A DNA stretch of 64,000 nucleotides from Bradyrhizobium barranii subsp. barranii (GTDB lineage: Bacteria; Pseudomonadota; Alphaproteobacteria; Rhizobiales; Xanthobacteraceae). Numbering within the stretch: the stretch's first letter is position 1; each line of letters opens with the position of its first letter. Below the pieces are notes generated by a model, which was not told the origin of the DNA, made no database searches, and worked only from the letters and a program-made list of their open reading frames with translations. Below are positions 1 to 64,000 of the stretch, one piece after another. Location: contig NZ_CP086136.1 of NCBI RefSeq assembly GCF_017565645.3, forward strand, positions 6,307,501-6,371,500. Reading direction: 5' to 3'. The position numbers and the translations under genes were made by a program.

Positions 1-1631
1 CGCGCCAGCCGCGGCAGCGCGCCCTTGAGCTTGTCGTCGGCGTATTCGATCTTGGCGCGCTCGAACAGGCGTTCCACGATGCGCCGGCCGAGACCGACAT
101 ATTGGTCGCGCACCGCCGTCCTGGTGGCGCGGCGGATCGCGGCGCGCGCCTTGCCGGTGACCGCGAGCGTTTCCCAGGCCGAGGGCGGCGCCGCTTGCGC
201 CTCCGAGGTCAGCACCTCGACCTCGTCGCCGTTCTGGAGCTCCGAGGACAGCGGCGCGAACTGGCCGTTGATCTTGCAGCCGACGGCGCTGTTGCCGACG
301 TCGGTATGCACGGCATAGGCGAAGTCGATCACATTGGCATGGCGCGGCAGCGCGATCAGCTTGCCCTTCGGGGTGAAGCAGAACACCTGGTCGTGGAACA
401 GCTCGAGCTTGGTGTGCTCGAGGAATTCCTCGGGGTTGGCGCTCTCCGAGAGGATGCCGATGGTGTGGCGCAACCAGGCGAACGCATTGGACTCGCGCTT
501 GAGAAACTCGGTCGGCGAGCCCACGTCTTCCTTGTAGAACACGTGTGCGGCGATGCCGCGCTCGGCGATCTGGTCCATCGCCTCGGTACGGATCTGCAGC
601 TCGACGCGCTGGTTGCCGGGGCCGATCACCGTGGTGTGGATCGAGCGGTAGTCGTTCTGCTTCGGCGTCGAGATGTAGTCCTTGAAACGCCCGGGCACGA
701 CCGGCCAGTTGGTGTGGACGATGCCGAGCGCGCGATAGCAGGCCTCGATGTCGTTGACGACGAGGCGGAAGCCGAAGATGTCGGACAATTGCTCGAAGCC
801 GACCGACTTGCGTTCCATCTTGGTCCAGATCGAGAACGGCTTCTTGCGGCGGCCATAGACCCGCGCGCCAAGGCCCCGGTGGCGCAGATTGTTGGAGAGC
901 TGGTCCTCGATTTCGCCGATCAGGTTGCGGTTGCGCTCGGCGAGCGCGTCGAGCCGCTGCATCACCACCGAATAGGCTTCCGGATCGAGGGTGCGGAAGG
1001 ACAAATCCTCCAGCTCCTCGCGCATTTCCTGCATGCCCATGCGGCCGGCCAGCGGCGCATAGATGTCGAGCGTCTCCTCGGCAATGCGCCGTCGCGACTC
1101 CGGCGGCACGAAGTCCAGCGTACGCATGTTGTGCAGGCGGTCGGCGAGCTTGACCAGCAGAACGCGGACATCGTCGGCAATGGCCAGCAACAATTTGCGC
1201 AGGTTCTCGGCCTGCTTGGCCTCGCGCGACACCAGCTCCAGCCGCTTCAGCTTGGTCAGGCCCTCGACCAGCGCGCCGATCTCGGGCCCGAAGATCTGGT
1301 CGATCTCGGCACGCGTCGCCTCGGTGTCCTCGATCGTGTCGTGCAGCAGGGCAGCCACGATGGTGGCGTCGTCGAGCTTCAGATCGGTGAGAATCGCCGC
1401 CACTTCGAGCGGGTGCGAGAAATACGGATCGCCCGAGGCACGGGTCTGCGAGCCGTGCGCCTTCATGGCGTAGACATAGGCGCGGTTCAGCAGGTCTTCG
1501 TTGGTATTGGGATTGTAGGACCTGACGCGCTCGACGAGGTCATATTGACGCATCATGCGCGCGCGAGGCTTGGCCGGGCGCCCCACCGGCGCAGTCGGGG
1601 CCACGGCAACCGATTCGGTTGCGGCCAGCAT
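1..1631 (-). CDS. rsh: RelA/SpoT-family (p)ppGpp synthetase/hydrolase, partial
   Basis: Stringent-response enzyme that makes and degrades (p)ppGpp in the cytoplasm. The frame enters at 1631 and runs off the left window edge, so about the first 543 residues are present and the C-terminal ACT part is missing. Visible domains in order are an N-terminal HD hydrolase region with HDTIEDT, the synthetase region with RFKDYISTPKQNDYRS, and the start of a TGS domain (CFTPKGKLIALP). The ATG at 1631 (MLAATESV) is chosen; a second possible start is MMRQYD at 1556. It lies downstream of rpoZ on the same strand, but a hairpin terminator separates the two, so it may have its own promoter. Family assignment is very secure. 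Confidence 0.96.
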   Translation of the reverse strand, partial: MLAATESVAVAPTAPVGRPAKPRARMMRQYDLVERVRSYNPNTNEDLLNRAYVYAMKAHGSQTRASGDPYFSHPLEVAAILTDLKLDDATIVAALLHDTIEDTEATRAEIDQIFGPEIGALVEGLTKLKRLELVSREAKQAENLRKLLLAIADDVRVLLVKLADRLHNMRTLDFVPPESRRRIAEETLDIYAPLAGRMGMQEMREELEDLSFRTLDPEAYSVVMQRLDALAERNRNLIGEIEDQLSNNLRHRGLGARVYGRRKKPFSIWTKMERKSVGFEQLSDIFGFRLVVNDIEACYRALGIVHTNWPVVPGRFKDYISTPKQNDYRSIHTTVIGPGNQRVELQIRTEAMDQIAERGIAAHVFYKEDVGSPTEFLKRESNAFAWLRHTIGILSESANPEEFLEHTKLELFHDQVFCFTPKGKLIALPRHANVIDFAYAVHTDVGNSAVGCKINGQFAPLSSELQNGDEVEVLTSEAQAAPPSAWETLAVTGKARAAIRRATRTAVRDQYVGLGRRIVERLFERAKIEYADDKLKGALPRLA

Positions 1632-1793
1632 CTGCGTTTGTCTCCGGCGCCGATACACCATGCCATCCTGCCTTCAAACGGACCATGAGCCGTCCGTTGC
1701 ATACATCTTAGCCCCGATCGCGCGTGCGTCCGATCAATTCGGTGACAGGCGCGCAACGCGATGCGGCAACGCTATGGTAACCACGAAAACGCC

Positions 1794-1828
1794 AACAAAA
1801 GCAAAGGCCCGAACACGGGTTCGGGCCT
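1794..1828 (-). terminator. Rho-independent terminator after rpoZ
   Basis: A 10-bp perfect stem (1805-1814 pairing with 1819-1828) with a 4-base loop is followed, in minus-strand direction, by a T-rich tract (TTGCTTTTGTT). It lies 40 bp beyond the rpoZ stop codon and upstream of rsh. Confidence 0.85.
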
Positions 1829-1868
1829 CTGATAAGATCACAAGAAATCGACGACTGCGACGGGACGA

Positions 1869-2261
1869 TTACTCGTCCTCCTCGGGCTGTTCTTCCGGCG
1901 GCGCGAGGCCCTCGAGGCCCTTCAGGAGCTCCTCTTCGGTCATGCGCTCAACGGCAACTTCGGTATCGTCGGCATCGACGCTGGCACCGGCGGAACCGAT
2001 CAGCGGGACCGTATCGGGCTCGGGCTCGTCGACCTCGACGAATTTCTGGAGCGAGTGGACCAGCTCCTCGCGGAGGTCCTCCGGCGAGATGGTTTCGTCC
2101 GCAATTTCGCGTAAAGACACAACGGGGTTCTTGTCGTTATCGCGGTCAACCGTTAGTTGTGAACCGGACGAAATCATGCGGGCCCGGTGGGCGGCCAGCA
2201 GGACCAGGTCAAACCGGTTGTCGACCTTGTCGATACAATCTTCTACGGTGACGCGAGCCAT
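1869..2261 (-). CDS. rpoZ: DNA-directed RNA polymerase omega subunit
   Basis: Small subunit that binds the beta' subunit and helps RNA polymerase assembly. The 130-residue protein begins [13 protein letters not shown] and has the conserved core [16 protein letters not shown], followed by an acidic tail (ending PEEQPEEDE) as in other Rhizobiales omega subunits. The ATG at 2261 is the only sensible start. The rpoZ-rsh neighbourhood is a conserved bacterial gene order. A terminator follows at 1794-1828. Confidence 0.97.
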
Positions 2262-2590
2262 GGACTGTCGCTCCGTTGTGGGTGGGACGAAATATGTGGA
2301 TGATTGGGGCTAGTTATAGGGGACAGGGCGATTTCGCAAGGCCAATTTGTGATTTGGCCTCGCCAAACGGCTCTGCTACCCCCACATTGGGGCTGGGATG
2401 GGTGGTTTGCCGGGCTGCTATTGAGGGTGGCACCGGGCGTATGCAGGTCCGCCATAACTATACCTTGATTGCCACGACTTCTCCGGATTTGCGGTTTCGA
2501 CGGGCTTCGGCGGCACCATAGACCTGCGCGGCTTGCTGTCGCCGCGCCAACAATAAACGATCAATCACGAACGCTACGCGAGCAAACTGA
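2262..2590. other. Intergenic region between divergent rpoZ and NYN gene
   Basis: This 329-bp gap separates two divergent genes and must hold both promoters. I see no convincing ORF, RNA or strong palindrome in it. Confidence 0.6.
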
Positions 2591-3238
2591 ATGTCACCTT
2601 CTGCCACTAACAAGATCGCGCTCTTCATCGATGGGGCCAATCTCTACGCGACGGCGAAAACTCTCGGCTTCGACATCGACTACAAGCGCCTGCTGAAGGA
2701 GTTTCAGAGCCGCGGGACGCTGTTGCGGGCGTTCTACTACACCGCGATCATCGAGGATCAGGAGTACTCCTCGATCCGCCCGCTGATCGACTGGCTCGAC
2801 TACAACGGCTACACGGTCGTCACCAAGGCGACCAAGGAGTTCATCGACGCCTCCGGCCGCCGCAAGGTCAAGGGCAATATGGACATCGAGCTCGCCGTGG
2901 ACGCCATGGAGCTCGCCGAGCACATCGACCAGATGGTGCTGTTCTCGGGTGACGGCGACTTCCGCTCCCTGGTCGAAGCCGTCCAGCGCCGCGGCGTCCG
3001 GGTCACCGTGATCTCCACCATCGCGAGCCAGCCGCCGATGATCGCCGACGAGCTGCGCCGCCAGGCCGACGTCTTCACCGACCTCGTCGAGCTGCAATCC
3101 AAGCTCGGCCGCGACCCGTCCGAACGACCCGCCCCGCGTGACCGCGGCGAGCGTGGCGAGGGACGCCATCACGCCCCGCAGTTCCTCCAGCGCGCGACCA
3201 CGATGGCGCCGAGGGGCGATGACGACTTCGAGGAGTGA
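2591..3238 (+). CDS. NYN domain (LabA/DUF88-type) putative ribonuclease
   Basis: The 215-residue protein has a PIN-like NYN domain in its first ~165 residues: KIALFIDGANLY at the N-terminus, KGNMDIELAVDAM in the middle and LFSGDGDF near the end. These carry the acidic residues expected to bind the metal ion. The family cleaves or processes RNA; the substrate here is unknown. The C-terminal ~45 residues are charged and probably disordered (PRDRGERGEGRHH). The next gene starts inside this one (20-nt overlap), suggesting a two-gene transcript with translational coupling. Confidence 0.9.
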   Translation: MSPSATNKIALFIDGANLYATAKTLGFDIDYKRLLKEFQSRGTLLRAFYYTAIIEDQEYSSIRPLIDWLDYNGYTVVTKATKEFIDASGRRKVKGNMDIELAVDAMELAEHIDQMVLFSGDGDFRSLVEAVQRRGVRVTVISTIASQPPMIADELRRQADVFTDLVELQSKLGRDPSERPAPRDRGERGEGRHHAPQFLQRATTMAPRGDDDFEE

Positions 3239-3893
3239 GGCGGCTCGGTCAAGCCGCCAGCCTCTCACCCTCGTCCCCGACCGTGACTGTCCGCTTTGTC
3301 CGCGCCTGGTCGCCTTTCGCGAGGCGAACCGCGCGCGCGAGCCGTTGTGGCACAACGCCCCGGTCCCCCCCTTCGGCGACATCAAGGCGCGCCTGCTGAT
3401 CGTTGGCCTGGCGCCAGGCATGCAGGGCGCCAACCGCACCGGCCGCCCCTTCACCGGCGACTATGCCGGCGACCTGCTCTACGCCACGCTGCTCGAATAC
3501 GGCTTCGCCAAGGGCACCTATCAGGCGCGGCCCGACGACGGCCTGAAGCTGGTCGACTGCCGGATCGCCAATGCCGTGCATTGCGTTCCGCCGCAGAACA
3601 AGCCGCTGCCGGTCGAGATCAACACCTGCCGCCAGTTCCTCGGGGCTACCCTCGCGTCGATGCCGAAGCTGCGCGCGATCGTCGCGCTCGGACGCATTGC
3701 GCACGACACGGTGCTCAAGCCGCTGAACCTGAAGGCCTCGCAAGCTCCCTTCGGCCACGGCGCCGTGCATCAGGCCGGCGCATTCAGGCTCTACGACAGC
3801 TATCATTGCTCGCGCTACAACACGAACACCGGCGTGCTGACGACGGACATGTTCCGCAGCGTGTTCGCGAAGGTGAAGGCCGACCTGGACTAG
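3219..3893 (+). CDS. Uracil-DNA glycosylase, family 5 (UdgB-like)
   Basis: Base-excision repair glycosylase of the Fe-S containing family 5. Evidence: the Cys pair CPLCPRLVAFR near the N-terminus and further Cys in AVHCVPPQNKPL and INTC that could ligate a 4Fe-4S cluster; motif GLAPGMQGANRTGRPFTGD; and a C-terminal YHCSRYNTNTGVL. The ATG at 3219 gives 224 residues, preceded by a purine-rich GAGGGG; the longer in-frame start at 3138 lies deep inside the upstream gene and is less likely. It overlaps the NYN gene by 20 nt and meets the convergent peroxiredoxin gene at a shared CTAG. Confidence 0.92.
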   Translation: MTTSRSEAARSSRQPLTLVPDRDCPLCPRLVAFREANRAREPLWHNAPVPPFGDIKARLLIVGLAPGMQGANRTGRPFTGDYAGDLLYATLLEYGFAKGTYQARPDDGLKLVDCRIANAVHCVPPQNKPLPVEINTCRQFLGATLASMPKLRAIVALGRIAHDTVLKPLNLKASQAPFGHGAVHQAGAFRLYDSYHCSRYNTNTGVLTTDMFRSVFAKVKADLD

Positions 3894-4471
3894 GGCTCGG
3901 CTGGATTGGCCTTCAGCCAGTCCAGGACGTCGCCGGCGTTCCGGTCGGGCGGAAACACCGGATAGAACAGATGCGTGACCTTGGCGTCATCGATGATCAG
4001 CGCAAGGCGCTTGATCAAGGTCAGGCCAGCGACCTCCATGGTCGGCAGATTGAGGGCGCGCGTCAGCGCCAGCTTCTCGTCCGACAGCACGGGGAACGGC
4101 AGGTGCAGCCGCGATGCCATCTCGGTCTGGTACGCGTTGCTTTGGGTCGAGAGGCCGTACACCTGGGCGGCGCCGGCAGCTTTCAGCTCGGCAAACAGAT
4201 CACGAAACGCGCAAGTCTGCGGCGTGCAACCGCGCGCGCCCGGGATCATGTCCCAATCGTCGACCAGTCCGATCTTGCCGGGCTCGCCGGTGCGCGGATA
4301 GGCGAACACCACGGTCCGGCCGGAGAGTGCTGACAGATTCACCGACGTATCGTCGGTCGCGAGCAGGCTGACCGGAGGCAAGGTCATGCCCTTGAGATGC
4401 GCGGCGCCGCCGTCGTCGGCGGGTGCCGGAATCTGGCTCCAATCGACCTCGAGCAGGTTCTTCTGAGTCAT
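3890..4471 (-). CDS. Peroxiredoxin, PrxQ/BCP-like
   Basis: Thiol peroxidase of the AhpC/TSA superfamily, about 193 residues. The motif ARGCTPQTCAFRD matches the GCTxxxCxFRD signature of PrxQ/BCP proteins, giving a peroxidatic Cys and a resolving Cys five residues later. It starts at the ATG at 4471 (MTQKNLLEVD) rather than the longer upstream extension. It is 17 bp downstream of smpB on the same strand, so the two may be co-transcribed, and it overlaps the convergent glycosylase gene by 4 bp. Confidence 0.88.
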   Translation of the reverse strand: MTQKNLLEVDWSQIPAPADDGGAAHLKGMTLPPVSLLATDDTSVNLSALSGRTVVFAYPRTGEPGKIGLVDDWDMIPGARGCTPQTCAFRDLFAELKAAGAAQVYGLSTQSNAYQTEMASRLHLPFPVLSDEKLALTRALNLPTMEVAGLTLIKRLALIIDDAKVTHLFYPVFPPDRNAGDVLDWLKANPAEP

Positions 4472-4488
4472 CCGCCAACCTCTTGCCG

Positions 4489-4962
4489 CTATCCCCTCGC
4501 CCGCAACAGCCGGCCCTTCTCTCGGCTCCAATCGCGCTTCTTCTCGGACTCGCGTTTGTCGTGCAGCTTCTTGCCCTTTGCAACTGCCAGCTGCAACTTG
4601 GCCCGCCCGCGCTCGTTGAAATAGAGCTTGAGCGGGATCAGCGTCATGCCTTCGCGGTCGACCGCGCCCATCAGCTTGTTGATCTGCTTACGGTGCAGAA
4701 GCAGCTTTCGCGGCCGCTTGGGCTCGTGATTGAAGCGGTTGCCCTGGAGATATTCGGGAATGGTGGCGTTGATCAGCCAGATCTCGCCGTCCTTGGAATC
4801 GGCGTAGGACTCCGCGATCGTGCTCTTGCCGTTGCGGATCGATTTGACCTCGGTGCCGGTGAGCGCAATGCCCGCCTCGATCGTGTCTTCGATCGCATAA
4901 TTGAAGCGGGCCTTGCGATTTTCCGCCATGACCTTGATAGGACGTTCGTTCTTATCGGCCAT
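4489..4962 (-). CDS. smpB: SsrA-binding protein SmpB
   Basis: RNA-binding partner of tmRNA in ribosome rescue. The 157-residue protein has the SmpB core [30 protein letters not shown], the [10 protein letters not shown] segment and the basic C-terminal tail ([16 protein letters not shown]) that enters the ribosomal mRNA channel. Length is normal for the family. The tmRNA gene is not in this window. Confidence 0.97.
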
Positions 4963-5036
4963 GACCTAAAAAAACCTGGACAACAAACCTGATCGAGACA
5001 CGCGCGTAAGCTAACAGCTCGGATGAAGCGCGCGCG

Positions 5037-5477
5037 TCACTTCTTGTGGAGATCGCGGATCTCAGTCAGCAGCTCGACCTCGGCCGACGGTTTTGCCGGA
5101 GCCGCAGGCGCCGCCTCCTCCTTGCGCTTCAGCGTGTTCATGGCGCGGATCACCAGGAACAACACGAAGGCGACGATGATGAAGTTGATCGTCAGCGTCA
5201 GGAAGCTGCCGTAAGCAAGCACTGCACCTTGCTTTTTCGCATCCGCTAAGTTGGTGGCGGTCACCGCCTTCGACAAGGGGGCGAAGTAGTTCGAGAAGTC
5301 GAGGCCGCCGGTCGCGGCGCCGATGATCGGCATGATAACGTCACCGACCAGCGACGTGACGATGGCGCCGAAGGCCGCACCGATGATGACGCCGACGGCG
5401 AGGTCGACGACGTTGCCTTTCATGGCGAACTCGCGGAACTCCGTGAGCATCTTCCTGCCCTTCTCGTCGACGCTCAT
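5037..5477 (-). CDS. mscL: Large-conductance mechanosensitive channel MscL
   Basis: Inner-membrane homopentameric tension-gated channel that releases solutes under hypo-osmotic shock. Visible are the N-terminal helix [22 protein letters not shown]1 ([21 protein letters not shown]), a periplasmic loop, TM2 ([20 protein letters not shown]) and a charged C-terminal helix with an Ala/Pro linker. The 146-residue start at 5477 has a good ribosome binding site (GGGGAG, 7 nt upstream); a shorter start at 5450 is possible. Confidence 0.97.
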
Positions 5478-5500
5478 GAACGGCTCCCCGGTTGGCTAAA

Positions 5501-6391
5501 TCAGTTGATCAGCCCAGCATGAACCATCGCACTGCGCACGGCAACGCGCGTCGGCTCGGTGACCGGAACCATCGGCAGGCGCAGCGTCTCGTCCAGCTTG
5601 CCCAGCAGCGACATCGCGTACTTGATCGGCGCCGGATTGCTCTCGATGAAGAGGTTGTTGTGCAGCGGCATCAGCTTGTCGTGGATTGCGAGCGCCGCCT
5701 TGGTGTCGCCCTTCGCCCAGGCGGCCTGGAATTCCGAGCACAGGCGCGGCGCGACGTTCGAGGTCACCGAGATGCAGCCATGGCCGCCATGCGCCATGTA
5801 GCCGAGGATGGTCGCGTCCTCGCCGGAGAGCTGGTTGAAATCCTCGCCCATCGCCGCGCGCTGCTGCGAGACGCGGACCATGCTGGCGGTGGCGTCCTTG
5901 ACGCCGGCGATGTTCTTCAGCTCCCACAGCCGCTTCATGGTGTCGACCGACATGTCGATCACCGAGCGCGGCGGAATGTTGTAGATGATGATCGGGATGC
6001 CGATCGCATCATTGATTGCCTTGAAGTGCTGGTACATCCCTTCCTGGGTCGGCTTGTTGTAATAGGGCGTCACGACCAGCACGGCGTCCGCGCCGGCCTT
6101 CTCGGCGTGCTGCGCGAGCTCGATCGCCTCCTTCGTCGAATTGGAGCCGGCACCCGCGACCACGGGTACGCGCCCCTTGGCTTCAGCGATGCACCATTCG
6201 ACGACCTTCTTGTGCTCGTCATGGCTGAGCGTCGGGCTCTCGCCGGTGGTGCCGACCGGGACCAGGCCGTTGGTGCCTTCCGAGATCTGCCAGTTGACCA
6301 GCGAGCGGAACGCCGCCTCGTCCAGCGAGCCGTTCTTGAACGGCGTGACCAAGGCGGTGAACGATCCCCGGAATTTCGTCTTGGCTGCCAT
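5501..6391 (-). CDS. dapA: 4-hydroxy-tetrahydrodipicolinate synthase
   Basis: Condenses aspartate semialdehyde with pyruvate in the lysine/diaminopimelate pathway. Motifs seen are [14 protein letters not shown], the Tyr-containing [27 protein letters not shown] and the Schiff-base Lys in GVKDATASM. The start at 6391 ([18 protein letters not shown]) is supported by GGAGGAAG just upstream; the longer frame to 6436 lacks such a site. 296 residues, normal length. It is followed 23 bp later by mscL on the same strand. Confidence 0.97.
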
Positions 6392-6617
6392 GGACTTCCT
6401 CCGTACGCGGCTATCTCTTGAGCAAGCTGCATTCATATCGGGTCTATCCCGCCGGTAAAAGACCCGCTTCCGTGTGACGCACCGTTTAGGCCGCGATTTT
6501 GCCGCGGTGGTGGTGCAAACCGGGCAAAGGTAAGCAGCTGTTGGTATTTTGTCCGCATATTCAAGCGAATACAGCTAGGTCTTGAGCCAACTGACTGATT
6601 CGGGGCGACCAAACGCC

Positions 6618-9068
6618 GTGACCTCCTTTCCTCGTTCCGCATGGCGATCCACCGGTCTGGCCGTGTGCCTCATGGCCGGGCTGTCGGTCGGCTGCGCCGC
6701 CCTGGCCAAGTCCAATGAGACGACCGCGGACGGGGCCAAGGACACCGCAAAGCCGGCGGCCAAGGACTCCGCGAAGGGATCAGCCAAAGAAACAACGAAG
6801 GGAACCGGCAAGGAAACACCGAAGGGCGCGAGCAAGGGCGCGGCTGCCGCCCCGGCCAAGGATGCCGCGAAGAAACCCGGCAAGGATGCTGGCAAGGACG
6901 CCGCCAAGGATGCAGGCAAGAGAGCCGGCAAGGAACCCGCCAAGGACAAGCCCAAGCCCGCAGCCGCCGCGCCAAAATCACAGCCGGCCGCCAACGGCTC
7001 GCCCCCCAAGACCGCACCCGCGCCGGCCGTGACGGCCACCGTCAGGCCTGCCGCCCCGGCGCCCGTCGCCAAACCCGTCGCAGCTCCTCTGCTTGCGCCG
7101 GCGACCCGCCAGCACGCCACGCCGCGCAAGCCGGTCACGCCGGCCGCGGTCGCTGCGACCTCCTCGACGTCGCAGGCCGACAAGGACACGCTCGAGAACG
7201 TCATCGAGCTCGTGCGCAAGCGCAAGGCGGCAGACGCCACCAATTACGCTGCCTCGATCTCGGATCCCGTCGCACGAAAGCTCGCCGAATGGATCATCCT
7301 GCGCAGCGAGGACAATGGCGCGACCGTGGAACGCTACCGCGCCTTCCTCTCCGCCAATCCGAGCTGGCCGTCGCAGACCTTCCTGCGCCGGCGCCTCGAG
7401 GCCGCGATGTGGGACGACAGGCGCGACGATTCGGTCGCGTGGTCGTGGTTCGAGAATGAATCGCCTGTGTCCGCCAAGGGCCGATTCACGCTCGCCAAGG
7501 CGATGCTGGCGCGCGGCGACCGCGCCAACGCCGAGCGGCTGGTGCGCGAGGCCTGGCGCAGTGATCCGATGTCGGAGGAGACCGAGAACAACGCGCTCGA
7601 CCAGTTCGGCGCCCTGCTGACGCCGGGCGACCAGAAGGCGCGGATGGACACCTTGCTCTACGGCAGCGAGAACGAAGCCGCGCTCCGCGCCGCAAAACGC
7701 CTCGGCGCCGGCTATGTCGCGCTGGCCAAGGCCCGCATCGCCTCCGTCAAGAAGGCGCCGAATGCGCGCGCGCTGCTCGACGCCGTGCCGCGCGAGCTGC
7801 ACAACGATCCCGGCTTCATCTTCAGCAAGATCCAGCTCCTGCGCCGCGAGGAGAAGTTCGCCGAAGCCGCCCAGCTGATGTTGTCGGCGCCGAAGGATCC
7901 GAACCGTCTCTACAATCTCGACGAATGGTGGATCGAGCGGCGCCTGCTGGCGCGCAAGATGATCGACACCGAGGAATTCCGCAGCGCCTATCTGATCGCG
8001 CGCGACGCGGCCCTGCCCTCGCGCGACATCTACAAGACCGAGCAGGAGTTCACCGCCGGCTGGATCGCGCTGCGATTCCTCAACGAACCCACCGCCGCCA
8101 CCCAGCATTTCGCCCGCATCGGCGTCGGCAGCGTCAATCCGACCACGCTGGCGCGCGCCGGCTATTGGCAGGGCCGCGCGGCGGAAGCGGCGGGCCGCCA
8201 GCAGGAGGCGCGCAACGCCTACGCCCGGGCGGCCGAGCAATCCACCAGCTATTACGGCCAGCTCGCGCGCGCAAAACTCGGCCTGCCGCAGATCGAGCTC
8301 AACAGCCAGCCGCGCGGCCGCGGCGCCGAACGGCTGGAGATCGTGCGCGCCGCGCACCTGCTCTACGAGCTCGACGAACGCGAGATGGCGATACCTGTTC
8401 TCGCCGACATGGGCGAGAACGGCGATCCCGAGGCGCTTGCCGGCCTTGGCGAGCTCACCCAGCGCTACAGCGACGCGCGCGGCATGCTGCTGCTCGGCAA
8501 GGCTGCGCTCAACCGCGGCCTCCCCTTCGACTTCTACGCCTATCCCGTCAACGGCATTCCGCAGTTCACGCCGATCGGCCCCGAGGTCGAGCGCAGCATC
8601 GTCTATGCGATCGCGCGGCAGGAAAGCGCGTTCAACCCCTCCGTGGTCTCGCCGGCGCAGGCTTACGGCCTGATGCAGGTGACGCCGGACGCCGCGCGCT
8701 ATGTCTGCAAGCGGCACGGCGCGACCTACGATCTGGGGCGGCTGAAGAACGATTCGGTCTACAACGCCACGCTCGGCTCGGCCGAGCTCGGCGGACTGCT
8801 CGAGGACTACCGCGGCTCCTACATCATGACCTTTGCCGCCTACAACGCCGGCCGCGGCAGCGTGAAGAAATGGGTCGACCGCTACGGCGACCCGCGCGAT
8901 CCCAAGGTCGACGCGGTCGACTGGGTCGAGCTGATTCCGTTCTCCGAGACGCGCAACTACGTGCAGCGGATCATGGAGAATCTTCAGGTCTACCGCGCCC
9001 GCTTCGGCGGCGGCACACGGTTGCAGATCGAAGCTGACCTGCGCCGCGGCACCGGCAGCGTGGAATAG
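6618..9068 (+). CDS. Soluble-type lytic murein transglycosylase with Lys/Ala-rich linker
   Basis: Cleaves the glycan strands of peptidoglycan, releasing 1,6-anhydro products; acts in the periplasm. After an N-terminal export signal (GLAVCLMAGLSVGCAALA, possibly a lipoprotein Cys) comes a ~110-residue low-complexity segment of short Lys-Asp/Gly/Glu-Ala units, then a long helical repeat domain, then the SLT catalytic domain with AIARQESAFNPSVVSPAQAYG and GLMQVTP; the Glu of RQES is the expected catalytic acid. Start is uncertain: GTG 6618 is preferred, TTG 6582 is an in-frame alternative and ATG 6672 is internal to the signal. The gene is divergent from dapA. Confidence 0.93.
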   Translation: MTSFPRSAWRSTGLAVCLMAGLSVGCAALAKSNETTADGAKDTAKPAAKDSAKGSAKETTKGTGKETPKGASKGAAAAPAKDAAKKPGKDAGKDAAKDAGKRAGKEPAKDKPKPAAAAPKSQPAANGSPPKTAPAPAVTATVRPAAPAPVAKPVAAPLLAPATRQHATPRKPVTPAAVAATSSTSQADKDTLENVIELVRKRKAADATNYAASISDPVARKLAEWIILRSEDNGATVERYRAFLSANPSWPSQTFLRRRLEAAMWDDRRDDSVAWSWFENESPVSAKGRFTLAKAMLARGDRANAERLVREAWRSDPMSEETENNALDQFGALLTPGDQKARMDTLLYGSENEAALRAAKRLGAGYVALAKARIASVKKAPNARALLDAVPRELHNDPGFIFSKIQLLRREEKFAEAAQLMLSAPKDPNRLYNLDEWWIERRLLARKMIDTEEFRSAYLIARDAALPSRDIYKTEQEFTAGWIALRFLNEPTAATQHFARIGVGSVNPTTLARAGYWQGRAAEAAGRQQEARNAYARAAEQSTSYYGQLARAKLGLPQIELNSQPRGRGAERLEIVRAAHLLYELDEREMAIPVLADMGENGDPEALAGLGELTQRYSDARGMLLLGKAALNRGLPFDFYAYPVNGIPQFTPIGPEVERSIVYAIARQESAFNPSVVSPAQAYGLMQVTPDAARYVCKRHGATYDLGRLKNDSVYNATLGSAELGGLLEDYRGSYIMTFAAYNAGRGSVKKWVDRYGDPRDPKVDAVDWVELIPFSETRNYVQRIMENLQVYRARFGGGTRLQIEADLRRGTGSVE

Positions 9069-9479
9069 AGCCATCCTCCTGTGCGCTCCCGATTGACCGC
9101 CGAGAGCGTCGGCGGCGAGTGCCGCAGCGCGTCCGGACGTGAGCTGCTGAAGAAGAGCTGAAGCTCGCGCGTGATCTTCAGGTAAGCCTTGCTCGACACT
9201 GAGCCCCGAGCGCTCCCTGGTCGCAGTCCGATCGGCAAGCTCGCCGTTCCACCTCCTCGAGGATGAAGGCGTCGATTGCCGCCTGCTGCAGCGTCAGGAC
9301 GATGGGGCGATTGCAAGGCCATGCCGTCAACGGCAGTCGGCCCGTTGCATACATTGCGCGGAGATGCCCGCAGCGCAGGGGCCCCTCCTCCGTAACAGCC
9401 TCGTCCAGATCGTCACGGACGATGGAGCACGGGAGCAACGCCAGCCCTCCGCGGCGTTAGAACAGCCATGCCGCCAAAA
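9069..9479. other. Intergenic region, no recognisable gene
   Basis: About 410 bp between the transglycosylase stop and the porin terminator. Short overlapping frames exist on both strands (for example 9178-9438 minus) but none has a ribosome binding site or a recognisable domain. It could be a decayed gene. Confidence 0.5.
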
Positions 9480-9509
9480 GAAAAGCCCCGGCGGTTTCCC
9501 GCCGGGGCT
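9475..9509 (-). terminator. Rho-independent terminator after porin
   Basis: An 11-bp perfect GC-rich stem (9484-9494 with 9499-9509), loop TTTC, followed in minus-strand direction by TTTTCTTTT. It ends transcription of the porin gene 25 bp past its stop codon. Confidence 0.92.
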
Positions 9510-9533
9510 CTCTGTCAGGTCGTTAGACCAAAC

Positions 9534-11105
9534 TTACCAGTTGCGCTGAGCGCGGAGCAGCAAGCTGACCGTGTTCTGATCCTTCAGCTCGTACACAGCA
9601 CCCGGCTTTGCGACAACTGCCGCAGGGCCAGCAGCGAGCGTGCTGATCGTGCCCGCGAACTTCTGGTCGAGCATGGTGTAAGCCACGTCCGCCGAGAAGG
9701 TCAGGTTCTTCACCGGCGTCCAGCGGGTGATCAGACCGATCGTGCCGATGTTGAAGTTCGGGTTGCAAGAGGTGATACCCGCAGTGGCGGCACCCAACGT
9801 AGCGAGTTGGTTGCAAATGAGAGTCGCACCACCGTTGCTGTACGTCAGCTGAGCGTACGAACCGTAGATCGCGGTGTTCCAGTACGGATCCCAGTTGTGG
9901 GTGTAGGCGCCGCGCATACCCCAGCTCGTAACCGTGTTGATACCGGTTCCGTTGGCGAACACACCGTCAGCCGCACCGGCAATGCCAATGCTCTGATAGG
10001 CACCAGCCAGGTTGGTACCGCCGAACATTGCATAGTTCTGCGAAGCCAAGCTCTGGAAGTTGTAGCGGGTCGCACCGTCGGTGTAGACCGCCTGGACGTT
10101 GATCACGTCGCCCGCACCCGTCGGAATGTTCTTGATGGACAAGGCCGCCTGGACAGCCCAGCCCCACTTGTCGCCCGGATGACCGGCTGCTTCGGTTCCG
10201 ACAAGCCCCGGAGTCGCGTAGTACGCTACGTGGTTGTTATGCGCCGCGGCAGACAACTGGAACAGACCCCAAGCCTGGTCAATACGGACCATACCCTGGA
10301 TGTCAGGAGCCCGCGTGCCGCCGAAGGCATTGATGCCGTAGCCGCCGGTACCAACGTTCGCGACCGAAAAGCCGGCGCTGGTGTTGTACAGGTTGCTCTG
10401 ATAGTAGGCCGTCGGATCCACCGCCGAAATCGCGGCAGTGATGCCCTGACCGAAGTCGGCAGTATAGGTGAACTGGTTCACACCAGTGACCGTGCCGCCG
10501 CCGCCGGTCAGACCGTCGAAGTTGTTACCCGGATAGTTGGTCCAGGGGGCGTCGAACTGGGCAACAGCTTTACCCATCGTGAAGCCCGCGAACTGGATGA
10601 AGGCGTAGTACACGCCGAGCGTACCGCCGGCGATTGCGCCTGCGTTGGCATTGTTGGGTCCGCCAACGCCCGTAGCGCCGAGCTGCGAGTAAACGGTGGA
10701 GCCGTTGCCGGTGCCGTTGCCCGTGTAGTTATCCGTCGTCCACGAGAACACCACGTCGGCGAAGGTACGAACCACGCCGTATTCGGTCGCGGTGCGCGTG
10801 TCGACGTTGAAGTCTTCACGGGCACGAGTGACGTAGTAGTTCGTCAGACGGTTCGCAGAACCGTTAACACTGCTGAAGTTACCGTTGAAATCGGTAGCGT
10901 TGATCGCGACTTCAGCACGCAGGTAACCACCCAGCTTGATGCAGGTGTCAGTGCCCGGGATGTAGTAGAATCCGGCACCGTACAGGGAGCAGATCTTCAC
11001 GTATTCGACCGCTTTGGCCTTCACGGGGAGATCGGCTGCCTGTGCTCCGCCAACGGCAATCAGACCTGCCGCTGAACCGAGCAAAAGGCTCTTAACCAAC
11101 TTCAT
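9534..11105 (-). CDS. Porin, Rhizobiales Porin_2 family
   Basis: Outer-membrane beta-barrel channel for small solutes. The 523-residue protein has a signal peptide (MKLVKSLLLGSAAGLIAVGG, cleavage after AQA), a mature start DLPVKAKAVEYVKIC with a second Cys about 17 residues later (GTDTCIKLGGY), Gly/Asn/Thr-rich loops and a C-terminal strand ending in Trp (LLLRAQRNW), as expected for barrel assembly recognition. The ATG at 11105 is backed by TTGGAGG upstream. A strong terminator follows. Probably highly expressed. Confidence 0.95.
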   Translation of the reverse strand: MKLVKSLLLGSAAGLIAVGGAQAADLPVKAKAVEYVKICSLYGAGFYYIPGTDTCIKLGGYLRAEVAINATDFNGNFSSVNGSANRLTNYYVTRAREDFNVDTRTATEYGVVRTFADVVFSWTTDNYTGNGTGNGSTVYSQLGATGVGGPNNANAGAIAGGTLGVYYAFIQFAGFTMGKAVAQFDAPWTNYPGNNFDGLTGGGGTVTGVNQFTYTADFGQGITAAISAVDPTAYYQSNLYNTSAGFSVANVGTGGYGINAFGGTRAPDIQGMVRIDQAWGLFQLSAAAHNNHVAYYATPGLVGTEAAGHPGDKWGWAVQAALSIKNIPTGAGDVINVQAVYTDGATRYNFQSLASQNYAMFGGTNLAGAYQSIGIAGAADGVFANGTGINTVTSWGMRGAYTHNWDPYWNTAIYGSYAQLTYSNGGATLICNQLATLGAATAGITSCNPNFNIGTIGLITRWTPVKNLTFSADVAYTMLDQKFAGTISTLAAGPAAVVAKPGAVYELKDQNTVSLLLRAQRNW

Positions 11106-11681
11106 GTTAAACCTCCAAGTTTGCTCTATAGGGAAGGTTCCGGATCCGCTGGGTGACGACACCCTAAGGTTGGTTCCCTTGTCCCTTAACTTACCGCTTA
11201 GTCGCTTCGCGCCTTCGGACACACCCGCTGAACGCGAGGGACTTAAGCGAACCACCTAAAACGGGACGACCTCGGGATGCCCCCCTCCGTCGCTCAGTCA
11301 CAATTACCGAACGTCTTTGCACACACAACAAGAGAACGCTCCGTAGCGAGCCCATGACGTTTGTTTTCCGAAGGGTGTTGCACAAATAACACGCAGATGT
11401 GATCGAAGCGCTCTCGCAACATATTGTTTTTGCTTAGTTTTCTAGGACGGTTCCGTCTGCCGTCAAAATTCCCCACCTGAGGCGCTGTGGACGGAACTCC
11501 AGCCTGAACAGGCTTTGACGCGCACGAATCGTGGAATCAGAAGGAGACTCAAGGAGAAGGCACACAGGTCTTCCCGCGACTCTCCACCAGGCGCAGACAT
11601 GGTCGCGGCAACGCTGAAGGCGCGCTGCGAAGGCTCTTTATCGATGGTGGGGATGATTGAGACCGGAGCGGACAGCTCGGC
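11106..11681. other. Upstream region of porin gene
   Basis: Gap of about 576 bp between the porin start and tRNA-Ser. It should contain the porin promoter and a long leader. No ORF with a ribosome binding site is visible; short frames on both strands look like chance. It is locally AT-richer (around 11340-11480) than the flanking genes, consistent with regulatory sequence. Confidence 0.5.
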
Positions 11682-11684
11682 TGG

Positions 11685-11775
11685 CGGAGACGGAGGGATT
11701 CGAACCCTCGATAGGCCTTTACAAGCCTATAACGGTTTAGCAAACCGCCGCCTTCAGCCACTCGGCCACGTCTCC
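11685..11775 (-). tRNA. tRNA-Ser, anticodon GCU
   Basis: On the minus strand the sequence begins GGAGACGTGGCCGAGTGGC and ends in the matching CGTCTCC acceptor strand, with T-arm GGTTCGAATCC. The anticodon arm has GGT-TTGCTAA-ACC, giving anticodon GCT, and a long variable arm typical of serine tRNAs lies between it and the T-arm. CCA is encoded (11682-11684). Length 91 nt without CCA. Confidence 0.95.
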
Positions 11776-12218
11776 AATATGCCGGGTATGCCCGACACGG
11801 CGGCGAGCCGCAAGCGGCAGAATCAAGGTCTGTGCGTTCTTTCACCTGAAAGCGACCGCCGGACGACCGCGAAAGCCTGGCGCATGGATCAGCGCGGCAC
11901 GCGCAGCCGATTCGCGCTCTCTATATATGTGTGCATCCATCCACGGGATTGCCGGATCCGCCGCTGCGAGGGCGCATTCAGCACCACCTCGCCGGCTCAG
12001 ATATTGAACCAGACGCCGGAGCTGCGCCGGGACGGAAGGCCCAAGACCTCTATATCCCCGGCAAGAGGCCCGTCTTGTGCGGCCGTCCGGGTTCCAGAGC
12101 GGAATCGTCGGGCGGCGGCTCGGTCATGCCGCGCGGGTCGATGCGGCGACACGACGAAGGAACTTGATTGAGCGCAATCCGTCCCCGTGAAGACAAGGGT
12201 GTGGATGCGATTCTCGGC
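11776..12218. other. Intergenic region, no recognisable gene
   Basis: About 440 bp between tRNA-Ser and the Sel1-like gene. Overlapping frames occur on both strands but lack start signals and recognisable domains. The upstream part must contain the tRNA promoter. Confidence 0.5.
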
Positions 12219-12485
12219 TCAGTGAGCCGAGACCCACGCCCTCGCCTCGCGCTGCGCGGCCGAGATCTCGGCGTCCGACATCTGCCCGGCGACTTCCTGG
12301 CGCAGCGCCACGGCGTCCTTGCGGCCCTTCAGCGCGGCGAGGTTGAACCATTTATGTGCGGCGACGAGGTCGACGAGGCCGGAGCGGCCGCTCGCCCAAT
12401 AGATCCCGCGCTCGAACAACACGTCCGACAGCGCGCTCGCGTCGATCGGCGTCGCCGTCTCCAGATCGAAAGTACCCTGAAACAT
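12219..12485 (-). CDS. Sel1-repeat-like small protein
   Basis: 88-residue protein whose C-terminal half, LVAAHKWFNLAALKGRKDA followed by QMSDAEISAAQREARAW, resembles the last repeat of Sel1-like proteins, a helical-repeat scaffold. The start ATG at 12485 is preceded by AAGGGG. It stands alone, with no operon partner within several hundred bases. Function is unknown; the assignment rests on motif likeness only. Confidence 0.8.
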   Translation of the reverse strand: MFQGTFDLETATPIDASALSDVLFERGIYWASGRSGLVDLVAAHKWFNLAALKGRKDAVALRQEVAGQMSDAEISAAQREARAWVSAH

Positions 12486-13288
12486 AACGCATCCCCTTTT
12501 TTTCTGCCGCCTCGTTCCCCCGAGCGCGGCTCCCGTCCAAAGACCTGTTCAACTCATCCCCATGCCGTTTGCCGGCTTGTTGGAGGCGATGATGGCGGGC
12601 AAATTTGAATGGCAGTTTAAGTATCGCGATGAAGCAGACGTAAACGCACCCGCACGGGGCGCGCGCGACGAATGCAAGAAGTCCCCACTTTGCAGGCACT
12701 TCTGCGATTCGTCAGATTCGGTTTACCCTGGGATTTTGGGAGAACGATAACCATCGCGCGCGGTGACGCGCGCCCTGCGGTTACAATTCGTGGGAGGGGC
12801 GCGTTGTGGGAGGGGCGCGCCGGCAAGGCCACACGGGCGCCTCGCGTGGCCACCCCGTGGCAGACAAGGCCGCGCAGCGCGAAGCGCGCGACTTTAGGAA
12901 TCGGAGCGACGGCCTCGCATTGCGCCTGCGCGGCGCGCCGTCGCGGCAAACGACAGTTCGCCGCAGCCCTCGCCTGCCCCAAGGCAGCGCGGCCACGTCA
13001 CGGTCAGATCAGCAATGTGGGAAAAGGGAATGCCAATACCCCGGCCTCAAAAGAACGAGGGCGTCGGCGAACACGTCAGGACCAGATTCCACGTTGGCCC
13101 GAAGGCCGCTTGTGAAATTGCGGAGCCCTTGAGAAGGAGAACCGCACCGAACGAAGAAAACTTGTTTCTTCTGCCGGACCGTACTTTGGCGAGCGAACCC
13201 GCGAAAGAGAACGATCCGACCGTTGGCCTGATGTCTCGCCGACACCCTCTATCGCCGACCAGAACCTGTTAGAAGGCGCTGATGACGT
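12486..13288. other. Gene-poor GC-rich stretch, possible dispersed repeat
   Basis: About 800 bp without a gene I can support. Several long frames overlap on opposite strands (for example 12672-13115 plus, 12781-12996 and 13009-13245 minus), none with a plausible start region. The translated minus-strand frames look like those I recall from repeated non-coding DNA in Bradyrhizobium genomes; this is memory, not a search result. Confidence 0.4.
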
Positions 13289-13309
13289 GCCGGCTCTCTA
13301 GGAGCCGGC
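13289..13309 (-). terminator. Hairpin downstream of Lys-rich peptide gene
   Basis: Perfect 8-bp stem (13289-13296 with 13302-13309), loop of 5 bases, lying 16 bp beyond the stop of the 32-residue ORF. No T-run follows, so it could be an mRNA 3'-end stabiliser or a weak terminator. Confidence 0.5.
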
Positions 13310-13325
13310 AACTTCAGAAGCGAAG

Positions 13326-13424
13326 TTACTTCTTCTTCGCGACCTTGCGGGTCTTCTTCGCAGTCTTCTTCACTGCGCTCTTCGCCTTCTTCGCCTTCTT
13401 CGCCTTCTTCGCTTTCTTGGCCAT
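13326..13424 (-). CDS. Small Lys/Ala-rich peptide, histone-H1-like
   Basis: A 32-residue ORF: MAKKAKKAKKAKKAKS, then AVKKTAKKTRKVAKKK. It consists almost only of Lys and Ala with one Arg, in an AKK-type three-residue repeat, like the tails of histone H1-like bacterial proteins. A textbook ribosome binding site (GGAGGG, 5 nt before the ATG) and a 3' hairpin argue that it is translated. The likely role is nucleic-acid binding, by composition only. The gene stands alone in a 1.5-kb stretch without other genes. Confidence 0.75.
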   Translation of the reverse strand: MAKKAKKAKKAKKAKSAVKKTAKKTRKVAKKK

Positions 13425-13992
13425 GTTGCCCTCCGATGTGTGAGATGGCTGTAATCGCTGCATGCAGTCGGGGATCGAATGCACACTCATCCCGAATACA
13501 CCAACACGACGAAAAAAACAGCTTCTCGCTTAAAGAAGTGTTGACGGCACAACGCGCCTGCGCTTGGCGAGCGCGATGCGGGCGCAGTGCATGACGCGTG
13601 CTTGCGATCGCGGGGAGTGCCCGCATCGTCGATGTTTGCGCGAGATGCGATTGCAGAAAAACACTACACGGCAAGTATTTTTCTGCACGCGCGCATCGCG
13701 CATGCGCGATGCGATGATGTGCATCGTCGATCCCGCGATCGCCGCGCAAGGGCGCTTCGCGGACTCTGAGTCGCGAGTTTTGGCAACGAAAATATTTTCA
13801 TGCTTAACGGCGCAAGCGCTCGTCAGCGCGTGTGGAAGCCGCCGTTTTGCGCGAATCGCGTGGCGGCGATTCGGCCGCCGCATCGCCGTCGGTCGGGATG
13901 GAGTTTGCCGCCGAGGGTGCGCGCGAGCGTCGCAGCGCGAACCGGAAGCGAGGTGACGAAGCGTATCCGTCACCTCGTTCGAACGTGTGACG
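13425..13992. other. Intergenic region upstream of the Lys-rich peptide gene
   Basis: About 570 bp between the gatB stop and the small peptide gene. It contains a long imperfect hairpin (13653-13686) and several repeats of GCATCGTCGAT and GCGATCGC type words. Frames on both strands are present but have no start signals or domains I recognise. It probably carries the promoter of the peptide gene at its left end. Confidence 0.5.
13653..13686. repeat. Imperfect inverted repeat, 13-bp arms
   Basis: Arms GCAGAAAAACACT (13653-13665) and AGTATTTTTCTGC (13674-13686) pair at 12 of 13 positions around an 8-base loop. The A/T-rich stem stands out in GC-rich surroundings; it could be an operator or an RNA structure. 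Confidence 0.6.
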
Positions 13993-15471
13993 TCAGATGC
14001 CGAGCTTCGACTTCAAGAGGTCGTTGACGCTCTGCGGGTTGGCCTTGCCGCCGGACGCCTTCATCACCTGACCGACGAACCAGCCGAGCGACTGCGGCTT
14101 GTCCTTGACCTGCGCGGCCTTGTCGGGATTGGCCGCGATGATGTCGTCGACCACCTTCTCGATCGCCGAGAGGTCGGTGACCTGCTTCATGCCGCGGCTT
14201 TCGACCAGCGCGCGCGGATCGCCGCCCTCCTGCCAGACGATCTCGAACAGATCCTTGGCGATCTTGCCGGAGATCGTGCCCTCGCCGATCAGGTCGATGA
14301 TCGCAGCCAACTGCTCGGCGTTGACGGGAGAGGCCGTAATATCCCGGCCTTCCTTGTTGAGACGGCCGAACAGCTCGTTGATCACCCAGTTCGCCGCCAT
14401 CTTGCCGTCGCGGGCGCGGTTGCCGAGCGTGTCCAGCACCGTCTCGTAGAACACCGCGCTCTCGCGCTCGGCGACCAGCACGCTCGCATCGTAAGCCGAC
14501 AGGCCGAAGTCGGCGACGAAGCGCGCCTTCTTCTGGTCCGGCAGCTCCGGCAGCTCTGTCTTCAGCTCGTCGACGAAGCTTTGCGAGAATTCGAGCGGCA
14601 GCAGGTCGGGATCGGGGAAGTAGCGGTAGTCGTGCGCCTCTTCCTTGGACCGCATCGATCGCGTCTCGCCCTTGTTGGGGTCGTAGAGCCGCGTTTCCTG
14701 GTCGATCTCCCCGCCGTCCTCGAGGATCTCGATCTGGCGCCGCGCCTCGTACTCGATCGCCTGGCCGATGAAGGTGATCGAGTTCATGTTCTTGATCTCG
14801 CAGCGGGTGCCGAGCGGCGCGCCCGGCTTGCGCACGGAGACGTTGACGTCGGCGCGCAAGGATCCCTTCTCCATGTCGCCGTCGCAGGTGCCGAGATAGC
14901 GCAGGATCGAGCGCAGCTTGGTCACATAGGCCTTGGCCTGCTCGGCGTCGCGGATGTCGGGCTTGGAGACGATCTCCATCAGCGCCACGCCGCAACGATT
15001 GAGATCGACATGGGACATGGCCGGCGACTGATCGTGCAGCAACTTGCCCGCGTCCTGCTCAAGATGAAGGCGCTCGATGCCGATGGTCGCGGTCTTGCCG
15101 CCATCCAGTTCGACCACGACCTCACCTTCGCCGACGATCGGCGACTTGTACTGGCTGATCTGGTAGCCCTGCGGCGAGTCCGGATAGAAATAGTTCTTGC
15201 GGTCGAACACCGAACGCAGATTGATCTGCGCGTTCAGCCCGAGCCCGGTCCGGACAGCCTGTCTGACGCATTCCTCGTTGATGACGGGCAGCATGCCTGG
15301 CATCGCGGCATCGACCAGCGACACGTGGCTGTTCGGCTCGCCGCCGAACGTGGTGGACGCGCCCGAGAACAGTTTTGAGTTCGACGTCACCTGGGCATGG
15401 ATCTCCATGCCGATGACCATCTCCCAGTCACCGGTGGCGCCCTTGAGAAGCTTGTGCGTGGCCGTGCTCAT
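13993..15471 (-). CDS. gatB: Asp-tRNA(Asn)/Glu-tRNA(Gln) amidotransferase subunit B
   Basis: tRNA-binding and phosphorylating subunit of GatCAB, which converts Glu-tRNA(Gln) or Asp-tRNA(Asn) to the amide. The 492-residue protein shows the GatB signature [38 protein letters not shown] and the C-terminal YqeY-like helical domain (residues ~350-490). The ATG at 15471 overlaps the stop of the upstream small gene by 4 nt, so translation is probably coupled. Confidence 0.97.
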
Positions 15472-15770
15472 GTCCTGCTCCCGAGCAGCGTGGCAGCGAT
15501 CCGCTCCCACTCCGCCTCCAATGAATCCTTTGCCGTGGGTTGGCCGGCCTGGCGATACCAGTAGCCGGCATTGCCGAGATCGCCTTCGACCCGGTGCAGA
15601 TAGGCGTGCACCCAGGCGGCGTCGCGGCTGCTCTCGTCCTGAACGATCTTGTGCGCCTGATCCCAGTCGCCCTTCGCGGCCCACCAGAGGCCGGCGAGCG
15701 GCGCGTTCAGATCCGGCGCGGGCGCCGCGCCGTCGAGGCTCGCGATGAACGCGGCGACATTCACCACCAC
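15468..15770 (-). CDS. Hypothetical protein embedded between gatA and gatB
   Basis: 100-residue ORF overlapping gatA by 10 nt upstream and gatB by 4 nt downstream, so it is clearly part of the gat operon. Sequence features: Trp-rich helices ([38 protein letters not shown]), resembling a small TPR-like helical protein. The apparent start is a GTG at 15770. No catalytic motif is visible. The tight overlaps argue for a real, co-translated protein; function unknown. Confidence 0.85.
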
Positions 15771-17236
15771 CTCGCGGGCGTGAAGCGGCCGGCGGCCTGC
15801 TCGATCACCTCGCCGAGCGAGAACAGCGTCTCCTCGTCGAACGGACGTCCGATCAGCTGCAGGCCGAGCGGCAGGCCTTGCGCGTCCTTGCCGGCGGGCA
15901 CGGCGATGCCCGGCAGACCCGCCATGTTCACAGTCACCGTGAAGATGTCGTTGAGATACATCTCGACGGGATCCGCCCCGCCCTTCTCGCCGATGCCGAA
16001 GGCTGCCGACGGCGTCGCCGGCGTCAGGATCGCGTCGACGCCCTTGGCGAAGCAGTCCTCGAAATCCTTCTTGATCAGCGTCCGCACCTTCTGCGCACGC
16101 AGATAATAGGCGTCGTAATAGCCGGCCGAGAGCACATAGGTGCCGATCATGACGCGGCGCTTCACCTCGGCGCCAAAACCCTCGGCGCGGCTGTTCTCGT
16201 AGAGCTCGATGATGTTCTTGCCCTGCTCGCGCAGTCCGTAGCGCACGCCGTCATAGCGCGCGAGGTTGGAGGACGCCTCCGCCGGCGCCACGATGTAATA
16301 GGCCGGCAGCGCGTATTTGGTGTGCGGCAGCGACACTTCGACGAGCTCGGCACCGGCCGCCTTCAGCCAGGCCGCGCCCTCGCTCCAGAGCTTCTCGATC
16401 TCGGCCGGCATGCCGTCGAGGCGATACTCCTTGGGGATGCCGATCCTGATGCCCTTCACGGACTTGCCGATCGCGGCCTCATAGTCCGGCACGGCAATAT
16501 CGACCGATGTCGTGTCCCTCGGATCGTGCCCGGCCATCGAGCGCAGCAGCATCGCGCTATCGCGCACGCTGCGCGCGATCGGACCGGCCTGGTCGAGCGA
16601 GGAGGCGAAGGCGACGATGCCCCAGCGCGAGCAGCGGCCGTAGGTCGGCTTGATGCCGACCGTCGCGGTGAACGCCGCCGGCTGGCGGATCGAGCCGCCG
16701 GTGTCGGTCGCGGTCGCGCCCATGCACAGCAACGCCGCCACGGCCGAGGCCGAGCCGCCGGACGAGCCGCCCGGCACCAGCGTCGTGTTGCTTCCCTCAC
16801 GCCGCCAGGGATTGCCGACGGGGCCGAAGCACGAGGTCTCGTTGGCCGAGCCCATCGCGAACTCGTCATTGTTGAGCTTGCCGAGCATCACCGCACCATC
16901 GCGCCACAGCTGCGAGGTCACGGTGGATTCATAGGTCGGCACGAAATTGCCGAGAATCTTCGAGCACGCCGTGGTGCGCACGCCCTTGGTCGCGAACAGA
17001 TCCTTGATGCCGAGCGGGATGCCGGCGAGCGGGCCGCCCTCCCCCTTGGCGATCTTCTCGTCCACGGCCTTCGCCATGTCGCGCGCGCGATCGGGCGTCT
17101 CCATCACGAAGGCATTGAGCACGCGCGCGGCTTCGATCGCGTTCAGATGCGCGTCGGTCAGCTCGAGTGACGTGAAAGTTTTTGCCGCGAGACCCTTGCG
17201 GGCCTCGGCGAGCGTCAGCGATGTCAAATCGGTCAT
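15761..17236 (-). CDS. gatA: Asp-tRNA(Asn)/Glu-tRNA(Gln) amidotransferase subunit A
   Basis: Amidase subunit of GatCAB that releases ammonia from glutamine. 491 residues with the amidase-signature Ser-Ser-Lys triad: Lys in [15 protein letters not shown], the Ser-rich loop [14 protein letters not shown] and nucleophile Ser in [12 protein letters not shown]. The start overlaps the stop of the preceding 71-residue ORF by 4 nt. The C-terminus overlaps the following small ORF. Cytoplasmic, essential function expected. Confidence 0.97.
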
Positions 17237-17448
17237 TTATTGATCGGGCTGCAGAAGAACGGAGACAGGGTTTTGTCGTTGGCCGGGTCGTCTTTTTTCT
17301 TGGCGGCGGCGTTCGCGGCGGCCTCGATCTCGTCGAGCACGGCATTGACGGCGACGTTGGGATCGGCAGCCTTGCCCTGCCGCTCCATCTTGTCGAGATA
17401 GTTCATGTAGGCCTGATAGGCCTTCTCATCGTCGCAAAGCATGCACAT
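17233..17448 (-). CDS. Small conserved-looking protein between gatC and gatA
   Basis: 71-residue ORF, beginning [20 protein letters not shown], with a CxxC pair at its N-terminus and a Cys near its C-terminus (FFCSPINK), so metal or redox binding is possible. The middle is a charged helix ([17 protein letters not shown]). It overlaps gatA by 4 nt, implying translational coupling. Function unknown; position in the operon is the main support. Confidence 0.8.
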
Positions 17449-17473
17449 CGGACTTGGTCCTAAGGCTCTTTAG

Positions 17474-17523
17474 TTTGACGCGTTTTCTTGACGCGAACCG
17501 GCTTCCACTTCGCTCGAAAACGC
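17474..17523 (-). repeat. Dispersed ~50-bp palindromic element, copy 1
   Basis: Contains the words TTGACGCGAACCGG and CACTTCGCTCGAAAACG in minus orientation. The same element appears at 28642-28695 and 48506-48559. This copy lies inside the gat cluster, between gatC and the 71-residue ORF, so it must be transcribed with them. Confidence 0.85.
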
Positions 17524-17527
17524 CACG

Positions 17528-17815
17528 TCACTCGACCACCTTGGGCACAAGAAAGAAGTGACCTTCGGTCGCGGGCGCGTTGGCAACGATATCGTCGGCG
17601 ATCTCGCCGTCATTGACCACGTCCTGCCGCTTCTTCATCTGCATCGGGGTGACCGAGGTCATCGGCTCCACGCCCTCGACGTTGACCTCCGAGAGCTGCT
17701 CGACAAAGGCGAGCATGGCGTTGAGCTCGCCCTGCAGATGCGGAACCTCGCCCTCGGAAACCGCAATGCGCGCCAGATGCGCGATGCGGCGGACGGTAGC
17801 GTCGTCGACGGACAT
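17528..17815 (-). CDS. gatC: Asp-tRNA(Asn)/Glu-tRNA(Gln) amidotransferase subunit C
   Basis: Small clamp subunit of GatCAB that wraps GatA and GatB. 95 residues: [44 protein letters not shown] and a C-terminal FFLVPKVVE, all standard for GatC. The ATG at 17815 is chosen over the longer open frame. It is the first gene of the gatC-ORF71-gatA-ORF100-gatB cluster. Confidence 0.96.
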
Positions 17816-17892
17816 TATATAAGGCCTCTCACGGCAAAATCTAACTGCCGTATAGCAGAGGCCGGTTTTGCGCCGCAACCGGCGGCGCGACC

Positions 17893-18969
17893 TTAGCCAG
17901 CCAGTCCCTTCATGCGGGCCAGGGCCGATTTGGCAAAATCCCGGGTCAATTCGGCCGCGGGGACCTCACGGCCCAGGGCCACGGCCTGGCCGGCCCAGAG
18001 ATTGGTGAAATCCACCCTGCCCTGCTTTTCGGCAGCTGCCTTGAGCGGCCCCAGCGCGGTCGCGGCATGGGGAAACGGCGGCGCCTCGGGCGAGATCGGG
18101 CCGGCTTCGCGCATCAGGCGGTTCTGGACGCCGCGCGCCGGACGCCCGGTCATGACATTGGTGATGACGGTGGAATCGTCCCGCGCTTCAGCCAGCGCCT
18201 TGCGCCCGCCCGCGCTGACCTTGGATTCCGGGCAGCGCAGATAGGCGCTGCCGATCTGCACGCCGGATGCGCCGAGCGCAAAGGCTGCGGCGATGCCGCG
18301 CCCGTCGGCGATACCGCCGGCCGCGATGACAGGCACCTTCACGGCGTCGGCGACCTGCGGCACCAGCGCAAAGGTGCCGGGCTGCTCGGAGATCTTGTCG
18401 GTCAGGAACATGCCGCGATGGCCGCCGGCCTCGGCGCCCTGCGCAATGACGGCATCGACGCCGCGCTCTTCCAGCCAGACTGCTTCCTTCACCGTCGTAG
18501 CGGACGAGATGACGAGGCAGCCGGCAGCCTTGACGCGCTTGAGCAGCGCCTGATCCGGCAGGCCGAAATGAAAGCTGACGATCTCCGGCCTCAGCTCCTC
18601 GACGACCTCGCAGAACGCGGCGTCGAACGGCGCACGGTTCGCGGCGTTGATGGGCGCGGCGGGATCGAGGCCGTGCTCGGTGTAATAGCCCGTGAGCCGC
18701 TGCTTCCAGCGCGCTTCGGCTTCGGCCGTGAGGTCAACCGGCGTGTGGCAGAAGAAGTTCATGTTCACCGGCGCCTTCACGCGCTGGCGAATGATGTTGA
18801 CCTGCTCGCGCGCCTTCTCCGGCGACAGCATCGCGCTCGGCAGCGAGCCGAGCCCGCCGCCCTCTGCCACGGCGATCACCAGTTCGGCATCCATCACACC
18901 GGCCATCGGCGCCAGCACGATCGGGAATTCGGTCTTGAAGAGATCGATCAGTCGACGGTCAGGCCACAT
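17893..18969 (-). CDS. Nitronate monooxygenase-like FMN protein (first copy)
   Basis: 358-residue TIM-barrel flavoprotein of the nitronate monooxygenase (2-nitropropane dioxygenase) family, which oxidises alkyl nitronates. Motifs: [10 protein letters not shown] at the N-terminus, [11 protein letters not shown] and [30 protein letters not shown] FMN-phosphate binding segment at residues ~190-240. True substrate unknown. It lies downstream of a second, divergent paralogue on the same strand, separated by a palindromic repeat. Confidence 0.9.
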
Positions 18970-18990
18970 AATTCTTGCCTCATGTTCGCT

Positions 18991-19130
18991 CTTCCCTCTC
19001 CCCTTGTGCGAGAGGGTGGATCGCCGCGCAGCGGCGAGACGGGCGAGGGGTTTGCATCCGCGGAGACAGACCCCTCATCCGGCGCGGATTGCATCCGCGC
19101 CACCTTCTCCCACAAGGGGAGAAGGAAAAG
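18991..19130. repeat. Large inverted intergenic repeat overlapping a gene end
   Basis: Outer arms CTCCCCTTGTG and CACAAGGGGAG (around 18999-19009 and 19111-19121) with internal CCGCGCAGCGGCG-type and GAGGGG/CCCCTC pairs. The right half lies inside the coding sequence of the second nitronate monooxygenase gene and supplies its last ~17 codons and stop. Confidence 0.8.
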
Positions 19131-20100
19131 AAGAAACCGAGTTGCGCCTGCCGGCGAGCAATTGCTCCGCTTCAATCGCAATCCGCTCCACGATCTCGGC
19201 GGCCGGTGCAATATCATGAATCAATCCGACCGCCTCGCCCGCGATCACCGCCGCGACGTCGAAATTGCCGGCGGCCTTTGCCGCGACATAGTCCGCCGCG
19301 ACTGCGGCAACATTCTGCATCAGCTCGACCTCGCGGCCGATCCAGCGCCTGGCGTGGTCGTTGATGAGACACCTTCCCGTGAAAGGCGCCGGCCAGACAT
19401 TGTTGCGCGAGAGATCGAAGATGATGCTGCGCACGGTCGTGCCGCTGTTCGCTGCGCAGATACGCCGCTTGGCCTCCTCCGCGCCATCAGCCTCCCGGCT
19501 CGCATAGAAGCGCGTGCCGAGCAGCACGCCGCTCGCGCCCAGCATCATCATGGCGGCGAGACCGCGCCCGTCGGCGATGCCGCCGGCCGCGACGACAGGC
19601 ACGTGGCCCGCGGCAAGATCGACGATTGCAGGCACGAGATCGACGGTGGTGCGGGAGGCGCCGTGACCGCCCGCCTCCGTGCCCTGCGCGATCAGGATGT
19701 CGGCGCCGGCATCGAGCGCCTGCCGCGCCATGGCTTCATCCTGCACCTGGCAGATCAGGCGTGCACCTGCGGACTTGATCTTCGGCGCGAACGGCGCGGG
19801 ATCGCCAAACGACAACATGATCGCAGACGGTCTTGCGGCGAGTGCGACATCGAGAAGCTCGGGCCGCTTGGCGAGGCTCCAGGTGATGAAGCCGATCCCG
19901 AATGGCGCCGACAACCCCGCGAGCTTCGCAGTCTCCTGCTCCAGCCACACCTTCTCGCCATAGCCGCCGCCCAGAATGCCGAAACCGCCGGCACGGCTCA
20001 CAGCCGTCACAAGCCGGCTGCCGGCAACGATGTCCATCGGCGCCAGTAGGATAGGATGCTCAATCTCCAGCAGCCTGGTCAGCGACGTCTCAATGGGCAT
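19075..20100 (-). CDS. Nitronate monooxygenase-like FMN protein (second copy), repeat-derived C-terminus
   Basis: 341-residue member of the same family: HPILLAPMDIVAGS, FGIGFITWSL, GTEAGGHGASRT and [20 protein letters not shown] for FMN binding. The last ~17 residues (PSPLVGEGGADAIRAG) are encoded by a palindromic intergenic repeat rather than by family sequence, so the original C-terminus seems to have been replaced or extended. A LysR gene is divergent, 97 bp upstream, and probably regulates it. Confidence 0.88.
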   Translation of the reverse strand: MPIETSLTRLLEIEHPILLAPMDIVAGSRLVTAVSRAGGFGILGGGYGEKVWLEQETAKLAGLSAPFGIGFITWSLAKRPELLDVALAARPSAIMLSFGDPAPFAPKIKSAGARLICQVQDEAMARQALDAGADILIAQGTEAGGHGASRTTVDLVPAIVDLAAGHVPVVAAGGIADGRGLAAMMMLGASGVLLGTRFYASREADGAEEAKRRICAANSGTTVRSIIFDLSRNNVWPAPFTGRCLINDHARRWIGREVELMQNVAAVAADYVAAKAAGNFDVAAVIAGEAVGLIHDIAPAAEIVERIAIEAEQLLAGRRNSVSSFPSPLVGEGGADAIRAG

Positions 20101-20197
20101 AGCCCCTCCCTGATCTGGACAGGGAGACTAGGCGCGACTAGCATTCTCGAAAAATGAATTGTTGCGAACGCTGCCATCACAAAAGCGAAACGACGCC

Positions 20198-21088
20198 ATG
20201 GAACTCAGCGATATCCAGACCTTTGCCGCCGTCGCCCGCACCGGCGGCATCACCCGCGCCGCCGAAGAGCTGAACACGGTGCAATCCAACGTCACCCAGC
20301 GCGTGAAGGCGCTGGAAGCGGAGATCGGCACACCGCTGTTCGAACGCCACAGCCGCGGCATGACGCTGACCGGCGCCGGCAAACGCCTCCTCCCCTACGC
20401 ACAGCGGATGGCCGCGCTATCGCGGGAGGCCGTGCTCGCCGCGCGTGACGACGGCGAGCCGAAGGGACCGCTCGCGATCGGCTCGATGGAGACGACGGCA
20501 GCCGTGCGCTTGCCGTCCCTCCTCGCCGATTTCCACCGCAGCTTCCCTGCCGTGCGGCTGAGCCTGCGCACCGCGACCACCGCCGACCTCGTCGCGGGCG
20601 TGCTCGAAGGCGCGCTCGACGGCGCCTTCGTCGCGGGTCCCATCGCACATGCCGACCTCACTGCGACGAGCGCGTTTCGTGAAGAGCTGGTGCTGGTCAG
20701 CGCGCGGCGCTGGGCCTCACTTGCCGAGCTGCGCGCCGGCACGCCGGAGTCCGGTCCGACCGCGCTGGTGTTCCGCACCGGCTGCACCTACCGCCAGCGT
20801 CTCGAACAGATCTTTGTCGAGTTCGGCTGGCCGTCGGCGGCGCGCTTCGAGCTCGGCACGCTCGACGGCATGATCGGCTGTGTCGCCGCCGGCATGGGCG
20901 TGACGCTGCTGCCGCGCGCCGTGGTCGAACGCAGCGCGATGGCCGGCAGCGTGTCGATCCACGCGCTGGGCCCGTCACATGCGCGCGTCGAGACGCTCTT
21001 CATCCAGCGCAGCGCCGGACATCAATACAGCGCGCTTCAAGGTTTCATGTCCTGCCTGAAGAAAGACAACGACGTCATCGCGGCCTGA
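20198..21088 (+). CDS. LysR-family transcriptional regulator
   Basis: 296-residue regulator with an N-terminal winged HTH (MELSDIQTFAAVARTGGITR, AAEELNTVQSNVTQRVKALE) and a C-terminal periplasmic-binding-like effector domain from about residue 90. Start is the ATG at 20198; the longer frame to 20159 is unsupported. It is divergent from the nitronate monooxygenase gene, the usual arrangement of a LysR protein with its target; the effector is unknown. Confidence 0.92.
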   Translation: MELSDIQTFAAVARTGGITRAAEELNTVQSNVTQRVKALEAEIGTPLFERHSRGMTLTGAGKRLLPYAQRMAALSREAVLAARDDGEPKGPLAIGSMETTAAVRLPSLLADFHRSFPAVRLSLRTATTADLVAGVLEGALDGAFVAGPIAHADLTATSAFREELVLVSARRWASLAELRAGTPESGPTALVFRTGCTYRQRLEQIFVEFGWPSAARFELGTLDGMIGCVAAGMGVTLLPRAVVERSAMAGSVSIHALGPSHARVETLFIQRSAGHQYSALQGFMSCLKKDNDVIAA

Positions 21089-21275
21089 CACCGGCGCAGC
21101 GTTCCACGCGGCGAAATTCGTCACAAATCCATCGCGCTTGAATTAGTCTGCGCTGCGTTCAGCCGCCGCAGCGCAGCAGCTCGAAATGCTTTGAAGCACG
21201 CATCCGTTCTACGTTAGGATGTGTCACTGGCCAGCGCAAAAACACAACGAAGCCAAAACATCGGGAGGACTATCG

Positions 21276-22211
21276 ATGCGCAATACGCTCGTGTTGTGCT
21301 GTGTCGCCGCGTTGTCGGCGATATCAGGAACTGCAAGCGCACAAGACTGGACCAAATCGAAATGGGGACCGAACGACGAGATCGGTGCCGCCAATTACAT
21401 GACGCCGGAGCTGGTGGTGAAGGCCGCCTCGCTGGTGAAGACCGGCAAGACCTACGCCCTCGGCATTCCCGTCACGCCACAGACACCCGCCTATCCGCCA
21501 CGCACATTCAAGCTCACCATCGTTCAGCCCGGACAGGCCGGCAGCCCGGGTCTCGGTCCAAACAAGGCGACCTATAACGACGACATCCTTGATACGTGGG
21601 TCGGCATCGGCAGCCAGCTCGACGGCCTCGGCCATCTCGGCGTCGAGCACGTCTATTACAACGGCAACAAGCTCGCCGATTTCGCCGATCCGAATGGCTT
21701 GAAGAAGCTCGGCATCGAGAAGGTCCCACCGATGGTCACGCGCGGCGTGCTGCTCGACATGGCCGCCTATTTCAAAACCGACATCGTGAAGGAAGGCACC
21801 GCCTTCAACGTCAAGGAGATCGAGGAAGCCGCCAAGCAGCAGAACGTCGAGATCCGCCAGGGCGATGTCGTCATCTTCCACACCGGCTGGCTCAGCCTGA
21901 TCGGCAAGGACGACAAGCGCTACTCGGCCGGCGAGCCCGGTCTCGGCGTCGAAGGCGCGAAGTACCTGACCGGCAAGGGCGTGGTCGCCATCGGTGCCGA
22001 CACCTGGGCGCTCGAGGTGCTGCCGTTCGAGTCCAAGAACGTATTCGAAGTGCACCAGATCCTGCTCGCGATGAATGGGACCTACATTCTCGAGAACATG
22101 GACACCGCCGCGCTCGCTCGCGACAAGGGTTACGAATTCCTGTTCGTGCTCGGACAGCCGCGCTGGACCGGCGGCGTGCAGGCGATGATCAACCCGATCG
22201 CGATCCGCTGA
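21276..22211 (+). CDS. Secreted cyclase-family (kynurenine-formamidase-like) hydrolase
   Basis: 311-residue protein of the metal-dependent cyclase family. A signal peptide (MRNTLVLCCVAALSAISGTA, cleaved after ASA) predicts a periplasmic location. The family metal motif is represented by IGSQLDGLGHLGVEHVYYNG, a variant of the usual GTHxDxPxH. The start at 21276 has GGGAGGA upstream. Substrate is not deducible. It follows the LysR gene by ~190 bp and may be an independent unit. Confidence 0.88.
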   Translation: MRNTLVLCCVAALSAISGTASAQDWTKSKWGPNDEIGAANYMTPELVVKAASLVKTGKTYALGIPVTPQTPAYPPRTFKLTIVQPGQAGSPGLGPNKATYNDDILDTWVGIGSQLDGLGHLGVEHVYYNGNKLADFADPNGLKKLGIEKVPPMVTRGVLLDMAAYFKTDIVKEGTAFNVKEIEEAAKQQNVEIRQGDVVIFHTGWLSLIGKDDKRYSAGEPGLGVEGAKYLTGKGVVAIGADTWALEVLPFESKNVFEVHQILLAMNGTYILENMDTAALARDKGYEFLFVLGQPRWTGGVQAMINPIAIR

Positions 22212-22279
22212 TCGGCGACGTACTCAGCGGGCGAGGATCGGCCTGCCGCCCCGGCAGGCGCCCTCGCCCGACCTGTCCG

Positions 22280-22495
22280 TCATCGCGGCCTCAGATGCCA
22301 TCGCCGCAATGCAACGAAGGCCCAGATGGCTTCGACGAGGCCAAACGGCCAAGCGCCCTGCAGGAAGCCGTAAGCCGAGCCGAACGCGCAGGACGCCGCG
22401 AACAGCAGCACGAACCAATGGCTGCGATCCTCAAGGGCATAGCAGACCAGCATCGCCGTCACGGCAAACAGGCCGAATAGTGTCAGTGCATCCAT
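22280..22495 (-). CDS. Small membrane protein
   Basis: 71 residues with two to three hydrophobic segments (LTLFGLFAVTAMLVCYAL, HWFVLLFAASCAFGSAYGFL, GLVEAIWAFVALR) and a basic end RRWHLRPR. The arrangement suggests a small inner-membrane protein. It is divergent from ruvX. No family function known to me. Confidence 0.8.
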   Translation of the reverse strand: MDALTLFGLFAVTAMLVCYALEDRSHWFVLLFAASCAFGSAYGFLQGAWPFGLVEAIWAFVALRRWHLRPR

Positions 22496-22541
22496 GTTCC
22501 GGGTTCACTCCGCGGCGCGACGCGTGATATGCGCTAACACC

Positions 22542-23027
22542 ATGCCGGCTCTTATCCTGCCTCTCGTCGATGCTGCAACCCACTGGCCCGAACGCGGCGG
22601 GTTGGTCGGCCTTGACCTCGGCACCAAGACCATTGGTGTTGCCGTGTCCAATCCGGACCGGCGCCTCGCGACGGGCGTCGAGACCATCCAGCGCAAGGCG
22701 TTCAAGCAGGACGCGGCGCGGCTGCTCGCGATCGCGGCCGAGCGCAAGGCGGTCGGCTTCGTGCTCGGCCTGCCCATCAACATGGACGGCAGCGAGGGCC
22801 CGCGGGCGCAATCGACCTGCGCCTTCGCCCGCAACCTTGCCGGGCTGACCACACTCCCCATCGGCCTCTGGGACGAGCGCCTGTCGACCGCAGCGGTCGA
22901 GCGCGAGCTGATCGGCATGGATGTCAGCCGCGCCAAGCGCGCCGAAGTGATCGACGAGCACGCCGCGATCTTCATCCTGCAAGGCGCGCTCGACCGCCTC
23001 GCCAATCTTCGCGCGGCATCGGGCTGA
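22542..23027 (+). CDS. ruvX: Putative pre-16S rRNA nuclease / Holliday-junction resolvase-like YqgF (RuvX)
   Basis: RNase-H-fold protein of the YqgF/RuvX family, 161 residues. Motifs: GLVGLDLGTKTIGVAVSNP with the catalytic Asp, VGFVLGLPINMDG, and LWDERLSTAAVER with VIDEHAAIFILQGAL toward the C-terminus. In other bacteria it processes the 16S rRNA 5' end and may act on branched DNA. The ATG at 22542 is preferred over the upstream extension. It is 3 bp before the AEC transporter gene. Confidence 0.93.
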   Translation: MPALILPLVDAATHWPERGGLVGLDLGTKTIGVAVSNPDRRLATGVETIQRKAFKQDAARLLAIAAERKAVGFVLGLPINMDGSEGPRAQSTCAFARNLAGLTTLPIGLWDERLSTAAVERELIGMDVSRAKRAEVIDEHAAIFILQGALDRLANLRAASG

Positions 23028-23030
23028 TCC

Positions 23031-23954
23031 ATGGCCGTCGTGATCGCGGCGCTGCTGCCGGTCTTCATCCTCATCGTGCTCGGCGTGGTGCTGAGGCGCA
23101 CCCTGATGCGGCTCGACACGCAATGGCATGGGCTGGAGCGGCTGACCTATTTCGTGCTGTTCCCGATGCTGCTGATCCAGACGCTGGTGAAGGCCGACCT
23201 CTCCAGGGTGCCGGTCGCCGGCGTCGGCGGCGCGCTGTTGCTGTCGGTGCTCGCGATGTCACTGCTCTGCCTCGCGCTCCGCCCGGCGCTCGCGCGGTTC
23301 GACGTCGACGGTCCCGCCTTCACCTCGATCTTCCAGGGCGCGACGCGCTGGCAGACCTATGTCGCGCTCTCGGTGTCCGCCAACATGTTCGGCGATGTCG
23401 GACTGGCGCTGGCGTCGGTGGCGATGGTCGCGATCATTCCGCTGGTCAACGTGTTCAGCGTTGCCGTGCTCGCGCACTATGCTTCGCCCGAGAAGCAGTC
23501 CGCCCGCGCCATCGTCATGACGGTGGTCCGCAATCCCCTGATCTGGGCTTGCGTGATCGGCCTCGTCATCAACGTCATCCATCTGCCGCTGCCAAAGATC
23601 TGGCACGAGGTCGCGGATGCCCTTGGCCGGTCCTCGCTCGCCATCGGTCTGCTCGTCACCGGCGCCGGCCTGCAGCTCAAGGGCCTGCTCCGCCCGAGCG
23701 TGAGCGCAACCATCGGCGTGGCGTTCAAGCTGGCACTGATGCCCGTGCTCGCGCTGGCGCTCGCCGCCTGGTTCGGGCTCTCGGGCGACAGCCTGGCGAT
23801 CGTCGCAATCTGCGCGGCGGTACCGACCTCGCCCAGCGCCTATGTGCTGGCCCGCCAGATGGGCGGCGATGCGCCGCTGCTGGCGCAGATCATCACGCTG
23901 CAGACGATCTTGGCGGCGGTCACGATGCCGATCGCGATCGCGCTGGTGGCTTAG
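23031..23954 (+). CDS. AEC-family transporter
   Basis: 307-residue inner-membrane carrier of the auxin-efflux-carrier (AEC) family, with about ten hydrophobic helices in two halves (starting VVIAALLPVFILIVLGVVL). A Gly/Pro/Asn-containing helix break (VPTSPSAYVLARQMGGD) near the C-terminus is typical. Substrate unknown. It starts 3 bp after ruvX, so the two are probably co-transcribed. Confidence 0.9.
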   Translation: MAVVIAALLPVFILIVLGVVLRRTLMRLDTQWHGLERLTYFVLFPMLLIQTLVKADLSRVPVAGVGGALLLSVLAMSLLCLALRPALARFDVDGPAFTSIFQGATRWQTYVALSVSANMFGDVGLALASVAMVAIIPLVNVFSVAVLAHYASPEKQSARAIVMTVVRNPLIWACVIGLVINVIHLPLPKIWHEVADALGRSSLAIGLLVTGAGLQLKGLLRPSVSATIGVAFKLALMPVLALALAAWFGLSGDSLAIVAICAAVPTSPSAYVLARQMGGDAPLLAQIITLQTILAAVTMPIAIALVA

Positions 23955-23969
23955 GCCTCGTGCGAGGCC

Positions 23970-24734
23970 TCAGCTCCCCAGCCACATCGTCAGCACCACC
24001 GCCGTCAGATTGTTCAGCGCATGCAGCACGATGGTGAGCCAGAGCGAGTTGGCGCGATAGCGCATGTAGCCGAACCACAGGCCGATGGAGAAGACCTCCG
24101 CGAGGAAGTACATGTCGTACTGCAGGTGCACGACCGTCCACACCAGTGACGACAGGATGATCGCGCCGGGCACGCGCAGGAAGCTCGCCGACCAGCCGCG
24201 AAACAGGAAGCCGCGCGCCAAAACCTCTTCCGACATCGGCGCAGCGACACTGAACGCGAACAGCAGCATCACAGCCGCGCCCTTGTCGCGGCCCGATTTC
24301 AACAGATCGGTCATGAAGCCCGGCGTCGCCTCGCGGCCGAGGCTCCGCGACATCGTCTCCCAGGCGACCACGATCAGGACAAGCCCGATGGCGCCGAACA
24401 GCATTTGCTTCCAGGACGGCCAATGCAGCGCGAGGTAATCGACGAACGAGGCCTTCTTGATGCGGATGGCGAGCCATACCGCGGCCAGCGTCGCCGGCAG
24501 GCCCATGGTCACCGACAGCGCGAGCGCCGCGGGCTCGCGACCGACACGCTGGATCGACATCAGGTCGAGGGGATCGCCACGGTCCCAGGCCAGATAGAGG
24601 ATGGCACCGATCTGGCCGACAAACATCGCGACGAAGATGAGCAGGCCCCACACCGCCGTGCCCCAGAACTTCCAGACGCGCGGTGCGGCTGGCGTCACGG
24701 TCATCGGCGGGAGATCGGGATTGAGGGAGTCCAT
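23970..24734 (-). CDS. CPBP-family intramembrane glutamic protease
   Basis: 254-residue multi-pass membrane protein with the CPBP/CAAX-protease motifs in order: SEEVLARGFLFRG (EExxxR), WTVVHLQYD (FxxxH-like) and IVLHALNNLTAV (HxxxN). About seven hydrophobic segments. These proteases act on membrane substrates; target unknown. Starts at ATG 24734 and converges with the AEC gene. Confidence 0.9.
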   Translation of the reverse strand: MDSLNPDLPPMTVTPAAPRVWKFWGTAVWGLLIFVAMFVGQIGAILYLAWDRGDPLDLMSIQRVGREPAALALSVTMGLPATLAAVWLAIRIKKASFVDYLALHWPSWKQMLFGAIGLVLIVVAWETMSRSLGREATPGFMTDLLKSGRDKGAAVMLLFAFSVAAPMSEEVLARGFLFRGWSASFLRVPGAIILSSLVWTVVHLQYDMYFLAEVFSIGLWFGYMRYRANSLWLTIVLHALNNLTAVVLTMWLGS

Positions 24735-24788
24735 TCAAGCGCTTTCGTTGGGACGGCACCGTCATTCCGGGGCCGTTCGCACGACGAT

Positions 24789-25538
24789 CTACTTCGTTCG
24801 CGGCGGAATCGGGAAATCATAGGCCGCCCCGCCCGCCCCCGGCAGGGAAAAATGCCACCACTCCTTCGCATAGTTCACAAAGCCTTGCTTCGCCATCGCG
24901 GCCACCAGCCGCTTGCGCCAGGCGCGCTGGTCCGGATTGATCGACGGTGCCGCAGTGTGCCCCTTCGCGTCCGTGCAGTCGTAACCCGTGCCCATGTCGA
25001 CGCTGCCCTCCGGCAATCGCGCGTCGACCGGCGCCGTGCAATCGGCATAGGTTTTCGACGGGTCGTATCTGGCGGAATTGTCAGCCTTGAGATCGACCAG
25101 CGTGAGATCGAGCGCCGCGCCCGTGGAATGCTGCGAGCGGCTCGCGATGTAGCCGAGGCGGAACAGCTCGGTCTTCGAGATCTTCGGATTGTAGCGCCGC
25201 TCGGCCGCCGTCTCGAAGCCGTTCTGCGACCACCTCACCATGTCGAGCGAGGCCCGCGCCGGCCGGTAGCAGTCGAACATCTTCAGCGACAGGCTTTGCG
25301 CCGCCAGCTCCTGCTGAACCGCCTTCAGCCGCAGCCCCACCTCCCGCTTCACCACGCATTCGCCGGCGCCGTAACCGGCGAGCGGACGGCCGACGAAATT
25401 GTTCGAGGTGGCGTAGCGGATGTCCTGGATGATGCCGGGATCAATGTCGCGCAAATAGACGAAGCCGCCGGGGAGCGATTGGGCATGGGCGGAGCTGATA
25501 ACGGTTGCTGCCAAGAGCACGGTCAAAATTGTTTTCAA
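24789..25538 (-). CDS. VanX-like D-Ala-D-Ala dipeptidase (peptidase M15D)
   Basis: Zinc dipeptidase that can hydrolyse D-Ala-D-Ala, exported to the periplasm by the signal MKTILTVLLAATVISSAHA. Zn-site motifs SQHSTGAALDLT (His and Asp ligands) and KEWWHFSL (Glu base and His ligand) are intact, as is FDCYRPARA before them. 249 residues. It has no vanHA-type partners nearby, so a role in peptidoglycan recycling rather than glycopeptide resistance is likely (inference). Confidence 0.93.
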   Translation of the reverse strand: MKTILTVLLAATVISSAHAQSLPGGFVYLRDIDPGIIQDIRYATSNNFVGRPLAGYGAGECVVKREVGLRLKAVQQELAAQSLSLKMFDCYRPARASLDMVRWSQNGFETAAERRYNPKISKTELFRLGYIASRSQHSTGAALDLTLVDLKADNSARYDPSKTYADCTAPVDARLPEGSVDMGTGYDCTDAKGHTAAPSINPDQRAWRKRLVAAMAKQGFVNYAKEWWHFSLPGAGGAAYDFPIPPRTK

Positions 25539-25554
25539 CTGGAGCTCCCCACAT

Positions 25555-25648
25555 CGTCATGGCCGGGCTTGTCCCGGCCATCCACGGCCTTTTACGTCAA
25601 ATGCGAATGAAGCACGTGGATGCCCGGGACAAGCCCGGGCATGACGGA
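25555..25648. repeat. Palindromic intergenic repeat
   Basis: CGTCATGGCCGGGCTTGTCC on one side and GGACAAGCCCGGGCATGACG on the other, with GGCCATCCACG/CGTGGATGCC inside. It fills the gap between the dipeptidase gene and pyrB and could form a long hairpin. Confidence 0.85.
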
Positions 25649-25743
25649 GAGGATGAGCCCAGACCGACAGATCAGGGGATAACTCCCCGCCCCGGCATTG
25701 GCCCTTGCCCCCCCAGCCATCCCCGCCTATAGCTCTCGTTTTA

Positions 25744-26691
25744 ATGACATCGAAATCGACCTTCGTCCTCGGCCACCGGCATTTGCTGGGCATCGAGGGC
25801 CTTTCCGCGGCCGACATCACCGGCCTCCTCGACCTGTCCGAAGAATATGTCGAGCTCAACCGCCAGGTTGACAAGAAGCGCACCGTCCTGCGTGGACGGA
25901 CGCAGGTAAATCTGTTCTTCGAGGCCTCGACCCGGACCCAGTCCTCGTTCGAGCTCGCCGGCAAACGGCTGGGCGCCGACGTCATGAACATGTCGGTCTC
26001 CTCCTCGTCCATCAAGAAGGGCGAGACGCTGGTCGACACTGCGATGACGCTCAACGCCATGCACCCGGACATTCTGGTGGTTCGGCATCACGCGTCCGGC
26101 GCGGTGGAACTGCTGGCGCGCAAGGTCGACGGTTCCGTGATCAATGCCGGCGACGGCGCGCATGAGCATCCGACGCAGGCGCTGCTCGACGCCCTGACCA
26201 TCCGCCGCAACAAGGGCCGGATCGAGGGCCTCGTGGTCGCGATCTGCGGCGACGTGCTGCATTCGCGTGTGGCCCGTTCCAACATCATCCTGCTCAACAC
26301 CATGGGCGCCCGCGTCCGCGTCGTCGGCCCCTCCACGCTGCTGCCGCCCGGCATCGAGCGGATGGGGGTCGAGGTCGCGCGCGACATGCGCGAAGGGCTC
26401 AACGGCGCCGATATCGTCATGATGCTGCGGCTCCAGCGCGAGCGCATGAACGGCTCCTTCGTGCCGTCGACCTCCGAATATTTCAACTATTTCGGGCTGG
26501 ACCAGAAAAAGCTCGCTTACGCCAAGCCGGACGCTCTCGTCATGCATCCCGGTCCGATGAACCGCGGCGTCGAGATCGACACCGCGGTCGCCGACGGCGC
26601 GCAATCGCTGATCCGCGAACAGGTCGAGATGGGCGTGGCGGTACGGATGGCCGTACTCGAAGCGCTCGCCCGCAACTTGCCGAACGCGTGA
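25744..26691 (+). CDS. pyrB: Aspartate carbamoyltransferase catalytic subunit
   Basis: Second step of pyrimidine synthesis, carbamoyl phosphate plus aspartate. 315 residues with carbamoyl-phosphate site [20 protein letters not shown], the [13 protein letters not shown] loop, [14 protein letters not shown] and [16 protein letters not shown] 25744 is used. Its stop overlaps the start of the dihydroorotase-like gene, so the two are co-translated; in such pairs the PyrC-like protein forms part of the ATCase complex. Confidence 0.97.
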
Positions 26692-27998
26692 TGCTCATGC
26701 TGACTGACCGCCGTCCCATCCTGCTTGCCAACGCCCGCGTCGTCGATCCCAGCAGGGATTTCGACGGCCCCGGCGATGTCCTGATTGCCGATGGCATCAT
26801 CCGCGAGACCCGCCGCGGGATCGGAGCGGCCGGCGTCCCCGAGGGCACCGACGTCGTCAACTGCGCCGGCAAGATCGTGGCCCCCGGCCTGGTCGACATG
26901 CGCGCCTTCGTCGGCGAGCCCGGCTTCAGCCATCGCGAGACCTTTGCCTCCGCGAGCCAGGCGGCTGCGACCGGCGGCATCACCACCATCATCTGCCAAC
27001 CCGACACGTCTCCGGTGATCGATAATTCGGCGACCGTCGACTTCGTGATGCGCCGCGCCCGCGACACCGCGATCGTCAACATCCTGCCGATGGCGGCGCT
27101 CACCAAGGGAATGCACGGCGAGGAGATGACCGAGTTCGGCCTCCTCAAGGCCGCCGGCGCGATCGCCTTCAGCGACAGCGACAAGAGCGTGATCAACGCG
27201 CAGGTGATGCGCCGCGCGCTGACCTACGCGCGCGATTTCGACGCGCTGATCGTGCATTACACCGAGGATCCCGATCTCGTCGGCGAAGGCGTGATGAACG
27301 AGGGCGAGTTCGCCTCGCGGCTCGGCCTGATGGGCATCCCGAACGCGGCGGAGGCCGTGATGCTGGAACGCGACATGCGTCTCGTCGCGCTCACCGGCGG
27401 GCGCTATCACGCGGCGTCGCTGACCTGTATCGACTCGCTCGACGTCCTCAAGCGCGCCCGCGACGCCGGCCTCGCCGTGACCGCCTCGGTCTCGATCAAT
27501 CATCTTGCGCTGAACGAGAACGATATCGGCCCCTACCGATCGTTCCTGAAGCTGTCGCCGCCACTGCGGACCGAGGACGACCGCCGCGCGCTGGTCGCGG
27601 CGGTCGCCTCCGGCCTCGTCGACGTCATCATGTCCGACCACAATCCGCAGGACGTCGAGGTCAAGCGCCTGCCGTTCGCGGAAGCCGCACCCGGCGCCAT
27701 TGGGCTCGAGACCATGCTGCCGGCGGGCCTTCGCCTCGTGCACAACGAGGAACTCGACCTGAAGACGCTGATCCGGGCCATGTCGACGCGGCCGGCCGAG
27801 ATCCTGGGCCTGCCGGGTGGAACCCTGCGCACGGGCAGCCCGGCCGATGTCATCGTGATCGATCCCGATGTGCCCTGGATCGTCGATCCCGCCGACCTCA
27901 AATCGCCCTGCAAGAACACGCCGTTCGACGAGGCCCGCTTTACAGGCCGCGTGGTGCGCACCATTGTCGGCGGACGGACGGTCTACGAACATGTCTGA
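26691..27998 (+). CDS. pyrC: Dihydroorotase-like protein, metal site altered (pyrC')
   Basis: 435-residue amidohydrolase-fold protein of the class I dihydroorotase group. The usual HxH metal motif after the first strand (DxHxHxREPG) is here [10 protein letters not shown], and the usual DHAPH is SDHNPQ, so two or more metal ligands are missing. Other features ([18 protein letters not shown]) remain. This matches the inactive PyrC' partners known to associate with PyrB in some bacteria; a separate active dihydroorotase would then be needed. ATG 26691 overlaps the pyrB stop by 1 nt. Confidence 0.9.
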
Positions 27999-28045
27999 CG
28001 GGCAAATTCATGCGTGGCGTCGCAGTTCAGCATGGAGATGCGGCC

Positions 28046-28642
28046 ATGGGGCTTGAAGCCTTCCTGCCGGTGGCCTTTGTCATCGGCTACCTCCTCGGCT
28101 CGATTCCGTTCGGGCTGGTCCTGACCAGGCTCGCCGGCACGCAGGATATTCGCTCGATCGGCTCCGGCAGCATCGGCGCCACCAACGTGCTGCGCACGGG
28201 ACGCAAGAGCCTTGCCGCGGGCACCCTGCTGCTTGACGCGCTCAAGGGCACGGTCGCGGTGGTGATCGCCGGCTACATCGCGGGACCCGATGCCGCCATG
28301 GTGGCCGGGCTCGGCGCCTTCCTCGGCCATCTCTTCCCGGTCTGGCTGAAGTTCAAAGGCGGCAAGGGTGTCGCCGTCTATATCGGCATCCTGCTCGGCC
28401 TGTTCTGGCCCGGCGCGATCGTGTTCTGCCTGCTTTGGCTCGCCACCGCCTTCACCACCCGCTACTCCTCGCTGTCCGCGCTGGTGGCGGCGTTCATCAC
28501 CCCGATTTTCCTGTGGTGGTTCGGGCACCTCGCGCTCGCATCGCTGTTCGCCGCGCTGACGCTGCTCTTGTTCTACGCGCATCGCGAGAACATCAAGCGA
28601 CTGCAATCCGGCAAGGAAAGCCGGATCGGCGAGAAGGCCTAG
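28046..28642 (+). CDS. plsY: Acyl-phosphate:glycerol-3-phosphate acyltransferase
   Basis: Integral membrane acyltransferase that starts phospholipid synthesis. 198 residues with the PlsY motifs [39 protein letters not shown] and [15 protein letters not shown] 28046 is preferred over the upstream frame. It follows pyrC' by 47 bp and ends directly in a dispersed palindromic repeat. The expected next gene, dprA, is displaced to 33 kb. Confidence 0.95.
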
Positions 28643-28695
28643 AGCGTTTTCGAGCGAAGTGGATACCGGTTCGCGTCAAGAAACGCGTCAAAACA
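28642..28695 (+). repeat. Dispersed ~50-bp palindromic element, copy 2
   Basis: Starts at the plsY stop codon and contains CGAGCGAAGTGG and CCGGTTCGCGTCAAG, opposite in orientation to copies 1 and 3. It marks the point where the plsY-dprA order is broken. Confidence 0.85.
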
Positions 28696-28852
28696 AAATC
28701 CAAGGCCGGAAAAAGTACGGATATCGCCGCACCGCCTCCGCATTATGTGCCAATTCCTGTTCGCAACTCGGAAGCTGCTCGCGGCCGGAGTGGCGAACGA
28801 GTTCCACGCCTGTCATCCTGACAGCGGAAATGGCGTTACGCGGTTGCTCAGA

Positions 28853-30055
28853 ATGAGCGAGAAGATTGTCGGCACGCATGACGGGTCCGGTTCGCACGGT
28901 GCTTCCAGCACCGCAGCAAGCCGGCTGCTCTCGATGACCAATGTCTGGTCCGATGCGCCATCGCCGCTGCCCGCGCCCGAGCCTGCTCCCGTACCCCCGC
29001 CAGTGACCCGGCCTGCGCCCGTCGCGCAATCCGCCGCGCCAGTCGAGATCGTGACCATTGCCGCGCCGGTCGCGCCCGTGCAGCCGCACTCCGGCCAATG
29101 GCCGCCGCAAAGATTGTCGCTGGCCCTTCAGGGCGGCGGCACTTTTGCAGCCTTCACCTGGGGCGTGCTGGAGCGGTTGCTCGAAGAGCCCTCAATCGAG
29201 ATCGACACCATCAGCGGCGCCAGCGCCGGCGCCATCAATGCGCTCCTGCTCGCCACCGGCCTTGCCGAAGGCGGACGCGAAGGCGCCCATTCGCGGTTGA
29301 ACCGGTTCTGGGCCCGCCTGATGCACGAGGCCTCGTTCCGCTCCTTGATGCTGGTCGGCGGATTCTCGCCGGCGGGAAGCTCGGTCGCGTTCGGTCCGAC
29401 GCTGCGCTCCGGCCAGTTCGATCCGTTCGATCTCGATCCACTGCGGCAGGCGCTGTCGCGCGACATCGATTTTGCCGCCTTGCGCGACGCGGCCTGCCCA
29501 AAACTGCTGATCGCCGCGACGCGAATCCGCGATGGGCAGCAGCAGATCTTCCGCAACGATTGCATTACCGCCGACGTCGCGCTGGCCTCGACCTGCCCGC
29601 CTTTGGTTCACTGCGCCGTCGAGATCGACGGCGAGGCCTATTGGGATGGCGGCATTGGCGGCAATCCGCCGCTGGTGCGCCTGGCGCAGGAATCGACAGC
29701 CTCCGATCTGCTGCTCGTCCAGGTCACGCCCACGCGCGACAGCTACGTGCCGATCACGCTCGCCGCGATCGACCGCAGGCTCGACCAGATCGCAGCCAAC
29801 GCCGCCCTCAACGCCGAGATCGCGGCACTCGAATGGGCGCGAGCCACGGCTGCACCTTCGCTGCGGCTCTCCAGGATCGCGGCCGAAGACTCCGTTGAGG
29901 GCCTGGCGCAGCGCTCATCCACGGATCTCGGCCGCGGCTTCATTCGTACGCTGCACCGGAGTGGCCGCGAGGCCGCCGAGCGTTGGCTCGGACAAGGCGC
30001 GACAGGCGCCGAGGCCGAACGCGTGCTGCCCGCCGCTGAGCCTGCGCTAGCCTGA
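28853..30055 (+). CDS. Patatin-like phospholipase
   Basis: About 400-residue serine lipid acyl hydrolase. From residue ~85: oxyanion motif LQGGGTFAAFTWG, nucleophile elbow SGASAGAINALL (GxSxG) and the catalytic Asp in WDGGIGGNPP. The first ~80 residues are Pro/Ala-rich and probably disordered. Start is uncertain: ATG 28853 (MSEKIVG) or ATG 28934 (MTNVWSD). No export signal is obvious. It converges with the amidase gene, overlapping it by 9 bp. Confidence 0.9.
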   Translation: MSEKIVGTHDGSGSHGASSTAASRLLSMTNVWSDAPSPLPAPEPAPVPPPVTRPAPVAQSAAPVEIVTIAAPVAPVQPHSGQWPPQRLSLALQGGGTFAAFTWGVLERLLEEPSIEIDTISGASAGAINALLLATGLAEGGREGAHSRLNRFWARLMHEASFRSLMLVGGFSPAGSSVAFGPTLRSGQFDPFDLDPLRQALSRDIDFAALRDAACPKLLIAATRIRDGQQQIFRNDCITADVALASTCPPLVHCAVEIDGEAYWDGGIGGNPPLVRLAQESTASDLLLVQVTPTRDSYVPITLAAIDRRLDQIAANAALNAEIAALEWARATAAPSLRLSRIAAEDSVEGLAQRSSTDLGRGFIRTLHRSGREAAERWLGQGATGAEAERVLPAAEPALA

Positions 30056-31291
30056 TTTCGCCAGCGCATCCTCCAGGAACCACGCCGCCGCAAGCGCGCC
30101 CAGATCGTTGCCGAAGCGCGCGATCACCTGCACGCCGATCGGCAGGCCTCCGACCTTCAGCACCGGCACGTTGACGCAAGGATTGCCCATCAGCGTCCAG
30201 AGCCGGTTGTAGCGGGGCGAGCCGGTCGAGGCGAGCTCCTTGGCCGGCGCGGTGCCCGCCGCCGAATAGGTCAGCAGCACGTCAAAACCCTCGAACAGCT
30301 CGCCGAGCTCGCGGCGGCCACGGCGGGCGATCCGACGCGCGTCGTCATATTGCTTCGGCGTCAAGCCGACGGTGTCATCGAGGCTGGCACGCAGCATCGG
30401 CGCGATCTCGTCGTGATGCTCCGAAAACTCCCAGGCCAGCGCGCGATGCGCCTCGAAATCCTGGATGATCGGGTGGATGCGCCAGGCTTCCTGCACCGAC
30501 TCCGGCAGATCGATGGTCTTGACACTGGCACCGGCCTTCTCGGCCGCCTTGATCGCAGCCTGCAAGCCCTCTTCCGCCGCCGGCTCCACGGCCTCGGCAA
30601 ACTCCTGCCTCACCACGCCGATGCGCGGCGCCTTGGCCGCGGCGATGCCATCGAATTCAGTGCGGCCGGTGATCGCCAGCAGCCCGCGCGCGAGATCTTC
30701 CGCGCGCGATCCGAACAGGCCGACAGTATCAAGCGCCCATGAGTAGCACTTCACGCCGATGGTCGGCAGCATCCGGAACGACGGCTTGATCGCGGCAGCC
30801 CCGCAATAGGCGGCGGGCCGGATCACCGATCCGCCGGTCTGGGTGCCGAGCGCCAGCGGAATCATGCCGGCGCCGACGGCCGCGGCCGAGCCCGAGGACG
30901 AGCCGCCCGGCGTATGGCCGAGATTGTGCGGATTGAGCGTCGGGGTCGGATCGCGCGAGGCGAACGCCGTCGTGGTGGTCTTGCCGATGATGGTGGCGCC
31001 TGCCCGCTTCAGCATCATCACGACCGGCGCGTCGGAGCGCGGCTGCCAGCCGCGATAGATCTCCGAGCCCATCTCGGTCGGCATGTTGGCGGTGTCGATG
31101 ATGTCCTTGATGCCGACGGCGATGCCGCGCAGCGGGCCGGAGGCTTGCGCCTTCGCGGATTTGTCGTGACGGACGAAGGCGTGGACGTCCTTCTCCCTGG
31201 CCTCGATCGCCGCGTGCGACTGGGCGATTGCGTCATCGGGCGAAAGCTCGCCCGCTTCGATGCGGCGCTGGAGGTCGGCGAGTGAGATCAT
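30047..31291 (-). CDS. Amidase (amidase-signature family)
   Basis: 414-residue amide hydrolase. Ser-cisSer-Lys triad visible: Lys in AVGIKDIIDTANMP, TPGGSSSGSAAAVGAGMI, and nucleophile Ser in GTQTGGSVIRPAAYCG. The ATG at 31291 (MISLADLQRRIEAGELSPDD) is the natural start. It is distinct from gatA (only the family signature is shared). Substrate unknown. Part of the accessory block between plsY and dprA. Confidence 0.92.
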   Translation of the reverse strand: MISLADLQRRIEAGELSPDDAIAQSHAAIEAREKDVHAFVRHDKSAKAQASGPLRGIAVGIKDIIDTANMPTEMGSEIYRGWQPRSDAPVVMMLKRAGATIIGKTTTTAFASRDPTPTLNPHNLGHTPGGSSSGSAAAVGAGMIPLALGTQTGGSVIRPAAYCGAAAIKPSFRMLPTIGVKCYSWALDTVGLFGSRAEDLARGLLAITGRTEFDGIAAAKAPRIGVVRQEFAEAVEPAAEEGLQAAIKAAEKAGASVKTIDLPESVQEAWRIHPIIQDFEAHRALAWEFSEHHDEIAPMLRASLDDTVGLTPKQYDDARRIARRGRRELGELFEGFDVLLTYSAAGTAPAKELASTGSPRYNRLWTLMGNPCVNVPVLKVGGLPIGVQVIARFGNDLGALAAAWFLEDALAKSG

Positions 31292-31598
31292 GGCAATACC
31301 CTTCTTATTGCCATCGCTTTTAGCATCGGGACGAGGTCGCGCAAGCGCACGTGGACGCGGTCGATCCATGCGTGCAGTCGACCGGGACCAGCGGCTCGAC
31401 CAGAGCATCCGCGTCCGCGGGCGCCGCGCGGATGAGATCAAAAATGGAAACAGTATCTTTCAATTATTTCTATTTTTATCGCGATTCAATCGAGCCAGTG
31501 TGAGGTCACAACGCAAGGGCCCTGCGGCGCGCACTCTCTTACGAACCACAAACGCCTGGTGCGTCACCGCCGTCGGACCTCAACCAAGCACAGGAGCG

Positions 31599-32030
31599 AT
31601 GACCATGGATACGACCCGTTATGCTTCCCTCGTTGGCCGCCTGCTGATCGGCCTCCCGTTTGCAATGAGTGGCTTCAGCAAGCTCACCGCTTATGGTGCG
31701 ACGACCGCTTACATCGCCGCTGCGGGATTGCCGGTGCCCCCGTTGGCATATGCGATCGCAGTTCTCGTCGAGCTCGGTGGCGGTCTCCTGCTGATCGCGG
31801 GCTATCAAGCCCGCTCGGTCGCGCTGGCGCTCGCCATATTCTCGCTGGCCGCGGCAGTCTCGTTCCACAACAACTTTGCCGACCAGAATCAGATGATCCA
31901 CTTCCTCAAGAACGTGATGATGGCAGGCGGCCTGCTCCAGATCTTTGCCTTCGGTGCCGGTGCGCTCAGCCTTGACGCTCGCGTCTCGCGGAGCGGCGTC
32001 GCTGTCGCTCGGGCGGCCCACGCGCGTTGA
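31599..32030 (+). CDS. DoxX-family membrane protein
   Basis: 143 residues with four hydrophobic segments (LLIGLPFAMSGFSKL, AYAIAVLVELGGGLLLIAGY, ALALAIFSLAAAVSFHNNF, NVMMAGGLLQIFAFGAGAL), the layout of DoxX/quinol-oxidase-associated proteins. Two in-frame ATGs, at 31599 and 31605; CAGGAG upstream supports the first. Function not deducible beyond membrane localisation. Preceded by an AT-rich stretch that may be its promoter. Confidence 0.88.
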   Translation: MTMDTTRYASLVGRLLIGLPFAMSGFSKLTAYGATTAYIAAAGLPVPPLAYAIAVLVELGGGLLLIAGYQARSVALALAIFSLAAAVSFHNNFADQNQMIHFLKNVMMAGGLLQIFAFGAGALSLDARVSRSGVAVARAAHAR

Positions 32031-32108
32031 ATCGACGACCTTGCGGAAGACCCGTCGACCACGTCGGGTCTTCCTGCAGCGCCTTTGAAGCCCGATCAAG
32101 CGCACGCA

Positions 32109-32249
32109 ACTGTTGTCCACGCCCTCAGGTTGTTCCATGCTGCCTCCACAAGGAGACGCCGTGGACGCCATCAATCCGAGCGTTGAGCTGACCGAGGCTG
32201 AGCGGATCGACCGCCTGCGGCTGATCCGCTCTGACAATGTCGGGCCGCG
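32109..32249 (+). repeat. 141-bp direct repeat, left copy (dprA 5' region)
   Basis: Nearly identical to 33083-33223: I count about 6 mismatches and no gaps over 141 bp. It includes the untranslated leader, ribosome binding site AAGGAG and first ~30 codons of dprA. Confidence 0.93.
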
Positions 32250-32286
32250 TGGCACTAACGCGGAAACGCCGCAACCTTTGCGTTAG
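32161..32286 (+). pseudogene. Truncated duplicate of dprA 5' end
   Basis: Begins with the same GTG and ribosome binding site as dprA and encodes 29-30 identical residues ([20 protein letters not shown]...), then diverges after GPR into 11 unrelated codons and stops at TAG. It could still be translated into a 41-residue peptide lacking any DprA fold. Confidence 0.85.
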
Positions 32287-32460
32287 TTCTAAATTGCCCC
32301 GACAATCAAGGCGATGAGATTCGAATTGCCGGACTGTTGGACGCTCACGCCGTCTCGGCTTAGGCTGTGCGCCTTCTGACCCAACCTGTTCATTGACGCG
32401 GCTGGACCAATGTCGAAAAATGCTTACTCTCTGCCAGAGGATAAGCGATTTAGCGGTGCT

Positions 32461-33082
32461 ATGAAACGACGCGGATTCATCACTTTGGCTGGCGGGGCGT
32501 TGGCGTGGGCAACGGCCGCACGCGCTCAGCAAGTGAAGCGCGTCTCGCGGATCGGCCTTTTCCTCCCCCCACCGCGAAATTCGGAGGTCGATGCGTTCCT
32601 CGTTGCGCTTCGCGGTCTCGGTTGGGTTGAGGGCGAGAACGTCCACGTTGAATATCGCGACGCCGACGGCGACGATAACCGACTTCCGGCGCTGGCTGCT
32701 GAACTGGTCGCCCTCGGCGTCGACGTCCTCGTGACAGCCACATTTCCCGGGGTTCTTGCCGCGCACCGTGCGACGACCACAATTCCAACCGTGATGATCG
32801 TGGGTCCCGATCTGGTGACCTTGGGCCTTGCAGCCAGCATGGCTCATCCCGGTGGCAACATTACGGGACAGACCTTTTTCCTTACAGAACTAGCTGCGAA
32901 GCGGTTAGAGGTGCTTGCGAGCATAGCTCCCTCGATGACCCGCGCAGGGGTGCTCATGCAACGAGGCACCCCCCTGAACAACGGCACAATGAATGCCATG
33001 ACGAACGCCGCGCGGGCAATGAAGGTTGAGCTGCGACCGATCGAGCTTGACATCCCCGGCGACCTCGACAACGCGCTACGCC
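32461..33082 (+). pseudogene. ABC-type substrate-binding protein gene, 3'-truncated
   Basis: Starts MKRRGFITLAGGALAWATAA (signal peptide, cleavage after ARA) and continues RIGLFLPPPRNSEVDAFLVA, LRGLGWVEGENVHVEYR and MAHPGGNITGQTFF, features of the ABC_sub_bind family. About 207 codons match the family, whose members are usually near 320 residues. At 33083 the sequence switches to the dprA leader repeat, and the frame runs on into 27 foreign codons to 33165. The product lacks its C-terminal lobe. Confidence 0.88.
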
Positions 33083-33223
33083 ACTGTTGCCCACGCCCTC
33101 AGGTTGTTCCATGCTGCTCCCACAAGGAGACGCCGTGGACGCCATCAATCCGAGCGTTGAGCTGACCGAGGCTGAACGGATCGACCGCCTGCGGTTGATC
33201 CGCTCCGACAATGTCGGGCCGCG
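33083..33223 (+). repeat. 141-bp direct repeat, right copy (intact dprA start)
   Basis: Second copy of the repeat at 32109-32249; this one is continuous with the complete dprA gene. The two copies bracket an 833-bp segment carrying the truncated ABC gene. Confidence 0.93.
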
Positions 33224-34238
33224 CACCTTCCGTTCGCTGGTCGATCATTTCGGCACGGCGCGCGCCGCGCTGGAGCGGCTGCCCGATCTGGCGCGCCGCG
33301 GCGGCGCGGCCCGTTCCGGGCGCATCTGTAGTGCCGATGAGGCGAAGGCCGAGCTCGCCGCGAGCCGCAAGTTCGGCATAGCTTGGCTCGCGCCCGGTGA
33401 GGACGGCTATCCATCGCGGCTCGCCACGCTCGACGATGCGCCGCCGCTGCTCGCCGTGCGCGGCGACACCACGACGCTGATGCGTCCGATGATCGCGATC
33501 GTCGGCTCGCGCAATGCCTCTGGCGCGGGACTGAAATTCGCCGGTCAGTTGGCCCGTGAGCTTGGCGAAGCTGGCTTCATCGTCATCTCGGGGCTCGCCC
33601 GCGGCGTCGATCAGGCCGCGCACCGCGCCAGTGTCGAGAGCGGCACCATCGCGGTGCTCGCCGGCGGACATGACTGCATCTATCCGCCCGAACATGGCGA
33701 CCTGCTCGCCTCTATCCTCGATCACGCGGGCGCTGCGATCTCGGAGATGCCGCTCGGCCATGAGCCGCGCGCCCGCGACTTCCCCCGCCGCAACCGGCTG
33801 ATCTCGGGCGCCGCGCTCGGCGTGGTCGTGGTCGAGGCGGCGCATCGCTCGGGCTCGCTGATCACCGCGCGCATGGCGGCAGAACAGGGCCGCGAGGTGT
33901 TCGCGGTGCCCGGCTCGCCGCTCGACCCGCGCGCCGCCGGCACCAACGATTTGATCAAGCAGGGCGCAACGCTCGTCACCGAAGCGTCCGACATCATCAA
34001 CGCAGTCGCACCGATCATGGAGCGGCCGCTGATGCATCGGGCGAGCGAGCCCGATAGCGAACCGTTCGAGAGCGATCCGCAATCACACGACCGCGACCAG
34101 ATCACCGGCCTGCTCGGCCCTGCCCCGATCTCGATCGACGATCTGGTGCGGATGTCCGGCGCATCGCCAGCCATCGTGCGCACAGTGCTGCTGGAGCTCG
34201 AGCTTGCGGGGCGGCTTGAACGCCACTCTCTTCTCTAG
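33135..34238 (+). CDS. dprA: DNA-processing protein DprA
   Basis: Binds single-stranded DNA and loads RecA during natural transformation. About 367 residues: SAM-like N-terminus, Rossmann-fold core with [29 protein letters not shown] and [28 protein letters not shown], and a C-terminal winged domain ([19 protein letters not shown]). GTG 33135 is chosen because AAGGAG lies 5 nt upstream; ATG 33111 is in frame. It ends sharing CTAG with the convergent HxlR gene. Confidence 0.94.
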
Positions 34239-34645
34239 GTGTCGTTGCGCTCATCGAACCGCGTGCGTGCCGCCGCGATCTGCGCCTGGTGCTCCTTCGC
34301 CCATAGCCCAAGCGCCATCACGGGCTGCTGGAGCCCGCGGCCAAGATCGGTCAGCTCATAGTCCACACGCGGCGGAATGGTCGGGAAAATCGTGCGCGTG
34401 ACGAGGCCGTCGCGCTCCAGCCCGCGCAGCGTCAAGGTCAGCATCCGCTGCGAGATGCCGTTGATCATCCGCTTCAGTTCATTGAAGCGCTTGGGCCCGT
34501 CGCTCAGCATCATGATGACGAACACGCTCCATTTGTCGCCGACGCGCGCCAGGATCGAGGCGACCCCGCGGCAGTCCGCGTGGTCGCGATCCGGCATCTG
34601 GGGCGCAGGAAAATCGGTGTGTGCAGGTCTCAAAGATGTGCCCAT
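34235..34645 (-). CDS. HxlR-family transcriptional regulator (azoR-linked)
   Basis: 136-residue winged-helix regulator: [60 protein letters not shown] and [14 protein letters not shown], the HxlR signature. The N-terminal Cys (HADCRG) could be redox-sensitive, as in related regulators of quinone/azo-compound responses. It is divergent from an azoreductase gene, likely its target. Confidence 0.92.
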
Positions 34646-34697
34646 GGCTCAAAAAAGTGCGTTCTTGCGGGGGAATCGACAGTCACTCATGTAGTGC

Positions 34698-34727
34698 GGG
34701 TTACAAATCTATACCATAGGTAAACCC
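34698..34727. promoter_or_regulatory. Candidate operator upstream of azoR
   Basis: GGGTTAC (34698-34704) faces GTAAACCC (34720-34727), an almost perfect inverted repeat with TATACC between the arms that may serve as the -10 element. It lies just before the azoR start, in the gap shared with the divergent HxlR gene. Confidence 0.5.
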
Positions 34728-34729
34728 CA

Positions 34730-35338
34730 ATGAAACTCCTCCATATCGACTCCAGCGTGCTCGGCCCCCACTCCGTCTCACGGCAGGTTTCCGCCGCCAT
34801 CGTCGACCGTCTCAGGCAGGCGACACCGTCGCTCGACCTCGTCTATCGCGATTTGACGCAGATCCCGCTCGCCCACCTCTCCGGCTCGCACCTCGCGGCC
34901 GCGCAAGGCGCGCCGGCGCCGGCGGAACTCGGACCCGACCTTGCCGCGAGCGCGGCCGTGCTCAACGAGTTCCTCGATGCCGATATCGTCGTGATCGGCG
35001 CGCCCATGTACAATTTTACGATCCCGAGCCAGCTCAAGGCCTGGATCGACCGCGTGCTCGTGGCGGGGAAAACGTTCAAATACGACGCGAACGGCCCGCA
35101 GGGTCTTGCCGGCAACAAGCGCGTGATCGTGGCGATCTCGCGTGGCGGCTATTACGGCCCGGGCACGCCGGCCGCCTCGCTCGAGCACCTCGAAACCTAT
35201 TTGCGCGGCGTGTTCGCGTTCATGGGCATCACGAGCCCCGAATTCATCGTCGCCGACGGCATCCAGGTTGGCCCTGAGCATCGTGAGAAAGCGCTGGCCG
35301 GAGCGCTTCAGGCTGCCACCAGCCTGCAGGCGGCGTAA
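34730..35338 (+). CDS. azoR: FMN-dependent NADH-azoreductase
   Basis: Flavodoxin-fold two-electron reductase of azo compounds and quinones, 202 residues. Motifs: [19 protein letters not shown] (FMN phosphate loop), [19 protein letters not shown] and SRGGYYGPG near the flavin. Normal length. Divergent from the HxlR regulator, a pairing known for quinone-responsive azoreductases; induction by electrophiles is an inference. Confidence 0.93.
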
Positions 35339-35396
35339 CACTTACGCCAACGCCAGCCGCTGCCGGACTCCGGCGGCGGCTGAGAGTTCGACAGCG

Positions 35397-35579
35397 CTAA
35401 AACCAGGCGCCCTGAACGCCAAGAATGACGGCGACGAGCGAAATGAAAAGCCCGATGCCTGAGAAAAGTGCCACCCCGATGAACTCGGACGTGTCGGAGC
35501 GCTTGGCGGGAATGGCGGAACGTTCGGTGTAAATACGCGGTTCTGAAATCGACGAAGAAATACGAGCTGCTTTTGACAT
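35397..35579 (-). CDS. Small single-span membrane protein
   Basis: 60 residues (MSKAARISSSISEPRIYTER...), with one C-terminal hydrophobic helix (FIGVALFSGIGLFISLVAVI). AGGGAG lies 7 nt before the ATG at 35579, favouring it over the longer frame from 35621. Function unknown. Confidence 0.75.
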   Translation of the reverse strand: MSKAARISSSISEPRIYTERSAIPAKRSDTSEFIGVALFSGIGLFISLVAVILGVQGAWF

Positions 35580-35754
35580 CGCGGGCTCCCTGAAAGTGAG
35601 TCTTATGACCCCTGCCCGCAAAAGTGTCTTGGCAGCGCAAGCGAAGGTTCAACACCTCACGCAAGGTTCAGAGGAATACAGCCACCGAGGTGTAGGAACC
35701 GGCCGGCGCAACCGATGTCATCGCGCCGACCGATTCAATTTTCGCAAACGTTGA

Positions 35755-36528
35755 TCAGCCGCGATAGATCGGTGCGCCGCTCGGAGACGCCACCGCGCCG
35801 CCGTCGACGAAGATCTCCTGGCCCTGGATGTGCGCTGAATCATCCGAGGCGAGGAACAGCACCGTCTTCGAGATGTGATCTGGTTCACCAATGCGCCCCA
35901 ACGGGGTCGACAGCGCGATGCGCTTCTCGAACTCCTTCTCCGCTTCGGGCGTTGCGATCGCGGCGCCCCAGATCGGCGTGCGGATCGCGCCGGGCGCGAC
36001 GACGTTGACGCGAATCCCGCGCGGCGACAGTTCCGACGCCATGATCCGCGCCATCGCGCGCACGCCGGCCTTGGCGGCGCCATAGGCCGAATAGCCGGGA
36101 ATGCCGAGCACGGAGATCACCGAGCCGTTGAGGATGATCGAGGCATTGTCGTTGAGATAAGGCAGCGCCGACTGCACCGTGAAGAACACGCCGGTGAGGT
36201 TGGTGCGGATGACCTTCTCGAAAACCTCCAGTGTCGCCGAACCGAGCGGCGTGCCGCCGGGAATGCCGGCATTGGCAAACACGATGTCGAGCTTGCCGAA
36301 TTTTTCGGCGCCTTGCTTGATCGCCGCATCGGTCGCGGCAATGTCGGTGGCGTCGGCTGCGACCGCGAACCCGTTCGGGCCAAGCTCCTTCGCCGCGGCC
36401 TCCAGCGTCTCCTTGTTGCGCCCGGTGATGATCACCTTCGCGCCCTCGGCCACGAACAGCTTTGCCGTTGCCAATCCAATTCCGCTGTTGCCGCCGGTGA
36501 TGAGTGCCGTCTTGCCGCTCAGTCTCAT
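35755..36528 (-). CDS. Short-chain dehydrogenase/reductase
   Basis: 257-residue NAD(P)-dependent oxidoreductase: ALITGGNSGIGLATAKLF (TGxxxGIG), IVFANAGIPGG (NAG motif), and active-site YSAYGAAKAG (YxxxK). It is divergent from an HxlR regulator gene; paired palindromes between them suggest control by that regulator. Substrate unknown. Confidence 0.93.
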   Translation of the reverse strand: MRLSGKTALITGGNSGIGLATAKLFVAEGAKVIITGRNKETLEAAAKELGPNGFAVAADATDIAATDAAIKQGAEKFGKLDIVFANAGIPGGTPLGSATLEVFEKVIRTNLTGVFFTVQSALPYLNDNASIILNGSVISVLGIPGYSAYGAAKAGVRAMARIMASELSPRGIRVNVVAPGAIRTPIWGAAIATPEAEKEFEKRIALSTPLGRIGEPDHISKTVLFLASDDSAHIQGQEIFVDGGAVASPSGAPIYRG

Positions 36529-36544
36529 GCTCGCCTCTCCAATA

Positions 36545-36596
36545 GTTTCATTATGAAACCATATTGCAATCTAGGCGGATGGTTTTATGATGCAAC
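36545..36596. promoter_or_regulatory. Paired palindromes, candidate HxlR operators
   Basis: A perfect 15-bp palindrome GTTTCATTATGAAAC (36545-36559) and a related site GTTTTATGATGCAAC (36582-36596), sharing the pattern GTTTnAT-n-ATGnAAC. Their centres are 37 bp apart, in the gap between the divergent SDR and HxlR genes. Confidence 0.65.
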
Positions 36597-36651
36597 CACA
36601 CAAGCGCGTGATTGGCGCCGACATCGTGCGAATGTGAGGGGACCTCAGACG

Positions 36652-37119
36652 ATGGTGAAACGAACGAGTTTTGAGGGTGACGGCTGCCCGGTCGCGCGGT
36701 CGCTGGAGGCGATCGGCGACTGGTGGACGCTGCTGATCATCCGCGAAGCGATGCTCGGTGTGCGCCGCTTCGGCGAGTTTCAGGGCAAGCTCGGCATGGC
36801 CAAGAACATCTTGTCGGCGCGCCTGCGCTCAATGCTCGAACACGGCATCCTGGCGACCGCCCCCGCCTCCGATGGCAGCGCCTACCAGGAGTATGTGCTG
36901 ACGCCGAAGGGACTTGGCCTCTTCCCGATCCTGGTCGCGCTCCGGCAATGGAGCGAGGAGTTCGACGACACGCCCGAGGAGATCGACACCGTCATGGTCG
37001 ATCGCGTCAAAGGCCGCCCGGTGAAGAAGCTCGAGTTGCACGCCGAGGATGGACGGTTGCTCAGCCTGGCCGACATCACGCTGAAGCCACGGCCGGCCCC
37101 GCGACGGCGGTCAGCCTGA
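36652..37119 (+). CDS. HxlR-family transcriptional regulator (SDR-linked)
   Basis: 155-residue winged-helix protein: GCPVARSLEAIGDWWTLLII, REAMLGVRRFGEFQGKLGMA, KNILSARLRSMLEHGI and EYVLTPKGLGLFPIL. It keeps the conserved Cys near the N-terminus. ATG 36652 is the first start that gives only HxlR sequence; the open frame further upstream is antisense to the SDR gene. Likely controls the divergent SDR gene. Confidence 0.92.
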   Translation: MVKRTSFEGDGCPVARSLEAIGDWWTLLIIREAMLGVRRFGEFQGKLGMAKNILSARLRSMLEHGILATAPASDGSAYQEYVLTPKGLGLFPILVALRQWSEEFDDTPEEIDTVMVDRVKGRPVKKLELHAEDGRLLSLADITLKPRPAPRRRSA

Positions 37120-37142
37120 TCGCGGCACGCTGCCACCACACC

Positions 37143-37220
37143 GTCATTGCGAGCGCAGCGAAGCAATCCAGGATTTCACCGCGGAGGGATTCTGGATTGC
37201 TTCGCTGCGCTCGCAATGAC
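37143..37220. repeat. 78-bp hairpin repeat, copy A
   Basis: Arms GTCATTGCGAGCGCAGCGAA and TTCGCTGCGCTCGCAATGAC are perfectly complementary and continue inward through GCAATCCA/TGGATTGC. A near-identical copy lies at 37852-37929; together they flank the flavodoxin-like gene. Confidence 0.92.
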
Positions 37221-37289
37221 TGCGTTGGGGGACTTGTACAAAATATCGACGGCGTCAAAGATGGCTGAACACCCCCAAGTGGCACCGCC

Positions 37290-37844
37290 ATGCCCCTGCT
37301 CGCTATCGTCTATTTTTCCATCTCCGGCACCACTGAGAAGCTGGCGCATGCATTGGCGCGCGGAGCGGATGGCATGGCAGACGTCGCGCTTTGCCGAATC
37401 ACAGGCAACGACATCGTGTCAGGCCGGTTTCAGAATGAGAGGTTCCTGGAAACGATTGACGGCGCTAGCGCCGTTGCATTTGGCAGTCCCACCTACATGG
37501 GCGGACCTGCGGCCCAATTCAAAGCTTTTGCGGACGCTTCGAGCGACAGATGGAGCCAGCAAGCCTGGGTCAACAAGATCGCAGCCGGGTTCACCACGGG
37601 CGCCTGCGCAAGCGGCGATCAACTCCACACATTGACCTACTTCTCGATTCTGGCCGCGCAGCACGGCATGCTCTGGTGCGGACTGGATATTCCGGGTGGG
37701 GAGGATCTGAGTGGCCGGAATCGCTTAGGCAGCCAGCTTGGCCTGGCGACACACTTGGTCGACGCCTCGTTACCGCAGAGCGACCTCAGCACGGCCGAAT
37801 ATCTCGGCCGGCGACTGGCGAGAATGGCGGGCCGTAGCGGCTGA
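37290..37844 (+). CDS. Flavodoxin-fold protein
   Basis: 184 residues with an FMN phosphate-binding loop (YFSISGTTEKLAHALARG) and FGSPTYMGGPAAQFKAF, features of the flavodoxin/NADPH-dependent FMN reductase group, including WrbA-like proteins. TTGACGGC-type surroundings give no operon partner. It is enclosed between two copies of a 78-bp hairpin repeat. Confidence 0.88.
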   Translation: MPLLAIVYFSISGTTEKLAHALARGADGMADVALCRITGNDIVSGRFQNERFLETIDGASAVAFGSPTYMGGPAAQFKAFADASSDRWSQQAWVNKIAAGFTTGACASGDQLHTLTYFSILAAQHGMLWCGLDIPGGEDLSGRNRLGSQLGLATHLVDASLPQSDLSTAEYLGRRLARMAGRSG

Positions 37845-37851
37845 TCCCCTT

Positions 37852-37929
37852 GTCATTGCGAGCGCAGCGAAGCAATCCAGAGTCTTTCCGCAGAGGGATT
37901 CAGGATTGCTTCGCTGCGCTCGCAATGAC
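37852..37929. repeat. 78-bp hairpin repeat, copy B
   Basis: Same length and arms as copy A (37143-37220), differing mainly in the loop. It starts 7 bp after the stop of the flavodoxin-like gene and may act as its transcription terminator. Confidence 0.92.
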
Positions 37930-37961
37930 GACGTTGATGCGGCGCGCCTCCATGTATCGCC

Positions 37962-38072
37962 GTCACCCTGAGGTGGCCGCTTCTTCAGCGGCCCTCGAAG
38001 GGCGACGGCCCGGCTGCGGCATCTCGGCCGCTCATCCTTCGAGGCTCGCTACGCGAGCACCTCGGGATGACG
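37962..38072. repeat. Palindromic intergenic repeat of another family
   Basis: CGTCACCCTGAGGTGGCCGC at one end and GCACCTCGGGATGACGG at the other, with CTTCGAGG/CCTCGAAG pairs inside. It belongs to a different repeat family from the 78-bp elements next to it. Confidence 0.8.
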
Positions 38073-38091
38073 GATTGGATAGTGAGCGCCG

Positions 38092-38331
38092 CTACGACAG
38101 CTTGCGCTTGCTCCGCAGCCGCAGATGCTCGTCGGCCTCTAGCTTGGTCATCCCCAGGAGATAATGCAGCACATCGAGCTTGTGGCGCTCGGCGAGCTTG
38201 CGCAACGCCCCGACCTGCTCGGCAATGAAGGCAACGGCCTCATCGACGCCGCCCTCCCCTGGTTCCTCACCGCGCGAGCCTCCCGCCACGCCTGACGCGG
38301 CGCGCGCCCGTTTCTTTCCTGGCTTAGTCAC
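38092..38331 (-). CDS. Small conserved-looking hypothetical protein
   Basis: 79 residues with a basic, Gly-rich N-terminus (MTKPGKKRARAASGVAGG) and an amphipathic helical C-terminal half (AEQVGALRKLAERHKLDVL, HYLLGMTKLEADEHL). No known domain recognised. Divergent from topA; its codon use fits the surrounding genome. Confidence 0.7.
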   Translation of the reverse strand: MTKPGKKRARAASGVAGGSRGEEPGEGGVDEAVAFIAEQVGALRKLAERHKLDVLHYLLGMTKLEADEHLRLRSKRKLS

Positions 38332-38557
38332 CAGACCCCACCCGAATCCATGCCCCGGGCGACTCTACGCTGACATTGACCGCAACTCCAAGGTGGTATT
38401 CTGCAACTTTCTCGATATGAAACTTTTCCCATTCGGGGTGCTTTCAACACCCCTCGATTTGACAGCGAGGGCCTCACCACCCATGTTCGGGTCGAAACGG
38501 CCGATCCGAATCTCATCGAAAGCGGCTCGTAATTTCCCCGTAAGTTACTGGAACTAC

Positions 38558-41302
38558 ATGAATATCGTCATTGTGGAGTCGCCGGCGAAAGCCAAGACGA
38601 TCAACAAGTATCTGGGCTCGTCCTACGAGGTTCTGGCCTCGTTCGGCCATGTCCGCGACCTCCCGGCGAAGAACGGTTCCGTCGATCCGGACGCAAATTT
38701 CAAGATGATCTGGGAGGTCGACCCCAAGGCGGCCGGCCGGCTCAACGATATCGCCAAGTCCCTGAAGGGCGCCGACCGCTTGATTCTGGCGACCGACCCT
38801 GATCGCGAGGGCGAGGCCATCTCCTGGCACGTTCTGGAGGTGTTGAAGGAAAAGCGCGCGCTGAAGGATCAGAAGATCGAGCGCGTGGTGTTCAACGCCA
38901 TCACCAAGCAGGCCGTCACGGACGCGATGAAGAATCCGCGCCAGATCGACGGCGCGCTGGTCGACGCCTACATGGCGCGCCGTGCGCTGGACTATCTGGT
39001 CGGCTTCACCCTCTCCCCCGTGCTCTGGCGCAAGCTGCCGGGCGCCCGCTCGGCCGGCCGCGTGCAGTCGGTGGCGCTGCGGCTGGTCTGCGACCGCGAG
39101 CTCGAAATCGAAAAGTTCGTGCCGCGCGAGTACTGGTCGCTGATCGCGACCCTGCTGACGCCGCGCGGCGAAGCCTTCGAGGCGCGGCTCGTCGGCGCCG
39201 ACGGCAAGAAGATCCAACGGCTCGACGTCGGCAGCGGCGCGGAAGCCGAGGACTTCAAGAAGGCGCTGGAAGCAGCCGCCTATGCCGTGACCGCGGTCGA
39301 TGCCAAGCCGGCCCGGCGCAATCCGCAGGCCCCTTTCACCACCTCGACGCTGCAGCAGGAAGCCAGCCGCAAATACGGTTTTGCGCCGGCGCACACGATG
39401 CGCATCGCCCAGCGCCTTTATGAAGGCATCGACATCGGCGGCGAGACCACCGGACTCATTACTTATATGCGTACCGACGGCGTGCAGATCGATCCGTCCG
39501 CGATCACCCAGGCGCGCAAGGTGATCGGCGAGGATTACGGCAACGCCTATGTGCCGGAGGCCCCGCGCCAGTATCAGGCCAAGGCCAAGAACGCCCAGGA
39601 AGCGCACGAAGCGATCCGCCCGACCGACATGTCGCGCCGCCCCGACAGCATGAGCCGCAAGCTCGATGCCGACCAGGCGCGACTCTATGAGCTGATCTGG
39701 AAGCGCACCATCGCGAGCCAGATGGAATCGGCCGAGCTCGAGCGCACCACCGTCGACATCACCGCGAAGGCAGGCTCCCGCACGCTGGAGCTGCGGGCGA
39801 CGGGTCAGGTCGTCAAGTTCGACGGCTTCCTTGCGCTCTACCAGGAAGGCCGCGACGACGAGGAAGACGACGATTCGCGCCGCCTGCCCGCGATGAGTGC
39901 GGGCGACGGCTTGAAGCGGCAGTCGCTCGCCGTCACCCAGCACTTCACCGAGCCGCCGCCGCGCTTCTCGGAGGCCTCGCTGGTCAAGCGCATGGAAGAG
40001 CTCGGCATCGGCCGTCCCTCGACCTATGCCTCGATCCTCCAGGTCCTGAAGGACCGCGGCTACGTCAAGCTGGAGAAGAAGCGCCTGCACGGCGAGGACA
40101 AGGGCCGCGTCGTGGTCGCCTTCCTCGAAAGCTTCTTCAGCCGCTACGTCGAATATGACTTCACCGCCAATCTGGAGGAGCAGCTCGACCGCATCTCCAA
40201 CAACGAGATCTCCTGGCAGCAGGTGCTGAAGGACTTCTGGACCGGCTTCATCGGCGCCGTCGACGAGATCAAGGATCTGCGCGTCGCCCAGGTGCTCGAC
40301 GTGCTCGACGACATGCTGGGCCAGCACATCTATCCGCCCCGCGCCGATGGCGGCGATATCAGGCAGTGCCCGAGTTGCGGCAACGGCCGGCTGAATCTCA
40401 AGGCCGGCAAGTTCGGCGCCTTCGTCGGCTGCTCGAACTATCCGGAATGCCGCTATACCCGCCAGCTCGCCGCCGACAGCGAGACCACCGCCGACCGTTC
40501 GCTCGGCCAGGACCCCGACACCGGTCGCGATGTCTGGGTCAAGGCCGGCCGCTTTGGGCCCTACATCCAGCTCGGCGAGCAGAAGGATTATGAGGAAGGC
40601 GAGAAGCCGAAGCGCGCGGGCATCCCGAAGGGCACCTCGCCGGGCGACGTCGAGCTCGAGCTTGCGCTGAAGCTGTTGTCGCTGCCGCGCGAGATCGGCA
40701 AGCATCCGGAGACCGGTCAGCCGATCACGGCAGGATTCGGCCGTTTCGGGCCGTTCGTGAAGCACGAGAAGACCTACGCCAGCCTGGAGAGCGGCGACGA
40801 GGTCTTCGATATCGGCCTCAACCGCGCGGTGACGCTGATCGCGGAAAAGGTCGCCAAGGGCCCGAGCCGCCGCTTCGGCGCCGACCCCGGCAAGGCGATC
40901 GGCGATCATCCGACGCTGGGCACCGTCACGGTGAAGAGCGGCCGTTACGGCGCCTATGTCACGGCAGGCGGCGTCAACGCGACGATCCCGGCCGAGTTCG
41001 AAAAGGACACCGTCACGCTGCCGCAGGCGATCGCGCTGATCGACGAGCGCGCGGCCAAGGGCGGCGGCAAGAAGCCGAAGAAGGCGGCGAAGCCGGCCAA
41101 GGCCAAGAAGGCTACAGAGAAGGCCGCCGACGGCGATGACGCCGCGCCGAAGCCGAAGAAACCGGCCGCCAAGAAGGCGGCCAAACCCAAATCCGAATCC
41201 ACCAGCAAGGCGCGCGCCGCCGTGTCGTCGACCGCAAAAACGTCGCCGACCAAGGCCGCCGCCCCCAAGGCTCCGGCCAAGAAGAGTGCCGGCAAGACCT
41301 AG
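38558..41302 (+). CDS. topA: DNA topoisomerase I (type IA)
   Basis: Relaxes negative supercoils. 914 residues: TOPRIM domain (MNIVIVESPAKAKTINKYLG; ATDPDREGEAISWH), the catalytic Tyr303 in GLITYMRTDGVQ, a Cys4 zinc-ribbon (CPSCGNGRLNL...C...C) near residue 605, several topoisomerase C-terminal repeats with GRFGPF/GRYGAYV, and a Lys/Ala/Pro-rich tail of ~100 residues. The ATG at 38558 fits the family N-terminus; an open frame upstream to 38180 is ignored. rnr follows 19 bp later. Confidence 0.97.
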   Translation: MNIVIVESPAKAKTINKYLGSSYEVLASFGHVRDLPAKNGSVDPDANFKMIWEVDPKAAGRLNDIAKSLKGADRLILATDPDREGEAISWHVLEVLKEKRALKDQKIERVVFNAITKQAVTDAMKNPRQIDGALVDAYMARRALDYLVGFTLSPVLWRKLPGARSAGRVQSVALRLVCDRELEIEKFVPREYWSLIATLLTPRGEAFEARLVGADGKKIQRLDVGSGAEAEDFKKALEAAAYAVTAVDAKPARRNPQAPFTTSTLQQEASRKYGFAPAHTMRIAQRLYEGIDIGGETTGLITYMRTDGVQIDPSAITQARKVIGEDYGNAYVPEAPRQYQAKAKNAQEAHEAIRPTDMSRRPDSMSRKLDADQARLYELIWKRTIASQMESAELERTTVDITAKAGSRTLELRATGQVVKFDGFLALYQEGRDDEEDDDSRRLPAMSAGDGLKRQSLAVTQHFTEPPPRFSEASLVKRMEELGIGRPSTYASILQVLKDRGYVKLEKKRLHGEDKGRVVVAFLESFFSRYVEYDFTANLEEQLDRISNNEISWQQVLKDFWTGFIGAVDEIKDLRVAQVLDVLDDMLGQHIYPPRADGGDIRQCPSCGNGRLNLKAGKFGAFVGCSNYPECRYTRQLAADSETTADRSLGQDPDTGRDVWVKAGRFGPYIQLGEQKDYEEGEKPKRAGIPKGTSPGDVELELALKLLSLPREIGKHPETGQPITAGFGRFGPFVKHEKTYASLESGDEVFDIGLNRAVTLIAEKVAKGPSRRFGADPGKAIGDHPTLGTVTVKSGRYGAYVTAGGVNATIPAEFEKDTVTLPQAIALIDERAAKGGGKKPKKAAKPAKAKKATEKAADGDDAAPKPKKPAAKKAAKPKSESTSKARAAVSSTAKTSPTKAAAPKAPAKKSAGKT

Positions 41303-41321
41303 ATCAAGAATTAGAGGTTAA

Positions 41322-43679
41322 GTGAAACGCAAGAATGACCATGGCTTTCCCGACCGGAGCGCCATCGTCGCCTTCATCAAGGCAAATCCCGGAAAGGTCG
41401 GGACCCGCGAAATTGCGCGCGAGTTCGGCCTGAAGAACGCCGATCGCATCGAGCTCAAGCGCATGCTGCGCGAGCTCGCCGACGACGGCACCATCAAGAA
41501 AAAACGCCACAAGGTTTCCGAGCCGGACGCGCTCCCGTCGACGCTGGTCGCCGACATCACCGGCCGTGACAGTGACGGCGAGCTGATCGCCTCCCCCACC
41601 GAATGGGACGAGGTCGAAAGCGGTGAACCGCCAAAAATCCTCATCGTCATGCCGCGCCGGCCAAAGCCCGGCACCGCGGCCGGTGTCGGCGATCGCGCGC
41701 TGCTGCGCGTCGAGCGCTCGGATGAGAACGAAGGCCCGGCCTATCGCGGCCACATCATCAAGGTCTTCGACAAGACGAAGAGCCGCATCCTCGGCGTGTT
41801 CCGCGAGCTTCCCGAAGGCGGCGGACGGTTGGTCCCGGTCGACAAGAAGTCCGCCGACCGCGAGCTGAACATCGCCGCGGCCGACACGCACGGCGCCCGG
41901 GACGGCGACCTCGTCAGTGTCGATATCGTCCGCACCCGCAGCTTTGGGCTGGCCTCCGGCCGGGTCAAGGAGAAGCTCGGCTCGGTCAAGTCGGAGAAGG
42001 CGATCAGCCTGATCGCGATCTACGCGCACGACATCCCCCTGCAATTCCGGCCCGCGGCGGAGCGTGAAGCCGAAGCGGCGGAGCCGGCCAATCTGAAGGG
42101 ACGTGAAGACTGGCGCGACGTCCCGCTCGTCACCATCGATCCGCCGGATGCGAAGGATCACGACGACGCGGTGCATGCGCAGCCCGATCCTGATCCGAAC
42201 AACAGACGCGGCTTCATCGTCGATGTCGCCATTGCCGATGTGAGCTTCTACGTGCGGCCGGGCACCGCGCTCGACCGCGACGCGCTCGATCGCGGCAACT
42301 CGGTGTATTTCCCGGACCGCGTCGTGCCGATGCTGCCCGAGCGCATCTCCAACAATCTCTGCTCGCTGGTGCCCGGCGAGCCGCGCGGCGCGCTCGCAGT
42401 GCGCATGGTGCTCGGCTCCGATGGTCGCAAGCGCTCGCACAGCTTCCACCGCATCCTGATGCGCTCGGCGGCGAAGCTGAACTACGCGCAGGCGCAGGCC
42501 GCGATCGACGGCCGGCCCGACGACACCACCGGCCCGCTGCTCGATCCGATCCTGAGGCCGCTCTACGCCGCCTATGCCTGCGCCAAGCGCGCCCGCGACG
42601 AGCGCGATCCGCTCAATCTCGATCTGCCCGAGCGCAAGATCCTCTTGAAGAGCGACGGCACGGTCGATCGCGTCGTCGTGCCTGAACGTCTCGATGCGCA
42701 CAAGCTGATCGAGGAGTTCATGATCCTCGCCAACGTCGCGGCGGCCGAGATGCTGGAGAAGAAGTCTCTCCCGCTGATCTACCGCGTGCATGACGAGCCG
42801 ACGCTGGAGAAGGTCCACGCGCTCGCGGAGTTTCTGGAGACGCTGGACGTTCCGTTCGCGAAAGGCGGCGCGCTGCGGCCCGCTTTGTTCAATCGCGTGC
42901 TGGCGCAGCTCGAAGGCCACGACCACTTCCCGCTGGTGAGCGAGGTCGTGTTGCGCGCCCAGGCCCAGGCCGAATATTCCGCCGAGAATTACGGTCATTT
43001 CGGCCTGAATCTGCGCCGCTACGCGCATTTCACCTCGCCGATCCGCCGCTATGCCGATCTCGTCGTGCACCGTGCGCTTGTCCGCGCGCTCGGCCTCGGC
43101 GAAGGCGCCCTGCCCGACAGCGAGACGCCGGAAAGCCTCGGCGAGGTCGCAGCCCACATCTCCGTGACTGAGCGGCGCGCGATGAAGGCGGAGCGCGAGA
43201 CCGTCGACCGCCTGATCGCCCATCACCTCGCCGACCGCATCGGCGCGAGCTTCCAGGGCCGCGTCTCCGGCGTCACGCGCGCCGGCCTGTTCGTGAAGCT
43301 AGCAGAGACCGGCGCCGACGGCCTGATCCCGATCCGATCCCTTGGCACGGAATATTTCAACTATGACGAGAGCCGGCACGCGCTTGTCGGCACGCGCAGC
43401 GGCACCATGTATCAACTCGGCGACGTCGTCGACGTCCGCCTGATCGAAGCGGCCCCCATCGCGGGCGCGCTGCGCTTCGAGCTGCTGTCGTCCTCCAGCG
43501 AGACCGCGCCGCGCGACCGCAGGCGTCCCGGCCCGCAACGCCGCCCCTCGTTCAAGGCACATCCTGGACGCAGTCCGGATAAAAAACGCAAGCCGCCGAA
43601 GCAAAAGTCCGGCAAACCCAAGAAGGGCAAGGGCAAGAACAAAGGAAAAGGCGGGGGTCAGAAGGGCAAGGCATGGTGA
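41322..43679 (+). CDS. rnr: Ribonuclease R
   Basis: Processive 3'-5' exoribonuclease of the RNB family, 785 residues. N-terminal winged-helix (REIAREFGLKNADRIELKR), cold-shock-like domains, the RNB core with IDPPDAKDHDDAVHA (metal Asp residues), HFTSPIRRYADLVVHRAL, an S1 domain (FQGRVSGVTRAGLFVKLAE) and a Lys/Gly-rich tail. The start is a GTG at 41322, preceded by GAGG. It overlaps the DUF983 gene by 7 nt and probably forms an operon with topA. Confidence 0.96.
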   Translation: MKRKNDHGFPDRSAIVAFIKANPGKVGTREIAREFGLKNADRIELKRMLRELADDGTIKKKRHKVSEPDALPSTLVADITGRDSDGELIASPTEWDEVESGEPPKILIVMPRRPKPGTAAGVGDRALLRVERSDENEGPAYRGHIIKVFDKTKSRILGVFRELPEGGGRLVPVDKKSADRELNIAAADTHGARDGDLVSVDIVRTRSFGLASGRVKEKLGSVKSEKAISLIAIYAHDIPLQFRPAAEREAEAAEPANLKGREDWRDVPLVTIDPPDAKDHDDAVHAQPDPDPNNRRGFIVDVAIADVSFYVRPGTALDRDALDRGNSVYFPDRVVPMLPERISNNLCSLVPGEPRGALAVRMVLGSDGRKRSHSFHRILMRSAAKLNYAQAQAAIDGRPDDTTGPLLDPILRPLYAAYACAKRARDERDPLNLDLPERKILLKSDGTVDRVVVPERLDAHKLIEEFMILANVAAAEMLEKKSLPLIYRVHDEPTLEKVHALAEFLETLDVPFAKGGALRPALFNRVLAQLEGHDHFPLVSEVVLRAQAQAEYSAENYGHFGLNLRRYAHFTSPIRRYADLVVHRALVRALGLGEGALPDSETPESLGEVAAHISVTERRAMKAERETVDRLIAHHLADRIGASFQGRVSGVTRAGLFVKLAETGADGLIPIRSLGTEYFNYDESRHALVGTRSGTMYQLGDVVDVRLIEAAPIAGALRFELLSSSSETAPRDRRRPGPQRRPSFKAHPGRSPDKKRKPPKQKSGKPKKGKGKNKGKGGGQKGKAW

Positions 43680-44113
43680 CGACGAGCACGGCCCCAAAGA
43701 TCTGGACGCGCGAGACCGGTCTCGTCGAGAAGCGCGACGTCTGGACGGCCATGAAGCGCGGTTTCCGCAGCCGCTGCCCGCGCTGCGGCCAGGGCAAGCT
43801 GTTCCGTGCCTTTCTCAAAACCGCGGACAATTGCTCGGTCTGCGGCCTCGATTTCACGCCGCACCGCGCAGACGATCTGCCGGCCTATCTCGTGATCGTC
43901 ATCGTCGGCCACATCGTGGTGCCCACGATCCTCTGGATCGAGACCAACTACACCACGCCGGTCTGGCTCAGCTTCGCGGCTTATCTGCCCTTCACCTTCG
44001 TCGCCTCGCTCGCGCTGCTCCAGCCGGTCAAGGGAGCTGTGGTCGGCTTGCAATGGGCTCTGCGCATGCACGGCTTTGACGACAACCCTCCGGATGGTAT
44101 TCCGCCGGTCTAA
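43673..44113 (+). CDS. DUF983 membrane protein
   Basis: 146 residues: a four-Cys motif RCPRCGQGKLF with SVCGLDF ahead of two membrane helices (LVIVIVGHIVVPTILWI; LSFAAYLPFTFVASLALL). This is the DUF983 layout; function unknown, though the gene is often next to rnr in alphaproteobacteria. It overlaps the rnr 3' end by 7 nt, so expression is probably coupled. Confidence 0.93.
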   Translation: MVTTSTAPKIWTRETGLVEKRDVWTAMKRGFRSRCPRCGQGKLFRAFLKTADNCSVCGLDFTPHRADDLPAYLVIVIVGHIVVPTILWIETNYTTPVWLSFAAYLPFTFVASLALLQPVKGAVVGLQWALRMHGFDDNPPDGIPPV

Positions 44114-44145
44114 GCAAATAATCAAAAAGCGGTTTGGGTGAGGAC

Positions 44146-44895
44146 ATGACGGATACGTCGCAGGGAGCCGAGAAGGCCAAGATCCACGAGGGCAAGGAAG
44201 CCGACCACCATCCCTATTTCCGCCCCCGCGATGCGGCGACGCTGATCCTGGTCGATCGTAGCGGCAACATTCCAAAAGTCCTGGTCGGCAAGCGCCACGA
44301 CAAGGTGGTGTTCATGCCCGGAAAGTTCGTCTTCCCCGGCGGTCGTGTCGACAAGGACGATTACCGCGTACCGTGTGCTGCACCCATCACCGCCGAGCTG
44401 GAAGCCAATCTCGCCAAGGGCAGCCCGAAGACCCCGGCCTCGCGCGCCAAGTCGCTGGCAATTGCAGCAATTCGCGAGGCCTGCGAAGAGACCGGCCTCT
44501 GCCTCGGACGCAAGACCGAGGGGAAAGCAAAACTCGAGGGTGCCTGGAAGCCGTTCGCGGATGCGGGCCTGCTGCCCGACCCCTCCAGCCTGTTCCTGAT
44601 CGCACGCGCGATCACCCCGCCCGGCCGCGTCAAGCGCTTCGATACCCGCTTCTTCACCGCGGACGCTTCCGCGATCACCCACCGCGTCGAGGGGGTGATC
44701 CATGCGGATGCCGAACTGGTCGAGCTGGTCTGGGTCGAGCTCGGCTCAAAGCCGCTCGCCGATCTGCATCCGATGACACGCAACGTGCTCAACGAGCTCG
44801 ACACGCGCCTTGCCACAGGGCCGCTCCGCCACGATGCGCCGGTGCCGTTCTTCCATTTCTACGGCGGCAAGATGCAGAAGGATATTTTGAGCTGA
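44146..44895 (+). CDS. NUDIX hydrolase
   Basis: 249 residues. NUDIX fold with VFPGGRVDKDDYRVP and the Nudix helix AIREACEETGLCLG (REUXEE core), separated by an insertion of ~35 residues compared with the classic GX5EX7REUXEEXGU spacing. It would hydrolyse a nucleoside-diphosphate-linked substrate, not identified. ATG 44146 is preceded by GAGG. Follows DUF983 by 32 bp in the conserved rnr cluster. Confidence 0.9.
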   Translation: MTDTSQGAEKAKIHEGKEADHHPYFRPRDAATLILVDRSGNIPKVLVGKRHDKVVFMPGKFVFPGGRVDKDDYRVPCAAPITAELEANLAKGSPKTPASRAKSLAIAAIREACEETGLCLGRKTEGKAKLEGAWKPFADAGLLPDPSSLFLIARAITPPGRVKRFDTRFFTADASAITHRVEGVIHADAELVELVWVELGSKPLADLHPMTRNVLNELDTRLATGPLRHDAPVPFFHFYGGKMQKDILS

Positions 44896-44922
44896 TCCGG
44901 CCACCGAACTCTCCAGGCTCGT

Positions 44923-46281
44923 TCACGCGATCAGCAAACTCAGCGCGGCACCTCTGAAGGCGCGGTCTTCGCTGCCACCTTGTCCGTGACCGATCGCCCA
45001 GTGCTGTGGCCACACCAGCTGCTCCAACCCTCGCGCCGTCGCAGACGTGAAGGACGACCAACGCGTGGAATCGTGACGACGATACAAGAGACCGCCCGGG
45101 CCCATGTCCGGGTAGATCGCGACGTGAATATCGAAACCCTCGCCCGCCGGAAGATCAGGTCCAAACCAATAGGTTGGGCTTCGCCCCGGCTCACGAGCAA
45201 CGATGGCTGTCAGGGTTTGCCTCGGTCCCCGAAGCCCAAGCCAGAACGGCGCGATCGAACCCGGCGCGAAAGCCGTGAAAATCGTCTGGGCCGCTGCGAC
45301 ATCGGTCGCAGCACTTTGCCCCACGAGCCTCAGCTCGATCCGGCGCCCGCTTTCCACACGTCCGCTGAACGGCGCTTCGACATCTCCGGGCCGCAGCTCT
45401 CTCCATTTGGCGGGATCAGGATCCGGTAGCGGCCATTCCATCCTCTCCCTGACAACGCCGTCAGTATCGAGCACCTGATAACGCAGGCCTTCCTCGTCAA
45501 GCGCGGCCTGAATGCAATGCAGATACTCGACGCCTTCCGGCATCCTGTGAGCCGTTCCCGCGCCGGCAGTGCAGATCTGCAGGACACCGCGATGCGCCTG
45601 GACGTCGAAGGCGAGGATGTGGCTGCACAGATAGGCGAGCACGTTTTCGTTCACCAGGATGTCCCAGAACGGGCGAGCATATTCGTGGCCGATCTCGCGC
45701 TGATACGTCCCGGTAAAGCCGTTGACGGGAAACACCGGGTGATGACCAAGGACGAGCTTGTGCCGGGCGTCGCCATGCGCTCTGAGCGTTGTTTCGAGCC
45801 ACGCGAGCTCGACATGGCCCTCACCTCCCAGGCCGCTCCAGAGCGTGTTGACGAACACCATCAGGAGGTCGCCGCGTCGCACGAAGTAGGAGAGGCCCGC
45901 CTGTCCCGGCGGCCCATTTTTCGGCAGCTCGAGCACGGCGCGAAACACCGCCTCGCTCATCAAATCATAGGTCGTGTGGTTGCCGGTTGTATGCCACATC
46001 GGAATGGCCGCACGGTCGAGCCATGCCATTTCCGTATCCAGCCAATAGCGCCACTGCGCGCGGAGCGCGTCGGGATCCGGCGTCAGCCCGATAATCTCAT
46101 CGCCCGGAAAGAGAATGAATTCAGGCTGAGGTCTCAAGCGCTGAACGACCGCGTTGACCGAGGCGAAGGTCTTTTCGTGCAAGGCACCCGGCACACCCGA
46201 GCAGGAGTCGCCATACAAGAGAAACTGATGGCCCTTGCCGCGCGGCAGAAGCGCGGGAATGGAGTTATTCGCTGAGGTCAT
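44923..46281 (-). CDS. Metallophosphoesterase-like protein
   Basis: 452-residue calcineurin-like phosphoesterase. Motif I appears as LYGDSCSG (the usual DxH His is missing), motif II as FPGDEIIG, then TTGNHTTYD (GNH), VLGHHPVFP (GHH) and a late CSHILAFD. A C-terminal ~130-residue beta-rich domain follows. No signal peptide is visible. Substrate unknown. It opposes the NUDIX gene and belongs to the accessory block before rpmG. Confidence 0.85.
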   Translation of the reverse strand: MTSANNSIPALLPRGKGHQFLLYGDSCSGVPGALHEKTFASVNAVVQRLRPQPEFILFPGDEIIGLTPDPDALRAQWRYWLDTEMAWLDRAAIPMWHTTGNHTTYDLMSEAVFRAVLELPKNGPPGQAGLSYFVRRGDLLMVFVNTLWSGLGGEGHVELAWLETTLRAHGDARHKLVLGHHPVFPVNGFTGTYQREIGHEYARPFWDILVNENVLAYLCSHILAFDVQAHRGVLQICTAGAGTAHRMPEGVEYLHCIQAALDEEGLRYQVLDTDGVVRERMEWPLPDPDPAKWRELRPGDVEAPFSGRVESGRRIELRLVGQSAATDVAAAQTIFTAFAPGSIAPFWLGLRGPRQTLTAIVAREPGRSPTYWFGPDLPAGEGFDIHVAIYPDMGPGGLLYRRHDSTRWSSFTSATARGLEQLVWPQHWAIGHGQGGSEDRAFRGAALSLLIA

Positions 46282-46358
46282 GGCCTTCCATTGCGGTGTT
46301 CGGCCGCGAGGATGGCAATTTCCGCAACGGGTAGCAACAGGTCGTGGCTGGACCTCAA

Positions 46359-46901
46359 TCAGGAAGCATCAGGCTCGGTACCGACATAGTCGCGCGCCGG
46401 CAATTTCAGGACGCGGCCGATCTCGCTTGCGAGCCTGTCCGCCTCCTCGCGCCTGGTGAAGCTCTGAAGCGTGATCGGCTCGGTGCCCCTGTTGCCGCAG
46501 AGATTGACGTCGTAGGTCGTCAGATCCGCATCATAGTCGTCGGTGATGCTGACGAAGTGATAGTCGGCGAGATCGCGGTGCTTGCGAATATTGAGCGGGC
46601 CGAACTGCCTGGTGATGACGATCTGGCGCAGCGTCTCGTTGAGCACGACGAAAGTGCGGTACGTCAGCAGGATGATTCCGGGGATGCCCACGAGCAGTCC
46701 CAACCCCGTGAACACCAGCACCGGTACGAGGTCATCGGCGAGCCGGCCGAAACCGGAAAAATCCTGGCGCAGGCCGAGCGCGACATTCCACAAGAGATAA
46801 CCGCTCGCGGCCAGCAGCGGCAGCGACAGCAGGCGGCCGACCCAGGGCATGGGCCGGTCGATGCGAACGGCGCCGCCGTCCACGGTCATTGCGCCTGCCA
46901 T
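46359..46901 (-). CDS. Two-span membrane protein, PH-like cytoplasmic part
   Basis: 180 residues: a short N-terminus, two adjacent membrane helices (RLLSLPLLAASGYLLWNVAL; LVPVLVFTGLGLLVGIPGII) and a soluble C-terminal region (RQIVITRQFGPLNIRKHRD...) whose beta-rich pattern resembles bacterial PH-type domains, by impression only. Start ATG 46901. Function unknown. Confidence 0.8.
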   Translation of the reverse strand: MAGAMTVDGGAVRIDRPMPWVGRLLSLPLLAASGYLLWNVALGLRQDFSGFGRLADDLVPVLVFTGLGLLVGIPGIILLTYRTFVVLNETLRQIVITRQFGPLNIRKHRDLADYHFVSITDDYDADLTTYDVNLCGNRGTEPITLQSFTRREEADRLASEIGRVLKLPARDYVGTEPDAS

Positions 46902-46968
46902 TGAAGGTCTCCTCACGGGTCCTGGCTTGGTCGGGGCGAGCGCGGGATTGGTTCGATGGTTCCCCCTT

Positions 46969-47010
46969 GTCATTCCGGGGCGCCGCGGAGCGGCGAGCCC
47001 GGAATGACGG
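46969..47010. repeat. Palindromic intergenic repeat
   Basis: GTCATTCCGGGGCGCCGCG faces CGGCGAGCCCGGAATGACG, a strong hairpin located between two divergent genes. It is a separate family from the other repeats in the window. Confidence 0.85.
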
Positions 47011-47123
47011 AAACATGCTGAGCGTGTCGCGAAAAACGAAAAAATCTTCCCGCCTCCCCCAATGGCGGAGTTCCCGCGCGCACCTATGTCTTCCCTAACG
47101 ACACCCAGAACGGATACGGGGCG

Positions 47124-48448
47124 ATGGCACAACGGCAACTCAAGCTTGGCGCGTTCATGCGCCCGATCAGCATCCACACCGGCGCCTGGCGCTATCCCGG
47201 GGCTTGGCCGGACGCAAATTTCAACTTCGGCCATATCAAGACGCTGATCCAGAAGCTCGAGGCCGGCAAGTTCGACGCCTTCTTCATGGCCGATCACCTC
47301 GCCGTGCTGAACATGCCCGTCAATGCACTCAAGCGCAGCCACACCGTGACCTCGTTCGAGCCGTTCACGCTGCTGTCGGCGCTGTCCGCCGTCACCGAGC
47401 GCATCGGCCTGATCGCGACGGGCTCGACGACGTTTGACGAGCCCTACCACGTGGCGCGCCGCTTCGCCTCGCTCGACCATCTCAGCGGCGGGCGCGCGGG
47501 CTGGAACATCGTCACCACCTCGAATCCGGACGCGGCGCTGAATTTCGGCCTCGACGACCACATGGAGCATGCCGAGCGCTACAAGCGCGCCCGCGAGTTC
47601 TACGACGTCGTCACCGGCCTCTGGGATTCCTTCGCCGACGACGCCTTCGTGCGCGACGTCGAAAGCGGCGTGTTCGTCGATCCCGCGAAGATGCACGTGC
47701 TCGACCACAACGGCAAATATCTGAAGGTGCGCGGCCCCCTCAACATCGCGCGGCCCGTGCAGGGCTGGCCGGTGATCGTGCAGGCCGGCGCATCGGAGGA
47801 CGGCAGGCAGCTTGCGGCAGAGACGGCGGAAGCCGTGTTCACCGGCGGCGGCCCCCTCGCCGACGGCCAAAAACTCTATGCCGACATCAAGGGCCGCATG
47901 GAGAAGATCGGCCGCGATCCCGAACATCTCAAGATTCTTCCCGGCGCCTTCGTCGTGGTCGGCGACAGCGTCGATGAGGCCAAGGAGAAGCGCGCGCTGC
48001 TCGACAGCCGCGTGCATTACGACAGCGCCATCGCCTCGCTCTCGGTCATCCTCGGCACGGACGCCTCGGGCTTCGATCCGGACGGGCAACTGCCGGAGAT
48101 TCCGGAGACCAACGCCAGCAAGAGCGGCCGCCAGCGCATGGTCGACCTCGCCAGGCGCGACAAGCTCACGGTGCGCCAGCTCGCCCAGCGCGTCGGCGGC
48201 TATGGCGGGCTGTCCTTCGTCGGCACCGCCAAGACCATCGCCGACCAGATGGAGGAATGGCTGGTCGGGCGCGGCTCCGACGGCTTCAACATCATGTTCC
48301 CGTTCCTGCCGCCGGCCTCGACGATTTCATCGACAAGGTGGTGCCGGAGCTGCAGCGTCGCGGGATTTTCCGCAAAGAGTATGAAGGGGCCACTTTGAGG
48401 GAGAATCTGGGCCTGCCGCGGCCGAAAAACCGGTTCTTCGAGGCGTAA
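47124..48448 (+). pseudogene. LLM-class flavin monooxygenase (NtaA/SnaA/DszA type), 3' frameshift
   Basis: FMN-dependent monooxygenase related to nitrilotriacetate and dibenzothiophene-sulfone monooxygenases. Residues 1-395 are intact (LGAFMRPISIHTGAWRYPG; HLSGGRAGWNIVTTSNPDA; WPVIVQAGASEDGRQLA). Near 48309-48316 one base appears to be missing: the original frame then gives 29 unrelated residues and stops at 48398, while the +1 frame continues the family sequence [19 protein letters not shown] to NRFFEA and stops at 48448. Either a recent mutation or a sequencing error. A strong terminator follows the true 3' end. Confidence 0.85.
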
Positions 48449-48474
48449 TGGGACCGTTTTGGGTGGTTTTCCGC

Positions 48475-48511
48475 CCTAGAGCCCCGTTCGGGGCTCTAGG
48501 TTGTTGTTTTT
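48475..48511 (+). terminator. Rho-independent terminator
   Basis: A perfect 11-bp stem (48475-48485 with 48490-48500), loop GTTC, then TTGTTGTTTTT. It ends transcription of the flavin monooxygenase gene. Confidence 0.92.
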
Positions 48512-48559
48512 GACGCGTTTTCTTGACGCGAACCGGTGCCCACTTCGCTCGAAAACGCT
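48506..48559 (-). repeat. Dispersed ~50-bp palindromic element, copy 3
   Basis: Same element as at 17474 and 28642 (TTGACGCGAACCGG, CACTTCGCTCGAAAACG), here overlapping the tail of the preceding terminator and lying ~100 bp before rpmG. Confidence 0.85.
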
Positions 48560-48655
48560 TCGAAACCTTGACATCAGGCGGTTTCTGGCTAGGTTGCCGG
48601 CCAACGCGGGCCGTTTGGCCGGCTCCAGATTCCCTTCATTCCTGAGGTTCTGAAC

Positions 48656-48823
48656 ATGGCCAAAGCGGTCACCATCAAGGTCAAGCTCGTGTCCTCGGCT
48701 GACACCGGCTTCTACTACGTCGCCAAGAAGAATTCGCGCACCATGACCGACAAGCTGGTCAAGAAGAAGTACGATCCGGTCGCGCGCAAGCACGTCGAAT
48801 TCCGCGAAGCCAAGATCAAGTAA
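48656..48823 (+). CDS. rpmG: 50S ribosomal protein L33
   Basis: 55 residues, [20 protein letters not shown] ... YVAKKNSRT ... [18 protein letters not shown], the Cys-free L33 form usual in alphaproteobacteria. ATG 48656 is preceded by CTGAGG. It is too short for common ORF length cut-offs. The final codons plus stop are followed by a short direct duplication (AAGATCAAGTAAG twice). A strong terminator lies 42 bp downstream. Confidence 0.96.
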
Positions 48824-48864
48824 GAAGATCAAGTAAGATCGCGGAATAAGCTACGGACTTTTGA

Positions 48865-48887
48865 CGGGGCCTCACGGCCCCGTTTTT
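48865..48887 (+). terminator. Rho-independent terminator after rpmG
   Basis: Perfect 7-bp stem CGGGGCC/GGCCCCG with loop TCAC, followed directly by five T. Confidence 0.93.
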
Positions 48888-48917
48888 ATTTTGCGGCTCA
48901 CGTCTCGGACGGCCGGC

Positions 48918-49262
48918 TCAGTCGTTGCGTAAAGCGGTGTCGGACCGAACACGCGTCACTTCGGCTGCATCGATCGGGGCAGCGGCACCACCCCAGCTAT
49001 TTCTGACAAAGCTGAGCACCGCCGCGACCTGGCGATCATCGAGCTGCCAGCCGTAGGACGGCATGCCGGGTGCCGTCGGCTCGGCCTTGGTGCCGACGCT
49101 TCGCGCACCACGGAGCACCATTCGGATTGCCGTTGTGGGATCATTTGATTGCACCATCGTAGACTCTGCGAGGGCGGGAAACAGGTGTGGAACGCCCTTG
49201 CCTTCGATCCCGTGGCAGGCGGAACATTGGTCTCGGTAGATCGCGCCTCCGGCCGCCATCAC
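48918..49262 (-). pseudogene. Triheme cytochrome c, separated C-terminal heme domain
   Basis: 114-residue frame with a single heme site QCSACHG and PHLFPALAES, the third heme domain of the membrane dehydrogenase cytochrome subunit. It starts GTG-ATG overlapping the stop of the upstream part by 4 nt, and has no signal peptide of its own. Cytochrome c needs export for heme attachment, so as a separate protein it would not be matured; a one-base frameshift in a formerly ~416-residue gene is the best explanation. Confidence 0.82.
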
Positions 49263-50167
49263 GTTCGCACCCCCGGGGCAAGCCTCGCCTCATCCTTGTT
49301 GCCCGGCAATGATTTCAGATACGTCGCAATAGCCTTCGTATCCTCATCCTTCATCCTGGACGTCGACAGCTCGACGGCCTCCGCCATCGGCCCTGTCGCA
49401 GCGGTAGCGCGATTGTGCCCCGTCTTGAGGTAGAGCGCGACATCGTCTGCCGTCCAACTGCCCAGTCCTGTCCGCCGGTTGTTGGTGATGTCAGGCGCCG
49501 ACCAGCCCTGGAGATTTGCGCCCTGCAAGTATTGATCGGTGCGATCGCCTCCGAGCAGCGTCTTTGGCGTATGGCAGGCTCCACAATGCGCTGGCCCATC
49601 GACGATGAACTTGCCGCGATTCCATTCGCCGGATTTCGTCGGATCCGGTTTGTATTCACCCGGCGTGAAGTAGAGTGCGTTCCACACAATCATCGCTGAG
49701 CGGATATTGAATGGGAACGGAAGCGTATTTGCATTGCGTGAACTCCGAACCGCCTCCAGCGAATTCAGATAGGCCCGGATCGCCATCACATCATCGCGCG
49801 ACAATCGGGTGTACGCGTTGTAGGGCATGGCTGGATAGAGGTGCGCGCCTGTTCGGCCGATACCCTTTCTCACCGCGACATCGACTTGATCGTCGCTCCA
49901 GGCTCCGATGCCCGTGTCCAGATCGGGCGTGAGGTTGGGCGACACGATGTTGCCGAACGGCGTCTCAATCGGCCGCCCGCCCGAAAACGGTTTGCCCCCG
50001 GGAACGGTATGGCAACCCGCGCAGTCCGACAGGATCGAAAGATATCGGCCTCGTTCGATCTGAGTGAACTCTTGCATGTTGGCGGAACCGGCATATGCAC
50101 GGCAAACCGCCGACGCCGAAAGCAGCACTCCGTAGACGAGCGTGCGTACGTGAGGACTCCTACGCAT
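49259..50167 (-). pseudogene. Triheme cytochrome c subunit, N-terminal two-heme part
   Basis: 302 residues with a signal peptide (VYGVLLSASAVCRAYA) and two heme sites, DCAGCHTVPGGKPFSGG and HCGACHTPKTLLGGD, like the cytochrome subunit of membrane-bound gluconate/sugar/alcohol dehydrogenases, which carries three. After NKDEARLAPG the frame ends early (VRT, TGA) while the family sequence resumes in the next frame (MAAGGAIYRDQC). It overlaps the GMC gene upstream by 8 nt. Electron acceptor role toward ubiquinone is expected for the intact protein. Confidence 0.88.
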
Positions 50168-51938
50168 CGACCAGCCTTCCAGGATTCTTAAGGTACTGGT
50201 TCCGGATCGCGGCCGCCGACCAATAAGCGAGCGCGCCGACCGTGAGCGTCGGATTATAACCGGCGTTCTGCGGGAATGCGCTTGCCCCCATCACGAACAG
50301 ATTCGGGACATCCCAGCTCTGCAGATATTTGTTGAGGACGCTTGTCTTGGGATCGGCCCCCATGATCGCACCGCCGTTGAGATGCGTCGTCTGGTAGGTC
50401 GTTATGTCGTATGGCGCGGTCCGATACTGCACGGCGAGCTTTTCAGCGCCCATCGCCTTGATGATCTCGGCGAACTTGTCGGTGAGAAACTTGTTCTGCT
50501 TGATCTCGTTCTCCTTGAGATCCATCGTGATCCGCATCAGCGGACGCCCGAACCGGTCCTTATAGGCGGGGTCGAGATCCAGGTAGATATCGCGGTAGGC
50601 GTAGAAGCTGCCATGCACACCGGTGCCGGGCTTGACCGTGCTGAGATAATTGTCCTTCACCGCCTTCTTCCAGTCGGCGCCCCATGCCGGCGTTCCCGGC
50701 GGCACCAGGGTGCTTTCGATCGGACGAGCACCTGTCTGCACCTGGCCGACATAGCCGCCGCCCACGAAACCATGCGGCCCGTGATCGAAATTGTCGCCGT
50801 TGAACTCGTCGACGCACATCCCGATCGAGCCTGACGCGATGAACGGGTTGAAGTTGAACTTCTTGTTGTCGAAAAAGCCGTTGACCGACGAGATCGTCTG
50901 GTGGGTGTAGTTGCGGCCGACGACCCCAGTGTTGGTGACGGGGTCGTAGGGCTGCCCGATTTGCGAATGCAGGAGAAGCTGGACGTTGAACATCGTGTAA
51001 GCCGACAGGATCACGAGGTCGGCCTGCTGCTCCCATTCTTCGCCGCTCGAGTCCACGAATGTCACGCCGGTGGCGCGCTTGCCTGAACGATCGACATTGA
51101 TCCTGACAACCTCGGAATTGTCGCGGAGGCTGAAGTTCGATTTTCGAATGAGATGCGGCAGGATGGTTGTTTGCGGGCTGGCCTTGGAATAATTGCCGCA
51201 GCCAAACCACTCGCAGAAGCCACAATAGGTGCAGGGGCCAAGGCGCATGCCCAGCGGGTTCGTATAGGCTTGCGAGAGATTGCCCGAAGGCTGCGGGAAC
51301 GGCTTGTAGCCGAGCTCGCGCGCGGCTTTCCCGAACAGCGTATGGCTGAACGGCTGGGCCTGCGCCGGGGTCGGATAAGGACGGGACCGCGGCCCTTCGA
51401 ACGGATTGCCGCCGTCCATGATCTTGCCGCTCAGATTTCCGGCCGTCCCCGACGTACCGCACAGATATTCAAAGCGATCGTAATGCGGCTCGAGCTCGTC
51501 ATAGGTCACGCCCCAATCCTGGATCGTCATATCCAGGGGCAGGAACGCCGCGCCATAGCGTTCGGTCAGATGTGTCTTCAGCACGAAATCCGACGGGAGA
51601 AACCGCCACATTTCGGCATTCCAGTGCACGCCCCCGCCGCCGACGCCGTTCGGCGGCATGAACGCGCCCCAGCTCCGGATCGGCAGCGCCGTCTGGTCCA
51701 TCTTGTTGCGGAACGTGAACGTCAGCTGGTCCGGACGCAGGAACAGCTCGTGCCGGATGCGATAACGAAGTTCGTCCTGCATGTAGCCCGGCGGAAAATC
51801 CGTCGGCGCGTCGCGCCATGGACCGCGCTCGAAAGCGATGACCTCGAGCCCCTCGTCGGTCAGCTCATTAGCCATGATCGCGCCGGTCCAGCCGAAACCG
51901 ACGATGACGACGTCTTTCCTGGGAAGCCTTCGGGACAT
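50160..51938 (-). CDS. GMC-family flavoprotein, gluconate-2-dehydrogenase-like large subunit
   Basis: 592-residue FAD oxidoreductase, periplasmic face of a three-subunit membrane dehydrogenase. FAD motif VVIVGFGWTGAIMANELTD at the N-terminus; a Cys-rich stretch GPCTYCGFCEWFGCGNY near residue 245; GMC C-terminal motif HLNGGAIMGADP and MGASAFPQNAGYNPTLTVGA with the active His/Asn. No signal peptide is seen; it may be exported together with the Tat-signal gamma subunit encoded just upstream. Substrate (gluconate or another polyol) is not proven. Confidence 0.92.
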   Translation of the reverse strand: MSRRLPRKDVVIVGFGWTGAIMANELTDEGLEVIAFERGPWRDAPTDFPPGYMQDELRYRIRHELFLRPDQLTFTFRNKMDQTALPIRSWGAFMPPNGVGGGGVHWNAEMWRFLPSDFVLKTHLTERYGAAFLPLDMTIQDWGVTYDELEPHYDRFEYLCGTSGTAGNLSGKIMDGGNPFEGPRSRPYPTPAQAQPFSHTLFGKAARELGYKPFPQPSGNLSQAYTNPLGMRLGPCTYCGFCEWFGCGNYSKASPQTTILPHLIRKSNFSLRDNSEVVRINVDRSGKRATGVTFVDSSGEEWEQQADLVILSAYTMFNVQLLLHSQIGQPYDPVTNTGVVGRNYTHQTISSVNGFFDNKKFNFNPFIASGSIGMCVDEFNGDNFDHGPHGFVGGGYVGQVQTGARPIESTLVPPGTPAWGADWKKAVKDNYLSTVKPGTGVHGSFYAYRDIYLDLDPAYKDRFGRPLMRITMDLKENEIKQNKFLTDKFAEIIKAMGAEKLAVQYRTAPYDITTYQTTHLNGGAIMGADPKTSVLNKYLQSWDVPNLFVMGASAFPQNAGYNPTLTVGALAYWSAAAIRNQYLKNPGRLVDA

Positions 51939-51939
51939 G

Positions 51940-52689
51940 CTACGACCTCGTCCATTGCGCGTTGCCGGTCATGCCAACCGGCGGCAGCGGAAAGCGCTCG
52001 TTGTGGCGGTTCACCCAATCGAGATAGTTGTAGCGCGCGCCCGGATAGCCGATCATCTTCCACGCGACCATGTCGCGGTTCCCGCCATAGATCGGGTCCG
52101 CGAAAAATCCCATCTGGGCGTCCTTGACGAGTTGCGTGAAGAACGCCTTGCCGTCGACGCCGTCGAGCTTGAGCTCGCCCTTGTCGACCGCCTTCAGAAG
52201 CGCGATCCTGTCGTCGCCGAAGAGCTCGGCGAAGGGCTTTCCACCACTGTGCTGCTTGCACGCACGATCGAATGCAGCGAGACCGTCCCGATAATCCTGT
52301 GCCGGACCGTTCGCCGACTGATGGCCCTGATTCTTCAGGCCGGCCTGAAACGGTGGGCGCACATACAATCCCTCCTGCCGGCCGTAAGGCCCAGCCAGCT
52401 GCCGGTCGATGAACACGGCGCAGCCGGCATCCTTGCCGCCCGGCGTCTCCGGATCCGGCGGGATGATGCAATCAACGAGTGCCTCCATGGCTCTGCCTTC
52501 TTCGCCGTTGAAGAACTCCCACGGCCCAAGCTTGATTGGCGGCGGCGGATTTCCCGCATTTGGAGCCCAGGGCAACCTCCCTGCGATTGTGGCGGCTTTG
52601 ACGGTCGTCGCGCTGAACAGCAGCAGGGCCGTCCCAGCAAGAAATTCCCTGCGTCGCAGGCCGATCATTGTGGGCGTCCCCTGTTTCAT
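51940..52689 (-). CDS. Gluconate 2-dehydrogenase subunit 3 family protein
   Basis: 249 residues with a twin-arginine signal (GLRRREFLAGTALLLFSATT) and the subunit-3 fold: EALVDCIIPPDPETPGGKDA, FIDRQLAGPYG, MGFFADPIYGGNRDMVAWKM and GYPGARYNYLDWV. It is the small subunit of the membrane dehydrogenase and is first in the operon; the GMC gene begins 1 bp after its stop. Tat export probably carries the folded flavoprotein as a hitch-hiker. Confidence 0.92.
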   Translation of the reverse strand: MKQGTPTMIGLRRREFLAGTALLLFSATTVKAATIAGRLPWAPNAGNPPPPIKLGPWEFFNGEEGRAMEALVDCIIPPDPETPGGKDAGCAVFIDRQLAGPYGRQEGLYVRPPFQAGLKNQGHQSANGPAQDYRDGLAAFDRACKQHSGGKPFAELFGDDRIALLKAVDKGELKLDGVDGKAFFTQLVKDAQMGFFADPIYGGNRDMVAWKMIGYPGARYNYLDWVNRHNERFPLPPVGMTGNAQWTRS

Positions 52690-53213
52690 TTTTTCTTCCT
52701 CGTCGGTCCACCGCGCTGGAACTTCGATGAGCTTTCGGAGGAGTGAAACGCCTCCACGTCGCTCACGACCTGCATCTATCGGTCATGATCGACAACAATT
52801 GCCCGTGAACACCTCACCGACTCTCAACGCGCGGCTTCTCGTTGTACGATCGCAAATTGATCGCGTATTTCACGAAGCCGGCGCGTTTCCAAAAAAACAC
52901 GGAGCCGATTGCTGCGAGCAGGCAGCGGAATCTCGCGGCAAGTCTCCTGTGTCCCGGACGCGCTGCAGTGCGCAACGTTGCTGCGCTGCGTCCGGGGCAC
53001 GAGACCGAAGTTGACGCGCTGCTCTTTCTCCACGCCGTCGTTGCGGGGAGTTCTTGCGACGGAGCAATCCAGAGCCGTTCCGCCGAGGGCCACGCTTTGT
53101 GTGGATGGCGAGTTTATAGGCAGATGCCCCCTCAACCCTCGGTTGCCCAATCCGAAATGTATGTTACCGTGCATTTACCGGGGCGGCATCTCCGTCCCGA
53201 ATTTGGGAAGGAC
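52690..53213. other. Intergenic region containing a palindromic repeat
   Basis: About 520 bp upstream of the dehydrogenase operon and of the secreted protein gene. 52949-53000 is an inverted repeat (GTGTCCCGGACGC facing GCGTCCGGGGCAC). The stretch 52980-53026 recurs with changes near 53890-53936. I see no gene. Confidence 0.6.
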
Positions 53214-53219
53214 ATGCTC

Positions 53220-53771
53220 ATGAAATTCTCGTCAAGCTTTGTCGTGCCCTCAGCCGTCGCTGTCTTATCAACTGCCTTGCTGTGCGCCCCGGCAGCGTCG
53301 CAAATCCCGACTGGCTCCGCCGCCACGATTCCCCCTGTCACGGTCGACGCGCCGAAACAGGTGGCAAAGCCGCACGTGTCGGAGCGGGGAGCAAACACAA
53401 CGGCGCCGCGTCGGACTGCGCCAACCGCTCGAACGTCAACCGCGAACACGCCTTCGTATGCGCCGGGTTCGGTGATGGGGAGGCTTGCCAGCCTGGAGAA
53501 AGTCGCCAGCAGCTGCAACGGTGGCTGTGCATCAAGCTTCCCAAGCGGCAAAGATCCCTGGGTCGGATGCAGCGAGTCGGGCGGCGGTACGGACTATGGA
53601 CCTTTCTCGCCAACGTGCCGAGACACCATCACCCATAAATCCTACCTGGATTGCGTTGAAACCAAGGTGTTCCTGGGCGAAAACCGAAACAAGGCCCACT
53701 GGTTTTGCAGCAGCCTGGCCGCCGGCAACAGGTTTAAGGTCGCCGAACTCAAGCGATCAGGACGTCGCTAG
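53220..53771 (+). CDS. Secreted protein of unknown function
   Basis: 183 residues: signal peptide MKFSSSFVVPSAVAVLSTAL with cleavage near CAPAASQ, a Pro/Thr/Ala-rich linker to residue ~85, and a Cys-rich C-terminal part (SSCNGGCASSFPSG, WVGCSES, CRDTIT, LDCVET, WFCSS) with eight or so Cys that may form disulfides. GGGAAGG precedes the ATGs at 53214/53220. No known family recognised. Confidence 0.78.
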   Translation: MKFSSSFVVPSAVAVLSTALLCAPAASQIPTGSAATIPPVTVDAPKQVAKPHVSERGANTTAPRRTAPTARTSTANTPSYAPGSVMGRLASLEKVASSCNGGCASSFPSGKDPWVGCSESGGGTDYGPFSPTCRDTITHKSYLDCVETKVFLGENRNKAHWFCSSLAAGNRFKVAELKRSGRR

Positions 53772-53889
53772 TCCATACCGCCCGCTGGCTTTCTGTTTCA
53801 GTTGAACCTGGACCCGATGTCGGCCAGCGCTGGCCGCTGCTAGCCCCAGCGTCGCCCGCCGGTCGCGCGCAAGCGCACCGTCGAGGTGA

Positions 53890-53936
53890 CGCTGCGCTGT
53901 GTCCGGGGCACGAGAGCAAAGACAGGCGCGCTGCTG
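53890..53936. repeat. Partial second copy of intergenic repeat
   Basis: GCTGCGCTGTGTCCGGGGCA and the following CGAGAnCnAAG...CGCGCTGCT match 52980-53026 with several mismatches. The inverted partner arm is missing here. Confidence 0.6.
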
Positions 53937-54111
53937 GCGGCCGTGGCCCATTCTTTTGCGTTCCACAAGCAAACGATTCTTTCTGCATTTGAACGACGAG
54001 ACCGCGTCAGGTCGCGGGTATGCGATCAAGCGCGCTTGTTCAGCGCAGATGTCGATCCAACTCCTCTCGCACCGGCAGCACGATTGCACCGGGCAATGAT
54101 GGAGATGGATC

Positions 54112-54438
54112 ATGACTGGACTTAAAATTCTTGCTGCCGTGGCTTTGTTGTCGGGCCTGACCGCAAGCGCCGCCTACGCGCAATCCGGCTTTGCGAGCAG
54201 CCATCCTGATACGTACGAGGCCGAGAACCCCAATCGCAACCTGAACGGCACGCTGACGCCGGCCGGTCGGCTGGGCCTCGAGTTGCCGGATGGCGCAGCT
54301 CCTGCGCAAGGCGCGGACAGCGCCATGGCTCGCGCAGATGGCACTGCTTCACGTTCCTGCGCGGAGCGTTATCGATCCTACGATCCGGCGACGAGCACCT
54401 ACCTCGGGTGGGACGGCAACCGCCATATTTGCAGGTAA
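54112..54438 (+). CDS. BA14K-like secreted protein
   Basis: 108 residues: signal peptide MTGLKILAAVALLSGLTASA, cleaved after AYA, a low-complexity middle and the C-terminal motif CAERYRSYDPATSTYLGWDG with NRHICR. This ending matches the BA14K family, cell-surface proteins first described as Brucella antigens with lectin-like activity. GGAGATGG lies before the ATG. A hairpin follows. Confidence 0.85.
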   Translation: MTGLKILAAVALLSGLTASAAYAQSGFASSHPDTYEAENPNRNLNGTLTPAGRLGLELPDGAAPAQGADSAMARADGTASRSCAERYRSYDPATSTYLGWDGNRHICR

Positions 54439-54462
54439 CGCAAAGCCGCAAGCCCGGTTGGA

Positions 54463-54500
54463 TTCGAGGCGCCGTCGAGATGGCGTCTCGAACTTTCCTT
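54463..54500 (+). terminator. Probable terminator after BA14K-like gene
   Basis: 11-bp arms (54463-54473 with 54482-54492) with one G-T pair, 8-base loop, then CTTTCCTT. Confidence 0.55.
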
Positions 54501-54607
54501 GACGCGTTGCGCATCACGATCAACGCGTGACTCTCCTCGGGTCCTCATGCTCATCGTTCTGCCGGAGGAGACGCCTCGGGTGCCGACGCTCGTGACAGCG
54601 CGCCCCG

Positions 54608-54751
54608 CTACGCCGTGCGCAGCACCGGCGGCTGCGACGGCCGGATCAGCGCGAACGCGACCTGGATGATGCCGCCGGCAAGACCGAGCGCCACGCCGAT
54701 GCGCCAGGCCATCGTGTAGGAGCCGAGCGCTTCGTACACCGCCCCGTCGCA
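54608..54751 (-). pseudogene. 3' remnant of an MFS transporter gene
   Basis: The minus strand encodes VYEALGSYTMAWRIGVALGL, then AGGIIQVAFALIRPSQPP ending VLRTA and stop, a hydrophobic segment like the last helix of a major-facilitator transporter. About 45 codons are readable; the rest of the gene is gone. It is a decayed fragment. Confidence 0.65.
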
Positions 54752-54920
54752 GACGCGCCGCGTTGCGTTCAAGGCACGAGCGGCTCCTGAATTGTCGCGC
54801 CCGCCACGCGCATAGAAGACTACGTGACACCTAGTCGTTCCATGTCAACGATGGGCCAGGAGCTGCAATTTGAGAATGGCACCGCACCGCCAAATCTATT
54901 GGGCGACGCCCATCTGATAC

Positions 54921-55289
54921 CTAGAATGTAAGACCACACCTAACGTGAAGATCGCCCCGGACGATCTGAATGATGACGTTCTGCGCCACGGGGACTGGGC
55001 CGTCTTTCGTAACCCATGTAAGCGTAACGCTATCGGGCCGATAACGGTTATCAAATGTCGGTTTACCGAACCGCTCAATATAGGCATTTCTGGTATCTTG
55101 GATGGCATTCGGGCCTGCCGCCCTCGGTTTCTTCACCTGATAGGCTTGGTCAAGGCCATCGACGTGAGTGCAGATGCCGCTCTCGGATATAGGGAGCGCC
55201 ATGATTTTGCTTGGCAGTAGCGCAAAAACAAGCGCGCATTTCAGATTACGAGTTATGACCACGAGAGCCAACCTGTTGATTCGATGCAT
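54921..55289 (-). CDS. Hypothetical secreted protein, low GC
   Basis: 122 residues with an N-terminal hydrophobic stretch (CALVFALLPSKIMALPISES) that could be a signal, then a charged domain (YQVKKPRAAGPNAIQDTRNAY; VTLTWVTKDGPVPVAQNV). Codon use is less GC-biased than the core genes, suggesting foreign origin. No strong ribosome binding site and no recognised family, so it is a tentative call. Confidence 0.5.
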   Translation of the reverse strand: MHRINRLALVVITRNLKCALVFALLPSKIMALPISESGICTHVDGLDQAYQVKKPRAAGPNAIQDTRNAYIERFGKPTFDNRYRPDSVTLTWVTKDGPVPVAQNVIIQIVRGDLHVRCGLTF

Positions 55290-55611
55290 TGAACTAAGAT
55301 CGACACGTCACGAGCTAGTCTAACAAGAATACTGCTCAATGTCCTTTATGGGTCACAAGCGGCGGTCGATGCCTGCACGAGACAGGTTCAATTTACCGGT
55401 GATAGCTGACGTGCGGAGAGCTCAGAGCGTCTTCGGGTCAGGGCCACAACCCGGCATCCTGCCCACCGATGAATTTCGGCGTTTCGGATAGGCCGAGGGA
55501 AACCGGAAAATTACCCGTCACGCTAGGCTTTTTGAACCGCCCGCGGTGTCAACAATACCAATTGTAATTATCGTGCATTGCAACTAGTGGAGAACACTAA
55601 GAGGTACGGGC
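55290..55611. other. Intergenic region, no recognisable gene
   Basis: About 320 bp, AT-richer than the core genome, between two accessory ORFs. I see nothing beyond the probable promoter of the downstream gene. Confidence 0.5.
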
Positions 55612-56163
55612 ATGAGCACTCAGTCAGGCAACGGTACTGACCTAAAATGGTCCTCCCCTGTGCTGGATCTCCTTCTCAAGTATGGGCCAGTCGCCGTAGT
55701 AGTTGTCGGCGCCGCTTGGGCCGCATTCACGTGGATTGCTCAAAGATCGGATCAAGCCGGGCGAGAAGAAACGCGACAAGCGGAGGCGGCGCGAGTCGCA
55801 ATTCGTGAATCTCAGAAGCCGTTTCTAGAGAAGCAATTGGCCTTTTATTTTGAGGCCGCGAAGGCGACAGCCGCGCTGTCTACAAGGGACCCGAAGGATC
55901 AAGAGTGGGCTTCGGCTCGCAAGAGATTTTGGGAGCTCTATTGGGGCGAACTAGGTGTGGTGGAAAGCCCGCAGATCGCCAGTGGTATGGTCGCCTTCGG
56001 GCAAACTCTAAGGGAGCTAGAAAAGTGTGTTGACGATGGTAAGACCTGCGACGGCTTGCAGAGACCACTTACCGGAGCCTCTTTAGCGCTAGCGCATAGC
56101 ATCCGGGAATCTATTGAAGCAGGCTGGGGCTATCGACTTGACGAGCTACCTGCCAAGAAATAG
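55612..56163 (+). CDS. Membrane-anchored hypothetical protein
   Basis: 183 residues: a single membrane helix (YGPVAVVVVGAAWAAFTWIA) after a short polar N-terminus, followed by a long charged helical region (SDQAGREETRQAEAARVAIR) and a soluble C-terminal domain with two Cys (EKCVDDGKTCDG). AGAGG lies before the ATG. Codon use differs from the core genes. The topology suits a cytoplasmic domain tethered to the inner membrane; function unknown. Confidence 0.75.
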   Translation: MSTQSGNGTDLKWSSPVLDLLLKYGPVAVVVVGAAWAAFTWIAQRSDQAGREETRQAEAARVAIRESQKPFLEKQLAFYFEAAKATAALSTRDPKDQEWASARKRFWELYWGELGVVESPQIASGMVAFGQTLRELEKCVDDGKTCDGLQRPLTGASLALAHSIRESIEAGWGYRLDELPAKK

Positions 56164-56365
56164 TTGGCGCACGAAAGCGTCTCGGCGCTTCCGGCCCCCA
56201 TCGGAGCGGATCACAACTCCAGAACCTGAACTCAGCAGCTTCCGGCCGAATGTCCGCTGAGGGGGCAAAGGCAGTCCCCGACCGAATCGACCCGGCAGGC
56301 CAGCTTTGGGCCATAAGCGGAAGTCGAAACGTGAAGCTTCAAGACGCGACGTCGGTCACCGAAAC

Positions 56366-57055
56366 TCAGTCGAAGACTGCCAAAGTCCTGTCATCGCGGA
56401 CCTCGAAGAACCGAGCCGCGATGACCTCACGCTCCGAGCCGCGGGCCTTTGTCGCCAGCATACAGGCGACATAGTCGGGACGTTTCGCATCCGACTGCGA
56501 CATCATCGATTCGACCCAGGATGCCGCTAGAATGCGGCACACTTTGCGGGAGAGCAGACGCACCCAGAAACTGGCGTCGACGCGCGCAAAGCCGACCAAC
56601 GCGGTATGCGGGCTCCGATCTGATTGCATCAGGCAAATCGAGCTCGTATCGACACGAAGGTCCGAAGCGTACAACGGAAACCCGAACTCAGGTGGTTTGG
56701 GGGAATGGCAGTGAGCCGGCCGCCATTCACGGTTGCCGAATTCAAGCGCCTCCGCCGGGGCCGTCTTCGCGAAGCTAGCCTTGACCTTGTCGACAGTCTT
56801 GTCCGGCTTAACAGGATCTTTTGGTTCGATCGAAAGCTCGAACGGAAAGCTCTCCACGTTCGACACCATGAACACGCCAAGAAAGCCGTAAACGGAAAAT
56901 CCAAAGGGACGTGTTTCGACAACCTTGTCTCCGACACGGGCCACCCATGTCAGCCCATGGGAAGACATCAACGCATATGTCGATGCATCCGGTCCATACT
57001 TGGCTTTGGCCGCGCGATTCCATTCGTCGATGTGTGAGAGGTCCGCCTTTTCCGA
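56366..57055 (-). pseudogene. C-terminal fragment of a gene split by the IS21 element
   Basis: 229 codons (SEKADLSHIDEWNRAAKAKY ... RFFEVRDDRTLAVFD). The only start inside the frame is a TTG formed by the IS end, so this is not a complete gene. The matching N-terminal part lies on the other side of the IS at 59541-59729. Removing the IS and one 8-bp target copy joins them in frame into a 292-residue protein. No domain recognised. Confidence 0.85.
57048..57055. repeat. Target-site duplication, left copy
   Basis: TTTTCCGA, identical to 59533-59540, directly abutting the TGT end of the IS21 element. Confidence 0.92.
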
Positions 57056-57057
57056 TG

Positions 57058-57921
57058 TCAATCGGCGTTGGACTGGGACCCCCGATCGGCGTCCAAAGGG
57101 GACCCCTTTGATCGGCGAGTCTTGATGGTAGCGCTCGCGGCGTCGGAGCTGGCCGGGGTTGCGGAGACGGCGCGAGCGCGGGTTGTTTGATCGTCGTCGC
57201 GGCTTTTAAAGCGCCAGCTGTCGTTACCGGTCTCGACGATGTCGCAGTGATGAGTCAGCCGGTCGAGCAGCGCGGTCGTCATCTTGGCATCGCCGAACAC
57301 GCTCGGCCACTCGCCGAATGCCAGATTGGTGGTGACGAGGACGGAGGCGCGCTCATAAAGCCGGCTGACGAGGTGGAAGAGAAGCTGACCGCCGGACTGG
57401 GCAAAGGGCAAATATCCGAGCTCGTCCAGGACAATGAAGTCCATGCGGGTTAGGTGCTCGGCAAGCCGGCCCTGTCGCCCGTTGCGGGTCTCGGTCTCGA
57501 GGCGGTTGACGAGGTCGACCACGTTATAGAAGCGGCCACGGGCGCCGGATCGGATGCAGCTTCGCGCGATAGCGATGGCCAGATGGGTCTTGCCGGTGCC
57601 CGTTCCACCGACCAGGACGACGTTGCGTTGCTGGGCGATGAAGCCGCCGCCGGCGAGATCATTGACAAGCGTCTGGTTGATCGGCGTGGCGTCGAACTGG
57701 AAGTCTGCGATGTCCTTTGCAAGCGGCAACTTGGCGATGGTGAGCTGGTATTTGATCGAGCGGGCCTGCTTCTCGTTGATCTCGGCGGAGAGCAGATCGC
57801 CGACGATGCGCTGGGGTTCGTGCTGGCGTTTGACGGCGGTCGCCATGATCTCGTCGAAGGCGGCCTTCATGCCGTAGAGCTTAAGCTCGCCCATGAGATC
57901 GAAGATTTGGGTTCGTTCCAT
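57058..57921 (-). CDS. istB: IS21-family helper ATPase IstB
   Basis: 287-residue AAA+ ATPase that assists IstA in target DNA handling. Walker [19 protein letters not shown], Walker [13 protein letters not shown] and sensor-type [18 protein letters not shown] are intact. Its last ~20 codons and TGA stop are encoded by the IS terminal repeats. The ATG at 57921 overlaps the istA stop (TGATG), implying coupled translation. Confidence 0.95.
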
Positions 57922-59438
57922 CAGTTTGTCCTCCGGAGGTTGTCGTAGCGGGCACAATCGGCGATCGGCGCATGGCGAAGCGTCAAGGCGGCCGGCGTCA
58001 TGATGTTGGCCGGTGGGGCAGGTTCACGTTGACGAGCCAGGATGTTGAGCACGACATCGGCGGAATGAACGCCATGAGCGACCGCCTCGGCGCAGGCGGC
58101 TTCCACCGCGGGCAATCCGTCTGTCAGCACCGCATTGAGGATATCGACCATCTGTCGATTGCCATCGTCGGCACCGGCGAGTTTGCGCCGTACACGCTCA
58201 ATCGCTGCGGGCAGCACCCAGTCCTTGAAGGGAGCGCCATTACGCAAGGCACCGGGCTTGCGCACAAGCACGGGCACATAGTGCCAAGGGTCGTAGACCG
58301 TCTCGCCGCGACCGAATGATCGCGGATGTTCGGCAACGACCCGGCCGTCCTGGCGGATCACGATGCGGTCCGCATAAGCCTGGACCTCAATGGGCCGCCC
58401 GACCGCGCTTGCCGCAACCGAGTACTTGTTGTTGTCGAAGCGCACCAGGCAGGTCTTGGAGACCGAGGCCGGGACGGCATGGAAGCCATCGAACCGACCT
58501 GCATAAGGCACGAGATTGGGTCGCTCGGCCTCGAAGATCTCCCAGACAGTCCGGTCGGCGAACTCTGGATGCCGATGCGCCTTGGCGTAGGCGATACATT
58601 TATCGAGCAACCAGGCGTTCAGCTCGTCCAATGTCTTGAAGCGCAGTCGCGGGGTGAAAAAGCGTTCGCGGACCAACCCGACCTGGTTCTCGACCTGTCC
58701 CTTCTCCCAGCCCGACGCTGGCGTGCAGGCAACCGGATCGACCAGATAATGGCTACACATCTGCAGGAAGCGCTGATTGTAGAGGCGGCCTTTGCCGACA
58801 AAGATCGTCTCCACCGCCGTCTTCATGTTGTCGTAGATGCCGCGCCGGCAAGTCCCCTTGAACAGTGCGAACGCCCGGTCGTGGGCGTCAAACACCATCT
58901 CCTGCGTCTCGCGCGGATAGGCCCGAACAAACAGCATCCGACTGTGGCAAAGCCGGACATGCGCCGCCTTCACGACCACCGTGGTTCCGCTCAACAGGAC
59001 GACTTCGTGGCTCCAATCAAACTGGTAGGCTTCGCCGGGCGCAAAGCTCAACGGCACATAAGCTGAGGTCGTCGAGGCGCCACGCTCTCGGCTCCACCGC
59101 CGCGCATAGCGACGAACCGCGTCGTAGCCGCCGGCATATCCGAGGCCGCGAAGCTCTTCGAACAAGCGAATCAGCGTCAGCCGTTCGCGCGTCGTCTTGC
59201 TCTCGTTCGCCGCCAGCAACCGGTCAAGCTCGGCACTCCACGGGCCCATCTTCGGAAGCGGCTGCGTCTCTCGCTCGTACCGGAACTCCGTCGCCTCCGA
59301 GCGGATGACCTTGCGGACCACCTTGCGCGATACGCCAAGCTCCCGGCAGATCGCCTTGATCGGCTGACCATGAACAAAATAAGCGCGACGGATCTTCGCA
59401 ATCGTCTCCACCACCAGCATCCCAACCTCGGCTTCCAT
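57921..59438 (-). CDS. istA: IS21-family transposase IstA
   Basis: 505-residue DDE transposase. N-terminal HTH ([20 protein letters not shown]), integrase core with [10 protein letters not shown] (first Asp), [11 protein letters not shown] (second Asp) and [18 protein letters not shown] (Glu), and a C-terminal beta-domain. Length is normal and no frameshift is visible, so the element may be active. Starts at ATG 59438. Confidence 0.95.
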
Positions 59439-59532
59439 GACTTGATGGAAGCCACTGTGGACCCTTGTCCCGGGGTCCCGATTGGATGCCGATTACCCCG
59501 AATACGGGGTCCTTATTCCATGCCGAAACACA

Positions 59533-59540
59533 TTTTCCGA
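59533..59540. repeat. Target-site duplication, right copy
   Basis: TTTTCCGA, identical to 57048-57055. Confidence 0.92.
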
Positions 59541-59729
59541 TGTTGTAACATCGAAATAACCAGTCCGGCGCGAATGCGGGACAGGCCAATCCGTCACCAG
59601 GAGGGCAGCGGAGATTGCTGCCGCCCCGCAAAGCGCTGCCGCCACGATCACTTTCTTAAGCACCGGCGTCACCGATTGACTGAGCGACAAGACCATTGCG
59701 GCAGCTGAGATTCCCGCCGAACGTTGCAT
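59541..59729 (-). pseudogene. N-terminal fragment of the IS21-split gene
   Basis: 63 codons: MQRSAGISAAAMVLSLSQSV, a membrane helix (KKVIVAAALCGAAAISAALL) and VTDWPVPHSRRTGYFDVTT, after which the frame enters the target duplication and the IS. The start may be at 59729 (AAAGGGG just upstream) or at ATG 59696. In frame with the fragment at 56366-57055. Confidence 0.8.
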
Positions 59730-60163
59730 GCCCCTTTCGTTGATTGAATCCGTCAACCTAGGCAACCAAAGGTTAAGGTCCGGTATCTGCAGCATGTGAC
59801 GGTGCTGATGGCCGCTCTGGCTCACAAGCTGCCATCGCGAAGAACCAGCACGGCGTCCGCTGTAAGCTCCCAAGCTGAAGTTAGTGAGCACCGCCCCGCC
59901 TCCGCCGTCGGCAACACCGGCGCCGGCGGCCGCGACGGCCGGATCACCGTGAGCCAGATCCCGGAGATATTGAACGCATTTTAGAAGCTCTCAGCGAAGC
60001 AGGAATTTGGATTGAGGGAGAGTGAAACAGGTGACCCTGGCGATGTAGACAGTTGACCACGAACGGACATCCGGCACGCTTCCCAATCGCTCGGAAACGC
60101 GGTCATATGGCGTCCGGGGACACTTGGCGTTTTCGCGCGAGGGTGTCCGCCTGCACAGGGAGA
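59730..60163. other. Intergenic region, no recognisable gene
   Basis: About 430 bp between the split gene and the SDR gene. It must carry both promoters. Frames are short and lack start signals. Confidence 0.5.
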
Positions 60164-61018
60164 ATGCGCGTGAAGGAACTCGCTGGAAAGACTGTGTTCG
60201 TGACCGGTGCAGCGTCAGGCATTGGACTGGGGATCGCGACCGCCTTCGCCCAAGCGGGGGCGAAGGTCATGCTTTGCGACATTGAAGAAGCGGCTCTGTC
60301 CGCAGCGCTCGAGCAACTGAGGCTCACCAACGTCGATGTCGACGGCGTGAAAGCAGACGTTTCGCTCAAAGCCGAACTCGTGGCGGCCGCCGAAGCCACG
60401 ACTGCCCGTTATGGCAAGGTGCATATCCTCGTCAACAACGCGGGCGTCGGCGCCGGTGGGCCTTATGGCGCCTGGACCGAGGCGTCGTGGAGCTGGACCA
60501 TGGGCGTCAACCTGATGGCGACCATTTGGGGGATCGAGATTTTCGGGCCGTTGATCGAGCAGCATGGCGAGGGTGGACACATCGTCTCCACAGCCTCGAT
60601 CGCTGGCCTCATTTCAGGGGAGAGCAATGCATACAACGTCTCCAAGTATGGCGTTGTCGCGCTGTCCGAGGGCCTGCGGCGTGAACTCGCGCCCCGAGGG
60701 ATTGGCGTATCGGTGCTGTGTCCAGGGATCATCCGCACTCAAATCATGAACTCGAGACGCAATCTCCCCAAGCGCTTCGAGGGGGCGCTCCCTCCCTTGC
60801 CGACTTCGGGCCCACGTGCCGAGTGGATCAATATGCTCCGGGAACGCATCTCTCAGGGCATAGAACCCAACTATGTCGGTGAACTCGTCCGCGAAGGCGT
60901 CGAAAAGGACTTGCCGTACATCTTCACCGACCTCGAATTTGAGCCGATGATCGAAGCGCGCTTCGCCGCAATCAAGCAAGGCTTCGACCACATCCGCGGG
61001 CGCACCCCGAAACGTTGA
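60164..61018 (+). CDS. Short-chain dehydrogenase/reductase
   Basis: 284 residues: FVTGAASGIGLGIATAFAQA (TGxxxGIG), HILVNNAGVGAG (NNAG), Ser in IVSTASIAGLISG and the active YNVSKYGVVALSEGLRRE (YxxxK). ATG 60164 has AGGGAG upstream. The C-terminal extension (residues ~200-284) is longer than in minimal SDRs. Substrate unknown; not closely similar to the SDR at 35755. Confidence 0.92.
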   Translation: MRVKELAGKTVFVTGAASGIGLGIATAFAQAGAKVMLCDIEEAALSAALEQLRLTNVDVDGVKADVSLKAELVAAAEATTARYGKVHILVNNAGVGAGGPYGAWTEASWSWTMGVNLMATIWGIEIFGPLIEQHGEGGHIVSTASIAGLISGESNAYNVSKYGVVALSEGLRRELAPRGIGVSVLCPGIIRTQIMNSRRNLPKRFEGALPPLPTSGPRAEWINMLRERISQGIEPNYVGELVREGVEKDLPYIFTDLEFEPMIEARFAAIKQGFDHIRGRTPKR

Positions 61019-61368
61019 GCGCGCAGCCCTTCCACCAGCCTTAGCGGCTAACACGAATATTCGGATAGGGCTGAAACCGGCTTCAAAGCCGTTGCGCAGT
61101 GGACCGCCAATGTCTCAGTTGGATCAAAATGCGAAGAACTCAGAGTGAGCAAAGTCAGTCCGCTCTACCTCACCAGGCGGACCTCAATGAAAGGTGTCGC
61201 CACTTCGCTGATGGGCCAGAAGCGGACGACGAGACCGAGCGTCTTGGCATCCCCAAGGCCAACGATAAGCTCGAACTTCTCCGGTGACTGCGTCCATCTG
61301 GGCTTGCCTTACGAACCCACTGACTACACGCTACCCAAATGAGCAGATTCCACGCCCGAGGTAAGGTC
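61019..61368. other. Intergenic region with a repeat-like motif
   Basis: About 350 bp without a supported gene. The word GGGCCAGAAGCGGA (61212-61225) resembles GGGCCATAAGCGGA near 56308, a hint that both belong to a dispersed repeat. Confidence 0.4.
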
Positions 61369-62499
61369 ATGATCGGCGCCACGGCACTCCGTGCGCTTGT
61401 GCTGACTGCAGCTTTTTTCGCGACGTTGTCGCCGGCCACCTGCCTTGGCGAAAACAGCAACCGCTTGCCGGCCAAGGCTACAAAGGAGCTACCACCCGAG
61501 TTGCTCTCGCTGCTCCGACAAAAGAAGATGCCAAAATACTCGCCCATCCTTGTGCGCGTCTTCAAGCAAGAGGCGGAGCTCGAAGTCTGGAAACAGGACA
61601 CCACCGGCCTCTTCAAAATCCTCAAGGTGTACCCGATCTGTCGGTGGTCGGGGGATCTCGGGCCGAAACTGAAGGAGGGTGACCGTCAGGCTCCAGAGGG
61701 GTTCTATACGATTACTCCCGAGCTGATGAATCCCAACTCCGATTACCATCTCGCGATCAACGTCGGCTTTCCCAACAGCTTCGACAAGGCAAACAATCGC
61801 GACGGCAGCTTACTCATGATCCATGGCGACTGCTCGTCGAGCGGTTGCTATGCCATGACCGACGAACAGATAAGCGAGATCTATTCGCTAGCGCGGGACT
61901 CCCTCGGCGGCCGACCGTCCTTTCAGGTCCAGGCTTATCCATTCCGCCTGACGCCGGCAAACCTGGCGCAGCATCGAAATAGCCCGAACCTCTCCTTCTG
62001 GAAAATGCTCAAAGTCGGCAACGATCACTTCGAGACGACGCATCTCGAACCTAAGGTGGACGTGTGCAATCGACGCTATGTGTTCGATGCGCAAGCTCCA
62101 CCAAATTCGCCGTATCCTCTCGTGTTCAGTCCCACCGATAAATGCCCCGCGTTTGTTGTGGATTCCAAAATTGCGCGGCGGGCGCTTGAGAAGCAACGTA
62201 CCGACGAACTCGAGTTCGCGCGATTGCTCAATGACAACGTGCCGGCAGCCCCGATCTATAGCGGACTGGACGGCGGAATGAACGAGGCTTTTCTAGCAAA
62301 GTATCTGGTCAGAGTGACGCTTGCGAAAGTGATGCCGTATGCATCTTATCTGCCGCAACTGCCGCCAATCCCCTGGGTCACCAACGATGGTTCGTTGACG
62401 AGTAGATGGTTTGGCACCTCGTTCTCGAAACCGATTGCATGTGATCTGGCTCGTTCCAGCTTCCTGTCGACCGTCGTGGAAGGAGACGACGGGTGCTAG
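61369..62499 (+). CDS. L,D-transpeptidase family protein (YkuD/YafK-like)
   Basis: 376 residues, exported (MIGATALRALVLTAAFFATL, cleavage near CLGE). Catalytic motif LMIHGDCSSSGCYAMTDEQI (HGxxxSxGC) gives the active-site Cys, so it should cross-link or trim peptidoglycan or attach proteins to it. The C-terminal ~190 residues are an additional region not recognised. ATG 61369 has GAGG 7 nt upstream and starts at the signal peptide; ATG 61339 is in frame without such a site. Confidence 0.88.
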   Translation: MIGATALRALVLTAAFFATLSPATCLGENSNRLPAKATKELPPELLSLLRQKKMPKYSPILVRVFKQEAELEVWKQDTTGLFKILKVYPICRWSGDLGPKLKEGDRQAPEGFYTITPELMNPNSDYHLAINVGFPNSFDKANNRDGSLLMIHGDCSSSGCYAMTDEQISEIYSLARDSLGGRPSFQVQAYPFRLTPANLAQHRNSPNLSFWKMLKVGNDHFETTHLEPKVDVCNRRYVFDAQAPPNSPYPLVFSPTDKCPAFVVDSKIARRALEKQRTDELEFARLLNDNVPAAPIYSGLDGGMNEAFLAKYLVRVTLAKVMPYASYLPQLPPIPWVTNDGSLTSRWFGTSFSKPIACDLARSSFLSTVVEGDDGC

Positions 62500-62540
62500 A
62501 GCGCCCGGTCTACTTCAGGCATGCATCCCTGCGCTCGCTA

Positions 62541-62897
62541 TCAGCCCATGCTCCCCGGCATGAAGCAGCGCGGCTTCGGATGACCATCTAGGTAGTAAGG
62601 CCAGACCATCGTACGGCCAGCGCGGTTCGGTCCATCCACGACAGCTTCGTTCGGAACATCAACCCACTCGCCATCAAGGCGTACGCGATAGTGACCGTCC
62701 TTAGTTTCCCAATCGGCGTCATCAACTCGCTTCGCATCACTGCCATCGCAGCAAGGCCCTTTGCCACTGTGCAAGCTCTCATACCAGCTGTTCAACTCGG
62801 GGTGCTGATAATCGTGGGCGCGAGCGTGACCGATTGTAAAGATCGGCAGCATGACAGTGAATACAGCAAGCGCTGCATGCCGAAGGTGATTGTTCAT
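62541..62897 (-). CDS. Small secreted protein of unknown function
   Basis: 118 residues: signal peptide HLRHAALAVFTVMLPIFTIG with cleavage after ARA, then ELNSWYESLHSGKGPCCDGS, DGHYRVRLDGEWVDVPNEAV and a C-terminal PKPRCFMPGSMG. Three Cys in the mature part. AGGAG precedes the ATG at 62897. I do not know a function; similar small periplasmic proteins are common in Bradyrhizobium. Confidence 0.82.
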   Translation of the reverse strand: MNNHLRHAALAVFTVMLPIFTIGHARAHDYQHPELNSWYESLHSGKGPCCDGSDAKRVDDADWETKDGHYRVRLDGEWVDVPNEAVVDGPNRAGRTMVWPYYLDGHPKPRCFMPGSMG

Positions 62898-63084
62898 CTT
62901 ACTCCTAATCCCGCAGTGGAAGTCCCACACGCCGAACACGTCAAGGCACGCCAAACTTTGGCCCGTAGTAGCCACTCCAGGGCCACACACATCGCCGCCC
63001 CGGTACCGCAGAGTTTAAGCTTGCTCACTCACCACCGGAATGAAAGGCCAACAGTGCTTGTGTTCTCTATGGAGATGGAGAATC

Positions 63085-63230
63085 AGAGCTGGCCCCGGTT
63101 GTTTGGACAGCGCCCCGCTGGATTTAAGTGGATTCCTGCCGGGTTATGCTGAACGCGGGGCTTTACGGTTTTGTCGTTGCGTCGGGAGGGCGTAGCCCGA
63201 CCAGAGCGACGACAAAACCGTCGGCGACGG
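63085..63230. mobile_element. Probable IS3-family terminal region
   Basis: GCTGGCCCCGGTTGTTTGGA near 63089 resembles the ends of IS3-family elements and precedes the 3' end of an IS3-type transposase frame. A 52-bp hairpin lies at 63168-63219 (11-bp arms GGTTTTGTCGT/ACGACAAAACC with an inner GTCGGG/CCCGAC). The exact boundary is uncertain because the other end is outside the window. Confidence 0.5.
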
Positions 63231-64000
63231 TCATGCGGCCATCACCATAGCTTGCGTGCCGAAGTAAGCCTCGTCGGGCGTGCGCCCGTCAAGGCTCGAG
63301 TGAGGGCGTCCCTGATTGTAGAAGGCCAGATACTTGGCAATTGACGCTCGCGCCTCGGACACGCTGTCGTAGGCGCGGAGATAAACTTCTTCGTATTTGA
63401 CCGTGCGCCAGAGCCGCTCGACAAACACGTTGTCGCGCCAGGCGCCCTTGCCGTCCATGCTGATGGCGATCTTCGCGTCCAGCAGCACATCGGTGAACTC
63501 GAGGCTGGTGAACTGGCTGCCCTGATCCGTGTTGAAAATCTCGGGCCTGCCGTGCTTCGCCAACGCCTCCTGGACCGCTTCGACGCAGAAGGCCGCCTCC
63601 ATTGTGATCGAGACGCGATGGGCCAGGACCCGTCGGCTGAACACATCGACGACCGCCGCGAGATAGACGAAGCCACGCCGCATCGGAATGTAGGTGATGT
63701 CCATTGCCCACGCATGGTCGGGCCGCTCGATCTTCAATCCGCGCAACAGGTACGGGTAGATCTTGTGACCCGGAGCCGGCTTGCTCGTGTTCGGGCGACG
63801 ATAGACCGCCTCGATCCGCATGCGCTTCATCAGCGTCGCGATGTGGCGGCGACCGGCGTATACGCCCTCCCGCCGCAGCAACGATCGCAGCATACGCGCT
63901 CCCGCGAAGGGATAATCGAGATGCAGCTCATCGAGCCGACGCATCAAGGCAAGGTCCTCGGCCGAAACTGGCCGAGGTTCATAGTAGACCGTGCTGCGAG
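63231..64000 (-). CDS. IS3-family transposase OrfB, partial at window edge
   Basis: At least 256 residues of a DDE integrase-core transposase: an HTH-like region (FAGARMLRSLLRREGVYAG), WAMDITYIPMRRGFVYLAAV (first Asp), IFNTDQGSQFTSLEF (second Asp) and WRDNVFVERLWRTVKYEEV (Glu), ending SLDGRTPDEAYFGTQ. The frame is open to the right edge, where upstream codons SRSTVYYEP continue it, so the start is outside the window. Confidence 0.93.
   Translation of the reverse strand, partial: RSTVYYEPRPVSAEDLALMRRLDELHLDYPFAGARMLRSLLRREGVYAGRRHIATLMKRMRIEAVYRRPNTSKPAPGHKIYPYLLRGLKIERPDHAWAMDITYIPMRRGFVYLAAVVDVFSRRVLAHRVSITMEAAFCVEAVQEALAKHGRPEIFNTDQGSQFTSLEFTDVLLDAKIAISMDGKGAWRDNVFVERLWRTVKYEEVYLRAYDSVSEARASIAKYLAFYNQGRPHSSLDGRTPDEAYFGTQAMVMAA

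What the first reader, a model, noticed from the sequence alone, without database searches (positions are those of the whole stretch)
56366..59729. A membrane-anchored gene cleanly split by an IS21 element, reconstructable in frame
The IS (57056-59532) has TGT-type ends and a perfect 8-bp duplication, TTTTCCGA. Deleting the IS and one copy joins the frame ...GYFDVTT (ending at 59541) to SEKADLSHIDEW... (from 57055) without a shift, giving a 292-residue protein with one N-terminal membrane helix. Annotated separately, both halves would look like unrelated hypothetical ORFs, one with a false TTG start made by the IS end.
Basis: seen in the sequence. Interest (0 to 1): 0.7.

Follow-up and report, generated by a model that had tools for sequence, protein, structure and literature searches.

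The report
Orphan membrane-protein gene broken by IS21
A jumping-DNA element of a common type has landed in and broken a rare, uncharacterised membrane-protein gene of a Bradyrhizobium soil bacterium; this looks like ordinary gene loss in a genome rich in such elements.

Summary
A 2,477-bp IS21-type element (57056-59532; istA, istB, paired 21-bp terminal repeats) sits inside one minus-strand reading frame, flanked by TTTTCCGA repeats. Intact relatives exist: Bradyrhizobium sp. Arg816 encodes a 273-residue protein across the junction, 90% identical to the C-terminal piece. The 13 long homologous loci found in 12 other genomes all cross the junction; none starts there.

Correction: the start is probably GTG 59672 (273 residues); ATG 59729 is not conserved. 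The gene is accessory: 11 of 265 genus genomes, own included, have it; the same-species genome lacks it and about 5.2 kb around it. No curated family matches. One N-terminal hydrophobic helix and four invariant cysteines suggest a membrane-anchored envelope protein; function unknown.

Side result: of 13 near-identical copies of the element in this genome only 3 have their own target duplication (8, 7 and 6 bp); over 28 testable copies of the subfamily, 6 do. The window copy is one of the few clean insertions. Verdict: real, correctly read, ordinary.

The parts
56366..57055 (-). C-terminal fragment of the interrupted gene (stop codon at 56366-56368); the ORF list adds a false TTG start at 57061 made of IS-end bases
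59533..59672 (-).
57048..57055 (.). target duplication TTTTCCGA, left copy
59533..59540 (.). target duplication TTTTCCGA, right copy
57056..59532 (-). IS21-family element, 2,477 bp, TGT...ACA ends; 10 further exact copies in the genome, and two more in pieces at 100% (rounded)
57921..59438 (-). istA, 505 aa transposase (NF033546, 295.6 bits, cut-off 160)
57058..57921 (-). istB, helper ATPase (NF038214, 268.5 bits, cut-off 200; PF01695)
57062..57082 (.). terminal repeat L1
57086..57106 (.). terminal repeat L2
59506..59526 (.). terminal repeat R1
59472..59492 (.). terminal repeat R2
54862..60054 (.). segment absent from the same-species genome G011; holds the broken gene, the IS and two small ORFs (54921-55289, 55612-56163)

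Best explanation
An IS21-family element that has multiplied in this lineage transposed into an accessory gene of a Bradyrhizobium strain, making an 8-bp target duplication and splitting a 273-codon frame at about codon 46. SHOWN: element, ends, duplication, intact homologues across the junction, purifying constraint between the C-terminal piece and Arg816, no second copy found in the own genome, absence of the locus in one same-species genome. INFERRED: the gene is inactivated, because the N-terminal piece keeps only the membrane helix and runs into the IS, while the C-terminal piece lacks helix and start, and no promoter-like site was found at the IS end. INFERRED: before insertion it made an inner-membrane-anchored periplasmic protein stabilised by cysteine pairs, dispensable for the strain.
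For: Duplication and IS ends; IstA/IstB pass curated cut-offs; terminal repeats L1/L2/R1/R2. Arg816 homologue contiguous through the site, blastn identity 90.6% and 86.7% on the two sides, meeting at one copy of the site. All 13 long homologous loci in 12 other genomes span the junction. C piece versus Arg816: 64 differences in 684 bases, 39 at third positions, NG86 dN 0.052, dS 0.279, ratio about 0.19. All 10 intact homologues in A1 have an N-terminal hydrophobic peak (KD19 2.00-2.98), and the window's N piece has 2.56. Four cysteine columns (160, 185, 217, 242 of Arg816) are invariant in all 11 rows. No promoter-like site at 56900-57300.
Against: No expression data: either fragment might still be made. 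Topology rests on hydropathy only. No curated family, PDB sequence or neighbourhood evidence supports any function, and the AlphaFold model is too poor to use (mean pLDDT 37). The IS end carries TTGACA reading outward, a possible -35 half-site, although no -10 partner was found. The constraint (dN/dS) covers the time before and after the insertion together and cannot date the loss.
Confidence: 0.93

Rival explanations
1. The two halves are unrelated ORFs that happen to flank an IS.
For: Mechanical ORF calls list them apart, the C part with its own TTG start.
Against: Arg816 and 12 further loci encode both halves in one frame; one search with the intact homologue hits both halves in the window genome about 2.3 kb apart.
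Confidence: 0.01
2. The insertion is a reversible switch: precise loss of the IS turns the gene back on (phase variation).
For: Both halves still have open frames and the flanking duplication is intact.
Against: An intact frame is expected for any recent insertion, and the near-identity of the 13 copies points to recency. Precise excision is not known to me for IS21 (recalled, not searched). The assembly holds only the interrupted allele; no read data are available.
Confidence: 0.03
3. The C-terminal fragment is still expressed from the IS, giving a soluble version of the protein.
For: TTGACA at the IS terminus and an in-frame TTG codon at 57061.
Against: No sigma-70-like promoter at 56900-57300. 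Ribosome-binding and secretion signals were not searched for.
Confidence: 0.05

Closest known systems
IS21 family insertion sequences (IS21, IS5376)
   Same: istA/istB pair, TG...CA ends, two terminal repeats at each end, target duplication (the family layout is from passages of PMC10122671)
   Different: PMC10122671 reports 5-bp repeats for IS5376 insertions in vitro (passage); here 8, 7 and 6 bp in one genome, and most copies have none
2,477-bp IS21-like elements on Bradyrhizobium plasmids (e.g. NZ_CP126016.1, NZ_CP066352.1), some annotated istB, IS21-like
   Same: identical length and ends, 88.6-88.7% identity in the 12 records listed
   Different: about 11% diverged; no ISfinder name could be assigned with these tools
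Uncharacterised 273-residue protein of Bradyrhizobium sp. Arg816 (NZ_JAPRAQ010000033.1)
   Same: 90% identical over the C-terminal piece; same junction region
   Different: intact, and in another gene neighbourhood: DNA similarity stops about 60 bases beyond the 3' end and about 160 bases beyond the 5' end of the gene

Membership tests
IS21 family | IstA transposase with curated-model score above cut-off | tested here: met
   NF033546 295.6 bits, cut-off 160
IS21 family | IstB helper ATPase next to istA | tested here: met
   NF038214 268.5 bits, cut-off 200; PF01695 254.8, cut-off 24.1
IS21 family | TG...CA ends with multiple terminal repeats at each end | tested here: met
   TGT...ACA; 21-bp L1, L2, R1, R2 found by pattern; the repeat finder at 18 nt or more did not list them
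IS21 family | short target duplication | tested here: met
   8 bp here; 7 and 6 bp at two other copies, in agreement with empty-site matches; absent at the other 10 of 13 copies
IS21 family | transposition through a tandem or circular intermediate (recalled) | not testable with these tools
   no tandem arrangement among the 13 copies
Family of the Arg816 273-residue protein | sequence homology across the junction | tested here: met
Family of the Arg816 273-residue protein | N-terminal hydrophobic helix plus four invariant cysteines | tested here: met
   in the window the helix and the four cysteines lie on different fragments
Any Pfam, NCBIfam, PHROGs or PADLOC family | score above cut-off or E at most 0.001 | tested here: not met
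   Pfam on both pieces and all 11 A1 rows (best E 0.24), NCBIfam on both pieces and the Arg816 protein, PHROGs and PADLOC on the C piece and the Arg816 protein

The most novel reading that the evidence does not exclude
This 2,477-bp IS21 subfamily makes target duplications of variable length (6 to 8 bp) and usually ends up at junctions without matching duplications because it moves or recombines in ways that rearrange replicons (dimer-mediated inversion, deletion or fusion, or recombination between identical copies). It would then be a main shuffler of IS-rich Bradyrhizobium genomes, and this clean gene disruption would be one of its less common outcomes. Basis: 6 of 28 testable copies have a duplication of 6 bp or more, and one off-diagonal 7-bp match between inverted copies 31 kb apart.
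Probability: 0.3. Interest if true: 0.35.

Novelty: new member of a known kind. Interest (0 to 1): 0.2.

Why it matters
It is a clear example of how accessory genes are lost in IS-rich Bradyrhizobium: two ORFs that would be annotated separately are one broken gene, and its intact relatives (13 loci here) form an uncharacterised envelope-protein candidate family with no curated model found. Annotation would gain a pseudogene and lose two false genes. The side result, that few copies of this IS have paired duplications, is a testable lead on how such genomes rearrange.

Tried and rejected
Function search: Pfam, NCBIfam, PHROGs, PADLOC and PDB-by-sequence gave nothing above thresholds (the only PDB match was E 1.7). 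AlphaFold on two sequences gave mean pLDDT 37, so no fold search was made. Viral contigs and plasmids gave no relative. ORFs around the homologues were listed for 12 regions with an intact homologue and one with a remnant. By eye, from the first 50 residues only, L049-L051 share neighbours, as do L053/L054 and L055/L056, and I saw none common to all; the neighbours were not searched against any library. In one search the automatic marking of family members failed (no hits flagged); I recognised them by sequence.

I considered that the missing duplications could come from misplaced IS ends; rejected because the 11 exact copies, and the ends of the two in pieces, share the same termini and diverge outside them. 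The 5-bp match between L013-left and L009-right is within chance (about 0.15 expected among 156 off-diagonal pairs). The 31-kb inversion suggested by L012/L011 was not tested in other genomes.

Papers: passages only of PMC8374602, PMC10122671 and PMC8692435; listings. PMC7190074 and PMC4524158 are not held. A wider set of IS21 duplication lengths (4, 5 or 8 bp) is recalled, not seen.

Full report
WHAT IS THERE. The window lies in a 10.69-Mb contig of an 11.4-Mb, four-contig genome. It is Bradyrhizobium-type: relatives are named Bradyrhizobium; the strain itself is not named. On the minus strand, a reading frame ending at 56366 is interrupted by a 2,477-bp element at 57056-59532 flanked by TTTTCCGA. 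The element encodes IstA (505 aa) and IstB and passes the NCBIfam cut-offs for both. Its ends are TGT...ACA, and each end carries two copies of a 21-bp repeat of the form TCGGCRT...GGACCCC, found by pattern; the repeat finder at 18 nt or more did not list them. Relatives with the same length lie on Bradyrhizobium plasmids (12 listed of 367 records with a match; 88.6-88.7% identity), which fixes the ends independently.

INTACT HOMOLOGUES. A genome-contig scan with the C-terminal piece returned one relative, Bradyrhizobium sp. Arg816. There one 273-codon frame (GTG start) runs through the site. Nucleotide similarity to the window runs from 56307 to 57059 (90.6%) and from 59533 to 59831 (86.7%), meeting at one copy of the target. 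With this protein, 11 of 265 genus genomes match, the window's own included. At family level, with the 11-row alignment, 6 of 296 match, own included, adding three loci in two genomes of one other genus. At order level 4 of 397 match, own included; the only new one is a marginal hit (E 8.6e-4) with stops inside. In all, 13 long homologous loci in 12 other genomes (Arg816-identical G221 among them) cover the junction at about residue 46; two of them, in G061 and G064, match only to residues 250 and 252 of 273. None begins at the junction. One further piece, in G024 (residues 154-222, 78%), looks like a decayed remnant. The groups were drawn from larger ones, so absence elsewhere is not proven.

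START AND LENGTH. GTG 59672 gives 273 codons, the length of the Arg816 protein. This corrects the stated 292.

WHAT THE PROTEIN WAS. All 10 intact homologues in the alignment have one N-terminal hydrophobic peak (KD19 2.00-2.98; maxima after residue 60 at most 1.25), and the window's N piece has 2.56. Cysteines 160, 185, 217 and 242 of the Arg816 protein are invariant in all 11 rows, including the window fragment. I infer a single-pass membrane-anchored protein with a periplasmic, disulfide-bearing domain. No library searched names it, no neighbour was seen to be common to the 12 regions listed (by eye), and the structure model failed. Between Arg816 and the window the C-terminal piece shows dN/dS about 0.19, so it was under constraint for most of that divergence.

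ACCESSORY STATUS AND CONSEQUENCE. The same-species genome G011 has no match to the protein. G011 aligns at 98.8% from window 60055 on and at 94% up to 54606, with a weak 78% piece to 54861; the roughly 5.2 kb between is missing there. A 61-bp repeat (77%) lies near both ends of that segment. The window genome has no convincing second copy (best other hit E 0.13). The insertion therefore most likely ended the gene's function in this strain, which lives without it; this step is inferred, not shown.

THE ELEMENT'S BURST. The genome holds 11 exact copies, one that crosses the start of contig C2 and one split by another insertion (both 100% rounded, in pieces). Two older relatives at 89% and 85% are also present and are not counted. 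In G011 the longest matches are two halves at 86-87% on C3; no full-length copy was listed (one search scored two candidates per genome, forty). The copies thus probably spread recently in this lineage. Of 13 copies, 3 have their own duplication: 8 bp (this one), 7 bp (L004) and 6 bp (L008). L012-left and L011-right share 7 bp and are inverted 31 kb apart, as an inversion would leave (about 0.01 expected among 156 pairs; noticed after the fact); the outer flanks of the same pair do not match each other, so a simple exchange between two complete insertions is not shown. In seven plasmid relatives (7 fetched of the 12 listed) 2 of 7 have a duplication of 6 bp or more. All ten full-length rows outside the own genome listed were fetched: two ended at contig ends, and 1 of the other 8 has one. 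Total 6 of 28; the flanks of each of the other 22 share at most 3 bases. Some of these genomes are drafts, so mis-joins at IS copies cannot be excluded.

COMPARISON WITH THE LITERATURE. Passages of PMC8374602 describe three Bradyrhizobium genomes of 9.0-10.7 Mb with 384-622 predicted IS and 434-726 pseudogenes. Passages of PMC8692435 show deletions by recombination between directly repeated IS copies. Passages of PMC10122671 give 5-bp repeats for IS5376 and a role of IstB in correct duplications. Gene disruption by an IS is thus a known kind of event; the broken gene and this element are new instances of it.

VERDICT. It is ordinary biology. The uncharacterised four-cysteine family and the shortage of paired duplications are modest leads.

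Noticed in passing
13 IS copies, loci L003-L013 plus L015/L019 and L017/L018: Only 3 of 13 copies have their own target duplication, of 8, 7 and 6 bp; 6 of 28 over the wider subfamily.
   Followed up: partly
L011 and L012 (G000:C1:1072490-1074966 and 1038892-1041368): Inverted copies of which one left flank and one right flank share GCCACGT, as expected if the 31 kb between them was inverted; the other two flanks do not match.
   Followed up: partly
window 54862-60054: About 5.2 kb missing in the same-species genome G011, with a 61-bp, 77% repeat near both ends.
   Followed up: partly
L028 / L057 (G024:C1:6997197-6997409): Apparent decayed remnant of a close relative of the broken gene, 78% identical over 69 residues.
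   Followed up: no
L055 (G441:C349, 25012-25815 and 31066-31890): Two divergent family members about 5 kb apart in one genome of another genus.
   Followed up: no
L017/L018 (G000:C1:5546679-5551875): One IS21 copy is itself interrupted by about 2.7 kb, with element bases 1257-1266 present on both sides.
   Followed up: no
window 63231-63947: ORF of an IS3-family transposase (NF033516, 227.2 bits, cut-off 160) near the window end, matching model positions 136-368 of 369.
   Followed up: partly
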